From positions 1 to 64,000 of the forward strand of contig JADGCH010000009.1 of NCBI GenBank assembly GCA_015229115.1: DNA of 64,000 bases. Reading direction: 5' to 3'. The notes beneath the pieces are model-generated. The model ran no database searches, was not told the origin of the DNA, and saw only the letters and a list, made by a program, of their open reading frames with translations. Origin of the DNA: Magnetococcales bacterium. GTDB taxonomy: Bacteria; Pseudomonadota; Magnetococcia; Magnetococcales; JADGCH01. Positions 1 to 64,000 of the stretch are shown one piece after another. The translations under genes and the position numbers were made by a program. Within the stretch, counting starts at the first letter, position 1, and each line of letters starts with the position of its first letter.

Positions 1-2
1 GC

Positions 3-614
3 ATCATCACCGAGGGGGATATGCTGCGCTGGCGCGTTCGTGTCGACTGGAGTCCGGCGTTATCCATCGTCGATCTGATGCAGCGTCAACCTATGACCGT
101 ATCGGCGCAGCAGAATCTGTTGCAGGTCATTGAGCTGTTTCATCAGACCGGGCGGCGTCGCTTGCCGGTCGTTGATTCTTCTGGGTGGCTGCTGGGTCTG
201 GTGACACAGACGGCCCTGCTTAACCAGATGACCCGTTCGGTGCATTCGCGGCAGGCGGTACTCAATCCGGACGACATTACTGAACCAGCTGTCTGGTTCG
301 ATCCCCACGACGACCAGACCATTCTGGCCATCAACCGCAGTGGCTGTGAGCTGCTGGGGGTGGTGACCGATCAGGTCGTGGGTCAGCCGGTGACCCTGTT
401 TGCCAGCGATGCTGCTCTCTGGCCGGCTATCGTGGTGTTATTGCAACACTGTCACACGCTAGGGCCGCTGCAGTTGTCCATTCGCGCCGGTAACGACCGG
501 TGGCTTTGTGTTTCCTGTAAATTTCAGTTGATTGATACCCCGACCGGTGAAAGCCGTGTTTTCTGGACCATCCAGCAACTGGACAGCGTCGGGGCTGACC
601 AGAGATGTCTATAG
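3..614 (+). CDS. CBS-domain / PAS-domain protein, 5' end outside window
   Basis: Partial gene. The first ATG is at 21, but the codons before it (3-20) read I-I-T-E-G-D in frame, the typical end of a CBS motif, so translation starts left of the window. From the ATG at 21, residues about 18-72 form a further CBS motif (SIVDLMQRQPMTV, then RRLPVVDSSGWLLGLVT). Residues about 85-185 look like a PAS fold (LAINRSGCELLGVV). CBS pairs usually bind adenine nucleotides and PAS domains bind small ligands, so this is probably the input part of a cytoplasmic signalling protein. No kinase or cyclase domain follows the PAS region; any output domain must lie upstream. It ends 35 bases before the next gene. 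Confidence 0.7.
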   Translation: MITEGDMLRWRVRVDWSPALSIVDLMQRQPMTVSAQQNLLQVIELFHQTGRRRLPVVDSSGWLLGLVTQTALLNQMTRSVHSRQAVLNPDDITEPAVWFDPHDDQTILAINRSGCELLGVVTDQVVGQPVTLFASDAALWPAIVVLLQHCHTLGPLQLSIRAGNDRWLCVSCKFQLIDTPTGESRVFWTIQQLDSVGADQRCL

Positions 615-649
615 ATTGACCACCATTTGTCAGGGGAGTACCACCGTCC

Positions 650-1075
650 ATGAACCAGACCGATTCCGATCAGGCCATGCAACAGCTGTTTCGCACCGCT
701 CACACCATCGCCGTGATTGGCCTGTCACCGAAAACCGACCGTCCCTCCTATCGTGTTGCTGCCTACCTCAAGGAGCAGGGCTACCGCATCATTCCGGTCA
801 ACCCGCAGTGTCGTGATATTTTGGGTGAGACATGCTATCCTTCGCTAGCCGAGGTTCCAGCTGAAATCACCATCGATATCGTCGATGTGTTTCGCCGGGC
901 TGAGGACACCCCTCCCCTTGCTACCACAACGGTCGAGCGCGGTGGGGTGAGGGCTTTCTGGTTACAGAGCGAGATCATCTCCGAGGAGGCCATGGCTATT
1001 GTGCGGCAGGCTGGTCTTATGGCGGTGCAGGATCGTTGTCTTATGGTGGAACATCGCCGTCTGATGGCAGGGTAG
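650..1075 (+). CDS. CoA-binding domain protein (YccU family)
   Basis: A 141-residue single-domain protein of the CoA_binding_2 (YccU-like) type with a Rossmann-like fold. Residues 18-30 (HTIAVIGLSPKTD) form the glycine-rich nucleotide loop, followed by the family segment YRIIPVNPQ and by IDIVDVFRR near the middle. C-terminal GLMAVQDRCLMVEH carries the usual DRC motif. The length is normal for the family. A purine-rich ribosome-binding site (aggggag) lies upstream of the ATG. It sits 10 bases before cobT and is probably co-transcribed with it. The family is thought to bind coenzyme A, but its physiological role is not known, so no pathway is assigned. Confidence 0.85.
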   Translation: MNQTDSDQAMQQLFRTAHTIAVIGLSPKTDRPSYRVAAYLKEQGYRIIPVNPQCRDILGETCYPSLAEVPAEITIDIVDVFRRAEDTPPLATTTVERGGVRAFWLQSEIISEEAMAIVRQAGLMAVQDRCLMVEHRRLMAG

Positions 1076-1084
1076 GGCACTGCC

Positions 1085-2125
1085 ATGGGCATCAAGTGGA
1101 TTTATCAGCCCATTGCTGCCATTGCTCATACCAAGCGGCAGGAGGTGCAACAGCATCTGGCCCGACTTTGTAAGCCGGTTGCATCATTGGGCATGCTGGA
1201 AACGTTGGCGGTGCGTCTGGCTGGCATGCAGCACAGCGACCAGCCATCGGTCGATCCAGCCCGTATTGTGTTGTTTTGTGCCGACCATGGTGTAGCGGTC
1301 GAACAGGTATCCGCCTATCCGCAAAGTACTACCCAGATCATGGTGCGGCATTTTCTCGGTGGCGGTGCAGCGATTGCCGTCATGGCGCGGCAGTTGGGGG
1401 TGGCTTTGGAGGTGGTGGATGTGGGCATCGCCACGGCTCAGCCTCTGCCGCCGCAAACGGGTCTGGTAGCGCATCGGGCTGGTCGTGGCAGTGCCAATTT
1501 TCTCCACGGTCCAGCTATGGACCAGCAGCAGCTGATCAAGGCCCTGGAAGCCGGTTGGCAGGCTGTCGAGCGGTCGCGTGATCACGGTACACGCCTTTTT
1601 GTCGGTGGAGACATGGGGGTTGGCAACACCACGGCCGCCGGGGCGATCCTGTCAGCTTTGCTGGGTCTATCGCCAGAGTCTGTTGTAGGACCTGGATCCG
1701 GTCTTGATGAACAGGGTATGGCCCGTAAGGTAGCGGTCATTCAGCGGGCCCTGGAGGTTCACGCCTCTTTTCTGACCACTCCAATCGACATCTTGCGTAT
1801 TCTGGGTGGTTTTGAGATAGCCGCTCTGTGTGGTGCCTATATTCGCTGTGGTCAGCAAGGTATTCCGGTATTGGTGGATGGCTTTGTCTGTTGTGTGGCG
1901 GCTCTGGTGGCTACTTCCATCCACCCGAAACTAGCCGAGTGGCTTATCTTTGCTCACCGCTCAGCTGAACCTGGACAGTTGACCATTCTCAAATCCCTGC
2001 AGGCTCAGCCATTGCTACAGCTCGACATGCGTCTGGGTGAGGCCAGTGGCGCTGCTGCCGCTGTGCCGCTGTTACGATTGGCCTGTGCTCTTCAGCGTGA
2101 TATGGCTCTCGGAGATCATGAATAA
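1085..2125 (+). CDS. cobT: Nicotinate-nucleotide--dimethylbenzimidazole phosphoribosyltransferase CobT
   Basis: CobT makes alpha-ribazole phosphate from nicotinate mononucleotide and 5,6-dimethylbenzimidazole for the lower ligand of cobalamin; it is cytoplasmic. The 346-residue length is normal. Visible family motifs are VLFCADHGVA near residue 60, GGDMGVGNTTAAGA near residue 178, the AHRSAEPGQ segment, and RLGEASGAAAAVPLL near the C-terminus, which holds the conserved catalytic glutamate. The next gene, a CobC-like phosphatase, starts inside the last codons of this one (ATG at 2118, stop ending 2125), which suggests translational coupling and fits sequential steps of nucleotide-loop assembly. 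No other cobalamin genes are in the window. Confidence 0.93.
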   Translation: MGIKWIYQPIAAIAHTKRQEVQQHLARLCKPVASLGMLETLAVRLAGMQHSDQPSVDPARIVLFCADHGVAVEQVSAYPQSTTQIMVRHFLGGGAAIAVMARQLGVALEVVDVGIATAQPLPPQTGLVAHRAGRGSANFLHGPAMDQQQLIKALEAGWQAVERSRDHGTRLFVGGDMGVGNTTAAGAILSALLGLSPESVVGPGSGLDEQGMARKVAVIQRALEVHASFLTTPIDILRILGGFEIAALCGAYIRCGQQGIPVLVDGFVCCVAALVATSIHPKLAEWLIFAHRSAEPGQLTILKSLQAQPLLQLDMRLGEASGAAAAVPLLRLACALQRDMALGDHE

Positions 2126-2756
2126 GCCAGCTCAGGATCTGTTACTGACGGTTGATCTGTTGCGGCATGGCGAACCGGAAGGTGGAGAGCGTTACCGAGG
2201 CTCGCTGGATGATCCTCTGTCCGCCAGCGGCTGGCAACAGATGGAGCGGACGCTTGCCAGCTTGCCGGTTGCCGAACGGGGGTGGCAGCGTATTATCACA
2301 TCCCCGTTGCGTCGTTGTGCTGATTTTGCTGGGGTGTTAGGCCAACGACTTCAACCAGCTGCTGAGGTTGTTGTCGAACCCGGATTGCGTGAGATGGGTT
2401 TTGGTGCTTGGGAGGGGCGTACCACAGCCGAGATTCTGGCACAGGATGGTCAGGCGTTGCGTCAGTTCTGGCGCGATCCATTGCACCATACGCCACCACA
2501 AGGGGAACCCATGGAGCCTTTTCAGCAACGCATCCAGGGTGTTTGGCAGAGTTGGCTGCAGGATTATCCACAGCAGCATCTACTGGTGGTGACCCATGGT
2601 GGCGTCGTTCGTGTCCTGATCAGCCTGGTGCTGGCCCTGCCGCTGGAGCATTTATCGCGCATTGTGGTGCCCTATGCCAATCTGACGCGGTTGCGCGTTG
2701 ACCGCTGCGACGATCAACTCATGCCTCGACTGGTGTTTCATCGTGTTGGCTATTGA
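2118..2756 (+). CDS. cobC: Histidine phosphatase, probable alpha-ribazole phosphatase CobC
   Basis: A 212-residue histidine phosphatase. LLRHGEPEGGERYRG near the N-terminus supplies the RHG catalytic motif, ITSPLRRC is the second arginine element, GFGAWEGR follows, and VVTHGGVVRVL carries the second catalytic histidine. The start is placed at ATG 2118, overlapping the cobT stop by 8 bases; the frame stays open further upstream, but that extension has no family similarity. By family and context it most likely removes the phosphate from alpha-ribazole phosphate made by CobT. A general phosphoglycerate-mutase-like phosphatase cannot be excluded from sequence alone. Confidence 0.82.
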   Translation: MNKPAQDLLLTVDLLRHGEPEGGERYRGSLDDPLSASGWQQMERTLASLPVAERGWQRIITSPLRRCADFAGVLGQRLQPAAEVVVEPGLREMGFGAWEGRTTAEILAQDGQALRQFWRDPLHHTPPQGEPMEPFQQRIQGVWQSWLQDYPQQHLLVVTHGGVVRVLISLVLALPLEHLSRIVVPYANLTRLRVDRCDDQLMPRLVFHRVGY

Positions 2757-2760
2757 GTCA

Positions 2761-3672
2761 ATGGCGTTGATGCGAGTTCTTTGGCTGTTGCTGCTGTGTT
2801 GCTCCATGACGATACCAGCTGTGGCTGCGGTCACCGATCCGACAGCGTGGCCACAGCTGTTCCGTGACTCCTTGCAGCAGCAGGATCCTTCCGGGCGCTC
2901 CCATAAGCTGGCACAGGTTATGGTCCGCCATGACCAACACCGGCCAGCCAGCTGGATAACGGATCTGCTGGCAGTCAGGGAGTTACCGGTTCTGAAGCAG
3001 TTGCAGACCGTACAGACCGTGGTCAACCAGCGCATGGTCTATCGCGATGATCCCGACAATGTGTGGCAGGCTCCCGTTGAGGCCTACCGTGCTGGTGGGG
3101 ATTGTGAGGATTACGCCATTGCCAAGCTGCTGTTGCTCAGGGAAGCCGGTTTTCCGGAACGGGACATGCGGCTTGTCACCTTGGGCCAGGCAACAGCCGA
3201 TCAGGTCTATCATGTTATCCTGGTGGTGCGCTGGCAGGGCCAAGTCTACGTGCTTGATTCACCCAGACGTCATCAGGCTGGACAAGCCGGGCATGGGCAG
3301 ATTACGCCGTGGTCTATCTATCGGGATGCCAGCCGACCGGTGGTATGGGCAGGATGGAGTGGTGGGGCGGCGCATAACCTGATGCGTGATAATCCGCGCC
3401 ATCCAGCTTGCCCATCTTGTGGTCCGGTGGTCTCGTTTCGGCAATTTCCGGCAGCAGAGAAGCTGGTGCGCATTGCCGCTGACCTGCTGGTGATCCACCC
3501 ATGGGAACCGCCCCTGACGGCTAGGGAGATTGAGCATTTACGGCGTTTGCGTCACTACTTTGCTGAACCAACCCCTGAAAATGCAGGATTGATCAGTTCG
3601 TTCGAGATGCGCAAACTGGATGAGCTGCGGCGCCATCAAGAGGCAGCAGGGTCCATGCTGTCGTCCCGTTAA
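2761..3672 (+). CDS. Transglutaminase-like cysteine protease (LapG family)
   Basis: A 303-residue secreted protein. From ATG 2761 the N-terminus is a signal peptide (short basic start, VLWLLLLCC core, cleavage near AVAA). The papain-like triad of bacterial transglutaminase-like cysteine proteases is visible: cysteine in GGDCEDYAIAK, histidine in DQVYHVILVVRW and aspartate in YVLDSP. LapG relatives act in the periplasm, cleave large adhesins and are held in check by a c-di-GMP receptor (LapD). Neither an adhesin nor a LapD gene is adjacent, so the substrate is unknown. The C-terminal part beyond about residue 200 is longer than in minimal LapG and has no motif I recognise. Confidence 0.78.
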   Translation: MALMRVLWLLLLCCSMTIPAVAAVTDPTAWPQLFRDSLQQQDPSGRSHKLAQVMVRHDQHRPASWITDLLAVRELPVLKQLQTVQTVVNQRMVYRDDPDNVWQAPVEAYRAGGDCEDYAIAKLLLLREAGFPERDMRLVTLGQATADQVYHVILVVRWQGQVYVLDSPRRHQAGQAGHGQITPWSIYRDASRPVVWAGWSGGAAHNLMRDNPRHPACPSCGPVVSFRQFPAAEKLVRIAADLLVIHPWEPPLTAREIEHLRRLRHYFAEPTPENAGLISSFEMRKLDELRRHQEAAGSMLSSR

Positions 3673-3762
3673 GAAAAAAACTGGCAGCAGAACGATGGAC
3701 AGGTTACGATAGCGTCGCAATGGATTTTATTCTTTACTCAGAGGTATGTAGAGAGGGGCGCA

Positions 3763-4635
3763 ATGAGCCAGACAATTGCCAATCGGCTGCATGTCACCGG
3801 GCAGACGGACATTGGCTGTGTGCGTACGCTCAACGAGGACAGCTTTGCGGTCGATGTTGATGCCGGCGTGATCATGGTGGCGGATGGCATGGGAGGACAT
3901 GCCGCTGGTGAGGTAGCCAGTGCCCGGGTGATCAACGAAATGGTGCAGTTTCTTGGGCCGTTGAGAGAGCAGGTCGAGCAGCGTGCCACCAGTGGTCAAC
4001 CGGACAATCCATCTGATCCCCACAATCCTGATGGTGGTGAGACCGCTACCCTGCCGCGTGTCCAGGTTGATCGGCATCTCGATCAGGTGTTTCATGGCGG
4101 ATTTTCCATCCTTGAGCTGGTCACCAAGGCCATTCAGAATACCAATACCGTCCTCTATACCATCAATGAGCGGTCTGGCTATGGCGATGGCGGTGGCATG
4201 GGTTCAACGCTGGTGGGGCTGTGGTTGCCGACGCCGTCGGCTCGTCCGGTGCTGTTTCATGTCGGCGACAGTCGTTGCTATCTGTTTCGTTCCGGCCAGA
4301 TAAAGCAGCTGACCGAAGATCATACCCTTTATCAGCACTGGCTGCGCTACGGCCAGCATGGACCAGCACCTGCCAGGAATATCGTATTGCAGGCCATGGG
4401 CCCTTCCGAGACGGTAGAGCCGGATGTGCATTATCAGGACGTACAGGCTGGCGATATCCTGCTGCTCTGTTCCGATGGACTGACCGGCATGATTACGGTC
4501 GACGATATCACCCGTGTGCTCAGCACTGTTTCGGTGACCAATTTGACACAGGCTTGCGACCGTCTGATTGACTTGGCGCGTAAGCAGGGTGGACGCGACA
4601 ATATTACTGTTATTTTAGCGTACGTATTACGCTAA
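3763..4635 (+). CDS. PP2C-type serine/threonine protein phosphatase
   Basis: A 290-residue metal-dependent phosphatase of the bacterial PP2C (Stp1/PrpC) type. It has the canonical order of motifs: TDIGCVRTLNEDSFAV, VMVADGMGGHAAGEVAS (metal-binding Asp and Gly), GSTLVGLWL, FHVGDSRCYLFR, LTEDHT, LLCSDGLTGMI and GGRDNITVILAYV. It dephosphorylates phospho-Ser/Thr in the cytoplasm. A purine-rich Shine-Dalgarno (gagagggg) precedes the ATG. The next gene, 23 bases on, encodes a cyclase with a phosphothreonine-binding FHA domain, so the pair probably belongs to one Ser/Thr phosphorylation circuit. A partner kinase is not adjacent. Confidence 0.93.
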   Translation: MSQTIANRLHVTGQTDIGCVRTLNEDSFAVDVDAGVIMVADGMGGHAAGEVASARVINEMVQFLGPLREQVEQRATSGQPDNPSDPHNPDGGETATLPRVQVDRHLDQVFHGGFSILELVTKAIQNTNTVLYTINERSGYGDGGGMGSTLVGLWLPTPSARPVLFHVGDSRCYLFRSGQIKQLTEDHTLYQHWLRYGQHGPAPARNIVLQAMGPSETVEPDVHYQDVQAGDILLLCSDGLTGMITVDDITRVLSTVSVTNLTQACDRLIDLARKQGGRDNITVILAYVLR

Positions 4636-4658
4636 ACCGTCATTAAAGAGGGACGACC

Positions 4659-5567
4659 GTGAAAGAGACTCTGAAACTGGCGATCATGTTTGCCGATATC
4701 AGTGGCAGTACCAAGCTGTATGAACAATTGGGCGATACCCGCGCTCGCGATATCACCTCACGCTGCCTTGAGTTGATGTCACGTATTATTGGGCAGTGGC
4801 GTGGGCGGGTGGTCAAGACCATTGGCGATGAAATTATGTGCACCTTCCCAACCTCTGACAATGCTGCCCGTGCTGCGGTACAGATGCAGGAGGATGTCGA
4901 CAGCCAGAATTTTGCTCCTGGGGTGCAGCTGCAGATTCGTGTCGGGTTTCACTTTGGTGAGGTGATCCAGGAGACCGATGGCAGTAAGGTGGACGTATTC
5001 GGTGATGCGGTCAACTTGGCGGCACGCATGGCGGCGCAGGCCAAGGCCAGCCAGATCATCACCACCGGTGAGAGCATTGAGCTGATGTCGAGCGATCTGC
5101 AGGGTAACAGCCGTATGCTGATCAGTACCGTGGTTAAAGGCAAGGCCAAACCAGTCGACATCTACGAATTGACCTGGGGCGAAGAAGAAGAACTGACCGT
5201 GATGGGTGGCATGGGGCCATCGGCCATGGCAGCCCCGAAGATGTTTATGAAACTGAGTGCGGGCGATAATGAAGTCGTCGTCAACCAGGACATGGCCTCG
5301 GTAACCATTGGTCGGGGCTCGCAAAACAACCTGATGGTACCAGATAACATGGCGTCGCGGCTGCACGCCAAGGTCGAATTTCGTCGCGACCGTTTCATGC
5401 TGGTCGACCAGAGTACCAATGGTACTTATATGATGACCGAAGAGGGTGAGACGGTGCTGGTTCATCGTGATGAACGGGCTTTGCGTGGCAACGGTTATAT
5501 TGGCCTTGGACAGAAGCCGACAGCGGGTAACCCGTTGTCGATACGGTTTGTCTCGGGCATGGCTTGA
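4659..5567 (+). CDS. Class III adenylate cyclase with C-terminal FHA domain
   Basis: A 302-residue soluble protein starting at GTG 4659 (preceded by aaagaggga). Residues about 5-175 are a class III nucleotidyl cyclase domain: FADISGST holds the first metal Asp, VVKTIGDEIM the adenine-selecting Lys and second Asp, and VFGDAVNLAARM the substrate Asp plus the transition-state Asn and Arg. All catalytic positions look intact, which favours cAMP synthesis. Residues about 205-300 are an FHA domain (VTIGRGSQNN, MASRLHAKVEF, DQSTNGTYM) that binds phosphothreonine. The FHA domain sits C-terminal to the cyclase. Co-location with the PP2C gene suggests that activity or localisation depends on Ser/Thr phosphorylation; this is inference. 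Confidence 0.9.
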   Translation: MKETLKLAIMFADISGSTKLYEQLGDTRARDITSRCLELMSRIIGQWRGRVVKTIGDEIMCTFPTSDNAARAAVQMQEDVDSQNFAPGVQLQIRVGFHFGEVIQETDGSKVDVFGDAVNLAARMAAQAKASQIITTGESIELMSSDLQGNSRMLISTVVKGKAKPVDIYELTWGEEEELTVMGGMGPSAMAAPKMFMKLSAGDNEVVVNQDMASVTIGRGSQNNLMVPDNMASRLHAKVEFRRDRFMLVDQSTNGTYMMTEEGETVLVHRDERALRGNGYIGLGQKPTAGNPLSIRFVSGMA

Positions 5568-5591
5568 ATGAAATGAAAGGATAATGGACTC

Positions 5592-6233
5592 ATGTCGACC
5601 GCATTACGTTATCTGGCTGCCGCTCGTCCGGAAGCGGCTACCCATCTGCTTGGATTCTACAAACAGAGCGTCCAGGCTCTTGACGACAAGACACGTCATC
5701 TGATCCAGATTGTCACCAAGGTGACCGTCGGTACCGAACGGGGATTGCGTCAGTATGCTCCCAAGGCGCTCAAGGCTGGGGCCAGCCGTGAGGAGATTCT
5801 CGACGCCGTCTTGATGGCTTTTCCGGCCGCCGGACTGAACAAGATTCTCGATGCCATCGATATTCTGCTGGAGCTGGACCTGTTGCCGGTCATGCCCACC
5901 GATGCCAGCGATGCCAAGGCGGCTGCAACGGGTAGTTTGGTGGTTTTGGCACGTCTGGATGAACTGCCTCAGGGGCGCATGCAGACGGTTCACGGTCCCG
6001 ATGGCGATCTGATCCTGTTCCGCCAAGGCGATCAGGTCAAGGCCTACGATAGCCGTTGTCCCCATTCCAGGGCCAACCTGTGCCGTGGTACCGATCACGG
6101 TGACTCGATTGAGTGCCGTATTCACAACTGGAAATTCGATCTGGCCAGCGGCCGTTGCCTTGATCCGGAAGGCAAGGTGGGATTGACCGAAGTGGCTATC
6201 GCCGTAGATCAGGGTCATATTGTATTACGATGA
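5592..6233 (+). CDS. Carboxymuconolactone decarboxylase-like / Rieske [2Fe-2S] fusion protein
   Basis: A 213-residue two-domain protein. Residues about 10-95 match the helical carboxymuconolactone decarboxylase/AhpD fold (ALKAGASREEILDAVLMAFP), but the usual CxxC pair and His are absent (TERGLRQYAPKA instead), so this half is not a classical AhpD peroxidase partner. Residues about 115-213 are a Rieske domain with ligands in RCPHSRANLCRG and CRIHNWKFD, giving CxH and CxxH spacing. The Rieske half should carry an electron-transfer [2Fe-2S] cluster. No signal peptide is visible. It starts 25 bases after the cyclase gene and is probably in the same transcript. The substrate is unknown. Confidence 0.8.
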   Translation: MSTALRYLAAARPEAATHLLGFYKQSVQALDDKTRHLIQIVTKVTVGTERGLRQYAPKALKAGASREEILDAVLMAFPAAGLNKILDAIDILLELDLLPVMPTDASDAKAAATGSLVVLARLDELPQGRMQTVHGPDGDLILFRQGDQVKAYDSRCPHSRANLCRGTDHGDSIECRIHNWKFDLASGRCLDPEGKVGLTEVAIAVDQGHIVLR

Positions 6234-6258
6234 TAACTTACGGACACATTTCTGTTAC

Positions 6259-6287
6259 TTGACCGCTGTATCAACATTTAATAATAT
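6259..6287 (+). promoter_or_regulatory. Candidate sigma-70 promoter for the NhaD-like genes
   Basis: TTGACC at 6259-6264 and TAATAT at 6282-6287 are separated by 17 bases, close to the housekeeping consensus. It lies in the 113-base gap upstream of the first transporter gene. A small hairpin (CCGC, TTCA loop, GCGG at 6310-6321) follows in the leader, before the aggag-like ribosome-binding site. Assigned by eye only. Confidence 0.5.
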
Positions 6288-6346
6288 ACCGATACTACAA
6301 CCAACGACCCCGCTTCAGCGGAGCCATCATTCAGGAGTGTCGTCTT

Positions 6347-7642
6347 ATGTGGTATGGGCGTTTTGTCCTGTTGCTCGTTACAATGTTTGTTGGTCAGGAT
6401 CTTTGGGCATCGGCAGGCGGCCCCGCCGCTGTGCCCGATAGCCCGATGATCCTGGGTATCCCTCTCGATTTTATCCTCTTTGCTCTGACTTTGCTGGGCG
6501 TGGCAACGTTGCATCGCCACACCCTGCAGGTGGCCTTGACCGGCTTGGCAGTCATCATCCTGTATAAATTGCTGGTAACCGGGTTCAAGTATGGTGCCGG
6601 TGTCACGGGCCTGATGCTGCACATGGGTCATGAGTGGGTCATTCTGACCAACCTGCTCTGTCTGTTGCTGGGTTTTGCGCTGCTTTCCAACCATTTCGAA
6701 CGCACCGGTTTGCCGGAGGTTCTGCCCAAATTCCTGCCATCCGGCTGGATGGGTGGCTTTGCCTTGTTGGTCATCATCTTTGTCCTATCTAGTTTTCTCG
6801 ATAATATTGCTGCGGCCCTGATTGGTGGTACCATTGCCAATATCGTGTTCCGTAAGCGGGTCCATATTGGTTATTTGGCCGCGATTGTCGCTGCCTCCAA
6901 TGCTGGTGGATCGGGTAGTGTCGTGGGGGACACCACCACCACCATGATGTGGATTTCCGGGATTAGCCCACTGGCTGTGCTGCATGCCTACAGTGCCGCC
7001 GTGGTGGCACTGGTGATCACCGGTATTCCGGCAGCAATCCAGCAGCATCGCCACGCACCGATCAACGCGGCTCCGGCCGAAGGGATCACCATTGACGGTA
7101 CGCGTATCGCTATTGTGTTCTTCATCCTGATTCTGGCCATCGTCGCCAACGTGTTGGCCAATGTCGTTTTTGTTGGCGTGGCTGATGTCTTTCCGGTGAT
7201 TGGTGTCGCGGTCTGGGTCGCTCTGCTCGCCTCGGCGCCACTGCGCCAACCCGATTGGGGACTGTTACCCGAGGCGCTTAAAGGCAGCATTTTCCTGTTG
7301 TCGCTGGTGACCTGTGCCTCGCTGATGCCGGTGGAGAAACTGCCCGTCGCTTCGTGGCAGACCGCCTTTGGTCTCGGGTTTGTTTCGGCGGTGTTTGACA
7401 ACATCCCGTTGACGGCACTGGCCATCAAACAGGGTGGTTATGACTGGGGTGTGCTGGCCTATACCGTTGGCTTTGGTGGTTCGATGATCTGGTTTGGTTC
7501 CTCCGCTGGTGTCGCCATTGCCAACATATTTCCAGAAGCCAAGTCGGCCGCTTCCTGGGTCCGTCATGGCTGGCATGTGACGGTAGCCTATGTCATCGGT
7601 TTCTTTGTCATGATGGCGACAGTGGGTTGGCTTCCTAACTAG
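6347..7642 (+). CDS. NhaD/ArsB-superfamily ion transporter, copy 1
   Basis: A 431-residue integral membrane protein of the ion-transporter superfamily that includes NhaD Na+/H+ antiporters and ArsB/CitM carriers. It begins with a cleavable-looking signal or extra first helix (FVLLLVTMFVG, then ASAGG) and has about 11-12 further hydrophobic segments. The conserved loop motifs are ASNAGGSGSVVGD followed by TTTTMMW, and VSAVFDNIPLTALAIKQGG in the second half, which resemble the paired ion-binding hairpins of NhaD. The transported ion is not established. It is followed 5 bases later by a near-duplicate gene. Confidence 0.75.
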   Translation: MWYGRFVLLLVTMFVGQDLWASAGGPAAVPDSPMILGIPLDFILFALTLLGVATLHRHTLQVALTGLAVIILYKLLVTGFKYGAGVTGLMLHMGHEWVILTNLLCLLLGFALLSNHFERTGLPEVLPKFLPSGWMGGFALLVIIFVLSSFLDNIAAALIGGTIANIVFRKRVHIGYLAAIVAASNAGGSGSVVGDTTTTMMWISGISPLAVLHAYSAAVVALVITGIPAAIQQHRHAPINAAPAEGITIDGTRIAIVFFILILAIVANVLANVVFVGVADVFPVIGVAVWVALLASAPLRQPDWGLLPEALKGSIFLLSLVTCASLMPVEKLPVASWQTAFGLGFVSAVFDNIPLTALAIKQGGYDWGVLAYTVGFGGSMIWFGSSAGVAIANIFPEAKSAASWVRHGWHVTVAYVIGFFVMMATVGWLPN

Positions 7643-7647
7643 GGTAG

Positions 7648-8850
7648 ATGTTGATGGTCGCTGATATTCCGTTCGACTTTGTCCTGTTTGCCCTGACTCT
7701 GTCCGGTGTGGCGTTGCTGCACCGGTATACATTGCAGGTAGCCCTGTCTGGTTTAGCGGCCATTATTGGCTACAAGTGGCTGGTGACCGGATTCAAGCAG
7801 GGTGCTGGTTGGACCGGTTTGATGCTGCACATGGGCCATGAATGGGTTATTTTGACCAATCTGCTCTGTCTGCTGCTGGGATTTGCCCTACTCTCCAACC
7901 ATTTCGAACGCACCGGCTTGCCGGAGCTGATGCCGAAATTCCTACCAAGTGGCTGGCTCGGTGGCTTAGCGTTGTTGGCGCTCATCTTTGTGCTGTCCAG
8001 TTTTCTGGACAACATCGCCGGAGCCCTGATTGGTGGCACCATTGCCAATATCGTGTTCCGCAAGCGGGTTCACATCGGTTATCTGGCCGCTATTGTTGCT
8101 GCTTCCAATGCGGGCGGATCAGGCAGTGTTGTGGGCGATACTACCACCACCATGATGTGGATTTCTGGCATCAGTCCGGTAGAGGTTCTGTCAGCTTACA
8201 GTGCTGCGACAGTGGCGTTGCTGGTAACGGGCATTCCGGCCTCGATTCAGCAGCATCGCCATGCTCCAATCGTTTCGACGCCCGATGAGGGGGTCACCAT
8301 CGATGGAGCACGCATCGCTATCGTGTTCTTCATCCTGATTTTGGCCATTGTGGCCAATGTATCAGCCAATGTCTTTTTTGTTGGCTTGGCGGATGCTTTT
8401 CCCGTCATCGGCGTGGCAGTTTGGGTTGCTCTGATTGCATCGGCGCCGTTGCGTCAGCCTGACTGGGGCCTGTTGCCGGAGGCCGTTAAAGGTAGTCTCT
8501 TTCTGCTAGCGCTGGTGACTTGTGCCTCGCTGATGCCGGTGGAGAAGTTGCCCGTCGCTTCGTGGCAGACTGCCTTTGGTCTTGGGTTTGTTTCGGCGGT
8601 GTTCGACAACATCCCGTTGACGGCGTTGGCCATCAAGCAGGGCGGTTATGATTGGGGCGTACTGGCCTATACGGTTGGGTTTGGTGGTTCGATGATCTGG
8701 TTTGGTTCGTCGGCTGGTGTCGCCATCGCCAACCTGTTTCCGGAAGCCAAATCAGTCGCTTCCTGGGTCCGTTATGGCTGGCATGTAGCCTTAGCCTACG
8801 TTGTTGGCTTTTTTGCTATGATGGCCACGGTAGGCTGGCAGCCGCGCTGA
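7648..8850 (+). CDS. NhaD/ArsB-superfamily ion transporter, copy 2 (tandem paralogue)
   Basis: A 400-residue paralogue of the preceding gene that can be aligned with it along its full length with few gaps and long identical blocks (for example HMGHEWVILTNLLCLLLGF and SSFLDNIA). It carries the same GGSGSVVGDTTTTMMW and FDNIPLTALAIKQGG motifs. Unlike copy 1 it lacks the N-terminal signal-like segment and begins directly at the first shared helix (IPFDFVLFALTLSG). ATG 7648 and ATG 7654 are both possible starts. The 5-base gap indicates co-transcription; the two products may form a heteromer or be dosage copies. It ends two bases before the convergent macB permease gene. Confidence 0.75.
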   Translation: MLMVADIPFDFVLFALTLSGVALLHRYTLQVALSGLAAIIGYKWLVTGFKQGAGWTGLMLHMGHEWVILTNLLCLLLGFALLSNHFERTGLPELMPKFLPSGWLGGLALLALIFVLSSFLDNIAGALIGGTIANIVFRKRVHIGYLAAIVAASNAGGSGSVVGDTTTTMMWISGISPVEVLSAYSAATVALLVTGIPASIQQHRHAPIVSTPDEGVTIDGARIAIVFFILILAIVANVSANVFFVGLADAFPVIGVAVWVALIASAPLRQPDWGLLPEAVKGSLFLLALVTCASLMPVEKLPVASWQTAFGLGFVSAVFDNIPLTALAIKQGGYDWGVLAYTVGFGGSMIWFGSSAGVAIANLFPEAKSVASWVRYGWHVALAYVVGFFAMMATVGWQPR

Positions 8851-8851
8851 G

Positions 8852-10072
8852 TCATTGATACCTCAACGCTTCAATCGGATTCATCCGGGCTGCTTTGCGG
8901 GCCGGATAGAGTCCGAAGAAAATTCCCACCGCTGCTGCTACCAGCAAGGCAACCAGCACCGACGCCATGGTCACCACTACGGCCACCTGAAACAGCTGGC
9001 TGGCGGCCCAGGCCCCGGCGATGCCACACAGCATGCCGGCCAGGCAGCCAATCAGCGAGATCATGATCGATTCCAGCAGGAATTGTAGCAGAATGTCGCG
9101 CTGTCGGGCACCAATGGCCAGACGCAGGCCAATTTCACGGGTGCGTTCCGTCACCGCCACCAGCATGATGTTCATGATGCCGATGCCACCCACCAGCAGT
9201 GAGATGGAGGCAATCGAACCGAGCAGCAGTGACATGATGCGAGCCATTTCCGTGGCCGAGTTGGCCACCGCGGTGAGATTACGGATGGAGAAATCATTTT
9301 CGCTGCCATCGCGCAATCGATGGCGCTGGCGTAACAGGCTGGTAATGGACTGCTCCACAGAGGCCATGACGTTGTCGGAACTGGATTGCACCAGAATCAT
9401 GCGTACCGATCCGGGGGCAGGGGCCCCAAACAGGTGGCGCTGGGCCGATGTGAGCGGTATCAGAATGGTGTCATCCTGATCGCGGCCATCGAAACTCTGT
9501 CCCTTGGCAGCCAGCAATCCCACGACGGTAAAAGGGCTGTTGCGGACACGGAGGGTCTTGCCGATCGGATCCTCGTTACCGAACAGATTGATGGCCACCG
9601 TTTGGCCAATCAGGGCCAAACGGCTGGCGGAACGGACATCGCTATCGGTGAAAGGCAGTCCCGCCACCAATGGCCAGGAACGGGCCGGCAGGTAGTCGGG
9701 GGTGGTACCCAGAATGGAACTGCTCCAGTTACTGGCACGGTAGACGATTTGGGCATTGCCCATGTAGACCGGAGCCACACGTGTGACATGGGGCAGGGCG
9801 GCGATCGCCTCGGCATCGTTGATGGTCAGGGTTGGTGCTGCGCCGCTGCCGCTACGGGCTCCTCCCAGGGTGGTTGATCCTGACACAACCACCAGCAAAT
9901 GGCTACCCATGGCGGCGATGGTCTGTTGCACCGCCCATTGGGCTCCCTGCCCAACGGCCATCATCAGGATCACTGAGGCCACCCCAATCACCATGCCCAG
10001 CATGGTCAAAAAGGAGCGCATGCGATTGCTTCCCATGGCCTGCCACGCTTCACCGACCATCATCCGTATCAT
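8852..10072 (-). CDS. macB: MacB-type ABC transporter permease
   Basis: A 406-residue permease of the MacB/FtsX class. It has an N-terminal transmembrane helix (FLTMLGMVIGVASVILMMAV), a large periplasmic domain (about residues 45-275, with the MacB_PCD pattern) and three C-terminal helices starting at ISLLVGGIGIMNIMLVAV with the ERTREIGLRLAIGA motif. Here the ATPase is a separate polypeptide rather than fused as in E. coli MacB. Start ATG 10072 overlaps the ATPase stop in an ATGA, implying coupled translation. With MacA and the TolC-like protein it should form a tripartite pump for macrolides, peptides or siderophore-like substrates; the substrate is unknown. Confidence 0.9.
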   Translation of the reverse strand: MIRMMVGEAWQAMGSNRMRSFLTMLGMVIGVASVILMMAVGQGAQWAVQQTIAAMGSHLLVVVSGSTTLGGARSGSGAAPTLTINDAEAIAALPHVTRVAPVYMGNAQIVYRASNWSSSILGTTPDYLPARSWPLVAGLPFTDSDVRSASRLALIGQTVAINLFGNEDPIGKTLRVRNSPFTVVGLLAAKGQSFDGRDQDDTILIPLTSAQRHLFGAPAPGSVRMILVQSSSDNVMASVEQSITSLLRQRHRLRDGSENDFSIRNLTAVANSATEMARIMSLLLGSIASISLLVGGIGIMNIMLVAVTERTREIGLRLAIGARQRDILLQFLLESIMISLIGCLAGMLCGIAGAWAASQLFQVAVVVTMASVLVALLVAAAVGIFFGLYPARKAARMNPIEALRYQ

Positions 10073-10749
10073 AGTGCGACCAACCCGTCGCGCAAATGGA
10101 TGATGCGGCTGGCATAGCCGGCCATATCATCCTCGTGCGTGACCAGCAGGATGGCGATGCCGCTGCGGTTCAGTTGCTGAAACAGTGCCATGACATCATG
10201 GCTGGTATGACTGTCAAGATTACCAGTGGGTTCATCCGCCAGGATCAGTCGTGGCTGGTTGATCAGGGCGCGGGCAATGGCGACGCGCTGTTGTTGACCA
10301 CCGGAGATATGGCTTGGCAGCCGATTGGCCTGTTGAGACAGTCCCATGCGCTGCAGCAGGGCACTGGCACGGTCACAACGTTCGGCTTTTGGCACAGCAG
10401 CGTAGATCAGCGGCAGGGCGACATTGTCGACCAGGTTTAATCGTGGCAGCAGCTGAAATCCCTGAAAGACAAAACCGATGGTGCGATTGCGCAACCGTGC
10501 ACGCTGGTCGGGGTTCATAGCCGCCACCGACTGGCCGTCGAGGATGTAATCACCGCAACTCTGGTTGTCGAGACAACCGAGAATGTTGAGCAATGTCGAT
10601 TTTCCTGAACCGGAACTGCCCATGATGGCCACAAACTCACCGGACTGGATGGTAAAGGAGAGATCGTGCAACACCGGTACAGCACCGGCTGCTGTGGTAT
10701 ATTGTTTGCCAAGATGGCGGACAACGACAAGATCGTGATGTTGCGACAT
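10069..10749 (-). CDS. MacB-type ABC transporter ATP-binding protein
   Basis: A 226-residue ABC ATPase of the LolD/MacB type. It has Walker A GSSGSGKST, Q-loop region FVFQGFQLLPRL, signature HISGGQQQRVAIARAL, Walker B LILADEPTGNLDS and switch histidine in LLVTHEDD. It energises the adjacent FtsX-like permease from the cytoplasmic side. The start codon overlaps the macA stop by one base (TGATG) and its own stop overlaps the permease start (ATGA), so the three genes are a tight operon on the minus strand. Length and motifs are complete. Confidence 0.93.
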   Translation of the reverse strand: MSQHHDLVVVRHLGKQYTTAAGAVPVLHDLSFTIQSGEFVAIMGSSGSGKSTLLNILGCLDNQSCGDYILDGQSVAAMNPDQRARLRNRTIGFVFQGFQLLPRLNLVDNVALPLIYAAVPKAERCDRASALLQRMGLSQQANRLPSHISGGQQQRVAIARALINQPRLILADEPTGNLDSHTSHDVMALFQQLNRSGIAILLVTHEDDMAGYASRIIHLRDGLVAL

Positions 10750-11909
10750 CAGAACATACGCATTCGTAATAAACCACCGCCTGACCCCGCTGTACGTTGG
10801 TCAGTCACCCGTTCACCTGTTACGACAACCTGTCCAGGGGTCACTTCACCATCCACCATCTCGGTGTAGCGTTGATCGCTGAGACCCAGGGTGACCGATA
10901 CAGCGCGGGGTTGGTCGTTTTCCAGCAGATGGACGATGCCGCTGGCGCCATCTTTTTTACGTGAGCGCTTCTCCGTTGTCCCCTGTTCCTGTTGTGTGAC
11001 AGGTTTGTAACGCAACGCGGCATTAGGCAGCAGCAGTACGTCCTGTCGTTGATCGACTGCCAGGGTGACATAGGCGGTCATGCCGGGCATCAGCCGTTGC
11101 TCAGGGTTATCGACGGCAATGACCACGTCATAGGTCACCACATTCTGCTGGACGGTGGCATTGAGGCGAACCTGGCGTACAGTGCCTACGAAAGAGCGAT
11201 CAGGCCAGGCATCAACGGTAAAATGGGCGATTTGACCGGCCTTGATGTACCCGATATCGGCTTCGGCAAAGTTGGCGTCGATCTGCATCTGGGCCAGATC
11301 CTGGGCGATGCGGATCAGGGTTGGTGTCTGAAAGCTGGCGGCGACGGTCTGGCCAACATCAACCATGCGGTCGATCACGACACCCGACACCGGGGAACGG
11401 ATGACGCTGTTTTTGAGATTGATCTGATCCTTGTCGGCCTGGGCTTGGGCCAGCTCCAACTGGGCTACTGCCGAACGGTAGGCCTGTACGCTTTGGTCCA
11501 TCTCCTGACGTGAGATGTAGTCCTGCGCCAACAGGGCCTGGGAACGCTGCTGATTGGCTCGTGCCAGATCGAGGGCCGCCTGGGCACTCTTGAGAGAGGC
11601 CAGACTTTGACGGGCCTGGGCGTGCAACAGCGAATCATCCAGTTCCAGCAGTTTATCTCCCGGTGCTACCTTGGCATTGAAATCGACATGAATGGTGCGT
11701 ACCGTACCAGAGACCTGGGTACCGACGTTGACTATCGTGACCGGATTCAACGTGCCATTGGCCGATACACGGCGCACCACATCACCACGACGCAACACTT
11801 CGCTTTGGTAACGCGGGGTGGCCGGTTGATTGGCTGACCACTGTTGCCAGCCCCAGGTGCCACCACCAGCCAGCACGATCAACAGCAGCAGCGAACGCAT
11901 CATGGTCAT
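10749..11909 (-). CDS. macA: MacA/HlyD-family periplasmic adaptor
   Basis: About 386 residues from the ATG at 11909, chosen because aggaatcgg precedes it; the frame is open to 11945. It has one N-terminal membrane anchor (SLLLLIVLAGGGTWGW), then a barrel-sandwich half (VSANGTLNPVTIVNVGTQVSG), a coiled-coil hairpin (about residues 100-170, rich in Ala/Gln/Arg with SLASLKSAQAALDLARA), the second sandwich half (VIRSPVSGVVIDRMV) and beta-barrel domains. It bridges the MacB permease and the outer-membrane TolC channel. First gene of the macA-ATPase-permease operon; gloB and the tolC-like gene lie just upstream on the same strand. Confidence 0.9.
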   Translation of the reverse strand: MTMMRSLLLLIVLAGGGTWGWQQWSANQPATPRYQSEVLRRGDVVRRVSANGTLNPVTIVNVGTQVSGTVRTIHVDFNAKVAPGDKLLELDDSLLHAQARQSLASLKSAQAALDLARANQQRSQALLAQDYISRQEMDQSVQAYRSAVAQLELAQAQADKDQINLKNSVIRSPVSGVVIDRMVDVGQTVAASFQTPTLIRIAQDLAQMQIDANFAEADIGYIKAGQIAHFTVDAWPDRSFVGTVRQVRLNATVQQNVVTYDVVIAVDNPEQRLMPGMTAYVTLAVDQRQDVLLLPNAALRYKPVTQQEQGTTEKRSRKKDGASGIVHLLENDQPRAVSVTLGLSDQRYTEMVDGEVTPGQVVVTGERVTDQRTAGSGGGLLRMRMF

Positions 11910-11990
11910 AGTTCCGATTCCTGTCAATATTACCATGAAGGTCACAACGTGATTTTCATGGTCGGGGGTGGAGAGGGACTTTCCCCCATC

Positions 11991-12755
11991 TCAGTAATGT
12001 TGATTGCGCCGTTCGCGCAGGGCAGCAAAGACAACTTCAGCAGACTGGCCAGCAAGGCCCAATCGTTGGGCTATATCAGGCTGGTGGCAGCGCAGAAAGG
12101 GATTGAGCTGTTTTTCCTGTGCCAGCGCAACAGGCAGGGTAGGGAGGCCCTGGCGCACCTGCTGCTGGGCTTGTTGCCAAAAATCAGTAATGGCCTGATG
12201 GTCCGGTTCCAGGATGCGCACAAAGCCCAGGTTGAGCAGAGTGTATTCATGACCAGCAAACAGGCGACAGTCATCTGGCAAGGCCATCAACTTTTGCAGG
12301 GAGTGCCACATTTGGCCAGCGCTACCTTCAAACAACCGTCCGCAACCAGCCGGAAAGAGCGTATCACCACTGAACAGGGCGTCACCGACTTGATAGACCA
12401 CATGCCCCAGGGTGTGACCCGGGGTGGCCATGACGGTTACACTCTGGTCACCCAGTGACAGCCTATCCCCATCAACCACGGCATGGTCCAGGGTGGGTAA
12501 TCGATGGCGATCGGCTGCCGCCCCTGTTACACGGGCCTGATAGCGCTGGCGCAGCGGTTCGACCCCAGCGATGTGGTCGCTGTGATGATGGGTGATGAGG
12601 ATATGGGATAATCCCAGATCATGACGATCAAGAAAGGCCATGACCGGTTCCGCCTCACCGGGGTCTACTGCTGCCATCTGGTCCGGCGCAGTGGGAAACA
12701 GCCAGACGTAATTGTCCTGTCGCACCAGAACCGGTGTTACGGGGATGGTTTCCAT
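11991..12755 (-). CDS. gloB: Hydroxyacylglutathione hydrolase (glyoxalase II)
   Basis: A 254-residue metallo-beta-lactamase-fold enzyme that hydrolyses S-D-lactoylglutathione to D-lactate and glutathione, the second step of methylglyoxal detoxification. Metal ligands are visible in ITHHHSDH (residues about 54-61), TPGHTLGH, FSGDTLF and AGHEYT; the C-terminal region carries LNPFLRC, the glutathione-site region of glyoxalase II. A clear ribosome-binding site (ggaggagtaag) precedes the ATG. It lies between the tolC-like gene and macA, with short gaps, so it may simply ride in an efflux transcript. No glyoxalase I gene is in view. Confidence 0.92.
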   Translation of the reverse strand: METIPVTPVLVRQDNYVWLFPTAPDQMAAVDPGEAEPVMAFLDRHDLGLSHILITHHHSDHIAGVEPLRQRYQARVTGAAADRHRLPTLDHAVVDGDRLSLGDQSVTVMATPGHTLGHVVYQVGDALFSGDTLFPAGCGRLFEGSAGQMWHSLQKLMALPDDCRLFAGHEYTLLNLGFVRILEPDHQAITDFWQQAQQQVRQGLPTLPVALAQEKQLNPFLRCHQPDIAQRLGLAGQSAEVVFAALRERRNQHY

Positions 12756-12760
12756 CTGCC

Positions 12761-14089
12761 TTACTCCTCCACCGATCGATCTAGTTGGCCCATGGCTCGG
12801 GCCAGTGTTATACGCGCCACACGCCAGTCATAGCTGGACTGGATCAGTTGTTGTTGGGCGCTGGCCAGAGCATTTTGGGCGTTGAGCAGATCCAGTATCT
12901 GGCCGACACCAGCACGGTAGCGTCCCTCAGCTACCTGCAACGACTGTTGCGCCTGCAGCAGCAACTCCCGACCGGTCGCAACCGCTTGGCCTGCTGTTTT
13001 GATTTCATGCCAGGCCTGCCACACCTCCAGCGCGGCCTGCTTTTGCAGATCCTGCCAGGCGATTTCCTGCTTTTCCTGTTGAATCAGGGCGTGACGGGTG
13101 CGGTGTATCGGGGCAAAACCGGAGAAGATGGGCACGTTGACGGCCACGCCGATCACGTTGTTGAGGTTGTGATCGCCACCAATCTGTTGCCGGTCCGCGC
13201 TAACGTTCAACGATAGAGTCGGATAATCAGCACTGCGTGCTGCAGCAACAGCCGCTCCTGCAGCGTGGTATTGGGCTTCGGCTGCCGCCAGATCCGGTCG
13301 TTGTTGACGGGCCTGCTCGATCAGGACTTCGACTTGCTGGATCAGTGCCTTAGCGGTGCCGTTTGGATTGTCCTGATCACTTTGATCGTTGGGGACAACC
13401 AGTTCAAAGGGAGTCGTCACCGCCAATCCCATCAGGGTGGCCAGTTGACCCTGCCGTTGTTGCCATTCTCCTTCGGCTCGTACGCGGTTGAGTTTGGCCT
13501 GTGACAGGGCGGTGCGTGCTTGTAGCACATCGGCCAGCACGCCACGACCGACCTGATAACGCAACTGGGCCGCATCAACGCTGCGCTGACTGACCCGCTC
13601 GGCCTCCTGGGTGGCGGCTACCAGGGCCTGACGGGCGAGTAACTGATAGTAGTACTGCACGGAGGTGTGCATCAATTGCTGGATCGTTGTGTTATGACTG
13701 AACTGTAGGGCATCAAGCAGATATCGGGCTTGATCAAGTGTTGCCTGACGGTTGCCAAAATCATACAGCAGGTAGGTCAGATTGAGGCCAATCGTGTGTT
13801 GTTGGTAGGGATAATCCAGCATGGATGAAGCTTTTTGGGTGCTGCTATCACGCCGATTCCAGTTTGCCTGACCGGTTACCGTTGGCAGAAAAGGGGCTTG
13901 GGCGATAGCCAACTGCTCGCGCTGGGTCCGCACGCTGGCCCAGGCTTCACGGCTGCTGCCATCGTTGCACAGCGCACGATCCATCACCTGGGCCAGCGTC
14001 AACGGCCTGGTTGGCGGGGTGTTATCGCAGGCCATAGCCGGAGCGATGCTGGTGATGGCTAGCAACAGCCATGAGAAAAATCGCTTCAT
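12761..14089 (-). CDS. TolC-family outer-membrane efflux protein
   Basis: About 442 residues from ATG 14089, chosen because gagggggaga lies just upstream and a signal peptide (FFSWLLLAITSIAPAMA) follows; the frame is open to 14158. The protein shows the internal two-fold repeat of TolC proteins: long Ala/Gln-rich helices in each half (LLARQALVAATQEAERVS, and later ALEVWQAWHEIKTAGQAV) with the LDLLNAQNALASAQQ motif near the end. It should form the trimeric exit duct for the MacA/MacB pump encoded downstream. The 65 bases upstream contain a G-rich inverted-repeat element shared with 46.26 kb. Confidence 0.88.
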   Translation of the reverse strand: MKRFFSWLLLAITSIAPAMACDNTPPTRPLTLAQVMDRALCNDGSSREAWASVRTQREQLAIAQAPFLPTVTGQANWNRRDSSTQKASSMLDYPYQQHTIGLNLTYLLYDFGNRQATLDQARYLLDALQFSHNTTIQQLMHTSVQYYYQLLARQALVAATQEAERVSQRSVDAAQLRYQVGRGVLADVLQARTALSQAKLNRVRAEGEWQQRQGQLATLMGLAVTTPFELVVPNDQSDQDNPNGTAKALIQQVEVLIEQARQQRPDLAAAEAQYHAAGAAVAAARSADYPTLSLNVSADRQQIGGDHNLNNVIGVAVNVPIFSGFAPIHRTRHALIQQEKQEIAWQDLQKQAALEVWQAWHEIKTAGQAVATGRELLLQAQQSLQVAEGRYRAGVGQILDLLNAQNALASAQQQLIQSSYDWRVARITLARAMGQLDRSVEE

Positions 14090-14090
14090 G

Positions 14091-14139
14091 TCTCCCCCTC
14101 TATACCTGATGGGGAGAGGGGGGTTGGGGGGTGAGGGGC
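14091..14139. repeat. REP-like G/C-rich inverted repeat, copy 1
   Basis: TCTCCCCCTC at 14091-14100 can pair with the GGGGAGAGGGG tract starting at 14111, and the tail GGTGAGGGGC follows. The same gagaggg...gtgagggg pattern appears in reverse orientation at 46245-46290, so it is a dispersed intergenic repeat. Here it lies in the leader of the TolC-like gene and overlaps its ribosome-binding site. Confidence 0.5.
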
Positions 14140-14154
14140 AAGCGGAATGCATGT

Positions 14155-15123
14155 TCACTCGCAGATATTGGCAACGATGTAATCCGGTCGGATGCCACGT
14201 GTGTCGGCCAGACGGGTAATTTCGGACAGGTTGTGACCGTAGATGCCGGACAGTGTCAGGCAGGTGGCAAACCCCATGGCAGCCCCTCCGAGGATGTCGG
14301 TGTCCAGTGTATCACCGACCATCAGGATGCGTTCAGGAGGGATGCCAGGTAACTGGGCCATGGCCAGACGGAAGATCGGTGGAAACGGCTTGCCGATGCC
14401 ATGAATATCGATGCTGAATTGATCCTCCAGCAGGGCGGCGGTGTAGCCAGCCACCGGATCAGGACGACCATCTTCCTTGGGGGCCACCAAATCCGGGTTA
14501 GCCAGCAACAACGGTACCCGTTTGGCTGACAGCAGCTCCAGCGTCTGAGTTTGTTGGTTGGTACCATGATAGTCACGGTCACTGCAGAACAGGATATAGT
14601 CAGCTGCTGCCAAAGGCCACGGACTGTCGTGGTGATTGACCATGAGCCGTTCCGGGTGTGGGGCGTAGACGGCACGACTGTCGGCGGTACCGACTAGCAG
14701 ATAGGGATGGCCGCGCAAGGGCGACCACTCCAGGTAAAACAGGGCTGCCATACCTGATGTGACAAAATCGGCGCTGGTGACATCAAAGCCGGTGGAGCGG
14801 TAGCGGCTCATCAGCGTTTGCGGTGATTGTGAGGCATTGTTGGAAACAATACGGAATGGACGCCCCTCAAGACGCTGACGAGTCAGAGCCGCCGCTGCCC
14901 CGGCAATTGGCAATTCTCCCATGTTGAGAACACCATAGGCATCGAAAAAGATGGCATCGTACTCAGCAGCCAGGTCTGAAAACCGCTCACGTACTACCAT
15001 CTTACCATCCAGTAGCCGTTCATCCAGCGTGGGTTGGTCAGCACACAGACGCTCCCGGTAACGCAGATAATAGGGCGTGAGCTGATCCTGACTGAGTATC
15101 TTCGCTTTAGCGTGCGTACCCAT
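14155..15123 (-). CDS. HAD-superfamily hydrolase, class IIA (NagD-like, TIGR01459 type)
   Basis: A 322-residue HAD phosphatase. Motif I is FFDAYGVLN (nucleophile Asp; the second Asp of DxD is replaced by Tyr as in this subfamily), motif II is RIVSNNAS, motif III GIGKPFPPIF with the conserved Lys, and motif IV MVGDTLDTDILGG. The class IIA cap domain lies between motifs II and III. NagD-like enzymes dephosphorylate small sugar or nucleotide phosphates; the substrate here is unknown. It lies between the Sel1-repeat gene (5-base gap) and the tolC-like gene on the minus strand. Confidence 0.85.
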   Translation of the reverse strand: MGTHAKAKILSQDQLTPYYLRYRERLCADQPTLDERLLDGKMVVRERFSDLAAEYDAIFFDAYGVLNMGELPIAGAAAALTRQRLEGRPFRIVSNNASQSPQTLMSRYRSTGFDVTSADFVTSGMAALFYLEWSPLRGHPYLLVGTADSRAVYAPHPERLMVNHHDSPWPLAAADYILFCSDRDYHGTNQQTQTLELLSAKRVPLLLANPDLVAPKEDGRPDPVAGYTAALLEDQFSIDIHGIGKPFPPIFRLAMAQLPGIPPERILMVGDTLDTDILGGAAMGFATCLTLSGIYGHNLSEITRLADTRGIRPDYIVANICE

Positions 15124-15128
15124 GGCTG

Positions 15129-15746
15129 TTATGGCTTTTTGTTACGGTTGGCGTTGGACTGCTGCAACCACTTGGCGCTTTCCTCTTTGTTCAGAGCGAC
15201 TCCGTGTCCCTTGGCATAGAGAATACTCAAATTACGCTGGGCCTCAGCTAGACCTTGGTCAGCGGCCTTCTTCAGCCACTGAAAGGCCTCTTTTTCGTCT
15301 TCGGCCGTACCAATGCCAAGGTAATACATCATGCCAAGGTTGGCCTGGGCCTCGGCCAGACCCTGCTCAGCCGCCTTGCGATACCATTCCAAGGCTTTAA
15401 CGTCGCTGGCATTGGCGCCACTGTCGCTGCCAAACAGATCGCGTTTGGCAGTATCCGGTTGTTTATTATCCTTCTTGCCACTGAACAGCAGGTCTCCCAG
15501 TGCGTTCTGTGCGCGTGCGTGCCCCTGCTGAGCGGCCTTTTCCAGCCACTGCTGGGCCTGGGTTAAATCGGTCGTTGCTCCCTGACCACCGGTAGCCAGC
15601 AGGATACCAAGTGCAGCCTGGGATTCGGCCAAGCCTTTTTCAGCCTCTTCCTGATATTCCTTGAGCTCCTTGGCCCAGGATGTCAGGGGTGATCCGATAC
15701 TGCAGGCCAACACAGCCAGGATAATCCATAAACGACTTGCTTGCAT
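15129..15746 (-). CDS. Secreted Sel1-repeat (SLR) protein
   Basis: About 205 residues. ATG 15746 is preferred over ATG 15752 because the aggggag-like site is then about 8 bases away rather than 2. It has a signal peptide (LWIILAVLACSIGSPLTSWA) and then four Sel1-like repeats of about 36 residues, each with the AxxGxAxAQxxLG pattern (for example EKGLAESQAALGILLATG and EQGLAEAQANLGMMYYLG). A non-repeat insert of about 25 residues lies between repeats two and three. Such proteins are periplasmic or envelope scaffolds for protein interactions. It is transcribed divergently from the chemotaxis operon. Confidence 0.87.
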   Translation of the reverse strand: MQASRLWIILAVLACSIGSPLTSWAKELKEYQEEAEKGLAESQAALGILLATGGQGATTDLTQAQQWLEKAAQQGHARAQNALGDLLFSGKKDNKQPDTAKRDLFGSDSGANASDVKALEWYRKAAEQGLAEAQANLGMMYYLGIGTAEDEKEAFQWLKKAADQGLAEAQRNLSILYAKGHGVALNKEESAKWLQQSNANRNKKP

Positions 15747-15771
15747 GGGCATGTCTCCCTATTTCTAACCG

Positions 15772-15824
15772 TTGCATACATGAATACTGATATGACATAA
15801 TGTTCAATTCTATCACAATTGAAC
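15772..15824 (+). promoter_or_regulatory. Candidate promoter and 8-bp inverted-repeat operator before the chemotaxis operon
   Basis: TTGCAT (15772-15777) and CATAAT (15796-15801) lie 18 bases apart. Immediately after, GTTCAATT (15802-15809) and AATTGAAC (15817-15824) form a perfect inverted repeat with a 7-base spacer. The position in the 150-base divergent gap between the Sel1-repeat gene and the STAS/che genes fits a regulator-binding site. By eye only. Confidence 0.4.
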
Positions 15825-15900
15825 TAGAATAGGATACTATGATACAGTAGACAAGTTCAGAACTTTCGGAAGATCATGCAAACAGGAAGGAACAGTACAG

Positions 15901-16236
15901 ATGTTTGAATTCAATGCCGATGACTCCGGTCAGTGCGGCACGCTGGTACTGGCTGGGGATTTGACGATTCAGCATGCCCAGCCGTTGCGGCACGCCTTGC
16001 TGGAGGCTACCAGTCAGGTTGGTCAGCAACTGTCGCTCAAGATGGGGCAGGTAGCCCGGGTTGATTTGACCGGGTTGCAGATTCTCTGTGCAGCGCATCG
16101 GGATATACTCAAAAAAGGCAAGAAGCTGCTCCTCGTTGATCAGGTCTCGGAATCTTGGCAGAATGCTGTCGTAGCTGCCGCTTTTCAGAATTGTGTCAAC
16201 AATGATGATTGTAAACTTTGGAAGGGAAAAGATTAA
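15901..16236 (+). CDS. STAS-domain protein (anti-sigma-factor antagonist-like)
   Basis: A 111-residue single STAS domain. LAGDLTIQHAQPLRHALLE is the N-terminal strand-turn-helix, and VARVDLTGLQILCAAHRD is the central segment. At the usual phosphorylatable Ser position (DSSG-like motif) the sequence reads DLTGLQ, so a Thr could be the acceptor. It is the first gene of the chemotaxis operon, with its stop overlapping the cheY start (TAATG). Similar lone STAS proteins head several proteobacterial che operons; the precise role is unclear. Confidence 0.85.
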   Translation: MFEFNADDSGQCGTLVLAGDLTIQHAQPLRHALLEATSQVGQQLSLKMGQVARVDLTGLQILCAAHRDILKKGKKLLLVDQVSESWQNAVVAAAFQNCVNNDDCKLWKGKD

Positions 16237-16601
16237 TGTCGAAAACAATCATGACAGTCGATGATTCTTCCAGCGTGCGTCAAATGGTCGGTTTGACTCT
16301 CAAGGGAGCCGGTTATACGGTTGTTGAGGGTGTCGATGGCAAGGATGCCCTGGAAAAACTGAAGGCATCGCCGGTCGACATGGTGGTGACTGACCTCAAC
16401 ATGCCCAACATGGACGGGATTACCTTGATCAAATCGCTGCGCGCTCTGCCTAATTACAAATTTATACCCATTGTCATGTTGACAACCGAGTCACAGGCGA
16501 CACGCAAGGCAGAAGGCAAGGAGGCAGGGGCAACCGGATGGATCGTCAAGCCGTTTAAGCCGCAGCAGCTGCTTGATGTTGTCAAGAAGGTTCTGGGCTA
16601 G
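16236..16601 (+). CDS. cheY: Chemotaxis response regulator CheY
   Basis: A 121-residue stand-alone receiver. TVDDSSSVRQMVG carries the acidic pocket, VVTDLNMPNMDG the phosphorylated Asp, VMLTTES the switch Thr, and GWIVKPFKPQQL the conserved Lys. Start ATG 16236 overlaps the STAS stop, and gaaggg precedes it; an in-frame ATG upstream at 16218 would add six residues without similarity. It receives phosphate from the CheA encoded 41 bases downstream and should act on the flagellar switch or as a phosphate sink. Confidence 0.94.
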   Translation: MSKTIMTVDDSSSVRQMVGLTLKGAGYTVVEGVDGKDALEKLKASPVDMVVTDLNMPNMDGITLIKSLRALPNYKFIPIVMLTTESQATRKAEGKEAGATGWIVKPFKPQQLLDVVKKVLG

Positions 16602-16642
16602 TCGCATCAGGTAGAGTTGACGCAACGTAAAGGAGGTTGGGT

Positions 16643-18748
16643 ATGGCCGTGGAAATTGATACCAGTGCTTTTACCGAAGAGGCCTATGAGCTGCTCTCTG
16701 AACTGGAAGATTCTCTCCTGGAACTGGAAGCATCGCCAACAGACAAGGAGCTGATCAGCCGGGTATTCCGTGCCATGCATACCATCAAGGGATCCGGGGC
16801 CATGTTCGGATTCGAAGATGTTGCCGCCTTTACCCATGAAGTGGAGACCGTATTCGACATGGCGCGTAATGGCACCATTCCGGTCACCAAGGAACTGATC
16901 AACCTGACACTGGCAGCACGGGACCAGATCCGTTCCATGTTGGATGCTGCTGCAGGGGGCAGTCCCCCTGATAAGGTCAAGGAAGAGCGAATCATTGCTG
17001 GTTTGCGGGGCTTGGTACCCGGAGGCGGTGGTGGTGCTGCCGGATCTGCAGCCAGCAAGACCGTCAAGAAGGTGGTTGAGGATGGGGAAGGTCCCCATGT
17101 CTATCGTGTTCGGTTTACGCCCCATGGTGACCTGTTTGCCAATGGTACCAACCCAATCCTGCTGCTGGATGAAATACGGACACTCGGCTCCTGCCGTATG
17201 GTCGCCTTTACTGACAAGATTCCAGACGATCTTGAGGAGATGGATCCGGAGCGTTGCTACACGTCATGGGAGATTTTTGTCACCACCGACAAAGGCGAAA
17301 ATGCTATTCGCGATGTGTTTATTTTTGTTGAGGATCAATGCGATCTCAATATCCGCCTGCTGGACCGTGATGAACTGGTGACGGAGGAGGAAGGCAATAA
17401 AAAGCTGGGAGAAATCCTGGTCGAGCGTGGTGATATCAAGGCCGATGTGTTGCAGCAAGCGATGCAGCCTCTGGGTCAGCGCTTGGTGGCAGCTGGTCTG
17501 GTCAATCGCAGCAAGGTTGATGCTGCCTTGGCCGAGCAGCAGGCCGTTCAGGAGAAGAAGGAAGCCCACAAGCAGAAAGAACCAAGTAGCGTTCGGGTTC
17601 CTTCGGAAAAGCTGGACCATCTGGTCAATCTGGTGGGCGAGTTGGTTACGGTGCAGGCTCGCCTGACCCAAACCTCCATTCGGTTGAGCGACCATGATCT
17701 GCAACTGGTGTCAGAAGAGATTGAGCGGCTCACGGGTGAGCTGCGCGATAATACCATGAGCATCCGCATGCTGGCCATTGGTTCCACCTTTAGCAAGTTC
17801 AAGCGGCTGGTACGTGATCTGTCGAATGAATTGGGCAAACAGATCGAGATGACCACTGCTGGTGAAGAGACCGAGCTGGATAAGACCGTCATTGACCAGC
17901 TGAACGATCCCCTGGTGCACGTCATCCGCAACAGTATCGACCACGGCATTGAGATGCCGGATGAGCGGGCGGCCGTTGGCAAGCCAGCCATTGGTATTGT
18001 CCATCTTTCTGCTGAGCACTCGGGCGCCAATGTGCTGATCAAGGTCACGGATGATGGGCGCGGTTTGGATGCTAAAAAGCTGCGTGCCAAGGGAATCGAG
18101 CGTGGTCTGGTTCCTCCGGACACGGAGATGACCGAAAAGGAGGCCTTCCAGCTTATTTTTGCGCCCGGATTTTCCACGGCAGCCAAAATTACCAACGTCT
18201 CCGGTCGTGGCGTGGGTATGGATGTGGTGCGCAAGTCGATTGATGCTCTGCGTGGTTCGATCGAAGTTCATAGTGAACTGGGTAAGGGCAGTACCATCAC
18301 CTTCAAGCTGCCTCTGACCTTGGCCATTATCGAAGGCTTATTGGTACGCATCGGCAGCGACTCGTTCGTGTTGCCACTGGCGGCGGTAGAAGAGTGTGTT
18401 GAGCTGACACGGGAGGCCATCGCCAATACCCACGGTCGTCATGTCATCAATGTGCGGGGATCCATTGTCTCCTACATACGCATTCGTGACCACTTTGACA
18501 TGCCGGGCGAAGCTCCTGCGGTAGAACAGATTGTCATTTCCGAGGTTGATGGTAAGCGCATTGGCTTTGTGGTCGATAACGTCATTGGCCAGCATCAGAC
18601 CGTCATCAAGGGTCTGGGAAAAATGTTCAAGAATTCCGAGGAATTTTCCGGTGCAACCATTTTGGGCGATGGCACGGTGGCTCTTATCCTGGACATCCAG
18701 AAGATGGTTCGTCTGGTGGAGTCAGAAGAGAGCGCCGACATCCTGTAA
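16643..18748 (+). CDS. cheA: Chemotaxis histidine kinase CheA
   Basis: A 701-residue CheA starting at ATG 16643, six bases after aggagg. Domain order: Hpt with His46 in AMHTIKGSG; a middle region; a dimerisation domain (SEKLDHLVNLVGELVTVQA); an ATPase domain with N-box VHVIRNSIDHGIE, G1 DDGRGLD, and GRGVGMDVVRKSID; and a C-terminal CheW-like domain (FVLPLAAVEECVE). Between the Hpt region and the dimerisation domain, residues about 251-301 contain two short motifs (LGEILVERGDI, then GQRLVAAGLVNRSKV) resembling the N-terminal domain of type II secretion/type IV pilus ATPases, in place of an obvious CheY-binding P2 domain. Confidence 0.94.
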   Translation: MAVEIDTSAFTEEAYELLSELEDSLLELEASPTDKELISRVFRAMHTIKGSGAMFGFEDVAAFTHEVETVFDMARNGTIPVTKELINLTLAARDQIRSMLDAAAGGSPPDKVKEERIIAGLRGLVPGGGGGAAGSAASKTVKKVVEDGEGPHVYRVRFTPHGDLFANGTNPILLLDEIRTLGSCRMVAFTDKIPDDLEEMDPERCYTSWEIFVTTDKGENAIRDVFIFVEDQCDLNIRLLDRDELVTEEEGNKKLGEILVERGDIKADVLQQAMQPLGQRLVAAGLVNRSKVDAALAEQQAVQEKKEAHKQKEPSSVRVPSEKLDHLVNLVGELVTVQARLTQTSIRLSDHDLQLVSEEIERLTGELRDNTMSIRMLAIGSTFSKFKRLVRDLSNELGKQIEMTTAGEETELDKTVIDQLNDPLVHVIRNSIDHGIEMPDERAAVGKPAIGIVHLSAEHSGANVLIKVTDDGRGLDAKKLRAKGIERGLVPPDTEMTEKEAFQLIFAPGFSTAAKITNVSGRGVGMDVVRKSIDALRGSIEVHSELGKGSTITFKLPLTLAIIEGLLVRIGSDSFVLPLAAVEECVELTREAIANTHGRHVINVRGSIVSYIRIRDHFDMPGEAPAVEQIVISEVDGKRIGFVVDNVIGQHQTVIKGLGKMFKNSEEFSGATILGDGTVALILDIQKMVRLVESEESADIL

Positions 18749-18776
18749 CTGCAATTTATGACTGGGAGAGTAACGC

Positions 18777-19262
18777 ATGAGTGAAGCCAGCCCACAGTTG
18801 CCAAGCACACAATATCTGACGTTCATGCTGGACGATGAAGTGTTTGCGGTGGACATCGCCAAGGTGCGCGAGGTGCTTGAATTTACCAATATCACCAAGG
18901 TGCCGCGTACACCCGATTTTATGCGCGGTGTCATCAATTTGCGCGGCAGTGTTGTCCCGGTGGTCGATATGCGGCTCAAGTTTGGCATGCCATCGACAGC
19001 CAAGACGGTCAATACCTGCATCATCATCGTCGAAATCGAACATGACGACGAGGTGACCGTGATGGGAGCTCTGGCCGACTCAGTACGGGAGGTGATGGAG
19101 CTGGAACCGCGACAGATTGAGGCTCCGCCTAAAATTGGTACCCGTCTGCGTAGTGACTTCCTGCGTGGTATGGGTAAACACAATGACCGGTTTATCATGA
19201 TTCTGGAAATTGACCGCATCTTCTCAGCCGATGAGTTGATGGCTGTTGGTGAGGCGATGTAG
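18777..19262 (+). CDS. cheW: Chemotaxis coupling protein CheW
   Basis: A 161-residue CheW. YLTFMLDDEVFAVDIAKVRE begins the double beta-barrel fold, RTPDFMRGVINLRGSVVPVV is the signature segment that contacts receptors, and GALADSVREVMEL follows. It links chemoreceptors to CheA in the membrane-associated signalling array. It lies 28 bases after cheA and 25 before cheB; gggag precedes the ATG. A matching receptor is encoded at 46.9 kb. Confidence 0.94.
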   Translation: MSEASPQLPSTQYLTFMLDDEVFAVDIAKVREVLEFTNITKVPRTPDFMRGVINLRGSVVPVVDMRLKFGMPSTAKTVNTCIIIVEIEHDDEVTVMGALADSVREVMELEPRQIEAPPKIGTRLRSDFLRGMGKHNDRFIMILEIDRIFSADELMAVGEAM

Positions 19263-19272
19263 TCGGGTATAA

Positions 19273-20511
<1,239 letters not shown>

Positions 20512-20517
20512 TTTGAA

Positions 20518-20593
20518 GGGCCGTTAGCTCAGTTGGTAGAGCAGCAGACTTTTAATCTGCGGGCCGTAGGTTCGATTCCTACACGGCTCACCA
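20518..20593 (+). tRNA. tRNA-Lys (anticodon UUU)
   Basis: The 76-base cloverleaf is complete. Acceptor GGGCCGT (20518-20524) pairs with ACGGCTC near the 3' end with one G-U. The D arm is GCTC...GAGC, the anticodon stem GCAGA/TCTGC encloses CTTTTAA with anticodon TTT, and the T arm GTAGG-TTCGATT-CCTAC is canonical. The CCA tail is encoded (20591-20593). Confidence 0.97.
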
Positions 20594-20690
20594 TTCAAAC
20601 AGAGGCATTTTTCCGATACTATTCCAGAACGATTGAAGAGGGGCGGTTGTTGGCGATTTACTGATAGAACAGGCCTATGGTATTCAAAAT

Positions 20691-22526
20691 GTGACTAAAC
20701 GATGGTTATCGATCTCTTTTACCCATGGGCATGTAGGCGTTGGTCTTGTTGCCATACTGTTCTTGATGGCGTTGTTTGGTGGTTTTGCCCTGTGGCAAAC
20801 CAATCAGATTGCCGGGCTCACCGTACGACTTTACACTCATCCTTTTGCCGTCAGTAACGCTACTCTTCGTATCCAGCTCTCCCTATTGCGTATACACCAT
20901 CTCCTGACTGAAACCATCCTGCTTGACCAGAAAAACCTTTTGCCAAATGATTTGCGGGATGAGATTGAGCAGGAAGAGCAGGCCATCTTGGAGGATTTTT
21001 CTCTCATTCAGGAGCGATTTCTGGGAGACAAGGAAGATGTGATGCGTGCTACCCAGAGTGTCATGGCGTGGCATCCTGTAGTGGATCATATTCTGGCGTT
21101 GCTTGAGAAGGGAGACTACGTCGGGGCCAAGCAGCTCATGAAAACGCGGGAAGCGGTACAGATGGCGGAAATCTCCACGCAAACCAAAGCTATAGAGCTG
21201 TTTGCTAGAGCTAAAGCGGCTGATTTTTATAGTAAATCTCAAGATCTTCAGAATAGTGCCTTTATCAATAGTCTGGAATTGATTCTGGCGACACTGTTTC
21301 TCAGCAGCGTCATTGCTGTCGTTCTATTTCTGAAAAATGCTGCCACCGAGCAGGCCTATCTTGCCAGTCAACAGGCGTTTAGGGAAAGCGAGCGATTTAC
21401 CCTGTCAGCGATTGATGCCATTTCCTCGCATCTCTGTGTTCTTAATGAGCAGGGTATCATCATAGCGACTAACCAGTCCTGGCGCGATTTTTCCCGCAAT
21501 TATGCCTGTGATGCCGCGGGGTTGGGTGAAGGCAGCAACTATCTAACAGTCTGTGATGCGGTACAGGGAGAAGACCGTGTTATTAGTCAAGCGGTGGCCG
21601 ATGGTATCAGGGCTGTATTGTCTGGACAACAACAAGATTTTTCGTTTGAATACTCCTGCCCAGTACTTGAGGAGGTTATGTGGTTCATGTTGCGTGTAAC
21701 CCGGTTCCATGGCGATGGTCCTTGTTTTGTTACCGTGACGCACGACAACATTACCGAGATTAAGCGGGTTGAGGAATTGCTGAGAAACGTTAACAAGCTG
21801 CTGGAAGAACGTGTGCAACAACGTACACGCGAGCTGGAACGTTCCAATCAGGATTTGCAGCAGTTTGCCTATATTGCATCACACGATTTACAGGAACCCT
21901 TACGTCAAATAAGCGGATTTGCCCAGCTGCTTAAACGACGTTATCATGGTCATATGGATAGCAAGTCAGACCAGTTTATTGATTATATGGTTGAAGGTTG
22001 CCAACGTATGGTCAATATGATCAACAGTCTGTTACATTATTCCCGTGTCAGTACACATGGCATTGATTTGCGTCCCATCACGGTTGAGACCTTGCTGGAG
22101 CGTGCCCAGATAAATCTCTTGACAAAAATCAATGAAACTGAGACAGTGATCACACGGGATGTGCTGTCAGTGACGTTGTGGGGTGACGAGCAGCAATTGT
22201 TGCAACTCATGCAAAATCTTCTAAGCAATGCCATCAAGTTTTGCCAGCTTGGTCAGAAGCCCCGCATTCACGTTTCAGTTCAGCGGCAGGGGAATGACTG
22301 GGTGGTTTCGGTGCAGGATAATGGCATCGGCATTGAGTCCCAGTATGCTGACCGTATTTTTGTCATTTTTCAGCGGTTGCACCTGCGAACAGAATTTGAT
22401 GGTACCGGGATTGGGTTAGCCGTCTGCAAGCGTATTATCGAACGCCATAATGGTCGGATCTGGTTTACTTCCGAACTTGGTCAGGGAAGCACCTTTTCTT
22501 TTTCCTTACCCAGCCAGGGAGGTTGA
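20691..22526 (+). CDS. Membrane sensor histidine kinase with PAS domain, first gene of the Kai cluster
   Basis: A 611-residue kinase starting at GTG 20691 (start uncertain; no strong ribosome-binding site). TM1 is VGLVAILFLMALFGGFALW; a periplasmic helical bundle of about 160 residues rich in Leu/Glu follows, like chemoreceptor four-helix sensor domains; TM2 is LILATLFLSSVIAVVLFL. A PAS domain (AIDAISSHLCVLNEQGIIIA) precedes a HisKA domain with His398 in YIASHDLQEPLR and a complete ATPase (LLSNAIKF, QDNGIGIE, GTGIGLAVCKRI). The dimerisation motif is of the phytochrome-like type often paired with Rcp1-like regulators, and exactly such a gene follows directly. Confidence 0.88.
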   Translation: MTKRWLSISFTHGHVGVGLVAILFLMALFGGFALWQTNQIAGLTVRLYTHPFAVSNATLRIQLSLLRIHHLLTETILLDQKNLLPNDLRDEIEQEEQAILEDFSLIQERFLGDKEDVMRATQSVMAWHPVVDHILALLEKGDYVGAKQLMKTREAVQMAEISTQTKAIELFARAKAADFYSKSQDLQNSAFINSLELILATLFLSSVIAVVLFLKNAATEQAYLASQQAFRESERFTLSAIDAISSHLCVLNEQGIIIATNQSWRDFSRNYACDAAGLGEGSNYLTVCDAVQGEDRVISQAVADGIRAVLSGQQQDFSFEYSCPVLEEVMWFMLRVTRFHGDGPCFVTVTHDNITEIKRVEELLRNVNKLLEERVQQRTRELERSNQDLQQFAYIASHDLQEPLRQISGFAQLLKRRYHGHMDSKSDQFIDYMVEGCQRMVNMINSLLHYSRVSTHGIDLRPITVETLLERAQINLLTKINETETVITRDVLSVTLWGDEQQLLQLMQNLLSNAIKFCQLGQKPRIHVSVQRQGNDWVVSVQDNGIGIESQYADRIFVIFQRLHLRTEFDGTGIGLAVCKRIIERHNGRIWFTSELGQGSTFSFSLPSQGG

Positions 22527-22991
22527 ATGGAACCACAGGATGAGCGGTCGATCGTTATTTTACTGGTTGAAGACAGTCCATCAGATGTAGCCCTGACCCG
22601 GGAGGCCTTGCTGGAGAGTGGTATACGCAACCAGCTGTGCGTGGTGACCGATGGTGAGGCAGCGTTGGATTTTCTGTATGGCCGTGGGGCCTACGCCCTG
22701 TCACCAAGGCCGGATTTGGTGTTGCTTGATCTCAATTTACCCCGCCGTAATGGTCGCGAGGTATTGCAGGAAATCAAGGCAGATGCCAAGTTGAAGACCA
22801 TTCCTGTTGTGGTGCTGACCACTTCGCGTGATGAAACAGAAATCCTGTATACCTATCAGCTCCACGCCAACTGCTATGTTACCAAGCCGGTTGACCTCGA
22901 CAAGTTTTTCTATGTGATTCGTTCCATTGGTGAATTCTGGTTTACGGTGGCAAAGCTTCCCGTCGCAAAACAGGGAAACCTTGTTGTTTAG
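22527..22991 (+). CDS. Rcp1-like single-domain response regulator
   Basis: A 154-residue receiver of the Rcp1 type, longer than Che[18 protein letters not shown] is the acidic pocket, [17 protein letters not shown] has the phosphorylated Asp, [10 protein letters not shown] the switch Thr, and [11 protein letters not shown] the Lys. The ATG follows the kinase stop without a gap, so kinase and regulator are translationally linked and probably cognate. There is no output domain, so it must act by protein contact, perhaps with downstream Kai-associated proteins; that link is inference. Confidence 0.9.
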
Positions 22992-23006
22992 GGGTTGTTG
23001 TTGTCC

Positions 23007-23891
23007 ATGAGTGTTGTTCAGGACGTACCGGTTCCAGTATTGCTCATTGAGGATGATCTACCGTTTGGTCTATTGCTGAGCGAGTGGTTGGATGAGAGCA
23101 ACAGGGACGATGCTCTGGTTGGCGGAGTGTCGCGTCTGCAACTGGAGTCAGTCCCAACCTTGGCCCTAGCGATCCGGCGACTTGAGCGGGGTGATGTCGC
23201 CGCTGTAGTGGTGGACCTTAACTTGCCAGACAGCCAGGGTATGGCCACCTTTGATCAGTTACAGGAGGTATGTCCTCATATCCCTATCGTGGTGCTCTCA
23301 GGGATCAATGACGGCAGCATTGCCCTGCAGGCAATGCGGCGTGGCGCCCAGGATTACCTGATCAAGGCCCATGTCACCGGTTTGCTGTTATCGCGTGCGG
23401 TCCGGTATGCCATTGAACGACACAACCTACAACAGGAGTTGTTGCGCATTCAGGGGTCAGCCCGGCGAGAACAGGAACGACAGTTTCTTGATCGGTTTAC
23501 CCATCGCAGTGCTGTTTCAGCTTCGATGTTGGGGGTTCCATCACTGAGACAGGGGTTACCGGACCTGTTCCAAAATTTTATTGACCGATTCGATGACGTA
23601 CTTGAACGGGCCATGGAACAGCGATCTTATAAGGTATCCCAGGTTGAGTATATATCCGATGTACTTCTTGTGTTGGCGCGGGATTTAAGTTTTCTCAAAT
23701 GCGGTCCGCGTGATGTGATCGATATCTACATGGAGGCGCTGTCACGCAAGGATGGCCTGTTTAATCCGATCAAGACACAGGCTTACAGCGAGGAGGGGCG
23801 GCTGCTGAGTCTGGAACTGATGGGGCAGCTGGTGCTGCAATATCGTCCCTATGCCCTCGGAACGGGCAGAAATTATTCCGGTGTGGAGTGA
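23007..23891 (+). CDS. Receiver domain protein with KaiA/RsbU-N-like C-terminal domain
   Basis: 294 residues from ATG 23007. Residues 1-130 are an intact receiver (Glu15-Asp16-Asp17, Asp70 in [11 protein letters not shown], switch Ser98, Lys120 in YLIKAH). Residues about 175-282 are all-helical and show the pattern of the KaiA C-terminal/RsbU N-terminal four-helix bundle: a first helix ending in an alternating charged segment, then [13 protein letters not shown], comparable to VLEIHVEL in cyanobacterial KaiA, and a final helix [14 protein letters not shown] comparable to the KaiA terminus. Its place directly before kaiB and kaiC strongly supports a role with KaiC. This architecture matches the KaiA3-type proteins described in cyanobacteria. 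The C-terminal assignment is inferred from pattern, not alignment scores. Confidence 0.7.
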
Positions 23892-23934
23892 GAACTATCG
23901 TTACGTTTCCGAAGTGATCAAAGGACTTTTTTCG

Positions 23935-24225
23935 ATGGTAGAATGCAATAAATATCTGTTAAAGCTCTACGTTACGGGGCACACTCCCCGCTCCCAGCAT
24001 GCCATCAGCAATTTGCGCCGAATTTGTGAGGGTGAGCTGGCAGGCCATTACGAGATGACAGTCATCGACATACTGGAACATCCAAGTCTGGCTGAGGATG
24101 AGAAAATTCTGGCAACGCCGACCCTGATTAAAGTCCTTCCGAGCCCGATCCGAAGAATTATCGGTGACCTTTCCGATACGGAAAAGGTGTTGTTCGGGCT
24201 GGATTTGCAGCCGCTCCACCGTTGA
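23935..24225 (+). CDS. kaiB: Clock protein KaiB
   Basis: A 96-residue KaiB with a thioredoxin-like fold. ATG 23935 is chosen because AAAGGA lies nine bases upstream and the product then starts just before the family signature; the frame is open to 23851, inside the preceding gene. Signature segments are [20 protein letters not shown], the [19 protein letters not shown] region containing the conserved cis-proline, and [18 protein letters not shown]. Known KaiB switches fold to bind KaiC and to sequester KaiA. Gene order here is KaiA-like, kaiB, kaiC with 43-base gaps. Confidence 0.95.
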
Positions 24226-24268
24226 ACTGTTTTTCGTACACACCTTCGGAGTCCAGTGAGGAAACATC

Positions 24269-25786
24269 GTGAACAAGCAACATCAGGAAGCCCCTGTAGC
24301 CAAATTACTGACAGGCATTGACGGGTTCGATCTTATTGCCCAGGGTGGTTTGCCCAAAGGACGAACGACCTTGCTGGCAGGAACGGCTGGCAGTGCCAAG
24401 ACTGTATTTGCCGCACAGTTTCTGGCTGAGGGGCTTCGTAAACACGACGAAAATGGTGTTTTTGTCACCTTTGAGGAACCTCCTGCTGACATTCGCCGCA
24501 ACATGCTCTCCATGGATTGGGATATCCAGCAGTGGGAAAGCGAAGGTAGATGGGCCTTTGTTGATGTGTCACCACAGCCGGAACTGGAACAGATCGAAGC
24601 CGGTGCTTTTGATCTTGGCGCTCTGCTGGTGCGCATTGAGCACGCCATCCACAAGGTTGGAGCCAAGCGGGTAGCCATCGATTCTCTCGGAGCGGTCTTT
24701 TCGCAGTTTCTCAACTCAGCCATGGTGAGGGAGGAGCTGCGGCGTCTTGGTGCTGCCTTGCGGGGCATGGGCGTTACGGCTGTGATGACTGCCGAAAGAA
24801 CCCAGGAGTATGGCGAAATTGCCCGTTTTGGTGTTGAGGAATTTGTCGCTGACAATGTTGTCATCCTGCGTAATGTGTTGGAAGATGAAAAAAGGCGCCG
24901 CACGGTAGAAATACTCAAATTTCGCGGTACAACCCACCAAAAAGGTGAGTATCCGTTCACAGTGCTTCCGGACAGTGGCATCATTGTTATTCCCCTGTCA
25001 GCCATTGAGTTGAAACAACGATCTTCTGATCGTCGTGTTTCTTCTGGTAACGAAGAGTTGAACCGGCTTTGTGGAGGAGGATTTTTCCAGGACTCCCTGA
25101 TCCTGGTCTCCGGTGCTACCGGTTGTGGTAAAACATTGATGACAGCCGAATTCATTGCAGCCAGTGCCAGTCGGGGTGAACGCAGCCTGCTGTTCGCTTA
25201 CGAGGAAAGCCGTGAGCAGCTGTTTCGTAATGCGCGTGGCTGGGGGATCGATTTCCAGCTGTATGAACAGCAGGGGTTGCTGCGCGTCATTTGCGCTTAT
25301 CCGGAAAGTGCCGGTCTGGAAGATCATCTCATCCAGATCAAGACCGAGATTGATACCAGCAAACCGCGACGGATCGCCGTCGATAGTGTTTCCGCTCTGG
25401 AGCGAGTTTCCACCAACCGTGGCTTTCGTGAATTCATTATCAGTCTGGCCTCATTTGTCAAACAGCGAGAAGTGCCTGGACTGTTTACGGCGACCACAGC
25501 CAATCTGATGGGGGGACCCTCCATCACGGAATCACACTTTTCCTCGATCACGGATACCATTATCCTATTGCGCTATGTGGAAATGCTGGGAGAGATGCGC
25601 CGTGGTATTACCGTGTTGAAAATGCGCGGTTCTATGCATGAGAAGGATATCCGTGAGTTTATCATTGACAGTCAGGGCATGCACATTGGCAAGCCATTTC
25701 GCAATATCATCGGGATCCTGTCTGGCAAGCCAGAGTACGTTTCTTCTGGCGATGCAGAGCGTATTGGACGACTGTTCAAGGAGTGA
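24269..25786 (+). CDS. kaiC: Circadian clock ATPase/kinase KaiC
   Basis: A 505-residue double-RecA protein. The C1 Walker A reads G38-TAGSAK-T45 (Ala43 in place of the second Gly), with paired catalytic glutamates in FEEPPADIRR. The C2 Walker A is G282-ATGCGK-T289, with YEESREQLFR as its Glu pair. The autophosphorylation site aligns as T420, S425, S426 in TESHFSSITDT: Ser-Ser rather than the Ser-Thr of cyanobacterial KaiC1. LLRYVEMLGEMRRGITVLKM and the C-terminal RNIIGILSGKPEY follow; the A-loop tail to which KaiA would bind is present but shorter than in Synechococcus. Neighbours encode kaiB and kinases. Confidence 0.95.
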   Translation: MNKQHQEAPVAKLLTGIDGFDLIAQGGLPKGRTTLLAGTAGSAKTVFAAQFLAEGLRKHDENGVFVTFEEPPADIRRNMLSMDWDIQQWESEGRWAFVDVSPQPELEQIEAGAFDLGALLVRIEHAIHKVGAKRVAIDSLGAVFSQFLNSAMVREELRRLGAALRGMGVTAVMTAERTQEYGEIARFGVEEFVADNVVILRNVLEDEKRRRTVEILKFRGTTHQKGEYPFTVLPDSGIIVIPLSAIELKQRSSDRRVSSGNEELNRLCGGGFFQDSLILVSGATGCGKTLMTAEFIAASASRGERSLLFAYEESREQLFRNARGWGIDFQLYEQQGLLRVICAYPESAGLEDHLIQIKTEIDTSKPRRIAVDSVSALERVSTNRGFREFIISLASFVKQREVPGLFTATTANLMGGPSITESHFSSITDTIILLRYVEMLGEMRRGITVLKMRGSMHEKDIREFIIDSQGMHIGKPFRNIIGILSGKPEYVSSGDAERIGRLFKE

Positions 25787-25819
25787 TCAAGCATCAATCC
25801 GGGATCGAGAGGTGCTCTG

Positions 25820-26848
25820 GTGTTGGGTAAGAATACCTGCCGTGCGATCGTCGAGAACAACGTCGATGGCATTATGGTGGTTGACCGTTGTGGTTTGGTC
25901 CGTTATGCCAATCCGTCGGCGATCATGCTGTTTGGTCGTGGGGCACAGGGAATACTGAACCAGGAATTGGGGTATCCTCTGGTTGCCGGAGAAAGTGCTG
26001 AACTGGACATCGTTCATACAGACCGACAGCATTTTGTTGCTGAATTGCGCACCACGGAAATCGTGTGGGAAGATGATGAACGCGCTTTTCTGGTGTCGCT
26101 GCGTGATATTACAGAACGACACTGCTTGCTTGAGCAGCTGAAAGATGCCTTGCATACGGCCGAGACCTCCTTCCGTTCCAAGGAGCGATTTCTTTCCAGC
26201 GTAAGTCATGAATTGCGCACTCCCCTGAATGCGGTTATCAGCTTGGCTAGGCTGTTACTGGACGGGGCCATGGGACCGCTCAACGTGACTCAGAAGAATT
26301 TTTTACGCGATGTGCTCGACAGTGGCCAACATCTGCTGAGCAAGGTCAGTGACATGCTGGATCTGGCCGACATGGAATCTGGCCAATGCTCCATCAGCCA
26401 TAAACCCGTTTCAGTGCGCATCCTGCTGGCCAATGTCTTGCGGGCCTTGCGCAGTCATGCCGTTGAAAAAGGGATTCAATTTACAACCAACTGGGTTTCC
26501 GTACCAAAACTGATCAGTACTGATGAATGGTTGCTGGAACGCATGGCCTACAATCTGTTGTATCATGTTGTGCAACAGACACAAAAAGATGGAACGGTTC
26601 ATGTGGTAGCCTGCCAGACGTATCGGAATACCAGTACCTCTGTGACCGAAAAATTCCTGTTGCTATCGGTGACGGGTCAACGGAACATGGATGAGAGCCA
26701 GACTGTTGCCGATCCTGATTCCATGGGTCATGATCTTGGCATGAATCTGGTCCAGAAAATGGCTGGGTTGCTTGGTGGACGGGTTTGGGTTGAAAAACCG
26801 GTCCATCAACAGGGGCACACTTTTCACGTCGAAATTTTATTGGCCTGA
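25820..26848 (+). CDS. PAS histidine kinase with degenerate ATP-binding domain
   Basis: 342 residues from GTG 25820, seven bases after gagagg. Residues 8-105 are a PAS domain ([20 protein letters not shown]). HisKA follows with His130 in [14 protein letters not shown]. The C-terminal ATPase region is recognisable but eroded: the N-box reads [15 protein letters not shown] without the usual Asn-rich motif, no DxGxG box is evident, and only a [16 protein letters not shown] segment resembles the G2 box. It may be phosphorylated by another kinase or act as a scaffold. It is 33 bases after kaiC. KaiC-linked PAS kinases occur in other proteobacteria. Confidence 0.8.
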
Positions 26849-26876
26849 AACAGGAATATGGGAGAGGGCTGTGGTG

Positions 26877-29147
26877 ATGCCACAAGGAACAATCTCGGTA
26901 TTGCTGGTAGAGGATAATCCATCTGATTCTGCCATGCTGCAGGAGTGCCTGAAACAGGCCGTCCCATCGCTGTCTCGCATAGAGCATGTCGGGTCTCTTG
27001 CGACGGCACTGGCCTGCATGCAGCAACAACCGTATCAGCTTGTGCTGCTCGATTTAAATCTGCCGGATAGTACTGGTCTTGAAACACTGCGGCGTTGTCG
27101 TTCCCAGGATTCCAGACTGCCTGTGATCGTCCTAACCGATGAGTCTCATGTTGAGTTAGCGACCTTGGCTGTGCGTGAGGGAGCGCAGGATTATCTGGTT
27201 AAGGAATCAATCGATTGGGGTGATTTTTCTGGTAGAATGTTGCACATGGCCATCGATCGCAGCTACTTTCATCAGGTTCTGGAACAAAGTCGACAAAGTT
27301 TCCGTAATATTGTCGACAATAACAGTGACGGTATTCTGGTCGTCGATATACGTGGTTTTGTCCGTTTTGCCAACCCAGCCGTTACCAAGCTATTTGCCGG
27401 TCACCAGATTCATCCGGGTGATCTGTTCGGTTATCCTGTGGCGGCCAATGATGCCACTGAACTGGATATTGCGCCATTCGGCATGGCTAGGTGTGTGGCA
27501 GAAATGCGTGTTGCTCGGACGGAATGGGAAGGAGAGGAAGTCTTTCTAGCCTCCCTGCGTGATATTACGATACGCAAAAAACTGGAAGAGGAGCTGTGGC
27601 GTGCCAAAAAGGAGGCTGAAATGGCCAATCACGCCAAAAGTGCTTTTCTGGCTGTCATGAGTCATGAGATTCGTACACCGGTGTCGGCTATCGTTGGCCT
27701 GTCTGACCTGCTGGAGGAGACCAGTCTTGACACCGAGCAGCGGGAGTTTGTCAACTGGTTGCGTGAGTCAAGCAGCGTATTATTAAACTTGGTCAACGAT
27801 ATTTTGGATCTTTCCAAGGTTGAGGCCGGTGAGCTGCGTCTGGAACGTGCCGAGTTTGGTTTGGCTGATCTGCTGCAAAGTGTTTCTCATGTCATACAGC
27901 CGCGTGTTACCGAAAAGGGGCTGAAATTTGATTGTGTTACCGGTACGGGATTGCCCGCTCTATTGGAGGGTGATGCGGCAAGGTTGCGACAGATTCTACT
28001 CAATTTGCTCAGCAATGCTGTTAAATTTACAGATTATGGAGGAAGTATTACTCTAAGAGTTGATCAATATCAGAGAAATACAGAAACAGCTGGATTGCGC
28101 TTCACGGTCACCGATACCGGTATTGGCATTGCACCCGACAAACAGGAGCAGGTCTTTGATGATTTTGTCCAGGCCGATTCATCCATCGCCAGGCGCTATG
28201 GTGGCACGGGCCTTGGTTTGGGCATTAGTAAGCGGTTCGTTGAACTGATGGGGGGTACCATTGGTTTGACTTCCAGCGAGGGAGAGGGTAGCAGCTTCTA
28301 CATCAACGTTGACTTGCCTTTGGCGAGAAAACGATCCACTGGGGTACCGGATCATCATCCAGCCAAGCTCCGTGAACCTGATCAGGCGCAGTTAAGTGGT
28401 CGACGGGTGCTTCTGGTGGAAGCCAATTCAATCGAGCGTTTGTTGATCACCAAACTTCTGACCAGTTCCGGCCTGTTGGTGGAGGAGATCCCTGTCTGGC
28501 GTGATGGATTAACATTGCTGCATGAGGCGCGCGTTCGTAGCCTTCCTTTCCATTTGCTGATCATTGGCAGTGAGCGAAACGGTTTCAGTACTACAGATAT
28601 GCTGAATGACCTGCAACAGACCGATGCCTATAATGGACAGCCCGTACTGATACTGGACTCTGAACCATTGCTTAAAAAAGAGGAATTCATCAGTGTTCTC
28701 AACTATTTGTCGTTGACAAAACCCGTTGAAAAAGATCGATTCATGACCGCAGTGACTCAGGTGATTGCGCTGGGGAAGTCGCTGCGTATCTTGCTGGTGG
28801 ATGATTCACCAGAAATACACATGATCGTACGGGCCTTTCTCAATCACGGATTGCATCACATCGAAACGGCTAAAAATGGCTACGAGGGTGTGGAACAATT
28901 CAAAAAGGGCCGTTTTGATCTGGTATTGATGGATTTACAGATGCCAGGGATGAATGGGGTTCAGGCGACGAGGGCCATTCGTTCCTGGGAACAGCAACAG
29001 CAGCGGCATCGGGTACCCATTCTGGCATTTACGGCTGCCACTCAGAAAGATGAGTCGGCTTGGTTGGATGCTGAGTGCGACGGATTTGTCGCTAAACCCA
29101 TCCGCAAACAGAAGTTTCTTGATACCATCAGTCGTTATGCCTTGTAG
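26877..29147 (+). CDS. Hybrid histidine kinase (REC-PAS-HK-pseudoREC-REC)
   Basis: 756 residues from ATG 26877, eight bases after gggagaggg. The N-terminal receiver ([32 protein letters not shown]) precedes a PAS domain similar in sequence to that of the previous gene ([18 protein letters not shown]), a HisKA with His263 in [14 protein letters not shown], and an intact ATPase ([35 protein letters not shown]). A second receiver-like fold ([13 protein letters not shown]) lacks the acceptor Asp, and a final canonical receiver ([31 protein letters not shown]) follows. Last gene of the Kai cluster. Confidence 0.9.
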
Positions 29148-29192
29148 CCAAAATTATTCGTAAGTTGTTTAAACTGCTGGAAAGGTGCTACT

Positions 29193-30368
29193 GTGACATT
29201 GACGGAACTGCAATTCCAGGTCTCTCTTGGTGAAGACAGCCGTCGTCAATTCAAGCAGGATATTACCAATGCTGATGCGCTTGGTTCGGAGATGGCTGCC
29301 TTTGCCAATTCCGACGGCGGTGTCATCCTGCTCGGTGTGGCGGATGACGGTTCGTTACTGGGCCTCAGTCGTTCGGATGTTGTCCGTGTCAATCAGCTGA
29401 TCAGCAATGCCGCGGCACAGCATGTGCGCAGTCCAGTCACCGTACAAACCGAAAATATTGGCATTGACGATGGACGTGTTATCGTGGTACTCACCATACC
29501 CAGGGGGGAGGACAGGCCCTATTTTGACCGTCACGGAGTCATATGGCTCAGAAGCGGTGCCGACAAACGCCGGATCAACTCCAAAGAGGAATTACGTCGC
29601 CTGTTCCAGAGTGTTGATCAGTTCCATGCCGACGCACTGCCAACCAGTGCTCCGATCAGCAAAATCGATAAGCTGCGCTTTCGTGACTTTCTGCACGATG
29701 TGTATCAGCAGGATTGGCCCGAGACACAGCAGGATCTGCTGACACTGCTGCAGAACATGAATCTGGCTACCGACGATGGCCAGCTCAATCTGGCCGGGGT
29801 GCTACTGTTTGCCGAGCGGCCGGAGCAGATCAAGCCGCAGTTTGTTGTCAAAGCCGTGCGCTACTTGGCCGATGTTCCCTACACCAACGGCTATCTGGAT
29901 ACCGAAGACATCGGCGGTGCCTTACCCAAGGTGTTTACCGAGGCGATGGCCTTTGTCATGCGCAATCTGCACAAGGTTCAGGCCGGTCGCAGCGTTAACG
30001 CTCCCGGTATTCCGGAGATTCCGCCATTGGTGCTGGAAGAATTGCTGGTCAACGCCCTGCTTCATCGCGATTACCTGATTAGCGCACCAATCCGGTTGTT
30101 GGTCTTCGACCATCGTATTGAGATCATCAGCCCGGGCCACCTGCCCAATCATCTGACTGTTGCCAAGATTCGCACCGGTAATTCCATCATCCGCAATCCG
30201 ATCCTGGCATCCTACATCGCTAAAGGACTGTTACCCTATCGTGGCATCGGTTCCGGCATCAAACGGGCTCTGGCCAACTGGCCAGAGATCGATTTCAGCG
30301 ATGATCGCGACGGCTGCCTGTTTACCGTCACCATCCATCGGCATGAGCCTTCCGGCTCGATCGGCTAA
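29193..30368 (+). CDS. AlbA_2/Schlafen-type ATP-binding regulator
   Basis: 391 residues from GTG 29193. The N-terminal 150 residues match the AlbA_2 (Schlafen AAA_4-like) domain: EDSRRQFKQDI, EMAAFANSDGGVILLGVADD, and YFDRHGVIWLRSGADKRR. The C-terminal half is the GHKL-related HATPase_c_4 region often annotated as RecG-like: LVLEELLVNALLHRDYL, RIEIISPGHLP and PYRGIGSGIKRAL. Such proteins are usually transcriptional regulators or RNA/DNA-binding proteins of unclear function. It starts 45 bases after the Kai cluster and could be its last gene; its 3' end overlaps the convergent ccoS by four bases. Confidence 0.82.
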   Translation: MTLTELQFQVSLGEDSRRQFKQDITNADALGSEMAAFANSDGGVILLGVADDGSLLGLSRSDVVRVNQLISNAAAQHVRSPVTVQTENIGIDDGRVIVVLTIPRGEDRPYFDRHGVIWLRSGADKRRINSKEELRRLFQSVDQFHADALPTSAPISKIDKLRFRDFLHDVYQQDWPETQQDLLTLLQNMNLATDDGQLNLAGVLLFAERPEQIKPQFVVKAVRYLADVPYTNGYLDTEDIGGALPKVFTEAMAFVMRNLHKVQAGRSVNAPGIPEIPPLVLEELLVNALLHRDYLISAPIRLLVFDHRIEIISPGHLPNHLTVAKIRTGNSIIRNPILASYIAKGLLPYRGIGSGIKRALANWPEIDFSDDRDGCLFTVTIHRHEPSGSIG

Positions 30369-30550
30369 TCCTCCTTACGATGCTGCTGTTCCTGGTCCGG
30401 TAGCTGTTCCTGGTCATCATCGAACAGAATACGGTGGGCCGGACCCTCAAGATCCTCGAACTGACCGTTGCGTACCGCCCAGATCATCAGTCCCAAACCG
30501 ATACCACCCAGTAGCAGTGCTGCCGGTATCAACAAGTAGAGTGCGTTCAT
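30365..30550 (-). CDS. ccoS: cbb3-type cytochrome oxidase maturation protein CcoS
   Basis: A 61-residue protein with one N-terminal transmembrane helix (LYLLIPAALLLGGIGLGLMI) followed by WAVRNGQFEDLEGPAHRIL and FDDD, the family signature. CcoS is needed for cofactor insertion into cbb3 cytochrome c oxidase in the inner membrane. The start codon overlaps the stop of the ccoI-like gene (ATGA), as is common for these two. The oxidase structural genes are not in the window. Confidence 0.93.
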   Translation of the reverse strand: MNALYLLIPAALLLGGIGLGLMIWAVRNGQFEDLEGPAHRILFDDDQEQLPDQEQQHRKED

Positions 30551-32976
30551 GAGCCCAGCCGCCGCAAGCGCATGGCATTGCCGATGACGATCAGGCTGGA
30601 AATGGGCATGGCAATGGCGGCGACCACCGGAATGACCAGACCGGCCATGGCTAGCGGAATGGCGAGGCTGTTGTAGATCAGCGAGATGGTGTAATTCTGA
30701 CGAATGCAGCGCATGGTTCCTCGTGCCAGATCAACGGTGTAGACCAGTGACTCCAGTCGGCGGTTCAACAGCACCACGTCCGCTGTAGCCACAGAGACGT
30801 CTGCGGCATTTTCAACCACGATAGCGACAGCGGCGCGTGCTAGTGCTGGCGCATCGTTAATGCCGTCACCTACCATAGCTACCCAGTCACCCTGATCGTG
30901 CCATTGCGCCACATGGTATTCTTTCTGTTGGGGTAGTCTGGCACCGAGGGCTTCGGTAATGCCGACCTGTTGCGCAACAGCATCGACCACTGCCTGATGA
31001 TCGCCTGACAACAGCGTGACCCGCAGCCCGCGTTGCTGCAAGGCGGCGATCGTAGCAGCGGCATCGGCCTTGGGTGCATCGCTCAGGGCAATCCAGCCCC
31101 ACAGTTCTGTCGCGACACGACAGCCAATCCAGCTCCATGGAGCCTGTGGCGGTAACTCGTCCTCTGTTGCGGAGACAAAATCGGGACGTCCTACCCATAC
31201 CGTTTGACCGGCATGCTGGGCTGTGACACCCGCTCCGGGATGACTGATCACCTCGGTGATGCCAGTAACTGGGGCAATGTCCCGTAGCTTGGCCTCACGC
31301 ACAAGGGCCCGTGCCAGGGGGTGTTCGGAAAACTGCTCCACGCCTGCCACCAACGCCAGCAACTGTTGGGCGGTGATACCGGAGAGCGGTTGTAGCTGTT
31401 CGACATGGGGCGTGCCGCAGGTCAGGGTGCCGGTCTTATCCAGTACCAGACGATTAACCCGTGCCAGTCGCTCCAATACCTCGCTACCACGAATCAGGAC
31501 GCCACGATGGGCGGCACTGCCGCTGGCAACAATCATGGCGGCTGGTGTCGCCAGTCCCAAGGCACAGGGACAGGTAATGATCAGCAAGGCCACAGCGTGT
31601 TCAATGGCTTGAGCCGGATCCACCCACCACCATCCTAAAGCGGTCAGCAGGGCCAGCGCCAGAATGACGACGACAAAGCGGGCCGCGATGCGATCAGCCA
31701 GACTTTGCATGGGAGAACGGCGAGTCTGGGCCTCTTCGACCAGACGGACAATGGCCGCCAGCGCGGTTTCGTCGCCGGCATGGGTCACCTCGAACAGGAT
31801 GGCACCCTCCTGGTTAAGCGTACCGGCTGCCACGCGGTCGCCGATACTGCGTACTACCGGCAGACTCTCACCCGTCAGCATCGATTCATCGATACTGGTG
31901 CGACCTTGACGGATCAGGCCGTCGGCAGCGATGCGCTCTCCGGGACGTACGATCACCTGGTCACCACGCTGCAGCTCGCGCACTGGAATTTCCAGTTCGG
32001 TGGCATCGCGCAACACCCGGGCGGTACGCGGCTCCAGCGACAGCAACCGTTCGGTAGCACTGGCCGCCTTGCGCCGAGCCGCCGACTCCAGGTAACGTCC
32101 TGTCAGCAGAATGAAGATGAACATGGTTACCGAATCAAAGAAGACCTCGCCATGGCCACGCCACGTCACCCAAACGCTGTAACCAAAGGTCACTACAATA
32201 CCGGTGGCCACTGGCACGTCGACCGTCAGGCGTTTCAGGCGCAGACTGCTCCAGGCACTCCGGAAGAACACCATGCCGCTAAACAGCACCACCGGTAGGG
32301 CAATAGCGAGCGACACCCAGTGGAAAAACTGTTTTAGTTCGTGGTCGATACCGCTAAAATAGCCAGCATAAAGTGCCACGGCGATAAACATGGCATTGGC
32401 AGCGCCAAAACCGGCTACCCCGAGTCGCAACAACAAGGCTCGATCACGTTGCTGATGGATCTGCTCGATCCGGTCCGGGTCGTACGGTTCGGCGTGGTAA
32501 CCAATGCCATCGATGCTGGCCAGAATGTGGGATAGGGATAGTTGCTGTGGATCCCAGCGTACGGTGGCACGATGCGTGGCGAAGTTGACCCGCGCTGATC
32601 GTATACCAGGCAGTCCCTGTAACACCCGTTCATTCAACCAGACACAGGCAGCACAGTGCATTCCTTCCAGCAACAGGCAGATTTCAACGCCATCCCCAAC
32701 CGGTCGCACCAGACGACGCTGAAACTCGGCATCGTCAAAGGCAGCCCAATGGTTCGGATCGGTCGTTGTCGGGCGCATGCCAGTAATGGCCGGGTCGCGT
32801 CGGCGGTAATACTCTTCCAGACCGGCACCATGAATCATATGGTAGGCAGCCAGACAGCCCTGGCAGCAAAAATGGTGTTCTTGGCCTGTAGCATCGCCAT
32901 AGCGAATATCAATCTCATCCGCTATCGGTAGAGCACAATGGTAACAGGATAACGAGGAAGGGTTGTGATGAATCAT
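30547..32976 (-). CDS. ccoI: Copper-translocating P-type ATPase CcoI/FixI
   Basis: An 809-residue P1B-type ATPase. The extended N-terminus has a Cys pair region (CYHCALP) and CCQGCLAAYHMIH typical of FixI/CcoI, then a heavy-metal domain with HCAACVWL. Membrane motif TCPCALGLATPAAM, phosphorylation site DKTGTLT, phosphatase motif LTGES and hinge VGDGINDAPALARA are intact. FixI-type pumps deliver copper out of the cytoplasm for the cbb3 oxidase CuB site. Coupled to ccoS by a four-base overlap. The presence of this pair implies microaerobic respiration. Confidence 0.94.
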   Translation of the reverse strand: MIHHNPSSLSCYHCALPIADEIDIRYGDATGQEHHFCCQGCLAAYHMIHGAGLEEYYRRRDPAITGMRPTTTDPNHWAAFDDAEFQRRLVRPVGDGVEICLLLEGMHCAACVWLNERVLQGLPGIRSARVNFATHRATVRWDPQQLSLSHILASIDGIGYHAEPYDPDRIEQIHQQRDRALLLRLGVAGFGAANAMFIAVALYAGYFSGIDHELKQFFHWVSLAIALPVVLFSGMVFFRSAWSSLRLKRLTVDVPVATGIVVTFGYSVWVTWRGHGEVFFDSVTMFIFILLTGRYLESAARRKAASATERLLSLEPRTARVLRDATELEIPVRELQRGDQVIVRPGERIAADGLIRQGRTSIDESMLTGESLPVVRSIGDRVAAGTLNQEGAILFEVTHAGDETALAAIVRLVEEAQTRRSPMQSLADRIAARFVVVILALALLTALGWWWVDPAQAIEHAVALLIITCPCALGLATPAAMIVASGSAAHRGVLIRGSEVLERLARVNRLVLDKTGTLTCGTPHVEQLQPLSGITAQQLLALVAGVEQFSEHPLARALVREAKLRDIAPVTGITEVISHPGAGVTAQHAGQTVWVGRPDFVSATEDELPPQAPWSWIGCRVATELWGWIALSDAPKADAAATIAALQQRGLRVTLLSGDHQAVVDAVAQQVGITEALGARLPQQKEYHVAQWHDQGDWVAMVGDGINDAPALARAAVAIVVENAADVSVATADVVLLNRRLESLVYTVDLARGTMRCIRQNYTISLIYNSLAIPLAMAGLVIPVVAAIAMPISSLIVIGNAMRLRRLGS

Positions 32977-33021
32977 TCAAATTCGATAGGATAGATGTTG
33001 TAAAAGATGTAGCGAACTCAT

Positions 33022-33038
33022 GACAATTGTCGTATAAT
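33022..33038 (+). promoter_or_regulatory. Palindrome plus TATAAT in the gap between ccoI and the NarL-type regulator
   Basis: GACAATTGTC (33022-33031) is a perfect 10-base palindrome directly followed by TATAAT (33033-33038). It lies in the 156-base divergent gap, about 95 bases before the regulator GTG. I do not see a matching -35, so this is only a candidate operator and -10 element. Confidence 0.35.
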
Positions 33039-33132
33039 CGACGCAATTTCTCAGGAGCATCAAGTGTAAACCATTTGGTTGATCGTGAATAGTGCCGCCG
33101 GATAGCCGTGCGCTGCGATAGGGGATAGTCCA

Positions 33133-33765
33133 GTGTTCAAGATATTTGTTGCCGATGATCATGCCGTTCTGCGCAAGGGTGTCGTGGGTCTTCTGACAGA
33201 TACGGCTGACTTTGTTGTGGTGGGAGAAAGCGACAATGGTCGGGATACCATCCGTCATGTGGCCAAAACCGACGTCGACGTGTTATTGCTGGACATCAAG
33301 CTGCCCGATATGAGCGGGTTGGATGTCTTGCAGCGCGTCCTGCTGGACAAACCCGGTCTGTCGGTAGCTATTTTTACCATGTTTGCCGACGAAACATTGG
33401 CCATTCGTTATCTGAAAGCAGGTGCATCGGGCTATCTGACCAAGGAAATGTCGCCTGACCAGTTGATCGAGGCCATCCGCCATATAGCCGCAGGAGGTAA
33501 ATACCTGGCCCCCACCCTGGCAGCCAATGCCGTTGTCAAGATGCAAGAATCGCATCATGTCTTGCCGCACCAGTTCCTGACCGACCGCGAGTTCTCCATT
33601 TTTCTGAAAATCGCTGCTGGTATGCCCCTGGCAAAAATTGCAGACGATCTGCACCTTTCTCCTAGTACCGTGAGTTCCTATCGTCTGCGCATTCTCAAAA
33701 AAATGGCCATGTCCACCAACGCCGAACTGGTACGCTACGCCATCCAGCAACACCTGATCTCATAA
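33133..33765 (+). CDS. NarL/FixJ-family response regulator
   Basis: 210 residues from GTG 33133. The receiver has VADDHAVLRKGV, VLLLDIKLPDMSG (acceptor Asp) and GYLTKEM. The C-terminal helix-turn-helix (residues about 145-205) reads FLTDREFSIFLKIAAGMPLA then LSPSTVSSYRLRILKKM, the LuxR type, though the usual LTxRE is LTDRE. It should bind DNA when phosphorylated. It is convergent with the giant kinase gene, which ends in a NarX-type histidine kinase and is the likely partner; the kinase at 42.2 kb is an alternative. Confidence 0.92.
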   Translation: MFKIFVADDHAVLRKGVVGLLTDTADFVVVGESDNGRDTIRHVAKTDVDVLLLDIKLPDMSGLDVLQRVLLDKPGLSVAIFTMFADETLAIRYLKAGASGYLTKEMSPDQLIEAIRHIAAGGKYLAPTLAANAVVKMQESHHVLPHQFLTDREFSIFLKIAAGMPLAKIADDLHLSPSTVSSYRLRILKKMAMSTNAELVRYAIQQHLIS

Positions 33766-33789
33766 CTCGATGTTCAGTTTTTTGAGCCG

Positions 33790-36700
33790 TCATTCCAGCG
33801 AAGGTATTTTAGCCACAATTTGTGTGCCACAGTTGTCAGCCACCGTACCAATAGTCAAACTGCCGCCCAATCGTTTGGCCCGTTCCCGCATGCCGGAAAT
33901 ACCGAATGAAACCCAGCCATCCTGTTGCAGTGGCAGAAAGCCGACACCATTGTCGGTCACGGTGAGTACGACCCATTTCTGTTCCAACTCCTCTGTTATC
34001 CGCAGGTCGATACGGATCTGTGAGGCTTGGGCGTGACGAACAGCATTGGTGACTGCCTCCTGGCCAATACGGAACAGTGCGGTGGCGTGGCCATCGTCCA
34101 GGATAGGTGTAATCTCCTGTGATAGGGTCACCTCCAGTCCGGAGTGAAAAGCGACCTGATCCGCCATCCATTTCAGGGCAGCATGGAGGCCAAAATGGTC
34201 CAAAACAGGGGGTCGAAGGGAGGTGGCAATGCGTCGTACCGTTTGCTGGGCGCTATGGGCCAATTCTGCTATCTCTCGGCACCGCTGCTTCGTGTCAGGA
34301 GATGTCTGATACTTTTCCAATTGGGTGAGCGCAATTCTGATGGCAGCCAATGTGCCACCGAGCTCGTCGTGGACCTCTCCGGCAATGCGTTTTTTTTCCG
34401 TTTCTGCTGCTTGGTCCAAATGGTTCCCAAGGCGACGGATCTCCATGGTTGCGCGTTGTTCTGATGCCAACATTTGAGCATTGACCAGGGAGACCACTGC
34501 TTGTGCCCCTAAAATGGTCACAGTTTCCAGCCGTTGTGGTGAAAATACTCCGGATGCTCCGCCATGTTCCAGATACAGTGCGCCAAGGAATGCTCCGGAG
34601 TGGCGCAAGGGTACACAGAGCACAGACCTGGGCACGCGCTGGTCACGAAAAGATCCTCCCCAACGAGCGTCTGTTGGGGCCTCTGCCAATAGAACGGTTT
34701 CTCCACTTCTGAATACGTAACGGATTAACTCCATAGGAACGGCGGGGGGAACGGTGTGGTGGTGATCACATCGGTGTGGATCGTCCAGAAAAAATTGTAT
34801 GATGCCCGTTGTTTGCCATCCCTCGGCGGCCAGGACCAGATGTTCCTCCTGTAGCCATATGAGGCACCCCCGTTCTGCACCGGTATTGGCAAGTACCGCC
34901 TCAAGCAGTCGGATGACCACCTCTCTTACGCCTTCACCAGACGCAACAGATTGGGTCGCCTTCAGTAGTGTTGGATAATCCAGCATCTGTTCGCCCTTCT
35001 GCCGGTCGGAGGTTGTGGCTGTATCCAAACTGGACGATGCCACACCCGTTACCCGCTCGGGCCATTCCTCCAGTACTTCCCGATAGCGTTGTACAAGATC
35101 CATTTCTTTGGCTGTGGCACCGTAGCGAGACCATACCAGGATCGCCCGGTGTAACATGGAGCTGGCCAGCATCGGTGACTTCATGTCCAATAAGCACTCC
35201 CCAGCCATTTCCAGGGCCATAGCCTCGTATTGCATCCAAACCTCTCCACTCTGGGCACGAATCGCTGCTACAGCTGCTTCGCATAGGGGCAGAGCCTGCT
35301 CCGGATGCCCAAAGGCGCGCCGACACGCCGCTTTTACCAGGTAGTCGAGATGGAGGAAATGGGCCGAATTGTGTTGGGCCCAACGCGCCAGCTGTTTTTG
35401 ATTGGTTGCCACCAGACGCAATAGGCGCCGCCTCTCCGTCGTTGTGGCACTGGGCAACAAGGCCAGCGAGGAGAGAGACTCGTAAAATAACACCAGGGCC
35501 AATATAGGTCTTATATTGCCTTGTGCGGCACACTGTTGCTTGGTAAGGGCCATTTGCTGTGCAGCTTGATCGTATTCACGAAATAGGAAAGCATTTTTAC
35601 CAGCCTGAAGGAAATGGAAGATGGCCATGTTGGCATTCATGGATAAATCAGCCCAAACGTCCTGTTCTGATTTTAATCGCCACGTGGCTTCTGTTTCAGA
35701 CCGCAGCTCGGCGACCGCAGCCAGTGAGGTGTTTTTGATCAACTCAGCGAGCATACCAAAATAGGTGCCATGGCTTGTCAGTATCGGTAACCAATCCTGA
35801 CATTCCTGCTTGTAGGTCTCTAATGGCTCTCCCAAGTCGATTTTGAACATCAAGAGTACCGAAATGGCTGTACCAGCGTGGAAAATTGCCCCGCGATTCA
35901 TGGCCTGTATGTAGTCTCCTGCCAGTGCTTGGCAAACCGACTGCAACGGCTGTTTCCAGGGGGAGAGAAAGGCTCTATATATATGAATATCATTGAAATA
36001 CTCTGGAAAATATTGTGGTCCACGATCAAAAATCAACTCGGCAGCCTGTCCAAAACGGTAGCCACATGTCACAGCTTTATCACAGGTGCCGCCACCAATC
36101 AGACTGCTTCCAACCCAGACAAAATAACTTGCGGCGTCGTTGATCAAACATTCTTCCTGTAGCATGCGCAGGAGGATGATGGATGCAATGAGAGAGGCCA
36201 ACCGCGGATTGGCAAAGTGAATGGTCAACAAAATAGGTAACAACCAATGGGATTGCTCAGACAGATCTGCAGAACGACTTAATACGGGCATAGCCGCCAG
36301 GAATTCCGGCGTTGTATCGGCATAACGGGCGATTAACAGTTGTTGCACATAGCGGTGCTGACGTGTTAACTGGTTAGGGGTGAGGTGGGTTGGATAACCA
36401 AATTGATGTAAAACAAAATGGCCAAGTTCCAGTATTTTTCCAAACATCGAATGGGGAAGGTACAACGGAGCCAGATAAGTGAGAATTGGGCATAGATGGG
36501 TAAAACTGTCTGCGTGTGCTGCAATATCCGTTCGCAAGGCCTCAACTCGTTCCAAATCTTCGGCGATACCAGCACATTTCCCCGCCCCGTTGTGCAAAGC
36601 AAGGGCTAAATCATAATGCCACTGCCACCCTTCTTCACCGAGCAACAGCATGCCTTTCTCAAAATATTGCCTGGCTGTGGCAAAGGCCGCGGATTGGTTG

Positions 36701-38964
36701 GCCTGTTGTCCGGCATCCAGTAGTAGTTGGGCGATCTGTGGGCGTTCATCAGGATCCAGCATCTCAGGAGTGGTATCACAGAACTGGTCGGCCAGCAAAA
36801 AGTAGCGTTCACGGATCTCTGTATGAGTAAAAACGGCATACAGTCGACGTCCCAGTTCCAGGCGGAACTGGGGGCGCTGCGATGGCAGTACCAGAGCCAG
36901 GGCAGCTTCTTGCACCTGGTCGTGGGCGAAACGATAGCGGATGTCATCGGGTATGGTTGCCAGCCAGCGAGCCAATCGCCGTGCCCCGCGCATGGGGAGC
37001 AACAATCCGGTTGCCAACAGCTGTTCCAGCGTTAGGATCACGGTATCAGTAGGTTGATTGCTCACGGTGATCAGGTCTAAAAGGTTGAACCAGTGGCCCA
37101 GATAGGCTGCACGGGCTATCAGATCACGTTGCTCTTGATCCATACCTTGCAGGCGATCCAGTAAACGTGCGGCGACACTTTTCGCCACTTGGTGTGTTTG
37201 GATGACCTCTAAATCCCAACACCATTTACCCTCTTCCATGCGGAGTAATTTTTGGAGGTGTAAGGCTGTCAGAAATGTGCGCAGATCAAATGGATTGCCG
37301 CCCGTTTTGGTGTGAAGCAGCTGTACCAGAGGTGCAAGTGTTGCGGGGGAGTGATCCAGGGTGGCGGTGAGAAAGGAACTCGTTGCTGCTACACTCAATG
37401 GGTTGAGGTGCAGGGTAGATAAAGGGAATTTCTTTTCTTGCCATCTGCTAACAGCTTTTTTGAGAGGGTGGCTGGTAGGAGTTTCATCGTCTCGATAGGT
37501 GCCTACCACCAGGAGGTGCGTGCTCTTGGCATCGGCTAATAGATCGTTGATCAGCTCCAGGGACATCTGATCTGCCCACTGTAAATCGTCTAGCACTACC
37601 ACGAGTGGTCTCTCTGGTTCGGTTAAGGAACGCAACAAGACCAATAAAATATGGCGCAGTCGGATGGCAGTTTCGGAGGGAGATAATTCGGGTGGTATTC
37701 CTTCATGCTGGAATAACGGAGCTATTTGTGGCAGTGTGCGAGCGAGCAGAGTCAGATCCATGCCTAGATCCATCCGCAACTGCTGCTGCCATTGGTCGAA
37801 TAGGGCGTCTGCGTCCGCCATGCGTTGGCGGCACAGATCCTCAATCACCTCCATGACAGCAGCCATCGGTCGACTTTGCTGGATCAGGCCAAATTTGCCA
37901 CTGGCAAACCGTCCTCGTGATGCGGCGACATGTGGCCGTAATTCCATGGCCAGGATCGACTTGCCCATACCGGCCGTACCGGCCAACAGTAGCAGGTGAC
38001 TCTCACCACGGCACGCCTGTGCCAGGAGAGTCCTCAATATCGATAATTCCTGTTCTCGTCCGTATAACCGACATGGAAAGCGCAAAATCTCTACCCGATC
38101 ATGACGCGCCGGGGTAAAAGCTGGTATCTCTCCGTGTTGGTTCCATGCCTCCAGACAGTGGCGCAGATCTTTTTCCAGGCCAATCGCAGATTGATAGCGT
38201 TCCATCGGCTCTTTGGCCATGAGCTTTGCCACGATGCAGGAAAACATCTCTGGTATTTCCGGTCTACCAAGATGGATCGGCCGTGGCACCTTGGCCAAAT
38301 GGCATGCGACTAACTCAACCGGATCGGTGGTTGGAAAAGGAGGATAGCCGGTCAGAAGGTGGTACAGGGTGGCACCTAAAGCGTAAAGATCGGAGCGTAA
38401 ATCAACGGGTCGGTTCATGCGCCCCGTCTGCTCTGGAGCCATATAACGCAGCGTTCCCTCCAATAAGGCCGGTGGAGTCCCTTCGATGTTTTCTTCGGGC
38501 AGCCGGTCAGCGATGCCAAAGTCGATGAGGCGCAGTTCCCTCATTTGCCGGTTCCACAATAAATTGGCTGGGGTGATGTCTTTGTGAATGATCCCAGTTG
38601 CGTGCACCCGAACGAGCGTGCTTGCCAGCAGGATGCTGATCTGAAGTACTTCCAGCCAAGGCAGGTAAGGTGGGTGCGGTGTGGTTATGAGACGATCCAG
38701 AGAGATACCGCCCATCTCCTCCAGAATGAGGGCGATGGATTCCTCATACCGCGTCAATCCAGCACAGCGGATCACCCCGTCGATGGCGGATAAAGAGACC
38801 GTTACGGCATGTTCGTGCCGAAAACAGGCCAAATTTTCATGGGTTGGGTAGGGCAGAGATAAAATTTTCAGAACAACGGGCTGGCCTTCATAGGATACAC
38901 GCAAAACCCGGCTTTTGCGCCCCTGGTAGATGAGTTCTGAGGTGCGCCGCTCAAGGTTTGCCAT
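33790..38964 (-). CDS. Trifunctional Ser/Thr kinase / AAA ATPase / GAF-histidine kinase
   Basis: About 1,724 residues. Start ATG 38964 overlaps the symporter 3' end by 14 bases; the frame is open to 39036. N-terminal eukaryotic-type kinase: QPVVLKIL (Lys), IIHKDITPANLLW, LIDFGIAD, RYMAPEQTGR. Then an AAA_16-type ATPase with Walker A LAGTAGMGKS and Walker B VVVLDDLQWAD, and a long helical, TPR-like region. A GAF domain (ERGCLIWLQEEHLVLAAE) and a HisKA_3 kinase (EKKRIAGEVHDELGG; GQEAVTNAVRHA; TDNGVGF; GISGMRERAKRLGG) close the protein. All catalytic motifs look intact. A NarL-type regulator is encoded convergently. Confidence 0.93.
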   Translation of the reverse strand: MANLERRTSELIYQGRKSRVLRVSYEGQPVVLKILSLPYPTHENLACFRHEHAVTVSLSAIDGVIRCAGLTRYEESIALILEEMGGISLDRLITTPHPPYLPWLEVLQISILLASTLVRVHATGIIHKDITPANLLWNRQMRELRLIDFGIADRLPEENIEGTPPALLEGTLRYMAPEQTGRMNRPVDLRSDLYALGATLYHLLTGYPPFPTTDPVELVACHLAKVPRPIHLGRPEIPEMFSCIVAKLMAKEPMERYQSAIGLEKDLRHCLEAWNQHGEIPAFTPARHDRVEILRFPCRLYGREQELSILRTLLAQACRGESHLLLLAGTAGMGKSILAMELRPHVAASRGRFASGKFGLIQQSRPMAAVMEVIEDLCRQRMADADALFDQWQQQLRMDLGMDLTLLARTLPQIAPLFQHEGIPPELSPSETAIRLRHILLVLLRSLTEPERPLVVVLDDLQWADQMSLELINDLLADAKSTHLLVVGTYRDDETPTSHPLKKAVSRWQEKKFPLSTLHLNPLSVAATSSFLTATLDHSPATLAPLVQLLHTKTGGNPFDLRTFLTALHLQKLLRMEEGKWCWDLEVIQTHQVAKSVAARLLDRLQGMDQEQRDLIARAAYLGHWFNLLDLITVSNQPTDTVILTLEQLLATGLLLPMRGARRLARWLATIPDDIRYRFAHDQVQEAALALVLPSQRPQFRLELGRRLYAVFTHTEIRERYFLLADQFCDTTPEMLDPDERPQIAQLLLDAGQQANQSAAFATARQYFEKGMLLLGEEGWQWHYDLALALHNGAGKCAGIAEDLERVEALRTDIAAHADSFTHLCPILTYLAPLYLPHSMFGKILELGHFVLHQFGYPTHLTPNQLTRQHRYVQQLLIARYADTTPEFLAAMPVLSRSADLSEQSHWLLPILLTIHFANPRLASLIASIILLRMLQEECLINDAASYFVWVGSSLIGGGTCDKAVTCGYRFGQAAELIFDRGPQYFPEYFNDIHIYRAFLSPWKQPLQSVCQALAGDYIQAMNRGAIFHAGTAISVLLMFKIDLGEPLETYKQECQDWLPILTSHGTYFGMLAELIKNTSLAAVAELRSETEATWRLKSEQDVWADLSMNANMAIFHFLQAGKNAFLFREYDQAAQQMALTKQQCAAQGNIRPILALVLFYESLSSLALLPSATTTERRRLLRLVATNQKQLARWAQHNSAHFLHLDYLVKAACRRAFGHPEQALPLCEAAVAAIRAQSGEVWMQYEAMALEMAGECLLDMKSPMLASSMLHRAILVWSRYGATAKEMDLVQRYREVLEEWPERVTGVASSSLDTATTSDRQKGEQMLDYPTLLKATQSVASGEGVREVVIRLLEAVLANTGAERGCLIWLQEEHLVLAAEGWQTTGIIQFFLDDPHRCDHHHTVPPAVPMELIRYVFRSGETVLLAEAPTDARWGGSFRDQRVPRSVLCVPLRHSGAFLGALYLEHGGASGVFSPQRLETVTILGAQAVVSLVNAQMLASEQRATMEIRRLGNHLDQAAETEKKRIAGEVHDELGGTLAAIRIALTQLEKYQTSPDTKQRCREIAELAHSAQQTVRRIATSLRPPVLDHFGLHAALKWMADQVAFHSGLEVTLSQEITPILDDGHATALFRIGQEAVTNAVRHAQASQIRIDLRITEELEQKWVVLTVTDNGVGFLPLQQDGWVSFGISGMRERAKRLGGSLTIGTVADNCGTQIVAKIPSLE

Positions 38965-40369
38965 GGCACGACCAGAACCGTACCAAAGAGAGATTTTCAC
39001 TCGGCGCGTGTTGGCTGAGATAAGAACCGAGTACAAAACTGATCAAACTGGCCATGAACCCCGGAAGGAACGCTGTTGCGGCATCAATCCACATAAACAC
39101 AGACAACACGATGATGCCAATGATGATCGATAGCAGCGACCCGAATGAGGTCGCTCTGCGCCAGAAAAAGCCTCCCCCTATGGCTGGCAACAGAATCAGT
39201 AACATAAGCGTGCCATTAACACTCAAGGCAACGATATCATGGATCCATAGGGCAATTCCAAGCCCCGCCATACCACATAGCAAGGTGGCTATCCGTCCCG
39301 CCAACAACAGTTCAGATCCGGTTGCCTGTTTTCGGATAAAACCTTTGTAAATATCTTTTGTGACGCTGGCCGAGGCAACCATGATGGTCGAATTGAGTGT
39401 TGAGATGACCACAGCCATAAACGCGGCCAGACCTAGCCCGCGCCATCCACTGGGCAAATGCTCATTCATCACAACAAAAAACACCACATCTTTGTCCGAT
39501 AAATTTGGGTACAGAAAACGGGCTGATAAACCGAACAATGTTGACATGCCATAAAATAATGCTGTTACACACATGGAGAGGAACAGGGCTCTGCGCGCAG
39601 TCGTTCCGGATGATGAGGCATAAATGCGTTGCCATAATTCCATGGAAACAAACGTACTTCCGGCGCCGAAAATAATTCCTATGACGAAGAATGAGACCCC
39701 ACCGTAGGCAAACGGGTCGAAATAGGATTCGGGTAATACGGCCAGTGTCTGGATGCCACCAATGGCAGACAGGACAGAGGGCGTTAATACAAAAGCAAAG
39801 ATCAGTATAATTAGAACAAAATGAATCACATCCGTGTAAAAATCACTTTTGATCCCTGAGAAGGCCGTGTACAGGATTGTGGATGCTACGGCGATCCAAA
39901 CAAAGAATTCCATGCCCGCCATAGGCCAGACCCGTACCAATGACATCAGGCCGACGAACTGTGCCGCGGTCAAAGTCACGTAGATGAAAACGATCACCAC
40001 CGATACGAGACCCTGATTGACACGTGAATAACGTTTGTCAAACAGGTCACCGATGGTATGCGCGTTGAAACGATCGCCAAACTGTTGCAGTTTTGGGGCA
40101 AACCACGCGCCGACGAATGCACCAACCAGAACGCTACAGGCGGCCGTTAGCCCCAAAGAAATACCCTGTTTATAGGTCGATGCCGACACGGCAAGGGTTG
40201 TTCCAGTGCCGACCCAAGTGGCAACGATGGAAAACAGGACCAGCCAAAAAGGGGCCCGACGAGAAAAAACGAGATAATCATCCGCTGTTTCATGCAACCC
40301 TGAATAAACGGCCCAACCCATCAACGCCAACAGATAAACGGCTATGATGCCCATGTCCAACGCTGTCAT
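38951..40369 (-). CDS. Sodium:solute symporter (SSS family)
   Basis: A 472-residue membrane protein with about 12-13 hydrophobic segments and the SSS pattern: ETADDYLVFSRRAPFW, IVATWVGTGTTLAVSA in the unwound first repeat helix, and AFMAVVISTLNSTIMVASAS near the Na2-site region. It resembles the proline/pantothenate/unknown-solute branch; the solute is not deducible. A taaggaaaag site precedes the ATG. Gene order (outer-membrane protein, symporter, giant kinase, all minus strand) and overlap with the kinase start suggest the transporter and kinase belong to one sensing system. Confidence 0.88.
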   Translation of the reverse strand: MTALDMGIIAVYLLALMGWAVYSGLHETADDYLVFSRRAPFWLVLFSIVATWVGTGTTLAVSASTYKQGISLGLTAACSVLVGAFVGAWFAPKLQQFGDRFNAHTIGDLFDKRYSRVNQGLVSVVIVFIYVTLTAAQFVGLMSLVRVWPMAGMEFFVWIAVASTILYTAFSGIKSDFYTDVIHFVLIILIFAFVLTPSVLSAIGGIQTLAVLPESYFDPFAYGGVSFFVIGIIFGAGSTFVSMELWQRIYASSSGTTARRALFLSMCVTALFYGMSTLFGLSARFLYPNLSDKDVVFFVVMNEHLPSGWRGLGLAAFMAVVISTLNSTIMVASASVTKDIYKGFIRKQATGSELLLAGRIATLLCGMAGLGIALWIHDIVALSVNGTLMLLILLPAIGGGFFWRRATSFGSLLSIIIGIIVLSVFMWIDAATAFLPGFMASLISFVLGSYLSQHAPSENLSLVRFWSCHGKP

Positions 40370-40381
40370 GTCGTCTTTTCC

Positions 40382-41242
40382 TTAAAAAGGTCTGATGATA
40401 CGAAACCCGACCATTTGTGTTTGAAATGAATTTTCAACGTGAAAATCATTGCGGTAGAGCAGACGCATGGAAAAGTCCTTCCCGACTGGAAACGTGGCGG
40501 TTGTTTGCAGAGCATGGTCTTTTTTGGGATTGTTTTGGGCTATTCCAGCGATGGATGTCTCGCCACCACCATGAAAGAAATAATCCAGAGACAAATTCAG
40601 ATCGTCGGTGACCTGTTTGCTGACATGGCCCTCTACAGTGAGCAGAGGTGCTCTGGACAAGGTCAGATCGGCAGGTGTAAAGGCCGTGTTATCCGTGAAT
40701 AGTTGCAAGGCGACGGTAGCCTCCATGGAAATTCCCGGTACAGGTGTGAAGGTCAGGTTGGTCTCTGGTTTAAAAACCCACCGGTTTTGACCAGCATTGA
40801 TCGGCTTGTTCTGATCATAGGCCCCCAGCGGCAGAGTAACCCACCCGGACACGCCCCATTGCAGCCCTATTTCCTTGTTGGTGTAAGGCCAAAAACCGGC
40901 CAATACCACCGGATCCCCTATGCCAGAGCCGGCCAGATCAAGATCGTCAGAAGACTTTCGCAGGCTTGCTGCCGCAAAAGGCAGGCCCACGACAAAGGCA
41001 TACAACTGTTCTCCTAACCTTCGGTAGGTCACAAATTTAAGGGCTGAGTCGTGATAGTTGACATCATAATCCGAGGCAACACGCTGCCCTTTAACATGCA
41101 GGTCACGTCCCCATGAATACTCGTAGAAAAAAGAGATGGCGCTCACTTCGTGGCTTGGTTGCGCGTAGTCTCCCGCATCGTTGTCGGCCAAGCCGGCTCC
41201 AGAAAATAGAAAGAATAATATTACGATAACTATCTTTAACAT
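40382..41242 (-). CDS. Outer-membrane beta-barrel protein (phenol-degradation MetA/transporter-like)
   Basis: A 286-residue secreted protein. A signal peptide (IVIVILFFLFSGAGLA) is followed by alternating hydrophobic/polar strands ending in the aromatic C-terminal motif IRPF, typical of outer-membrane barrels. Segments such as GSGIGDPVVLAGFWPY and WVFKPETNLTFTPVPG match the family of putative outer-membrane transporters of aromatic-compound clusters (Phenol_MetA_deg). It probably forms a channel supplying the substrate of the adjacent symporter (12-base gap). The substrate is unknown. Confidence 0.75.
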   Translation of the reverse strand: MLKIVIVILFFLFSGAGLADNDAGDYAQPSHEVSAISFFYEYSWGRDLHVKGQRVASDYDVNYHDSALKFVTYRRLGEQLYAFVVGLPFAAASLRKSSDDLDLAGSGIGDPVVLAGFWPYTNKEIGLQWGVSGWVTLPLGAYDQNKPINAGQNRWVFKPETNLTFTPVPGISMEATVALQLFTDNTAFTPADLTLSRAPLLTVEGHVSKQVTDDLNLSLDYFFHGGGETSIAGIAQNNPKKDHALQTTATFPVGKDFSMRLLYRNDFHVENSFQTQMVGFRIIRPF

Positions 41243-41284
41243 AGATTATGCAATGCCTCTATGTGGTATACCCTCTGCGTATTT

Positions 41285-42130
41285 TCAAAAAGATACCGGC
41301 TGCATGGAACGAATGAGCAGGTCCCACTCCTTGTTGCCGTTACGGGCCTCTTCATCGAAGCTGGGATCGTTGGCTAGGGCACGCTGTTCTGGAGCCAGTG
41401 ATGGTTGCAGTCCCAGTCGCTGGAATAGCTGTTGCAGCTCCCCGGTGCGGTAGAGTTCATCCATGCGACGATCGAAAATTTCAACAATCTGACGTGAACG
41501 GGGCGTGTCGAGCAGCCGCAGAAAAGCAGGTTCCTGGAATACCAGCCCCTTGTCGTAATTCTCCAGATGCCAATCCTCTTTTCCGGATCCCAGCTCCAGG
41601 GCTACATTCTCTTCCAGACAGAAATCAACTCGGCGGATCTGTAGCAGCGACAGGCATTGCCCCAGATTTTTGACCTCCATGAGATCAAATGGGATCTTCT
41701 CCTTGAAGAATAGGTTAAAGTAGTTGCCTGTCTCCCATCCCAGCCGTTTTCCTGCCAGACTGCGATAGCCCTGCCAAGCCTTAACGCTACCAGGGAGATA
41801 ATAGGCATGCACCTGTGCCACAAGATAGTGCCACCTAGGATGTAGGGTGTTGTTCCACTGCACGAAATAACCCGTCTGGGCATCCAGTTTTCCGGACAGC
41901 ATGTCGGCGTAGGAACGGGTGTAGGGCATCTGCTCAATGCGGAACTGGATGCCTAACGGCTGAAAGACACGCCGAAAGACTTCCCAGGAGGAATTAGCCT
42001 TATCGGCATAGGTCGAGCCCATCCGCACCTCGGTGATCGGTTCCTGGGGCTTTTCACCGGCCAGAACGTTCCCTGACCAGATAGCAAGCAAGATCAGACA
42101 TACCGCGATGATCAGTCTGTAGCAACCCAT
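41285..42130 (-). CDS. Periplasmic solute-binding protein, family 3-like
   Basis: About 281 residues from ATG 42130, chosen for the aggagg four bases upstream; the frame is open to 42199. Signal peptide LIIAVCLILLAIWSGNVLA. The mature part looks like an amino-acid-type (SBP_bac_3) binding protein: VFRRVFQPLGIQFRIEQMPY, MLSGKLDAQTGYF, LAGKRLGWETGNYF, and FDRRMDELYRTGELQQLF. No ABC permease or ATPase lies nearby, so it more likely serves as a periplasmic sensor partner, perhaps for the divergently encoded membrane kinase 117 bases away. Confidence 0.75.
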   Translation of the reverse strand: MGCYRLIIAVCLILLAIWSGNVLAGEKPQEPITEVRMGSTYADKANSSWEVFRRVFQPLGIQFRIEQMPYTRSYADMLSGKLDAQTGYFVQWNNTLHPRWHYLVAQVHAYYLPGSVKAWQGYRSLAGKRLGWETGNYFNLFFKEKIPFDLMEVKNLGQCLSLLQIRRVDFCLEENVALELGSGKEDWHLENYDKGLVFQEPAFLRLLDTPRSRQIVEIFDRRMDELYRTGELQQLFQRLGLQPSLAPEQRALANDPSFDEEARNGNKEWDLLIRSMQPVSF

Positions 42131-42246
42131 TGACCCTCCTGTATTACGTCTATCTCCTTTGAGTTCATGGAGGATAACTTGTAAACTTTTCCATTCCATG
42201 TGTCAATAAGCCTTAAGATGGCTCAGGGATGAAGGGAAGGTTGTCC

Positions 42247-43755
42247 ATGATTAATAGGGTTGCTGCCGTACACTGGAGCCATTCAGTTGGAATAACACTG
42301 TTTCGGGCGGTATTCCTGGTCTACTGTTTGGTAGCTGTGTCCACAACGATTGCCAGTTTGACGATGGAGTACGATAAAAGCCGTCAGGATGTCAACATCC
42401 AGTTGCAGTTGCTACAGGGGGCTTTCAGGAAAGCTTTGGTCCATGCCGTCTGGGAGCTGGATCAGCCCCAAATCTGGTCCATCATGAACGGCATGCAAAC
42501 CAATCCGGTTGTGGATGGGGTCGTTGTGGTGGATGCCATGGGGCACACCATTGGACGCATGGGTCAAATTCCCCAAGGTGAAGCTGCTCGTCCGTTGACA
42601 CACCTCGTGGGTTCCCTGCCATCCTTGACCAACGCTGCCACAACGACCGATGCTTCCCTCATGCGCCATAGTTTCGATCTGCAGCTGCAGTGGGAAGGAA
42701 AACAGCAGCTTATCGGAACGGTCCATCTTTACTGGAGCTATGAAACCATTCTGAAGGAAGTGCGATTTGAATTCTACCTCATTGTGGTGGGTTCCCTGAT
42801 CAAGACCGTGGCTCTCTGGCTGATTTTTATCTATTACGCCCGTTCCATGCTACAACAGCCTCTGATGGTGCTGACCAAGGTCACTCAGACGCTTGACCAC
42901 CCCCATCTCGACATGTCCACCGTGCAGCGCCTGACCAATGAGCGATTTAATGAGTTCAATGTGCTGGAGCACTGTTTTTACGCTATGGCCGATCGATTGA
43001 ATACGGCTTATGCCAACCTGGCAGAAAGAAACCATCAATTGAGTCTTGAAATAGAGCAGCGGCGCAAAAGCGAGCAGGAGCTGTTGATTTCCAGGGAACG
43101 GTTACAGAAACTGTCCCATCATCTGGAGGATGTGCGGGAGACAGAGCAAAAAAGGCTGGCCGGTGAAATCCACGACCAACTGGGTAGTACACTCACGGCT
43201 GCCAAGATTTCCTTGTCGATGCTGGGCAAAAGGCAGCAGGATGAAGCCAACTGGCAGCATTGCCAGGAAATTTGTCAACTGACCGATGAGGCCCTGCAAT
43301 CAGTGCGACGTATTGCCCAGTTGCTGCGCCCAAACGTGCTGGATCGGATGGGCTTGCGTGCTGCGCTGGAGGAACTGGCCTATTTCACGCACAGACATTC
43401 TGGTGTGGATTGCCGTCTCGACATGGAAGACGGGGAATGGCTGATCGACGATGCGCAGCGCACGGCTCTGTTCCGCATTGCCCAGGAGTCCCTGACCAAC
43501 GTGGTGCGCCATGCCGGGGCCAGTCATGCTGTCGTGACCTTGCGGGAAGAACAAGGGTTTATTGTGCTGAAGATCAGCGATGATGGTTGTGGTATCGCCG
43601 TGGAGCGTGTGCAGGATACCGGATCCTTTGGTTTGACAGGCATGCGCGAACGAGCAGAACGATTGGGAGGCCGTGTCAGCGTGACCACTACGATAGCAGG
43701 TGGAACTTGCGTGACAGCCAGGATTCCTGTCCAGCACGGCACCGATGTCGTTTGA
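42247..43755 (+). CDS. Membrane sensor histidine kinase, NarX-like (HisKA_3)
   Basis: 502 residues. ATG 42247 is preferred over ATG 42229 because gaagggaagg lies seven bases upstream. TM1 is ITLFRAVFLVYCLVAVSTTI; a periplasmic domain of about 150 residues follows; TM2 is FYLIVVGSLIKTVALWLIFI. A HAMP-like helix and coiled coil precede HisKA_3 with His309 in RLAGEIHDQLGSTLTA and a complete ATPase (AQESLTNVVRHAG, SDDGCGIAVE, FGLTGMRERAERLGG). The final residues TARIPVQHGTDVV are duplicated in a remnant at 44283-44324. Its regulator may be the NarL protein at 33.1 kb. Confidence 0.9.
   Translation: MINRVAAVHWSHSVGITLFRAVFLVYCLVAVSTTIASLTMEYDKSRQDVNIQLQLLQGAFRKALVHAVWELDQPQIWSIMNGMQTNPVVDGVVVVDAMGHTIGRMGQIPQGEAARPLTHLVGSLPSLTNAATTTDASLMRHSFDLQLQWEGKQQLIGTVHLYWSYETILKEVRFEFYLIVVGSLIKTVALWLIFIYYARSMLQQPLMVLTKVTQTLDHPHLDMSTVQRLTNERFNEFNVLEHCFYAMADRLNTAYANLAERNHQLSLEIEQRRKSEQELLISRERLQKLSHHLEDVRETEQKRLAGEIHDQLGSTLTAAKISLSMLGKRQQDEANWQHCQEICQLTDEALQSVRRIAQLLRPNVLDRMGLRAALEELAYFTHRHSGVDCRLDMEDGEWLIDDAQRTALFRIAQESLTNVVRHAGASHAVVTLREEQGFIVLKISDDGCGIAVERVQDTGSFGLTGMRERAERLGGRVSVTTTIAGGTCVTARIPVQHGTDVV
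43714..43755 (+). repeat. Direct repeat A: 3' end of the sensor kinase gene
   Basis: The first 19 bases (43714-43732) recur identically at 44283-44301, and the rest of the 42-base segment is similar. Here it encodes the last 13 residues and stop of the kinase. Confidence 0.7.
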
Positions 43756-43788
43756 TACTCGATGGTCAAGTTTTTTATAACTTCCCTT

Positions 43789-43810
43789 GCTATAAAATAG
43801 CTGCTATAAT
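43789..43810 (+). promoter_or_regulatory. Candidate hicBA promoter with GCTATAA direct repeat
   Basis: GCTATAA occurs at 43789-43795 and 43803-43809, 14 bases apart, and the second copy forms TATAAT (43805-43810). The AT-rich gap precedes hicB. HicB-type antitoxins commonly bind repeats over their own promoter, so this is a reasonable autoregulatory site, unproven. Confidence 0.35.
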
Positions 43811-43859
43811 ATTAAAAAGATTTAGTTATTTTTTTCTCGTCTATAACAGGAGTGTGGCC

Positions 43860-44072
43860 ATGTCTCAGACCTATACTGCCGTCACCAAAGAGGTAGATGG
43901 TTGGTGGGTGGGATGGATTGAGGAAGTGCCCGGTGTCAACTGCCAGGAGCTTACTCACGAAACATTGCTGGAAACCTTAACCATCACCTTGCGGGAGGCG
44001 ATTGCTTTCAACCGCCAGGATGCTTTGACCATGGTGGGCAGTGACTACCGTGAGGAGCGCATTGCCTTGTGA
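43860..44072 (+). CDS. hicB: HicB-family antitoxin
   Basis: A 70-residue HicB of the short type. The partial RNase H-like fold reads YTAVTKEVDGWWVGWIEEVP, GVNCQELTHETLLETL, then a helix ITLREAIAFNRQDAL. ATG 43860 follows acaggag by eight bases. No DNA-binding helix is apparent after the fold, so autoregulation would need another module. It lies upstream of the hicA remnant with overlapping codons (GTG 44069 inside its end). Normally it neutralises HicA; here the toxin gene carries a stop. Confidence 0.85.
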   Translation: MSQTYTAVTKEVDGWWVGWIEEVPGVNCQELTHETLLETLTITLREAIAFNRQDALTMVGSDYREERIAL

Positions 44073-44257
44073 GACGTAGCGAACTGCTGCGCTACCTGCA
44101 GGCTTATGGATGCGAGTTGTTGTGGGAGGGGGTTCGCCACTCGTGATGGTGGAATCCGGTGGAAAATCGGCGCTCTGCTATCCCTAGGCATCAAGAAATT
44201 CCTGACCTGCTAGCCCGCAAAATCTGTAGGGATTGGGGTATCGGCGACATCAGATGA
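44069..44257 (+). pseudogene. hicA: hicA mRNA interferase gene interrupted by an in-frame TGA
   Basis: From GTG 44069 the frame reads a HicA N-terminus (RRSELLRYLQAYGCELLWEG, then VRHS), reaches TGA at 44144-44146, and continues in the same frame with WWNPVENRRSAIPRHQEI, DLLARKICRDWGIGDIR and stop at 44255-44257. The flanks together match the normal length and order of HicA (about 60 residues). A single CGA-to-TGA change would explain the stop. The break falls immediately after the conserved catalytic His region, so a functional toxin is unlikely unless the stop is read through. Confidence 0.8.
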
Positions 44258-44282
44258 GTTCTGATTTTGTACCTTGCACTGT

Positions 44283-44324
44283 ACAGCCAGGATTCCTGTC
44301 CCAAACGACACGAATGTAGTTTAA
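44283..44324 (+). repeat. Direct repeat B: remnant of the sensor kinase 3' end
   Basis: Reads TARIPVPNDTNVV-stop, against TARIPVQHGTDVV-stop at the true kinase end. The first 19 bases are identical to 43714-43732. With repeat A it brackets the hicB/hicA segment, separated start to start by 569 bases. The rest of the 180-base gap to the next gene shows no other coding signal I can support, apart from a short inverted repeat AGTTGT/ACAACT at 44364-44383. Confidence 0.65.
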
Positions 44325-44437
44325 CAATCACATTAGAAAAGCATCTTGCGCTATAGCCTATCCAGTTGTTAATCGGGACAACTCAAGCTATCATAACAAT
44401 AGGTTTGATTGATTGTCTGATTGATAGGAGCCATGCT

Positions 44438-46231
44438 ATGTCCATGGTCATGACAGCTGATTTTGTTAGAGTTATTCAAATTATGATTCTGATTGTGGTG
44501 GGTCTGTTGTTCTGGCGTGAGGGACGGCAGCGTCCTCACCTGCACAGGTCCAGCTGGACCCTGTTACTGGTTGGTTTGGTGTTGTTGTGTGGTCACTCCG
44601 GCATTGAGCTCACCGAGCATGAGGCACAGGAACAGGGTGAGGGGCAGATATCACTGGCCCAGCTTATGGAGTTGCTTGGTCTTGGTCTGTTGCTGGCGGG
44701 ACTGTTCTCCTGGCTGCGTGGTTCGACCAGCCTGCGGGAAGTGGAGCGTTTTTCCAACGCTATGACCATGGCTCTGGCACGGCTTGAGATTAACCACCAG
44801 GAGTTGCACGATAAATTTCAGCGCCTGTTTGCCGTCTCTGAGTCAGCCCAGGATGCCATCATTGCCTGCGATGCTACCGGATCGATCGTGTTCTGGAATT
44901 ACGGTGCTGTACAGCTGTTTGGTTACACTTCGGATCAGGCTATTGGACAACCCGTGACGCGGCTGATTCCGACCCGCTATCACGATGCCCATCAGGCGGC
45001 GATGCAGCGAGCGGCTGAGACCGGTGTTCTAAAACAGGTGGCCGGTAGCCGTTTCGATCTGCATGGCCTGACCCGGGAAGGTCGTGAAATCCCGGTCGAG
45101 ACAGCTGTTTCAACCTGGACCACCGATCAGGAGCGTTTCTTTGTCGCTGTCATGCGCGATGTTTCCGATCGTAAACAGCAGGAAGCGCACAACATGCGGG
45201 TTCAGCAGTCGCGTAACGCCATTAGTGCCCTGTTGCAGATGGCCTTGGAACCGACTTCATTGCTGGAGCAACTGGAACAGGCGCTGCACATCATCCTCAA
45301 CGTGCCTTGGCTTACCATCGAATCAAAAGGGTCGATCTTCCTGGTGGATGAGGAGACCCAGGAGCTGGTTCTGACCGTTGAGCGAGGGCTGGCGACCCAT
45401 CTGCTGACTGCTTGTGCCCGTATTCCTTTTGGTCACTGCCTGTGTGGTCGGGCGGCCCAGAGCGGCCAGATGGTCTATTCAGCCCACCTTGATGAGCGTC
45501 ATGACGTCACCTTTAACGGTATCAAGCCGCATGGCCACTACTGCATGCCGATTCATTCGCGCGGCAAGCTGCTGGGAGTCATCAATCTCTACATTGCCGA
45601 TGGCCACCGTTGTGACGAAGAGGAGACCGCCTTTCTGCAAGCGATTGCCAACACACTGGCCGGCATGATCGAACGCAAGGGGGTGGAGCAGCAACTGGAA
45701 CACCTGGCCTACCACGATGCCCTGACCGGTCTGCCCAATCGCAAGCTGTTGATGAGCCGGTTACAGCGTGATGTGGCTCGGGCCAAGCGTGAGCAGTTGT
45801 TGCTGGCGGTGCTGTTTCTCGACCTGGATCGCTTCAAGGCGGTCAACGATACCATGGGGCATGAAGTGGGGGACCGTTTGCTGGTTGAGGTCAGTCAGCG
45901 TCTGCAGAGCTGTCTGCGTGAGGTCGATACGGTGGCACGGCTCGGTGGCGACGAATTTACCGTTATTCTGTCGGTACTGCACCACCGTGAAGATGCTCTC
46001 AAGGTGGCCCACAAGATTATTGCAGCTCTGACAGAGCCGTTCTTTATCGGCGACCACACCTGTAACATCGGTACCAGCGTCGGTATCAGTTTCTTTCCGC
46101 AACATGCCGATCAGCCCGAAGATCTGATCAAAAAGGCCGATGTGGCCATGTACGCTGTCAAGCAGCGCGGCCGCAACAGTTGTTTGGTATTTGATAGTGA
46201 CGGAATGGGAACGACGGAGTTACAGTCGTAA
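44438..46231 (+). CDS. Diguanylate cyclase with membrane, PAS and GAF domains
   Basis: 597 residues from ATG 44438, seven bases after ataggag. Two to three N-terminal helices (IQIMILIVVGLLFW, WTLLLVGLVLLCGHSG, LLGLGLLLAGLFSWL) anchor it. A PAS domain follows (SAQDAIIACDATGSIVFW, GYTSDQAIGQPVTRLIP), then a GAF domain with FGHCLCGRAAQSG and HYCMPIH, and a GGDEF domain (YHDALTGLPNRKLL, LFLDLDRFKAVND, RLGGDEFTVIL). The catalytic GGDEF is intact and an RxxD inhibition site (REVD) lies five residues before it. It should make c-di-GMP in response to redox or ligand cues. There is no EAL domain. Confidence 0.93.
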   Translation: MSMVMTADFVRVIQIMILIVVGLLFWREGRQRPHLHRSSWTLLLVGLVLLCGHSGIELTEHEAQEQGEGQISLAQLMELLGLGLLLAGLFSWLRGSTSLREVERFSNAMTMALARLEINHQELHDKFQRLFAVSESAQDAIIACDATGSIVFWNYGAVQLFGYTSDQAIGQPVTRLIPTRYHDAHQAAMQRAAETGVLKQVAGSRFDLHGLTREGREIPVETAVSTWTTDQERFFVAVMRDVSDRKQQEAHNMRVQQSRNAISALLQMALEPTSLLEQLEQALHIILNVPWLTIESKGSIFLVDEETQELVLTVERGLATHLLTACARIPFGHCLCGRAAQSGQMVYSAHLDERHDVTFNGIKPHGHYCMPIHSRGKLLGVINLYIADGHRCDEEETAFLQAIANTLAGMIERKGVEQQLEHLAYHDALTGLPNRKLLMSRLQRDVARAKREQLLLAVLFLDLDRFKAVNDTMGHEVGDRLLVEVSQRLQSCLREVDTVARLGGDEFTVILSVLHHREDALKVAHKIIAALTEPFFIGDHTCNIGTSVGISFFPQHADQPEDLIKKADVAMYAVKQRGRNSCLVFDSDGMGTTELQS

Positions 46232-46244
46232 TATACGATTTGGA

Positions 46245-46290
46245 CACCCCTCACCCTGCCCTCTCCCACAAGGGGAGAGGGTAAAAGGGG
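46245..46290. repeat. REP-like G/C-rich inverted repeat, copy 2, possible bidirectional terminator
   Basis: CCCTCTCCC (46259-46267) and GGGAGAGGG (46273-46281) form a perfect 9-base stem with a 5-base loop; outer acccct/aggggt can extend it. It lies between convergent genes, where a stem could limit read-through, but no T-run follows. The sequence is the reverse-orientation relative of the element at 14091-14139. Confidence 0.5.
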
Positions 46291-46332
46291 TATCGCCTCA
46301 TGGCTCTGGTGAGGGGATATCCAGAAGGCTAT

Positions 46333-46707
46333 TTACTGGCACTTGTTCATATCAGGACGGTCGTTGGCGCAGAAGTTGGGGCCAGTGGCATCGGTCTTGC
46401 CATCAGCCGTAAACCCGCCCACCAGTTTCTCAGCACCAAAGGCAGCGGTAATGCCCTTGTATTTGGTGATATCGGTGCGGTCGTTGTCACAGGCCTTTTT
46501 GGCCAAGTCAAGACATTCCTGCTTGCTGGCGGCTGGCTTGGCCTGGGTGCAGCTCGGCTTGCCATCACACTTTTTATAAGAATCGGCTTCCTTGCCAGCG
46601 CAGGCGATGCGGGTGTAGGTCAGGTTGCAATCCTCAGCCAGCACAGGAAGGGCAAAACCGAGAGCGATAACAGCCACACCAGCAGCCATTGTCAATTTCT
46701 TCACCAT
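46333..46707 (-). CDS. Small secreted Cys-rich protein of unknown function
   Basis: A 124-residue protein with a good signal peptide (MAAGVAVIALGFALPVLA) and a mature part with eight cysteines (EDC, IAC, KKC, PSC, QEC, KAC, NFC, KC), enough for four disulfides. It is Lys/Asp-rich and hydrophilic. I do not recognise a family. A gaggagaaa ribosome-binding site precedes the ATG. It is divergent from the chemoreceptor gene, with a 207-base gap in which I see no clear promoter motif. Likely periplasmic or extracellular. Confidence 0.75.
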   Translation of the reverse strand: MVKKLTMAAGVAVIALGFALPVLAEDCNLTYTRIACAGKEADSYKKCDGKPSCTQAKPAASKQECLDLAKKACDNDRTDITKYKGITAAFGAEKLVGGFTADGKTDATGPNFCANDRPDMNKCQ

Positions 46708-46914
46708 GCAATTTCTCCTCGTTCAACGTGTTCAGTTCTTTACTTGGAATGCTTGTCGCGATCTCAATCGGCAGAGGAAAATTTATCATAACAAAACATA
46801 AGTATGCAACCCTTGATATCTATCATGCGAGATTTTGTCATTGATTGTAGTTCAAATGTGGGGTATCTTCCCGCCAGATCGTGACGAGAGATGTACAAAT
46901 AGTAGAGGTAAACC

Positions 46915-49497
46915 TTGTCATTACGGACCAGACTGCTCATTTTCTTCTGCCTGGCTTTGATCAGCCATGCTATTGCAGGTGGTCTGGTGCAGCGGTTTGT
47001 CCTTTTTCCCAGCTTTCTGGAATTGGAGCGGAGCGAGGCGTTCAAAAATCTGCACCGATCGACCGAATCGATCCAGCGCGAGTTGCACCATCTATCGACG
47101 TTGGCTTCCGACTGGTCAGCCTGGGATGCCACCTGGAATTATCTTCACGATCGGGACGAGCAATACATTGCATCCAATCTGACGCCCCAGGCTTTGGCCG
47201 GTATCAAACTGCATCTGTTCCATCTTTATGATCGTGAGGGCAATCTGATCTGGGGGCGTTCAGTGGATCAGGAGTCGGGTGCATTCAGCGATACCTCCTA
47301 TCTGTCACCCAATAACCAGCCGACCATCCAGGCCCTGCTGCAACATGACACTCTGGACAGTCATTACCGCGTCCTGTTGATCAGCAGCGCTGGTCCGATG
47401 CTGCTGGTGTCGCAACCGGTGATCACTTCTGAACATCAGGGACCCATTCGTGGTACATTGATGATGGGACGCTTGCTGAATGCGGCCATGATGCAGACGC
47501 TGATGGAGCAGACCCATGTGCCATTGCAGCTGTGGATTGTCGGTAGTGCCGCTATGCCCGCTTCCGAACAGCAGTTGCTGCCGCGACTCAGGCAATCTAC
47601 CGGGCCTATCCTGATTGAGCAGGAGCAGCAGCCCCAGTTATCGGTTTATACCTTGCTGCGCGACTATCACGATCAGCCTATCCTGTTGTTGCGGGCCGAT
47701 ACCGGTCGTGAGATCAGCCAGAAGGGGCAGACGGTGGGCTGGATCACCACCCTGATGTTCCTCGGCTTCAGCCTGCTCACCCTGCTGATTCTCTATGTGG
47801 GTCTCAGAGCGCTGGTGTTGCACCCCATCACAGCCCTGACGCACCACTTGCAAAAGGTAGGTCGGGAAGGGGACCTGACCCAACGGTTCCAGACCGGACA
47901 GAATGATGAGATCGGTGCCTTGGCTGACTCTTTCAACCACATGGCAGCCTCGTTCATGCGTATTGTCCATCAGCTTTATTTGCACACCCATTCGCTGTCG
48001 GCCTGTGTCCACGCACTGACCGGGGCCAAACAGTCACTGGAGCAGCAGACTGTGGCCACTGCGCAACTATCGCGTGAGACCATGGCGGCCTATCACCAGT
48101 TGGAAGACAGTTTGACCACCATTGATCGTGCCGTTGATACCACCACGGGGCAGGTAGTGGATATTGCCGCTGCCAGCTCCGAACTGAAAGACAGCACCAC
48201 CACCATTGCCGCCACGACCAGACAGGCTGATAATCAGATCCATGCCATGGCGCAGGCATCGCAGGGAATTACAGGCAACATTGATGAGGTGCGCCAGCAC
48301 CTCGACCAGGTGGATGAGTCGATCCATGCCGTCACCCAGGCTATTGCCAACATGGGCCGTACCATGCGGCAGGTGCGGCAACAGTCGCAGCAGGCTAGAG
48401 CGGCATCGGAACAGGCCAACGACAATGCAGCTCATGCCAACCAGATCATGCAACGGTTGACCGATGCAGTTTGCGCCATCGATAGCATTGTCGAAATCAT
48501 CGGTACCATCTCGGAACAAACCAACATGTTATCGTTGAATGCCTCCATCGAAGCGGCCGGAGCTGGGTCGGCTGGCACTGGATTTTCAGTGGTAGCCAAT
48601 GAAATCAAGGAACTGGCCCATCAAACGGCCCAGTCCACCCGAATGATTTCGCAGCGTATCGCTGAAATACAGTCCATCAGTCGCGAGGCCAGCAACGCCA
48701 ATGCCACCATTACGGAAGCCATCGAGAGCATCAACCAGGGCAATTATGACATTGCCTTGGCGATGGAAATGCAGGACCGTTCGGTCAAGGAGATTTCCCT
48801 GGCCATGGACCATGTGGCTCATGCCTCGCGCCAGGTGGCCGGTCGGGTACAGGATCTGGGTGCAGCCGCCCATGAGGTAGCCAACGCTGCCATGACAGCT
48901 GCTGATCATACCCGTGGCATTGATGCCTCGGTTAGTGATGCCTCGCTCAGTGCTGCTACCCTGGCTGAGCAGGGCGATCGTCTGGATGAAGTGGCCCAGC
49001 AGATGCGCCAGGCCGTTCAGCAGGGCTTGCAGGCTGGCCAGCGGGCTGATGATCGATTGACCGCTATCGTACAACAGATCGCCACCCTGACGGGCGTGAT
49101 TGATCATATCGCGGCACTGATCGCCGTGATCGCCATTCCCGGCCAGAAACTGCGTCAGGCTACCGCCAGCCTGGTTATTGGTTCAGAGCCCTTTGACATC
49201 GGTGGCATCAAACAGCATGGTTTGGCACAGTTGCGCTGGTTACAGGAAACCCTGCATCACCCGCCTGCGGATCAGGCAGCCACGCCTATGAACCATCATC
49301 CCTTCCTGCAGTGGTGTCAGAGCAGTACAGCCGCCAGCTATCGTGCTTTGCCCGAATACCAGCAGGCCCTGGAGCTGCAACAGCAGTTGATCGATCAGAG
49401 CCAGCTAGAGCAGTTCAGGATCGTGCAGAGCCGCTTCTTTGATTATCTCGATCTGCTTTACGACCGCTGCACCGGGGTAGTTGATGAACAATCATGA
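46915..49497 (+). CDS. Methyl-accepting chemotaxis protein with CHASE4-like sensor
   Basis: 860 residues from TTG 46915 (preceded by tagagg). TM1 is LLIFFCLALISHAIAGGLV. The periplasmic domain has CHASE4 features (LHHLSTLASDWSAWDATWNY). TM2 is TTLMFLGFSLLTLLILYVGL, followed by HAMP and a long cytoplasmic coiled coil with hairpin tip EIIGTISEQTNMLSLNASIE and GFSVVANEIKELAHQT, the CheA/CheW contact. The C-terminal region (about residues 755-850) resembles a zinc-binding CZB domain but keeps only one clear ligand-type His. It should feed the chemosensory operon at 16-20 kb. No CheR-docking pentapeptide is visible. Confidence 0.92.
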   Translation: MSLRTRLLIFFCLALISHAIAGGLVQRFVLFPSFLELERSEAFKNLHRSTESIQRELHHLSTLASDWSAWDATWNYLHDRDEQYIASNLTPQALAGIKLHLFHLYDREGNLIWGRSVDQESGAFSDTSYLSPNNQPTIQALLQHDTLDSHYRVLLISSAGPMLLVSQPVITSEHQGPIRGTLMMGRLLNAAMMQTLMEQTHVPLQLWIVGSAAMPASEQQLLPRLRQSTGPILIEQEQQPQLSVYTLLRDYHDQPILLLRADTGREISQKGQTVGWITTLMFLGFSLLTLLILYVGLRALVLHPITALTHHLQKVGREGDLTQRFQTGQNDEIGALADSFNHMAASFMRIVHQLYLHTHSLSACVHALTGAKQSLEQQTVATAQLSRETMAAYHQLEDSLTTIDRAVDTTTGQVVDIAAASSELKDSTTTIAATTRQADNQIHAMAQASQGITGNIDEVRQHLDQVDESIHAVTQAIANMGRTMRQVRQQSQQARAASEQANDNAAHANQIMQRLTDAVCAIDSIVEIIGTISEQTNMLSLNASIEAAGAGSAGTGFSVVANEIKELAHQTAQSTRMISQRIAEIQSISREASNANATITEAIESINQGNYDIALAMEMQDRSVKEISLAMDHVAHASRQVAGRVQDLGAAAHEVANAAMTAADHTRGIDASVSDASLSAATLAEQGDRLDEVAQQMRQAVQQGLQAGQRADDRLTAIVQQIATLTGVIDHIAALIAVIAIPGQKLRQATASLVIGSEPFDIGGIKQHGLAQLRWLQETLHHPPADQAATPMNHHPFLQWCQSSTAASYRALPEYQQALELQQQLIDQSQLEQFRIVQSRFFDYLDLLYDRCTGVVDEQS

Positions 49498-49524
49498 TTT
49501 AACCGGCAAAACAGGATGGATTGC

Positions 49525-51456
49525 ATGTGCGGTATAACGGGCTGGTGGGATCTTTCGGCAGCCACGCCGGCTGACCAACTCACGGCAACCATCCATCGCA
49601 TGACCAGGGCCCTGGCCAGCCGGGGACCGGATGACCATGGCGTTTGGAGTGATCCGGCTGCCGGTGTGGCCCTGGGTCATCGGCGCTTGTCCATTCTCGA
49701 TCTGTCTCCGGCCGGACATCAACCGATGCTGTCACGTAACGGTCGTTTTGTCATCGTCTATAATGGCGAGATTTTCAACTTCCAGGACATACGTGCCGAG
49801 CTGCTGCACCAAGGGGTATCCTGTCGCAGCCAGTGTGACACCGAGGTGCTGCTGGAGGGTTGTGCACTGTGGGGGGTTGAACAAACGGTCAGGCGCTGCA
49901 TCGGCATGTTTGCCTTGGCCCTGTGGGATCGGCGCGAACGATCTTTGACGCTGGTCCGCGACCGCATCGGCATCAAACCTCTTTACTGGGGGCGTCAGGG
50001 CAATCAGATCCTGTTTGCTTCGCAACCGCGCAGCTTTCTGGCCCATTCCGGCTGGCAGGCGCGCATCGACCGCAGCGCTCTGGCTGCCTTTCTGAACCAG
50101 GGCTGTGTGCCCAATCCGTTATCCATCTATCAGGATATGTATCAGCTGCGGCCGGGGCATATCCTGGTCGTCAAGGCCACTGGGGCGCAGTGGGAGGTGC
50201 GTTACTGGGATCTGCCGGCCCTGGTCAGTGCCACACCACGGTTGACCGGTACTGTTGAAGAGGCCGAAGCAGCGCTGGAGTCGCTGCTGCACGATGCTAT
50301 CCAGCGTCGCATGGTGGCCGATGTACCACTGGGAGCCTTTCTGTCCGGCGGCATCGATAGTTCACTAGTAACAGCGCTGATGCAGGCCCACAGTGCACGG
50401 CCAGTGCGCAGCTTTTCGATCGGTTTCCATGAACAGGCCTATAACGAAGCCCACCACGCCAAGGCCATCGCCCAACACCTTGGCACCGAGCATACCGAAC
50501 TCTATGTCGATGCCCGTCAGGCTCTGGATCTGGTGCCGCAACTACCGGAGATTTACGACGAGCCCTTCGCCGATGTGTCCCAGATTCCCACCTATCTATT
50601 GTGTCGTCTGACACGCCAGCATGTCACCGTGGCCCTGTCGGGCGATGGCGGTGATGAGCTGTTTGCCGGTTATACCCGTTATCTGATGGCTCAGCGGTTG
50701 GAGCAGCTGTTCCGTTACAGCCAGAGCTGGATGCGTGACAGTGCTGCGGCGCTGTTGCGGCTGTTGCCACCATCGTTATGGGATCGGGCCGCCATGTTGC
50801 TACCGCAGCAGCGCCGGCCTACCCTGCTGGGCGACAAATTGCACAAGCTGGCCCACCTACTGGCTCTGCCCGATGTCAAGCTGGTCTATCCGCAACTGCT
50901 ATCGTTCTGGCCGTTAGCGACCGAGCTGGTGCCAGAATGTGGCCGACCGCAGAGCAGCGATTTTCCCTCCAGCCGCACCGATGGCATCGAACAGATGCAG
51001 TTGCTCGATCTGATGACCTATCTGCCCGATGACATTCTGGTCAAAGTCGACCGTGCCAGTATGGCCGTTGGTCTGGAGGCACGTGTGCCGCTGCTGGACC
51101 ATCGCTTGGTCGAACTGGCTTGGCGCTTGCCGCTGTCGATGAAAATCAGCCAGGGACAGGGTAAATGGCTGTTGCGCCGTATCCTGTACCGTCATGTACC
51201 GCAGGCGCTGATTGATCGGCCTAAAATGGGATTTGGCGTTCCCATTGGCGACTGGCTGCGTGGCCCGCTGCGCGACTGGGCCGAAACGCTGTTGTCTGAA
51301 TCGGCCCTTAACGAGGGTCAGCTGCTGCACGCCGCACCGATCCGCCAACGCTGGCAGCAGCATCTTTCCGGACGGCGCAACTGGCAGTATGCTCTGTGGG
51401 CGGTGCTGATGTTTCAGTCTTGGCGTTACTACTGGCTCGATGGGCCACGATCGTGA
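49525..51456 (+). CDS. asnB: Glutamine-hydrolysing asparagine synthase (AsnB-like)
   Basis: 643 residues. ATG 49525 is chosen over 49516 because it makes Cys the second residue (MCGITGWW), the glutaminase nucleophile exposed after Met removal. The N-terminal domain has SRGPDDHG, LGHRRLSILDLSPAGHQPM, YNGEIFNFQD and DRIGIKPLYW. The synthetase domain has the ATP-binding loop FLSGGIDSS, YDEPFADVSQIP and LSGDGGDELFAGYTRYL. Such AsnB proteins often accompany surface-polysaccharide or envelope genes, where they may amidate sugars instead of aspartate. Its 3' end overlaps the convergent ATPase gene by 28 bases. Confidence 0.93.
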   Translation: MCGITGWWDLSAATPADQLTATIHRMTRALASRGPDDHGVWSDPAAGVALGHRRLSILDLSPAGHQPMLSRNGRFVIVYNGEIFNFQDIRAELLHQGVSCRSQCDTEVLLEGCALWGVEQTVRRCIGMFALALWDRRERSLTLVRDRIGIKPLYWGRQGNQILFASQPRSFLAHSGWQARIDRSALAAFLNQGCVPNPLSIYQDMYQLRPGHILVVKATGAQWEVRYWDLPALVSATPRLTGTVEEAEAALESLLHDAIQRRMVADVPLGAFLSGGIDSSLVTALMQAHSARPVRSFSIGFHEQAYNEAHHAKAIAQHLGTEHTELYVDARQALDLVPQLPEIYDEPFADVSQIPTYLLCRLTRQHVTVALSGDGGDELFAGYTRYLMAQRLEQLFRYSQSWMRDSAAALLRLLPPSLWDRAAMLLPQQRRPTLLGDKLHKLAHLLALPDVKLVYPQLLSFWPLATELVPECGRPQSSDFPSSRTDGIEQMQLLDLMTYLPDDILVKVDRASMAVGLEARVPLLDHRLVELAWRLPLSMKISQGQGKWLLRRILYRHVPQALIDRPKMGFGVPIGDWLRGPLRDWAETLLSESALNEGQLLHAAPIRQRWQQHLSGRRNWQYALWAVLMFQSWRYYWLDGPRS

Positions 51457-53126
51457 ATGGAAAACCCAACGGTCTGCACGAATGTCGTCAGCATCTCGTG
51501 TGTCACGGTTATTTCGCGTTCCTGGTCATCGATATAGCTGATATCTCCAGCACGAGCGGCCTCAGAGAGGTCCGCTAACGCATACCAGCGTGCTACACGT
51601 TCTGGACCCAACGAGATGACGCGTCCACCGCATTGCTGAAATTTCTGCAAGACGCGGTTGGTTGCTGGCCACTGGGCAGCGGGTGGGATAACGTAACGGC
51701 CATCCCGCACATAATAGGCCATGCCACCGTGGCTGGGGACCATCAGCCACTGTAGCCCACGCTTAAGCCCTTTCAGGACGGCCTTGTGGTGAAAAGCACT
51801 TTCCACCAACCATAAATTGGCCGTTGACCCGGATGAGGTGGGATTGGCTATCTCAAGGGTATCCCAATCGATATGATCTGGATCGGCCGATAGCAACAGC
51901 GACAAAGCCAGCAGCAGCCGTTTGGGACGCAGGGGCATCGGCACCGGATGGGTCATCATGGCTGCCGTCATCTGTTCCCAGTGGTTGGTCAGGACATCGT
52001 GCGGCGAGGCAGCTGGCAGTGGTCTTTGTTCCAGCAATTCCTGCAAACGTCGGTTGGCCAGTGTGATGACAACACGAGGACTGTGTCGTCCCGGGGCCAG
52101 TCGATCCAGTAGCCGCACCGGATCAAAAAATAACGAGCCAGAAACCTCTGGACCGATGGAGGCATGTAGACGGCTGCGCACCAAATCGATCGCCTGCTCA
52201 CGACCACAACCGGTCATTTCGAAGCGGTTGCTCTCCAGACGACCGACCGTCTGGGCATTCCAACGGCTGGTACGCAATTGTTCCCACAACTGTCCACGCG
52301 CAAAGACCACCGGCAATACCGACTCGACGCGGTCGACCAGAAAGGTCAACAGGGTATCCATAGCCGCATCCTGGGCCGGATTGCGTAGCTCCTCCAAGCG
52401 ATCGAAGCAGAGCAGCAACGGGATGTGATAACGGCCCAGCAGCTGCCCCAGCGCCATCAGGAGAGTGCGCGCCCTTTGTTCCGATCCATCCTGATGATCG
52501 TTGCCACCCAAAAGGCTCTGTTTCACCCGATCACCACGTAGCCAGGCGGTTGCTACACGGCGCTTGCGTGGTGATCCGGTGAGCCATAACAGCGGTTGCA
52601 CCAGTTCGTTACGCGGTGTGACAATATCCCGTATCGTTTTCCACCAATGACGAGGTCGACCCTTGGCCGATAGGATACGCTGTAAAATACGACGTTGACG
52701 TTCGGGTCCCTGTCCTTCAGCAACGACCAGGGATGCCAGGGTTTGCCAAATACTGGCACCCATCACGCCACTGGATGGATTATGCCAACTGTCGGCAATG
52801 GTGCGCAACAAATAGCGGCAGGGTTCGTCGCCAGATTCCGGTGGTGACAGCCAGGCAAAGAGGTAGAACGGTTGTTGCTGTTGGCAGTACTGCCGTAACC
52901 GGGTAATCAGATGACTTTTGCCATAACCTACTTCTCCCAGCACAACAGCCGCTAACGCTTCCTGAGGGTGTTGGGCCAGTTGTCCTAACAGATGACCAAT
53001 GCCCTCAAAGATTCTGCTGTTGATGGTGGGCACGTCTGTCAACCGTGCCTGCCATGGATCGCCAACGACAGCCGAGGCAAACGGGTTATGAGTCGTCAAT
53101 CGTTGCCGTACGGTTTCAGCCGTCAT
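51429..53126 (-). CDS. AAA/P-loop ATPase of unknown role, paired with the upstream gene
   Basis: 565 residues from ATG 53126, which overlaps the stop of the upstream gene (ATGA). The start is followed by a P-loop VLGEVGYGKSHLITRL, and a Walker B-like LLLCFDRLEEL around residue 245; the region between holds an insertion rich in Arg/Trp. SPRVVITLANRRLQELLEQ resembles the arginine-sensor/lid part of AAA proteins of the ORC/TniB group. The C-terminal 170 residues have no motif I know. The pair sits alone on the minus strand between two plus-strand genes. A role in DNA transactions or defence is possible but not shown. Confidence 0.7.
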   Translation of the reverse strand: MTAETVRQRLTTHNPFASAVVGDPWQARLTDVPTINSRIFEGIGHLLGQLAQHPQEALAAVVLGEVGYGKSHLITRLRQYCQQQQPFYLFAWLSPPESGDEPCRYLLRTIADSWHNPSSGVMGASIWQTLASLVVAEGQGPERQRRILQRILSAKGRPRHWWKTIRDIVTPRNELVQPLLWLTGSPRKRRVATAWLRGDRVKQSLLGGNDHQDGSEQRARTLLMALGQLLGRYHIPLLLCFDRLEELRNPAQDAAMDTLLTFLVDRVESVLPVVFARGQLWEQLRTSRWNAQTVGRLESNRFEMTGCGREQAIDLVRSRLHASIGPEVSGSLFFDPVRLLDRLAPGRHSPRVVITLANRRLQELLEQRPLPAASPHDVLTNHWEQMTAAMMTHPVPMPLRPKRLLLALSLLLSADPDHIDWDTLEIANPTSSGSTANLWLVESAFHHKAVLKGLKRGLQWLMVPSHGGMAYYVRDGRYVIPPAAQWPATNRVLQKFQQCGGRVISLGPERVARWYALADLSEAARAGDISYIDDQEREITVTHEMLTTFVQTVGFSIHDRGPSSQ

Positions 53127-53833
53127 GATGAGCCATCCAGCCAATTGAGGGTCAAATACAACATGCCGTTGTCATCCTGAAAAGAGCAGCCAATTTCTTC
53201 ACTGGTTAACTGGGTCGGATCACCCATGTTTAACAAAATGGATTCCTCAGCGTGCAATTGTCGTACAAGGTCATCAAATCGGGTTTTATCCCAGCCGAGG
53301 TTGCTACGCAATTGATGAATCGGCACAAAGCTACGTCCACGACCAATTTGCAAATAAGCCTGATGGAACAGCTGCCGGTCATCGGTGACAGAGGGAGCCA
53401 CGGACGCAGCGGTTGTAATGGCCGTAGCCAGCCGAAATACCGGTATCCACCGCATTTTAAGCGCTATACAGACCAGCTGCTGTTGCAGCAGCAGCTGGGT
53501 AAAGGCCTGATGGAATCGTTCCTGGGTCAGTGGTAGACCGGTACTGAGTTGATTGGCGGTAAACTGGGTCAACCTTTGGGCCTTGTCCAGTAAAAAAGCC
53601 TCGTCAGGTAGGGCTCGTACCACGTAGAGACTGCGGCCACCGCGCATCAGTCGCAGTCGATCGCTACATTCGTTAGCCAGTACCCGTGCCAGGGTCTCAG
53701 CCGTGCTTTGCGGCGTTATTCCCAAACGCTGGCGTATTTTGGCTCCCAGAATGCTCGTCATAAAATCGGTTTTTGTGACAAACAATCGCCCTTTTGACGC
53801 CAGTCGCTGTTCAATATCGTCGACAACGGCCAT
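53123..53833 (-). CDS. Protein of unknown function, partner of the AAA ATPase
   Basis: A 236-residue cytoplasmic protein with no signal or membrane segment. It is helical with repeated basic/hydrophobic patterns (LASKGRLFVTKTDFMTSILG, RQRLGITPQSTAETLARVLA; later VPIHQLRSNLGWDKTRFDDL, VRQLHAEESI), suggestive of winged-helix units, especially the C-terminal one ending before a beta hairpin. I recognise no family. gaggaa precedes the ATG. The stop overlaps the ATPase start, so both products are probably made in a fixed ratio and act together. Confidence 0.6.
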   Translation of the reverse strand: MAVVDDIEQRLASKGRLFVTKTDFMTSILGAKIRQRLGITPQSTAETLARVLANECSDRLRLMRGGRSLYVVRALPDEAFLLDKAQRLTQFTANQLSTGLPLTQERFHQAFTQLLLQQQLVCIALKMRWIPVFRLATAITTAASVAPSVTDDRQLFHQAYLQIGRGRSFVPIHQLRSNLGWDKTRFDDLVRQLHAEESILLNMGDPTQLTSEEIGCSFQDDNGMLYLTLNWLDGSS

Positions 53834-53974
53834 GGTTTCCTCATCGTTGCAGCCAAAAAGCCCAAACCGACATCATGGCAATAAATGGCTGCCAATGCAA
53901 CACTTGCATGACATAGGTGGTTCGGGCACAATGGCCACAGGGTTCCTGGTCGGTTACTGCGTGGGAAAACAGGG

Positions 53975-55348
53975 TTGGATGGATTACAGTCATTGAGTCG
54001 TGCTGACCGCATCTGCCGCCGCATCATTCAGCTGATGGCCATAGCGGCACTGCTGTTGCTGGGTTATGTCATCATCGGTCGCTTTGAGGAATTGCGCCAG
54101 CATTTCAGCCGCATGGCAGCGGTCTATCTGTTGCCCATCGGCAGCCTGGCCCTGCTGACCACGGTGATCGGCTGGAGCCGTCGCCCCATTCACGCCCTGG
54201 CCCTGACCGTGCTGTTGTCGCTGCTGTTGCCGATTTACGCCTTCGAGGGTTGGCTCATTGTCCAGTATGAGCAGACCGAGGCCAAGGTGATGCAGGCCGC
54301 CCAGCGCTTGGGCTACCCCTACGACGGGCGTACCGTTACCGAAGTGGTCACAGCTGAACGGCAGCGGTTGGCCTCGGACCGGGTGCATTCCTTCTTCCGT
54401 CTGGTTACAGCGCTAGAACACGAGCAACTGATGTTGCTGGGCAATACCCCACGGCATCGCATCGTTTATTGCAACGAGATCGGCCCCTACATGATCTTCG
54501 ATGCCGACCGGCATGGCTTCAACAATCCGGACTTACTTTGGCAGCAGCAGCGTCCCGATCTGATGCTGATTGGTGACTCCTATACCCAGGGGGCCTGTAT
54601 TCCGGATGGCAAGGATTTGGCCAGTTCTATCCGCCAAGCCATACCCGGCACCCTTAATCTGGGCATGGGTGGCAACGACCCCTTCCTCAACCTGGCCACT
54701 CTGGTTGAGTATGCTGTACCGATGCGTCCCAGACGGGTGCTATGGTTTCATTTTGCCGGCAATGATCTCAGTGGCATGATGGGCAACCGTAACCATCCCA
54801 TTCTGCAGCGTTACGTCAACGATGGCCATTTTTCCCAGCAGCTGTTACAGCGCAGCGATGAGATTGAGCAGCGCATGGTGCGGTTCTACCGCGAACAGAT
54901 TGCAACGCAGCCGGTTGAGCCGCGCCGTCCGCTTTATCAACGGGTGCTGACTCGGGGGCATCTAGACCACTGGTGGCGGCTCTATTTTCTGCGCAACCGT
55001 CTGGGACTGGTGCACTGGAGCGGCGAAACCATCGATTTCGACCTGTTCCGTCGCATCATGCAGCGTGCCCGTGATGTGGCTGTTGAGAACCATATCGAAC
55101 TGACCATTGTCAACGTGCCCCATGTCTATCAGATCGGCAAGCCGGCCGATGGTGCTCAGCAGCAGGTACAGTCCATCGTGCAGTCTCTGTCTCTGCCGTG
55201 GTATGACCTGCTGCTGCCTTTTGCCACTGTGACCAACCCGGCTAGTCTCTATGCCTTTCAGTACAGCGGCGGTCATTTCAGCCCGGCCGGCAATCAACAG
55301 GCTGCCCAGGCCGTGCTGCACCATCTGTCATCAGGAGGACCACCCTGA
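53975..55348 (+). CDS. Membrane-anchored SGNH/GDSL-hydrolase-like protein
   Basis: About 457 residues from TTG 53975 (start uncertain; ATG 54035 is an alternative inside the first helix). Three N-terminal hydrophobic segments (MAIAALLLLGYVII, VYLLPIGSLALLTTVIG, ALALTVLLSLLLPIYAF) are followed by an SGNH fold: LIGDSYTQGACIP has the catalytic Ser, LGMGGNDPFLN the Gly, HFAGNDLSGM the Asn, and GGHFSPAGN the His in the usual DxxH position although the Asp is Gly. The family includes acyl-esterases acting on envelope glycans. It ends one base before pqiB, so the three genes form one operon. Confidence 0.75.
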   Translation: MDGLQSLSRADRICRRIIQLMAIAALLLLGYVIIGRFEELRQHFSRMAAVYLLPIGSLALLTTVIGWSRRPIHALALTVLLSLLLPIYAFEGWLIVQYEQTEAKVMQAAQRLGYPYDGRTVTEVVTAERQRLASDRVHSFFRLVTALEHEQLMLLGNTPRHRIVYCNEIGPYMIFDADRHGFNNPDLLWQQQRPDLMLIGDSYTQGACIPDGKDLASSIRQAIPGTLNLGMGGNDPFLNLATLVEYAVPMRPRRVLWFHFAGNDLSGMMGNRNHPILQRYVNDGHFSQQLLQRSDEIEQRMVRFYREQIATQPVEPRRPLYQRVLTRGHLDHWWRLYFLRNRLGLVHWSGETIDFDLFRRIMQRARDVAVENHIELTIVNVPHVYQIGKPADGAQQQVQSIVQSLSLPWYDLLLPFATVTNPASLYAFQYSGGHFSPAGNQQAAQAVLHHLSSGGPP

Positions 55349-56959
55349 ATGGAACCCGCTCCGGTCATACTGCCAACGGCAGTGATACGCCATAAGCGTG
55401 AATTTCCCATCATCTGGCTGGTACCCCTGATAGCAGCCCTGATTGCCGGTTGGCTAGCCTTTCACTCCTGGTCGGAACGGGGCGAGGTGGTGACCATCAC
55501 CTTCAAGAATGCCTCCGGGATTCAGGCTGGCAAGACGCGCATCAAATATCGTGATATTGACATTGGCTTGGTGGAGCAGGTGCAGCTGGATCTAGGCAGC
55601 CTTGATGGCCAGAACGGTCATTATCCGATCCGTATCCAGGGGCGCATCTTTCCCAATGCCGCCGCCTTTCTCAACGATGCTACCCAGTTCTGGGTGGTGC
55701 GTCCCGAGCTGGGGATCACTGGCATCAGTGGTCTGACCACGCTGGTGGAGGGAGTCCATATCGAGGCTGATCCGGGATCATCGCAACAGCGCACGGTTGA
55801 CTTTGCCGGTTTGGACAACCCTCCTGTGGTGCGTCAGAACACCCCGGGGGCTACCTATATCCTGACTGCGGCTTCGCTGGGCTCCCTGACCTATCGTTCG
55901 CCGGTTTATTTTCGTGGTTTGCCGGTCGGTGAGATCCAGCGCTATCAGTTGACCGAGGAGCGCGATGCGGTACGCATCCATATCTTCATCAAGGCGCCTT
56001 ATCATGTGCTAGTACGCGAGGGCAGCCACTTCTGGAATGTCAGTGGCATTCGCATGAGTCTGAATGCCGATGGCATGAAGGCCCAGGCTGAGTCGTTGCA
56101 ATCGCTGCTGCAGGGGGGTATTACTTTCGATTCTCCTGCTGCCGAGACGGCCCAGCAGGCACCGGAATACAGCGCGTTCCATCTGTACAACGATGTTGAG
56201 GCCATTGGGGAGCGCTATTATACCAAGCAGCTCGATTACATCCTCTATTTTGATGGCTCGGTACGTGGTTTGAGTGAGGGGGCTCCGGTCGAGTTTCGCG
56301 GCCTTAAAGTCGGCTCAGTGACCCAGGTACGCATGGAGTATGATCCATCGCTGTCGACCATACGCATTCCGGTAACGGTACGCATCGAACCGGAGCGCAT
56401 TTCCGAAATCGGCACCGCCACCATGACGCCGGAAAAAATCTTCGAGCATCTGATCCACAAAGGGCTGCGGGCGCGGTTGCAGACCGGTAATCTTCTGACC
56501 GGGCAGTTGTTCATCGAGCTGGCCATGCTGCCTGATATTCCATTGCGGCGTTCCAACCCTAAACAACCCGAGATACCAACCGCCCCTTCCAGCCTGGATG
56601 AAATAACCCAGTCGGCCAGTGCCCTGTTGGATAAACTGCAACGCATTCCCTGGGAACGGATCGGCGGTGGTCTGGAACAGATTACCCGCAAGCTCGATCA
56701 GCGTATTGGGCCACTGACCGATGAGTTAACCCATACCGCTACGGCAGCCCGTCTGGCACTGGATCAGAGCCGCACCACGCTGGCCACTACCGAGCAATGG
56801 TTGGCACCGCAGGCACCGATGTATCAAACCATCCAGGATACGTTGCAGGAGGTAAGCGAGGCCGCCCGCGCCCTGCGGGCCCTGACCAGCTATCTGGAAC
56901 GTAACCCCAACGCGGTGCTGTTTGGTAAGGGTCGTCCAACCGTGGAGGAGAAGCCATGA
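55349..56959 (+). CDS. pqiB: MCE-domain protein PqiB
   Basis: A 536-residue protein of the PqiB type. One N-terminal anchor (FPIIWLVPLIAALIAGWLAF) is followed by three MCE domains, each beginning with a strand and a G(I/L)xxGxxV-like turn: ITFKNASGIQAGKTRIKYRD, AASLGSLTYRSPVYFRGLPV, and YFDGSVRGLSEGAPVEFRGL. A C-terminal coiled-coil region follows. PqiB forms periplasmic tubes that move lipids between membranes. A PqiA homologue, which is usually encoded upstream, is missing and an SGNH protein takes that place. Confidence 0.92.
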   Translation: MEPAPVILPTAVIRHKREFPIIWLVPLIAALIAGWLAFHSWSERGEVVTITFKNASGIQAGKTRIKYRDIDIGLVEQVQLDLGSLDGQNGHYPIRIQGRIFPNAAAFLNDATQFWVVRPELGITGISGLTTLVEGVHIEADPGSSQQRTVDFAGLDNPPVVRQNTPGATYILTAASLGSLTYRSPVYFRGLPVGEIQRYQLTEERDAVRIHIFIKAPYHVLVREGSHFWNVSGIRMSLNADGMKAQAESLQSLLQGGITFDSPAAETAQQAPEYSAFHLYNDVEAIGERYYTKQLDYILYFDGSVRGLSEGAPVEFRGLKVGSVTQVRMEYDPSLSTIRIPVTVRIEPERISEIGTATMTPEKIFEHLIHKGLRARLQTGNLLTGQLFIELAMLPDIPLRRSNPKQPEIPTAPSSLDEITQSASALLDKLQRIPWERIGGGLEQITRKLDQRIGPLTDELTHTATAARLALDQSRTTLATTEQWLAPQAPMYQTIQDTLQEVSEAARALRALTSYLERNPNAVLFGKGRPTVEEKP

Positions 56960-57582
56960 ATCATCGCGTCGTAGGGATTCTGGCCATGGCCCTGTTGGCC
57001 CTGTCGGCCTGCAGCAGCGTCACAACGCCCACTCAGGTCAACCATTTTTATCTCATCAGCGCCTTGACCGAACAAGATCCAGGTCAGCAGGCCAGCCAGC
57101 CGATCGTGGCCGATCATGGACCTACCGTTGAAATTGCTCCGGTCACGCTGCCTTCCTACCTCAACCGGCCCCATATTGTCACCCGCCGTCAAGCCGATCA
57201 GCTTGATATCTCGGAATCGCACCAATGGGGCGGTGAACTGGCAGAGAACCTGTCGCGCGTGCTGGAAGAGAATCTGGCCCTGTTGCTGCAGACCCATCGT
57301 ATTGTCGAACCACGCCAGCGCTTGCTGCTGCCGGCCGATCTGCGCGTCACGGTGCAGATCCTCCACTTTGAGCGCAGTGGCGACCATAACGTGCAGCTGA
57401 TCGCGCGCTGGCGTCTGTCGCGTCGTGACCGCACCGAACCGCTGTTAACCCGACGCAGTGACCTCCGCATACCGATTGCCGCCGATGCCGGTTATCCAAC
57501 CATCGTAGCGGCCATGAGTCAGGCCTTCGCCGCATTGACCCGCGAGATGGCCACGGAAATTACCCGTATGGGTAAATTGTGA
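56956..57582 (+). CDS. pqiC: Outer-membrane-associated lipoprotein PqiC
   Basis: A 208-residue lipoprotein. Signal VVGILAMALLALSACSS ends in the lipobox LSAC. The mature part has the ABC_trans_aux/DUF330 pattern (NHFYLISALTEQ, VEIAPVTLPSYLNRPHIVTR, WGGELAENLSRVLEENLALL). PqiC interacts with PqiB at the outer membrane in the lipid-transport system. The ATG overlaps the pqiB stop by four bases (ATGA). Confidence 0.9.
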   Translation: MNHRVVGILAMALLALSACSSVTTPTQVNHFYLISALTEQDPGQQASQPIVADHGPTVEIAPVTLPSYLNRPHIVTRRQADQLDISESHQWGGELAENLSRVLEENLALLLQTHRIVEPRQRLLLPADLRVTVQILHFERSGDHNVQLIARWRLSRRDRTEPLLTRRSDLRIPIAADAGYPTIVAAMSQAFAALTREMATEITRMGKL

Positions 57583-57639
57583 TGGAAATTAGAAGGGGGA
57601 AGGCCGTTGAAATGGCGGTTTACATCGTACTTTTACGAT

Positions 57640-57702
57640 ATGAAACAACGTCCTGACAGGCGGTGGATCAAGGATGAGTGGATATCTGAGACAGGAGATT
57701 GA
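57640..57702 (+). pseudogene. Possible truncated DUF4258-like toxin gene
   Basis: A 20-codon frame from ATG 57640 reads MKQRPDRRWIKDEWI before running out at TGA 57700-57702. That pattern resembles the beginning of DUF4258 proteins that commonly precede DUF2283 genes. The rest of the gene is absent, so it would be a remnant; the match is short and rests on memory of the family. Confidence 0.3.
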
Positions 57703-57706
57703 AGGA

Positions 57707-57928
57707 ATGAAAATAAAATATTACCCTGATACAGACACCCTTTATATCGAGCTTAATGACAACCCAATTGTTGAAACAAGGGATCTGGACAATTTCATAC
57801 TGATCGATGTTGATGAACAGGACAATGTTTGTGCCATGACCATCGAACGTGCCACACAACAGGCTAACATGCCTGAAATCGTGTTCAATATTCCCAACCA
57901 GAAAGAGGATAGGAAAGCAGCAGCGTAA
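57707..57928 (+). CDS. DUF2283-family protein
   Basis: A 73-residue protein from ATG 57707, nine bases after caggag; the frame is open upstream to 57674. The core MKIKYYPDTDTLYIELND and ETRDLDNFILIDVDEQ then NVCAMTIERA is the DUF2283 pattern. The family often pairs with DUF4258 proteins in toxin-antitoxin-like operons; here only a possible remnant of the partner precedes it. Function is unknown. Confidence 0.85.
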   Translation: MKIKYYPDTDTLYIELNDNPIVETRDLDNFILIDVDEQDNVCAMTIERATQQANMPEIVFNIPNQKEDRKAAA

Positions 57929-58045
57929 AAGTATAATGGACCCCAACATTCCGGCAATGAGTTGATCTCCGCCTCAGCTTATCTGAAAAGGAGCGAATAG
58001 GGAACGTGGTTGCCTTTTAATTCTGGTGACTTTCATGGTAAACAG

Positions 58046-58462
58046 ATGAGCACAGATCACTGTAGAATCATCCAGCTGCCTAAAATACACGATGAGCGGG
58101 GTAATTTGACGTTCATTGAGTCCAGTCGTCATATCCCTTTTGAGATCAAACGGGTCTATTACGTTTATGACGTGCCTGGCGGTGCTGAGCGTGGAGGTCA
58201 TGCGCACAAGACGCTCCATCAATTTTTGATCGCTGTGGGTGGATCGTTCAGCGTGATTCTGGATGACGGCTTTCGCAAAACAGAATTTTATCTCAATCGG
58301 GGCTATTTCGGCCTTTATGTCTGTCCAGGCATCTGGAGAGAAATCAATAATTTTTCGACAGGATCCCTGTGTTTGGTGCTGACCTCCGATTTTTACGATG
58401 AGGAGGATTATATCCGCGATTATGATTCGTTTTTAGCGGTTTGTCATGATACCGTTCCTTGA
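58046..58462 (+). CDS. fdtA: dTDP-4-oxo-6-deoxyglucose 3,4-ketoisomerase (FdtA/WxcM-like)
   Basis: A 138-residue cupin of the FdtA/QdtA family from ATG 58046; TTG 58010 is a less likely start. Family segments: [40 protein letters not shown] (active-site His pair) and [15 protein letters not shown]. It isomerises the sugar keto group ahead of transamination to a 3-amino-3,6-dideoxysugar. The aminotransferase gene starts inside its last codons (58446), so the two steps are coupled. No rmlA/rmlB genes are in the window. Confidence 0.88.
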
Positions 58463-59543
58463 TTTGCAGGCCGTCAATAACCCATACCGCAAGGAGTTCC
58501 ATGCTGTCATGGAGCGCATCCTCGACAGGGGTTGGCTCATTTTGGGCCAGGAAGTCGAGGCCTTTGAGTCGGAATTTGCCGATTACTGTGGTGTGCGCCA
58601 CTGTATCGGTGTTGGCAATGGATTGGATGCGCTCCACTTGGTGCTGCGTGCCTGGAACATCGGTCCGGGGGATGAGGTCATTGTGCCAGCCCATACCTTT
58701 ATCGCTACCTGGCTGGCTGTGACCCATACCGGGGCAACGCCTGTGCCGGTAGAGCCACAGTTGACCAGCTATAACCTGGACCCGGATTGTATTGAGGAGG
58801 CTATCACAGCGCGTACTAGGGCCATTGTACCGGTGCACCTGTATGGTCAACCGGCCGATATGGATGTTATCAACACGATAGCCCAACGGCATGGCCTCAA
58901 GGTGCTGGAAGATGCGGCCCAGGCCCACGGTGCCTTGTACAGGGGCAAACGTGTTGGCGGGTTGGGCGATGCCGCCGGTTTCAGCTTTTATCCCGTCAAG
59001 AATCTGGGTGCTTTGGGTGATGGCGGGGCCGTCACCACCAACGATGACCAACTGGCAGACGCCCTACGCTTATTGCGTAATTATGGCTCGCGTCATAAGT
59101 ATCACAACGAAGTTGTTGGGTTCAACTCGCGTTTGGACGAGTTGCAGGCCGCGTTGCTGCGTGTCAAACTGCGACATCTTGACCGGTGCAACGAGCACCG
59201 GCGCAGGATCGCCAATCTTTATCGGGAAGGTTTGCAGGGCCTTGACTTGGTGATCCCTGCCGTGCCCGAGTGGGCCGATCCGGTCTGGCATCTGTTTGTC
59301 ATCAGGCATGTTAAGCGCGACTGGCTGCAGCAGAAGCTGTCCGAGGCGGGTGTTGGTACTCTGATCCACTATCCGGTACCACCTTATCGGCAACCGGCCT
59401 ATGCAGCCATGGCACTGAAAAATGGGCGCTTTCCGGTGACTGAAGCGTTGCATGATACGGTGCTAAGCCTGCCCATCGGTCCCACCATGACCATGGACCA
59501 AGCCTATGAGGTGATTGAGGCTGTGACACATGCAGAGCCATGA
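58446..59543 (+). CDS. fdtB: DegT/DnrJ/EryC1 sugar aminotransferase (FdtB-like)
   Basis: A 365-residue PLP-dependent enzyme. N-terminal [15 protein letters not shown] and [14 protein letters not shown] are typical of the family. [46 protein letters not shown] and [17 protein letters not shown] (Lys of the Schiff base) complete the cofactor site. With FdtA it should make a dTDP-3-amino-3,6-dideoxyhexose for surface glycans. Overlaps the previous gene by 17 bases and the next by 14, a tight operon. Confidence 0.9.
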
Positions 59544-60573
59544 CAACCCACTGGTGAGCGTGACAATTCCTTCTTACAAGGCCGCCCATTTTGATCTCTG
59601 CCTGCAGTCCGCCATCCGCCAGACTTATCGTAACATTGAGATCCTCATCAGTGATAACTGCCCAACCGACGATATCAAGAATATTGTCGATCGATATGGT
59701 GACGATAGGGTCTCCTATAGACGGTCAAACGCTTCTCCATTGGATAATTTTCTATCCAGTTTATTCTTGGGGCGGGGTAGTTTGATCAAACCGTTGTTTG
59801 ATGACGATAGGCTGCATGAAACCTGTATCGAGAAAATGGTGTCGGTGGCGTTGCAACAGGGTATGTTGAGCCAGTCAAATCCGAGGGCCACGCTGATTTT
59901 TTCGGCATCACAGGTGGTGGATGAAAACGATTTGGCCCTGGCGGAAAGGCGTATAGCCGACAGGAATTGTGCCATTGATCAGGCAGCAATGGTCAGGAAG
60001 TTTATCACGCTGGATAATCAGGTCGGTGAGTTTAGCACGGTGATGTTTGCCCGCGATGAGCTCATTAGGATGAGTGCCTACGGTCTGATCAGAATAGGCG
60101 ATAACGTACTCAAAGGACTGGGGGATGTGGTCTTTTTCACCAATCTGCTACAACAAGGTTATGCCTATTATCTCAATGATATCCTGAGTTTTTTTCGTAA
60201 GTCTGTTACACACAGCTCCAATTCAAATTATCAGAGCAACAAGGACTTCATCGATGAGATCGTGTCCTGGTTCGACCTTTATGTCAGTTACTATCAGGAG
60301 GGGTTGATTTCAAGGGATGAACTGATCGCTACCGAACGCAGGGCAACAATGACCTACAACTACTGGAAAGATCGGTATGGCAGTGATCTGACGTGTATGT
60401 TCAATCAATATCTCGATATCATCCATTTTGCTCGCAATAATACGGACGATAAGCTATTGGCTTATGTGCGTCAGAATGTCCTGCCATCAGCAGCCATGAT
60501 AGCCAAAAGTCATTCATCAACCGCGATGCTATGGGGAACTGTGAAGGATCTGTGGCGCTTGCTGCGTAGCTAA
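59530..60573 (+). CDS. Glycosyltransferase family 2
   Basis: A 347-residue GT-A type transferase. [33 protein letters not shown] and the DxD-like FDDDRLHE are the nucleotide-sugar and metal site. The second half, with few motifs, is likely the acceptor domain. It starts inside the aminotransferase gene and probably transfers the amino-deoxysugar it makes, or another sugar of the same chain. Codon use is more A/T-rich than in the neighbouring genes. Confidence 0.85.
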
Positions 60574-60773
60574 CAACAACGGCCCATCTGGCGGCTGTTG
60601 CCGCCGTAGCGCGCCTTCTGCCGGTTATCGATAAACTCGGCATGGCTCATCACCGGCAGATGGGGGTGCTGTTGTCGGTGACGGGTCACATAGGTGTCAT
60701 AGTCGGGAATGCCGACCATCAGGCGGGCCGTGCGTGACAGCAGGGTCCACAGGGTGCGGATGCTGGCCGTCAT
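60570..60773 (-). CDS. YbdD/YjiX-family small protein
   Basis: A 67-residue protein of the YbdD/YjiX (DUF466) family. RTARLMVGIPDYDTYVTRHR and FIDNRQKARYGG are the signature, ending in a Cys pair (GRCC). In many bacteria the gene follows cstA and here its start overlaps the cstA stop by four bases. Its role is thought to support CstA-type transport. The stop overlaps the convergent glycosyltransferase end by four bases. Confidence 0.9.
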   Translation of the reverse strand: MTASIRTLWTLLSRTARLMVGIPDYDTYVTRHRQQHPHLPVMSHAEFIDNRQKARYGGNSRQMGRCC

Positions 60774-62812
60774 GTCGTAGCTACCTCATGGGTGGTAGTG
60801 TGGGTGGCACGCCAGCCCTGCCATCCGGCACGCACACCAAACAGCAGCAGCGTGATCAGCACCGTCATGAACAGGGCTGCCAGCGCGGCATCGATGCGGT
60901 CGTTCCAGACAATCTGTTGCATCTGTTCCAGGGTTTTGGCGGGAGCGACCAGCTCCTGACGGTCGATGGCGCCCTGAAATCGGTCGGCATGGGCCAGAAA
61001 ACCGATACGGGGATTGCTCGAAAACAGTTTTTCCCAGGCAGCGCTGACTGTGGTTGCCAGCAACCAGAGCAGCGGGATGAGGGTCACCAGCAGGTAACGC
61101 TGGCGTTTCATGCGCAACAGTACCACTGTGGCCAGCATCATGGCCATAGCCGCTAGCATCTGGTTGGCGATACCGAACAGCGGCCAGAGACTGTTGATGC
61201 CGCCAAAGGGATCGACCACACCCTGATAGAGAAAATAACCCCACCCCGATACCGACACTGCTGTAGCGAGGATATTAGCGCTCCAGCGCGAGGTCTGGCC
61301 CAGTGGGGCATACAGGTGACCAAGCAGATCCTGCAGCATGAAGCGGCACACCCGTGTGCCGGCATCAATGGTGGTCAGGATGAACAGGGCCTCAAACAGG
61401 ATGGCGAAATGGTACCAGAAGGCCATCATCGAGCCGCCACCGAACAGTTGGGAAAAGATCTGGGCCATGCCAACAGCCAGGGTTGGGGCGCCACCGGTGC
61501 GTGACAGCACCGTTTGTTCGCCGACACTGCTGGCCATCTGGTGGATCATCTCCGGTGTGATGACAAAGCCCCAGTTGTTGATGATCTCGGCAGCCTGCGT
61601 CACCGTTGTGCCAATCAGGGCCGCCGGACTGTTCATGGCGAAATAGATGCCTGGTTCGATGCAGGCCGCAGCCACCAGGGCCATGATGGCCACGAACGAC
61701 TCCATCAGCATGGCGCCATAACCGATGAAACGACAATGTTGTTCCCGTTCCACCATTTTAGGGGTGGTGCCGGAGGCGATCAGGGCGTGAAAACCGGAAA
61801 TGGCGCCGCAGGCGATGGTAATGAACAGAAACGGGAACAGCGTTCCGGCCCAGACCGGACCACTGCCATCGGCAAAACGGGTCAGGGCCGGCATCTTGAG
61901 GGGCGGTGCCACAACAATGACAGCGATCGCCAGCAACGCCACGGTACCAATCTTGAGGAAGGTCGACAGGTAATCGCGTGGTGCCAGCAACAGCCAGACC
62001 GGCAGCACAGCAGCGACAAAGCCATAACCGATCAGCATCCAGCTCAGCTGTGGGCCATTGTAGCTGAATAGGGCAGCCCATGCCGGATGGGCCGCCACCT
62101 GGCCACCGAGGATAATCGACCCGATCAGCAACACGAAACCGATCACCGACACCTCACCGATCTGTCCTGGACGCCAATAGCGCAGGTAGAGACCCATGAA
62201 CAGGGCAATCGGGATCGTGGCTGCCACCGTAAAGCAGCCCCAGGGGCTGTCAGCCAAAGCCTTGACAACGATCAGGGACAACACCGCCAGCAGGATGATG
62301 ATGATGACGAAGGTGCCGCTCATGGCAATCAAACCCGGTACCGGGCCTAGTTCGGACTGGATCATCTCGCCCAGCGAACGGCCATCACGCCTCACGGAGA
62401 GGAACAGCACGATGAAATCCTGTACGCTACCGGCCACCACGGCACCGGCCAGCAGCCACAGCATGCCTGGGAAATAACCCATCTGCATCGCCAGTACCGG
62501 TCCGACCAGGGGGCCTGCGCCAGCAATGGCAGCGAAGTGATGACCAAACAGCACCCACCGGTTAGTGGGGACGTAATCAAGACCGTCATGATGGCGTAAG
62601 GCCGGTGTCATGCGTGATGGGTCGAGTGACAGGACCCTGTCAGCGATGTAGCGGCTGTAGTAGCGGTAGGCAATAACGAACAGGCAGAGGGCGGCAAGAA
62701 CGATCCACAAGGCACTAATGGTCTCACCCTGATGCAGGGCTGCAGTGGCTAGTGCCATGGCTCCTGTCAGTGCCAGGGCAATCCAGATCAGGGCACGGAT
62801 GAAACCGGGCAT
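60770..62812 (-). CDS. cstA: Carbon starvation protein CstA (pyruvate uptake)
   Basis: A 680-residue membrane protein with about 16 hydrophobic segments. Signatures are DYVPTNRWVLFGHHFAAIAG and AGPLVGPVLAMQMGYFPG in the first third, and GAISGFHALIASGTTPKMV in the middle. CstA proteins take up pyruvate, some also peptides, during carbon limitation. ggggag precedes the ATG. It forms an operon with the YbdD gene; the gap upstream (195 bases) holds a TATAAT at 62872-62877 but no clear -35. Confidence 0.92.
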   Translation of the reverse strand: MPGFIRALIWIALALTGAMALATAALHQGETISALWIVLAALCLFVIAYRYYSRYIADRVLSLDPSRMTPALRHHDGLDYVPTNRWVLFGHHFAAIAGAGPLVGPVLAMQMGYFPGMLWLLAGAVVAGSVQDFIVLFLSVRRDGRSLGEMIQSELGPVPGLIAMSGTFVIIIILLAVLSLIVVKALADSPWGCFTVAATIPIALFMGLYLRYWRPGQIGEVSVIGFVLLIGSIILGGQVAAHPAWAALFSYNGPQLSWMLIGYGFVAAVLPVWLLLAPRDYLSTFLKIGTVALLAIAVIVVAPPLKMPALTRFADGSGPVWAGTLFPFLFITIACGAISGFHALIASGTTPKMVEREQHCRFIGYGAMLMESFVAIMALVAAACIEPGIYFAMNSPAALIGTTVTQAAEIINNWGFVITPEMIHQMASSVGEQTVLSRTGGAPTLAVGMAQIFSQLFGGGSMMAFWYHFAILFEALFILTTIDAGTRVCRFMLQDLLGHLYAPLGQTSRWSANILATAVSVSGWGYFLYQGVVDPFGGINSLWPLFGIANQMLAAMAMMLATVVLLRMKRQRYLLVTLIPLLWLLATTVSAAWEKLFSSNPRIGFLAHADRFQGAIDRQELVAPAKTLEQMQQIVWNDRIDAALAALFMTVLITLLLFGVRAGWQGWRATHTTTHEVATT

Positions 62813-63007
62813 ATCGTACTACTCCCCATGGGCAGGCAGTCTTAGTAGAATAAAAATGAATCGTCGTTGAATATAATGCAAACTACGAAAAAGCGACAGG
62901 TTTGTTGCATCGATGGGTCATACTGCTGGCGTGAAAGTTGCTTTTCTCATAGCCAGAGTTATGGATCAGAGACCGATCGGCGGAATCTGCTGAGGAGTGG
63001 ACACACG

Positions 63008-63541
63008 ATGAAAATGAACCTGTTAACGCCAGATTTTATTTTAAGACAGAGACAGAAACCGACTGTGGCACCGATTGAGCCGGACAAGGCCACGGCGCTG
63101 CTGGCTGGTCGCGGTGAGGGGCGTTCGGCCGATGTATCGGTACCGATGACAGCCAGTGAGATTCAGGAAAAACTGCAGTTGCTGATGACGGCTGCGCGCA
63201 CTGAACGGCTGGAATTTGCCTTGCCGCTGATCGAGGTGATCCAGATGGCTCTGGCGCTGGACCATGCTGCCAGCAATACGCCGCCTGGCACCCTGACGGT
63301 CAAGGGCTGGATTTCGCTGTTGAACAACTGGGAAAACCAGTTGCGCTCGCTGCGTCGGCGTCAAATTGGTTTCTCGCGCGATTTTTTCCACGAAATGACG
63401 GAACGGATCGAATTTCGCAACACGCCGCTGGTGCCGATGATCCAGGAGCTGGTCGATATGATGGCCATGGCCATGGCGGAAAAAGCGGAAGAGGTCGCCG
63501 AGGCACAGTCACAGCAGAGAGCATCAGTCAGGGTTGGCTAA
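63008..63541 (+). CDS. Protein of unknown function
   Basis: 177 residues from ATG 63008, after tgaggag; the frame is open to 62867, but that extension is Cys-rich and unlike the rest. It is hydrophilic and predicted helical, with no signal peptide or membrane segment; VKGWISLLNNWENQLRSL and FFHEMTERIEF are the most ordered-looking parts, and a Met/Ala/Glu-rich tail ends it. I recognise no family. The 3' end overlaps the convergent lectin-domain gene by 18 bases. Confidence 0.55.
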   Translation: MKMNLLTPDFILRQRQKPTVAPIEPDKATALLAGRGEGRSADVSVPMTASEIQEKLQLLMTAARTERLEFALPLIEVIQMALALDHAASNTPPGTLTVKGWISLLNNWENQLRSLRRRQIGFSRDFFHEMTERIEFRNTPLVPMIQELVDMMAMAMAEKAEEVAEAQSQQRASVRVG

Positions 63542-63997
63542 CGGCTGGGCATGACCATGTGCCAGCCAGTTGAGCTGGATTTCGCGAATGCGGTTGTCGG
63601 ACCAGCTTTCCAGCACCAGCAGGAAGTCGTCTGTGCCGATCTCTTGGGCAGATACCTCAATGCTGGCACCTTCCTGGCCAGGATCGATCAGCGTGACACC
63701 CAGTACGATGGCGGGCGGTGAGGTAAAAGGCCGTTGAAAAGATACCGTCTGCGTCAGGCGACGGCGGCGTGTCAGGACATCGGTCAGACGCCAGTCGGGG
63801 CTATCGCGTTTGGCGCGCCAGCTGCCGCTTTCGAGATGGAGCAGAGAAGCTGGTGGTGGTGATGCCTTGAGCTGATTTTCGAGCTGCTGTAAACGAGCTT
63901 CCAGGGCTTGGACGGTGGTGTTGTCGCGGTTAGGGCTGACCTCCGCTCCGCTCCACCAGCGCGGCAGATCCGGCGCTATGTGGACCGATAGGGTCAA
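63524..63997 (-). CDS. H-type lectin domain protein, possibly incomplete
   Basis: 157 residues read leftward from ATG 63997, at the window edge, so more N-terminal sequence may lie outside. An Arg/Gln-rich coiled coil (VQALEARLQQLENQLKA) is followed by an H-type lectin domain (residues about 60-150): LESGSWRAKRDSPDW, VSFQRPFTSPPAIVLGVTLI, and SWSDNRIREIQLNWLAHG. This fold binds carbohydrates in other proteins. No signal peptide is visible in the part present. Function unknown. Confidence 0.75.
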   Translation of the reverse strand: MTLSVHIAPDLPRWWSGAEVSPNRDNTTVQALEARLQQLENQLKASPPPASLLHLESGSWRAKRDSPDWRLTDVLTRRRRLTQTVSFQRPFTSPPAIVLGVTLIDPGQEGASIEVSAQEIGTDDFLLVLESWSDNRIREIQLNWLAHGHAQPLANPD

Positions 63998-64000
63998 AAT

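Follow-up and report, generated by a model that had tools for sequence, protein, structure and literature searches.

The seven genes between positions 20691 and 29147 of the window (the whole stretch of DNA analysed, 64,000 nt from a 96.5% complete MAG of Magnetococcia, Magnetococcales) probably constitute a KaiA3-type KaiABC timing module, equipped with dedicated two-component proteins for input and output. The initial annotation had regarded the pairing of a KaiA-like protein with KaiBC outside cyanobacteria as unusual; the pairing is real, and syntenic in relatives, but it is not new: in 2024 Kobler et al. described KaiA3-KaiB3-KaiC3 from Synechocystis and Chloroherpeton, as well as from Chloroflexota, Rhodospirillum and Bradyrhizobium, where KaiA3 is likewise a receiver-KaiA fusion (PMC11372060). 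What does appear to be new is the variant: a short-tailed, Ser-Ser KaiC, belonging to a clade of its own, paired with KaiA inside a kinase-Rcp1-KaiA-KaiB-KaiC-kinase cassette.

The components of the operon, their catalytic and phospho-acceptor residues, their arrangement and its conservation can all be read directly from the DNA. Following the genes downstream, we see a membrane histidine kinase (20691..22526), an Rcp1/RcpA-family single-domain receiver (22527..22991), a KaiA3-type protein in which a long linker helix joins a phosphorylatable receiver to a KaiA-like C-terminal four-helix bundle (23007..23891; assigned from profiles, a structural model and synteny), KaiB (23935..24225), a double-domain KaiC (24269..25786), a PAS histidine kinase (25820..26848) and a hybrid kinase of REC-PAS-HisKA-HATPase-degenerate REC-REC architecture (26877..29147). 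All seven lie on the + strand, separated by 0–43 bases given the likely ATG starts of KaiA (23007), KaiB (23935, in an ORF that opens at 23851) and the hybrid (26877); alternative TTG starts are found at 22995 for KaiA and 26772 for the hybrid. Seven same-strand signalling and kai genes had been described at these positions in the initial annotation, and every one is recovered there; its calls for the membrane kinase, the PAS kinase and the REC-PAS-HK hybrid agree with Pfam, and the Rcp1-like regulator, KaiB, KaiC and the receiver/KaiA-like protein that it named are borne out by the structure, curated-model and profile matches given below. In a scan of the locus for promoters and terminators, candidates were not clearly more frequent than in shuffled sequence, and the operon boundaries are thus drawn solely from the spacing of the genes and from those that flank them. 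An upstream cheA-cheW-cheB cluster was rejected as part of the module, no CheB relative being the best match among related kai loci.

With the curated circ_KaiC model TIGR02655 (cut-off 546), KaiC reaches 648 bits; KaiB reaches 119 bits with PRK09301, where the cut-off is 110, and also has a Pfam match of 99.7 bits and PDB KaiB structures at E 1e-30. The two are the only double-domain KaiC and the only full KaiB found in the host genome. By motif comparison, KaiC keeps both Walker A motifs and the catalytic Glu pairs, except for a G-to-A change in CI (GTAGSAKT). Its phosphosite pair is Ser-Ser (HFSSITDT), as in all 15 of the 15 members of the Magnetococcales-type clade, which stands apart in our tree; other KaiA-linked KaiCs carry Ser-Thr, and the Ser-Thr pair that marks a KaiC3 is not seen in this clade. 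Counted from the FRN position, the C-terminal tail runs to 29 residues, as against 91–103 in ten KaiC2-type proteins, and has no KaiC2 coiled-coil; identity is 57% to KaiC of T. elongatus and about 37% to that of Rhodobacter. On tail length and identity, we rejected membership of KaiC2. The ordered phosphorylation of the cyanobacterial clock rests on the Ser-Thr pair of KaiC. A Ser-Ser KaiC with KaiA splits two features previously found together (Ser-Ser and no KaiA), and the system can test the need for ordered Thr-Ser phosphorylation in a KaiA-driven oscillator.

The KaiA-like protein is harder to place. In single-sequence searches only its receiver was matched, with no significant match to the C-terminal domain, and a Magnetococcales-only profile of that domain (A1) did not find KaiA; only broader profiles did so. 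With the first of these (A2), KaiA chains were the top four PDB matches (E 0.05–0.18); with a still broader one (A4), KaiA took the top three places (best E 0.015), at least seven KaiA sequences being present among 24 matches. A Pfam search of the A4 members returned RsbU_N and KaiA as the only families matched by several of them; to our knowledge, these are the two known owners of the KaiA C-terminal fold. Gag_p24_C, ThiG and other weak Pfam matches were dismissed as chance. The AlphaFold2 model of the C-terminal domain is a four-helix bundle, and the model of the whole protein finds full-length KaiA (4g86) at E 1.2e-5, a score to which the receiver may contribute a large part; in Foldseek, the isolated domain reaches KaiA at E 0.4–1.6 (TM up to 0.54), which is not significant, helical bundles matching many unrelated proteins. 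The prediction from profiles and model that this domain is KaiA-like holds, as a remote homology with marginal individual E-values. The receiver itself adopts a receiver fold in the model, with D16, D70 and K120 unchanged across 22 homologues; the acceptor Asp, the absence of which defines the canonical pseudo-receiver, is present.

Synteny in relatives, a check proposed in the initial annotation, is conserved, and the two-component genes travel along with the kai genes. When only the KaiA C-terminal domain was used to locate loci, 25 were obtained from several phyla; kaiA-kaiB-kaiC form an unbroken run in 24 of them, and the linkage to kaiBC is near-perfect across phyla even where a PAS N-terminal half replaces the receiver. 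KaiA is present in 20 of 48 Magnetococcia genomes and KaiB in 22, all 20 of the former falling within the latter set (Fisher p 1e-11, not corrected for phylogeny). The full KaiABC set, together with conserved candidates for input and output, occurs in about 40% of the genomes sampled from this class, which is represented by magnetotactic cocci. In 13 of 14 Magnetococcales loci the gene immediately before kaiA is an Rcp gene, the HK-Rcp pair upstream of kaiA being kept in relatives, and the order HK-Rcp-KaiA-KaiB-KaiC-HK recurs in a UBP7 genome and a distant Pseudomonadota genome (loci L054 and L085). The three kai genes are also contiguous in 20 of 25 Chloroflexota loci; members of the KaiA family are found in this phylum, which is named in PMC11372060. 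In Chloroflexales, a single polypeptide joins the KaiA domain to the PAS modules that belong to the input kinase and to the downstream kinase; such fusions of Kai-operon PAS modules provide a direct lead on the signals entering KaiA.

The membrane kinase combines a four-helix-bundle sensor (4HB_MCP-type) and a PAS-like domain with HisKA and HATPase_c (Pfam), its kinase core being close to bacteriophytochrome kinases in the PDB. The single-domain receiver that follows is of the Rcp1 type (1i3c, E 1.7e-40; 1k68, E 6.8e-41; 1jlk at about 1e-40). The sixth gene encodes a PAS-HisKA-HATPase protein (Pfam) with an intact phospho-acceptor region and an ATP-binding domain that is degenerate in alignment with intact relatives, a feature overlooked in the initial annotation; judging from its sequence, this kinase is probably catalytically dead. 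In the hybrid kinase, N- and C-terminal Pfam receiver matches flank the PAS-HisKA-HATPase core, and the N-terminal receiver is the closest in the operon to that of KaiA (34% over 115 aa). A KaiB family search of the host genome found no SasA-type KaiB-fused kinase; the one KaiB-domain gene above cut-off is the stand-alone KaiB.

We infer the following interactions, signalling direction and time scale. Phosphoryl groups passed on by the membrane kinase together with the Rcp1-like receiver would determine the state of the KaiA receiver; the KaiA bundle would then bind the C-terminal tail of KaiC and switch on autophosphorylation at the two adjacent serines. Phosphorylated KaiC may recruit fold-switched KaiB onto the CI ring, where KaiB would capture or block KaiA, allowing KaiC to dephosphorylate and so completing an hours-long cycle. 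The hybrid kinase would read the state of KaiB/KaiC, perhaps with the PAS pseudo-kinase as its partner. Several points speak against this scheme: the remoteness of the KaiA homology, the Ser-Ser pair in place of Ser-Thr, the failure of the KaiB family search to find a SasA-type kinase in the genome, and a PAS kinase that is probably dead. We infer that the module could be a self-contained timer; a three-part KaiABC relative wired to its own sensors would allow KaiA-driven timekeeping to be tested in a non-cyanobacterium.

The silence of the single-sequence searches and the weak Foldseek result for the isolated domain would fit an unrelated helical output domain that sits beside kaiBC by chance; we consider this very improbable, given that separate searches by profile and by family single out KaiA and RsbU_N and that kaiBC synteny persists across phyla, also with the PAS N-terminal half. 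An hourglass timer like that of Rhodobacter KaiBC, with KaiA added and resetting still driven by the daily ATP/ADP change, would account for Ser-Ser phosphosites as in KaiC2 (PMC10076222) but is unlikely: KaiC has no C-terminal coiled-coil extension and is much closer in identity to the T. elongatus protein, kaiA is present, and the gene order is kaiA-B-C rather than kaiC-B.

A signal-gated switch without oscillation, in which redox, oxygen or light signals act through the KaiA receiver to start or stop KaiC phosphorylation as part of a stress regulator, is a serious contender that we place a little short of an even chance; it has the same components as the timer and differs in dynamics. The membrane sensor kinase and several receivers within the operon speak for it, as do the phospho-acceptor kept in the KaiA receiver, unlike the canonical pseudo-receiver (PMC11372060), the links of Legionella and Pseudomonas KaiBC systems to stress (cited in PMC11372060) and the Ser-Ser sites, which could remove ordered phosphorylation. 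Against this, Synechocystis KaiA3B3C3, the nearest relative to have been characterised, has (damped) circadian phosphorylation in vitro (PMC11372060), and both KaiB and the CI catalytic residues of KaiC are conserved. The literature searched yielded no rhythm data for Magnetococcia. The strongest form of the timing module—a free-running, roughly day-long Magnetococcia oscillator with a Ser-Ser KaiC, its KaiA set by direct phosphotransfer from the operon's sensor kinase—is rather doubtful; if true, a core clock component would itself be the input receiver, in a protein oscillator outside cyanobacteria.

Set beside known systems, the module shares with canonical KaiABC of Synechococcus elongatus the three-component set and the KaiA-like C-terminal bundle; there, KaiA has a pseudo-receiver, in contrast to what by sequence looks like an active-type receiver here, and SasA is present where we found none, the Magnetococcia phosphosites being Ser-Ser. 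The KaiB2-KaiC2 hourglass of Rhodobacter (Cereibacter) sphaeroides likewise has two serine phosphosites, but its KaiC, 37% identical to ours, ends in a coiled-coil extension of about 50 residues, and there is no KaiA (PMC10076222). The kaiBC copies of magnetotactic Nitrospirota XS-1 and of multicellular magnetotactic prokaryotes lie near histidine kinase genes, as here; these systems are described as kaiBC-based with no KaiA reported (PMC10278575), whereas the module here includes a KaiA-like protein. KaiA3-KaiB3-KaiC3 of Synechocystis sp. PCC 6803 shares the receiver-KaiA chimera with conserved acceptor Asp and a kaiA gene that immediately precedes kaiB and, in most cases, kaiC (PMC11372060), together with a double-domain KaiC lacking the KaiC2 tail. 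The Ala of the Magnetococcia CI P-loop may be a further difference; the phosphosites are Ser-Ser as against S423/T424 in Synechocystis KaiC3 (PMC6989803), and the Magnetococcia operon adds dedicated genes for a histidine kinase, an Rcp1-like receiver and a hybrid kinase.

All seven genes of the kai operon (20691–29147) described by the initial annotation are found on the plus strand, separated by gaps of 0–43 bases at likely start codons, within a 3.15 Mb MAG that is 96.5% complete and that related loci assign to Magnetococcales. The operon is bordered by genes of other kinds: upstream, a tRNA-Lys (20518–20593) and a cheA-cheW-cheB cluster; then, directly after it on the same strand, a Schlafen AlbA_2 / RecG-like gene (29193–30368). 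KaiB and KaiC, as named there, both exceed the thresholds of curated models, and the first regulator is indeed a member of the Rcp1 family. The kinase core of the membrane kinase (20691–22526) is similar to those of bacteriophytochrome kinases; a domain search of the protein detected no phytochrome sensor domain. Elsewhere in the window (33790–39036, minus strand) lies the gene for a 1748-residue Ser/Thr kinase-AAA-GAF-HisKA_3 fusion protein.

The proposed KaiA-like protein (23007–23891) is upheld by several kinds of evidence in combination. Phosphate-accepting and phosphate-handling residues of its receiver are invariant across 22 homologues, and among the operon's receivers the one most similar to it is the first of the hybrid kinase (26877–29147). 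A single-sequence search with the C-terminal half returned no recognisable family; a 28-homologue profile ranks four distinct KaiA sequences at the top (E 0.05–0.18; 177,635 PDB sequences), and a 39-homologue profile places KaiA first to third (best E 0.015), with more KaiA chains in its 24 PDB matches. Only two Pfam families, RsbU_N and KaiA, match several members of the broad homologue set, and these are the two families known to possess the KaiA C-terminal fold (PMC11372060); one more family matched two members of a smaller set. The AlphaFold2 model of this domain comprises a linker helix and four-helix bundle (pLDDT 85), for which Foldseek finds KaiA chains at 4–5 Å rmsd (TM up to 0.54, not significant); comparing the model of the whole protein with full-length KaiA (4g86) gives E 1.2e-5, the receiver contributing to the score. 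Remote homology of the C-terminal domain to KaiA is well supported.

Searching with the KaiA C-terminal domain alone yielded 25 loci, from Magnetococcales, Thiotrichales, Betaproteobacteria, Rhodobacterales (Tritonibacter), Nitrospinota, Chloroflexota, Armatimonadota (Chthonomonadales, Fimbriimonadaceae), Spirochaetota and UBP7. The kai synteny anticipated in relatives is present: kaiB and kaiC directly follow the KaiA-domain gene in 24 of them, the exception being a Chthonomonadales receiver-KaiA (locus L041, 9503–10366) whose genome carries KaiB on another contig. Across Chloroflexota, 23 of 301 genomes encode a KaiA domain, with kaiB and kaiC beside it in 20/25 sampled loci. Of 48 Magnetococcia genomes (all of one order), 20 have a KaiA domain and 22 have KaiB, including all 20 with KaiA; among other sampled Pseudomonadota, some 15 have KaiB and only one a KaiA-like domain. 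All of these are raw counts, uncorrected for phylogeny or MAG gaps. Second, divergent kaiABC sets adjoin or replace the first in Magnetococcales and a Thiotrichales MAG (loci L034, L042, L048, L095, L092, L093), with a Ser-Thr KaiC and sometimes the order kaiB-kaiA-kaiC. Many Magnetococcales loci also carry an extra divergent, stand-alone KaiB gene after kaiC (L036, 12389–12700; similarly L035, L037, L039, L040, L045).

In a tree of 47 KaiC proteins, including two cyanobacterial-type PDB sequences taken from search alignments, the window KaiC belongs to a clade of 15 with full support (Magnetococcales and one Thiotrichales MAG), nested in a larger KaiA-linked clade from Chloroflexota, Armatimonadota and Spirochaetota; ten KaiC2-type proteins lie far away. 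All 15 have Ser-Ser at the S431/T432 positions, and KaiA-linked relatives beyond them Ser-Thr. The ten KaiC2 proteins are Ser-Ser too, with tails of 91–103 residues from the FRN position, as against 29 in the window KaiC; KaiC2 is characterised by Ser-Ser and a long tail, KaiC1 and KaiC3 by Ser-Thr (PMC10076222, PMC6989803). The simplest reading of these sequences is that Ser-Ser here arose independently, by a Thr-to-Ser change among KaiA-linked KaiCs. The window KaiC has GTAGSAKT as its CI Walker A motif, Ala replacing the usual Gly before Lys, as in Chloroflexales, Fimbriimonadaceae and Spirochaetales (there GTSGSAKT) relatives; a site of interest because CI ATPase is related to period in cyanobacteria (PMC6989803).

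An Rcp1-like gene lies immediately 5' of kaiA in 13 of 14 Magnetococcales loci, usually preceded by a membrane or PAS kinase, and most of the 14 have a PAS or REC-PAS hybrid kinase 3' of kaiC; a UBP7 genome (L054) and a distant Pseudomonadota genome (L085) share the arrangement kinase-Rcp-KaiA-KaiB-KaiC-kinase. Chloroflexales proteins join the KaiA domain to two PAS modules: one resembles the PAS domain of the downstream kinase in the window (25820–26848; 37% over 103 residues), the other the input kinase (30% over 198 residues); judged by sequence, this fusion supports a functional link of both kinases with KaiA. Another N-terminal swap is seen in Spirochaetales (L052, 1–1782), where the KaiA domain ends a protein with several PAS domains that is at least 593 residues long. 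The downstream kinase has lost its G1 region and its N-box Asn (now His), both intact in seven aligned relatives; it therefore probably cannot bind ATP normally, and is a probable recent pseudo-kinase. In relatives a PAS-GGDEF gene, absent from the window operon, follows kaiC (L031, 13578–14864; L036, 12697–14016; L042, 7689–8981; L095, 4516–5808), which suggests c-di-GMP output there.

Building on established Kai biochemistry (PMC11372060, PMC10076222, PMC5520375), we consider it probable that KaiA would promote KaiC autophosphorylation and KaiB mediate its reversal, that signals would enter when the KaiA receiver is phosphorylated, and that the hybrid kinase would serve as the read-out. That these parts sustain a day-long rhythm by themselves seems to us rather unlikely; the main rival account of the dynamics is a signal-gated switch.

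The window architecture works like that of Synechocystis KaiA3-KaiB3-KaiC3. KaiA paired with KaiBC outside cyanobacteria, which the initial annotation thought unusual, is present here but is not new, orthologues having been reported (PMC11372060). The KaiC3 label was considered and set aside because the Ser-Thr pair is absent; the likeness to the Synechocystis proteins drawn here is one of architecture. What the searchable literature describes for magnetotactic bacteria is kaiBC without KaiA (PMC10278575), from which the window differs by having KaiA, and we found no report of a Magnetococcia clock there. Given the KaiA3-KaiB3-KaiC3-like architecture, the missing Ser-Thr pair and this literature, the system is a variant of the known KaiABC kind; its novelty appears to lie in the variant, not in the pairing of KaiA with KaiBC.

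Follow-up and report, generated by a model that had tools for sequence, protein, structure and literature searches.

A receiver protein with a KaiA-like C-terminal domain encoded directly upstream of kaiB and kaiC in Magnetococcales

Descriptions of Kai systems from bacteria other than cyanobacteria usually list KaiBC but no KaiA; the literature on magnetotactic bacteria terms them kaiBC-based (PMC10278575). In cyanobacteria, KaiA acts via the A-loop and the C-terminal tail of KaiC (PMC11372060, PMC5520375). The kind of system considered here is already known, namely KaiA3, which has the same architecture and synteny. KaiA3 of Synechocystis, described in 2024, drives KaiC3 phosphorylation cycles and has also been reported in a few other bacteria, including Rhodospirillum and Bradyrhizobium; Magnetococcales are unnamed in that paper, which notes that a histidine kinase could feed KaiA3 and that its identity is still missing (PMC11372060).

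The window, that is, the whole 64,000-nucleotide stretch of Magnetococcales DNA analyzed here, contains a gene (23007..23891, + strand) for a 294-residue protein that resembles KaiA3 as described. A receiver with a conserved Asp is joined to a KaiA-like C-domain within about 294–299 residues, and the gene sits directly upstream of kaiB and, usually, kaiC. The system differs from that of KaiA3 in that the partner KaiC carries Ser-Ser, not Ser-Thr, at the CII site, and in that a kinase-regulator pair precedes the gene. With canonical KaiA (1r8j, 5c5e, 1q6a), the protein shares a receiver-like N-terminal domain, a C-terminal bundle whose last two helices align, including to LDYRLTLIDVIAHLCEMYR, and adjacency to kaiBC. 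However, KaiA has a pseudo-receiver devoid of the phospho-Asp, whereas the receiver here is intact, and the C-domain stays below the Pfam KaiA threshold. A related bundle with weak profile similarity is found in the N-terminal domain of RsbU (2j6y, PF08673); the protein differs from RsbU in its kai gene context, in the absence of a PP2C phosphatase domain, and in that RsbU scores below KaiA. In Cereibacter (Rhodobacter) sphaeroides, too, a histidine kinase accompanies kaiB and kaiC, but the KaiC2 of this species, which ends in a long tail, is 38% identical and lacks an annotated KaiA-like neighbor. In the literature searched, we found no description of the Magnetococcales family, its conserved kinase-regulator pair, the Ser-Ser KaiC partner, the second kai set (kaiA'B'C') or the PAS-fused form presented below.

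The gene cluster and the predicted protein

The KaiA-like gene, which was delineated by its open reading frame, Pfam, AlphaFold2 and a family profile, and which could also start at a TTG four codons farther upstream, belongs to a tight run of genes on the same strand, spaced by no more than about 45 nt. The run opens with a histidine kinase (20691..22526, +), in which Pfam recognizes a 4HB_MCP sensor-like region, HisKA and HATPase_c, and which is the candidate input kinase. It is followed by its apparent partner, a 154-residue stand-alone response regulator (22527..22991, +; Pfam Response_reg, 2.3e-18) that ends 16 nt before the KaiA-like gene. Directly downstream of the latter are kaiB (23935..24225, +; Pfam KaiB, 7.8e-29, and NCBIfam) and kaiC (24269..25786, +; 505 residues with two KaiC ATPase domains; TIGR02655, 648 bits, above cut-off). 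A longer kaiB reading frame from 23851 overlaps the KaiA-like gene; KaiB homology begins near the ATG at 23935. A PAS histidine kinase (25820..26848, +; Pfam) lies 33 nt downstream of kaiC, and the run ends with a REC-PAS-kinase-REC hybrid (26772..29147, +, counted from the first possible start), which was assigned by reading the sequence, with a tool match for its first receiver only. Of the three kinases in the cluster, the one upstream is paired with a regulator encoded next to it.

The earlier note had proposed a receiver with D70 and K120, and this is borne out. Pfam Response_reg (5.6e-12) is the sole assignment above cut-offs, and the domain spans residues 9–122 (23031..23372, +) by Pfam, invariant positions and AlphaFold2. 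Furthermore, the alignment shows E15, D16, D70 (23214-23216, +) and K120 (23364-23366, +) to be invariant in 19 family members, giving the protein a receiver with a phospho-Asp as in KaiA3. The receiver is followed by a long predicted linker helix (residues 125–175; 23379..23531, +; AlphaFold2) and a KaiA-like four-helix C-terminal domain (approximately residues 179–287; 23541..23867, +; family profile, models and Foldseek), within which the motifs quoted earlier are present at residues 235–245 and 269–280. The AlphaFold2 model, computed from a 19-sequence alignment (mean pLDDT 86), shows a receiver fold, the linker helix and a helical C-terminal region with helices at 185–207, 216–229, 234–246 and 254–283. 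Modeled alone, the C-domain reached a pLDDT of 87.6 and a pTM of 0.80.

With the full model, Foldseek matched full-length KaiA (4g86) at 8e-6 across both domains, a match partly carried by the receiver. With the C-domain alone, several KaiA chains were retrieved at TM 0.5–0.6, none of the matches fell below E 0.001, and unrelated helical bundles ranked level with or above KaiA. The predicted structure thus agrees with kinship to KaiA but is not decisive, and the fold match of the C-domain by itself is modest. Taken with the profile and the AlphaFold2 helices, it supports a KaiA-like four-helix bundle as in KaiA3; the outcome that would have contradicted the earlier note, a C-terminus with a fold related to neither KaiA nor RsbU, did not arise. 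Two other identities were dropped. A Gag_p24_C match (E 0.0008–0.0024) was put down to chance, being below cut-off, 29 residues long and confined to two of 17 members, and a DHp/HisKA identity for the C-domain found no Pfam support.

As for the receiver within its own genome, its nearest relative (43%, E 7e-24) is in L060:5814-6899(+) on contig C98 of genome G000, apparently behind a cyclic-nucleotide-binding-like N-terminus. The second-nearest is the N-terminal receiver of the hybrid at 26772..29147.

Kinship and distribution of the C-terminal domain

The resemblance of the C-terminal segment to KaiA and the RsbU N-terminus, suggested earlier from the sequence, is supported, with KaiA above RsbU, and is detectable only with a family profile. 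Direct phmmer searches with the C-domain and with profile A2, built from close members only, did not find KaiA, and the KaiA scores of A2 were not distinct from those of shuffles. The more diverse profiles, A3 (26 sequences) and A5, behaved differently. When A3 was run against 177,635 PDB sequences, the best seven were KaiA, at E 0.08–0.17 each, from three cyanobacteria (Thermosynechococcus, Nostoc/Anabaena and Synechococcus), which amounts to about one observation because these KaiAs are homologous; the best seven for A5 were likewise KaiA. As a control, each KaiA and RsbU sequence (the KaiA query being identical to 5n8y, the RsbU query differing from 2j6y by one residue) was shuffled 5000 times with its composition kept. 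The A3 scores for KaiA of 16.5, 14.6 and 14.1 bits were reached by 0, 1 and 0 of the 5000 shuffles, respectively, and those of A5 by none. RsbU scored 8.6 bits, about half of the 14–17 bits of KaiA, and was above nearly all its own shuffles. Profile-profile alignment with hhalign gave E 0.001–0.004 for KaiA (0.0031 with one KaiA; 0.00095 for A5 against three KaiAs) and 0.02 for RsbU.

In a library of 24,736 models, Pfam KaiA was the best family for five kaiA' paralogues (E 0.02–0.08), and two members from a second class of the phylum matched RsbU_N (E 0.11–0.14). In direct Pfam comparison, the window protein had no match to KaiA (PF07688), and no member passed the gathering cut-off of 22.2 bits, the best relative reaching 15.5; for RsbU_N (PF08673), the best relative reached 13.2 bits against a cut-off of 25.5. 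Nor was a PP2C phosphatase domain detected by Pfam. The resemblance to KaiA nevertheless exceeds chance: the C-domain is conserved across Magnetococcia, and its A3 and A5 scores beat the shuffles.

With the C-terminal 149 residues as the query, matches were obtained in 17 of 48 Magnetococcia genomes, and the profile search added three (G028, G029, G030), so that 20 of the 48 carry a KaiA-like gene; given the relatedness of the sampled genomes, these counts cannot be treated as independent. A Magnetococcales MAG (L001; 67% identity) holds the nearest named relative. The second class, which we infer to be Alphaproteobacteria, has the family in six of 337 sampled genomes; genomes of this class in which the domain occurs are G392, G453, G530, G829, G796, G700 and G672. 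The gene order is mostly histidine kinase, response regulator, KaiA-like gene, kaiB, kaiC. On longer loci, tblastn found the order from regulator to kaiC both in the main loci of Magnetococcales, most of which have the kinase upstream, and in the second class (G392, G453, G530 and G829); the KaiA3-type position directly upstream of kaiB-kaiC is thus shared by relatives with sufficient contig. All 20 Magnetococcia genomes with the KaiA-like gene carry a KaiC at least 53% identical to that of the window, and no complete KaiC of this type was found in the other 28 (in G007, KaiC is reduced to decayed fragments, and the sole KaiC of G025 is 37% identical). On plasmids, tblastn with KaiA and with a second-class C-domain returned no matches, and the annotated KaiC neighborhoods of Sphingobium, Aquisphaera and Rhizobium plasmids contain no KaiA-like gene.

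Several variants were encountered. Seven genomes (G047, G022, G027, G028, G029, G030 and G031) have a diverged kaiA' with its own kaiC' and usually also kaiB'; in G022, this set is about 8 kb from the first. In G047, the two sets stand in tandem, kaiA-kaiB-kaiC and then kaiA'-kaiB'-kaiC' (L057:5037-9491), and the first KaiC, a single open frame of 352 residues matching residues 4–58 and 224–505, looks as if most of its CI domain were deleted, or reflects an assembly error. At L059 (G027), L090 (G030), L091 (G028) and L092 (G029), a window-like kaiB persists beside kaiA'-kaiB'-kaiC', and the matching first-set kaiA and kaiC were not seen there. Many Magnetococcales loci, though not the window, have a second small KaiB-like gene after kaiC, about 40–45% identical to the window KaiB (L047:4169-4486(-), L048, L050, L052, L055). 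In G672, the protein encoded immediately upstream of kaiB-kaiC (L108:4385-6001(+)) has its KaiA-like C-domain preceded by two PAS domains and a receiver-like region that is degenerate; Pfam detects only the PAS domains, and the usual Asp/Lys signature is not seen by eye in the receiver-like region. Finally, L105:5240-6124(+) in G796 has kinase, regulator and KaiA-like gene with neither kaiB nor kaiC in the vicinity, and the genome yielded no KaiC at E 1e-80. The KaiA-like domain there possibly has a different target.

The partner KaiC and its tail

By core identity, about 58% to KaiC1 of T. elongatus and 38% to Rhodobacter KaiC2, the window KaiC is on the KaiC1/KaiC3 side. Its CII phosphosite reads HFSSITD (Ser-Ser), as in 14 other main Magnetococcales KaiCs, while HISTITD (Ser-Thr) occurs in KaiC' and in most second-class KaiCs, including those of G392, G453 and G530. 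Ser-Thr is dominant in KaiC1 and KaiC3 (PMC5520375). The Ser-Thr pair, a trait reported for the KaiC3 partner and not for KaiA3 itself, is absent from the window KaiC.

The window KaiC retains a C-terminal tail, ERIGRLFKE. All 24 KaiCs examined that adjoin a REC-type KaiA-like gene (15 main Magnetococcales, five KaiC' and four second-class) have a tail where KaiA binds; it extends 16–27 residues past the G-x-P column and carries [ML]F at the same place close to its end. By comparison, only 2–12 residues and no [ML]F motif follow that column in five KaiCs of 49–63% core identity that have no KaiA-like gene upstream of kaiB. These are from G660, G823 and G151, which lie within the genome sample where the profile found no KaiA-like gene, and, as controls, from the Sphingobium and Aquisphaera plasmids. 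The association of tail and KaiA-like neighbor has a Fisher p of 0.008 in the non-Magnetococcales set and 8e-6 overall, the true significance being weaker because the sequences are related. The exception is the diverged KaiC (38%) beside the PAS-fused member in G672, which has no tail motif. This co-retention lends indirect support to an interaction between the KaiA-like protein and KaiC.

Proposed mechanism, alternatives and implications

We consider it likely that the gene product is an activator of KaiC similar to KaiA3, with a histidine kinase signaling into its receiver, and that it forms, with KaiB and KaiC, a candidate three-component KaiABC module. By analogy with KaiA and KaiA3 of cyanobacteria, the C-terminal four-helix domain probably dimerizes and holds or pulls out the KaiC C-terminal tail, which would stimulate KaiC by favoring its autophosphorylation until KaiB binds. 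D70 is probably phosphorylated by a histidine kinase of the same cluster, and the effect, transmitted along the long linker helix, would be to raise or lower the KaiA-like activity. Because the receiver, unlike that of KaiA, keeps all catalytic residues, phosphorylation is likely to be the switch. Control by the upstream kinase is plausible given the intact receiver and the conserved kinase-regulator pair. The three proteins together would make up the KaiABC module, which may in turn generate a 24-hour rhythm.

The C-domain could instead be an RsbU-N-like module that binds a GHKL-type kinase, for example one of the neighboring histidine kinases, and not KaiC, with the kai genes as mere neighbors. 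RsbU_N has the same fold as the C-domain of KaiA (PMC11372060), two members match RsbU_N, RsbU itself scores above nearly all its shuffles, and the kinase-regulator-KaiA-like arrangement exists in G796 with no kaiBC nearby. We nonetheless regard this reading as unlikely, given a KaiA score nearly twice that of RsbU, the strict co-occurrence and adjacency with kaiBC in Magnetococcia, and a KaiC tail retained only beside the KaiA-like gene. A plain response regulator, with a helical dimerization or adaptor domain serving a kinase-regulator pathway and a merely convergent helix pattern, appears very improbable: the top PDB sequence matches are all KaiA, composition-keeping shuffles do not reach the KaiA scores, and linkage to kaiB recurs in two classes, even if individual E-values are weak, Foldseek with the C-domain places generic helical bundles high, and no Pfam family matches the C-domain above cut-off.

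A further possibility, to which we give serious weight while holding it to be somewhat short of an even bet, is that the protein acts on KaiC as proposed, but in a module that works as an hourglass timer or stress switch instead of sustaining its own oscillation. Such a module would leave the molecular side of the KaiA3-like reading intact and would call into question only the term "clock". In its favor, kinases abound in the cluster, Rhodobacter has a known KaiBC hourglass (work cited in PMC11372060), and the KaiC site is Ser-Ser, unlike the Ser-Thr that dominates in KaiC1 and KaiC3 (PMC5520375); on the other hand, the KaiC is on the KaiC1/KaiC3 side (58% vs 38% core identity) and keeps the tail through which KaiA acts. 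Returning to the KaiA3-like activator, we would extend it only tentatively, and with more doubt than confidence, to the view that full KaiABC oscillators exist in Magnetococcales and some Alphaproteobacteria, that a two-component kinase gates their KaiA step via a true receiver, that the KaiC of Magnetococcales is dual-serine, and that the KaiA module is also mounted on other sensors, as in the receiver-like region plus PAS-PAS form of G672.

For Magnetococcia, the KaiBC-only reading would change with a KaiA-like partner that has diverged too far for Pfam to recognize, and the conserved kinase-regulator pair offers a concrete candidate for the kinase that could feed KaiA3. Whether a KaiABC clock exists outside phototrophs becomes a testable question, with three purified proteins and one kinase. 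Because a gene for a switchable form of KaiA adjoins kaiB and kaiC, the host, a non-cyanobacterial relative of magnetotactic bacteria, may possess all three parts of a KaiABC timer, with an input for signals built in.
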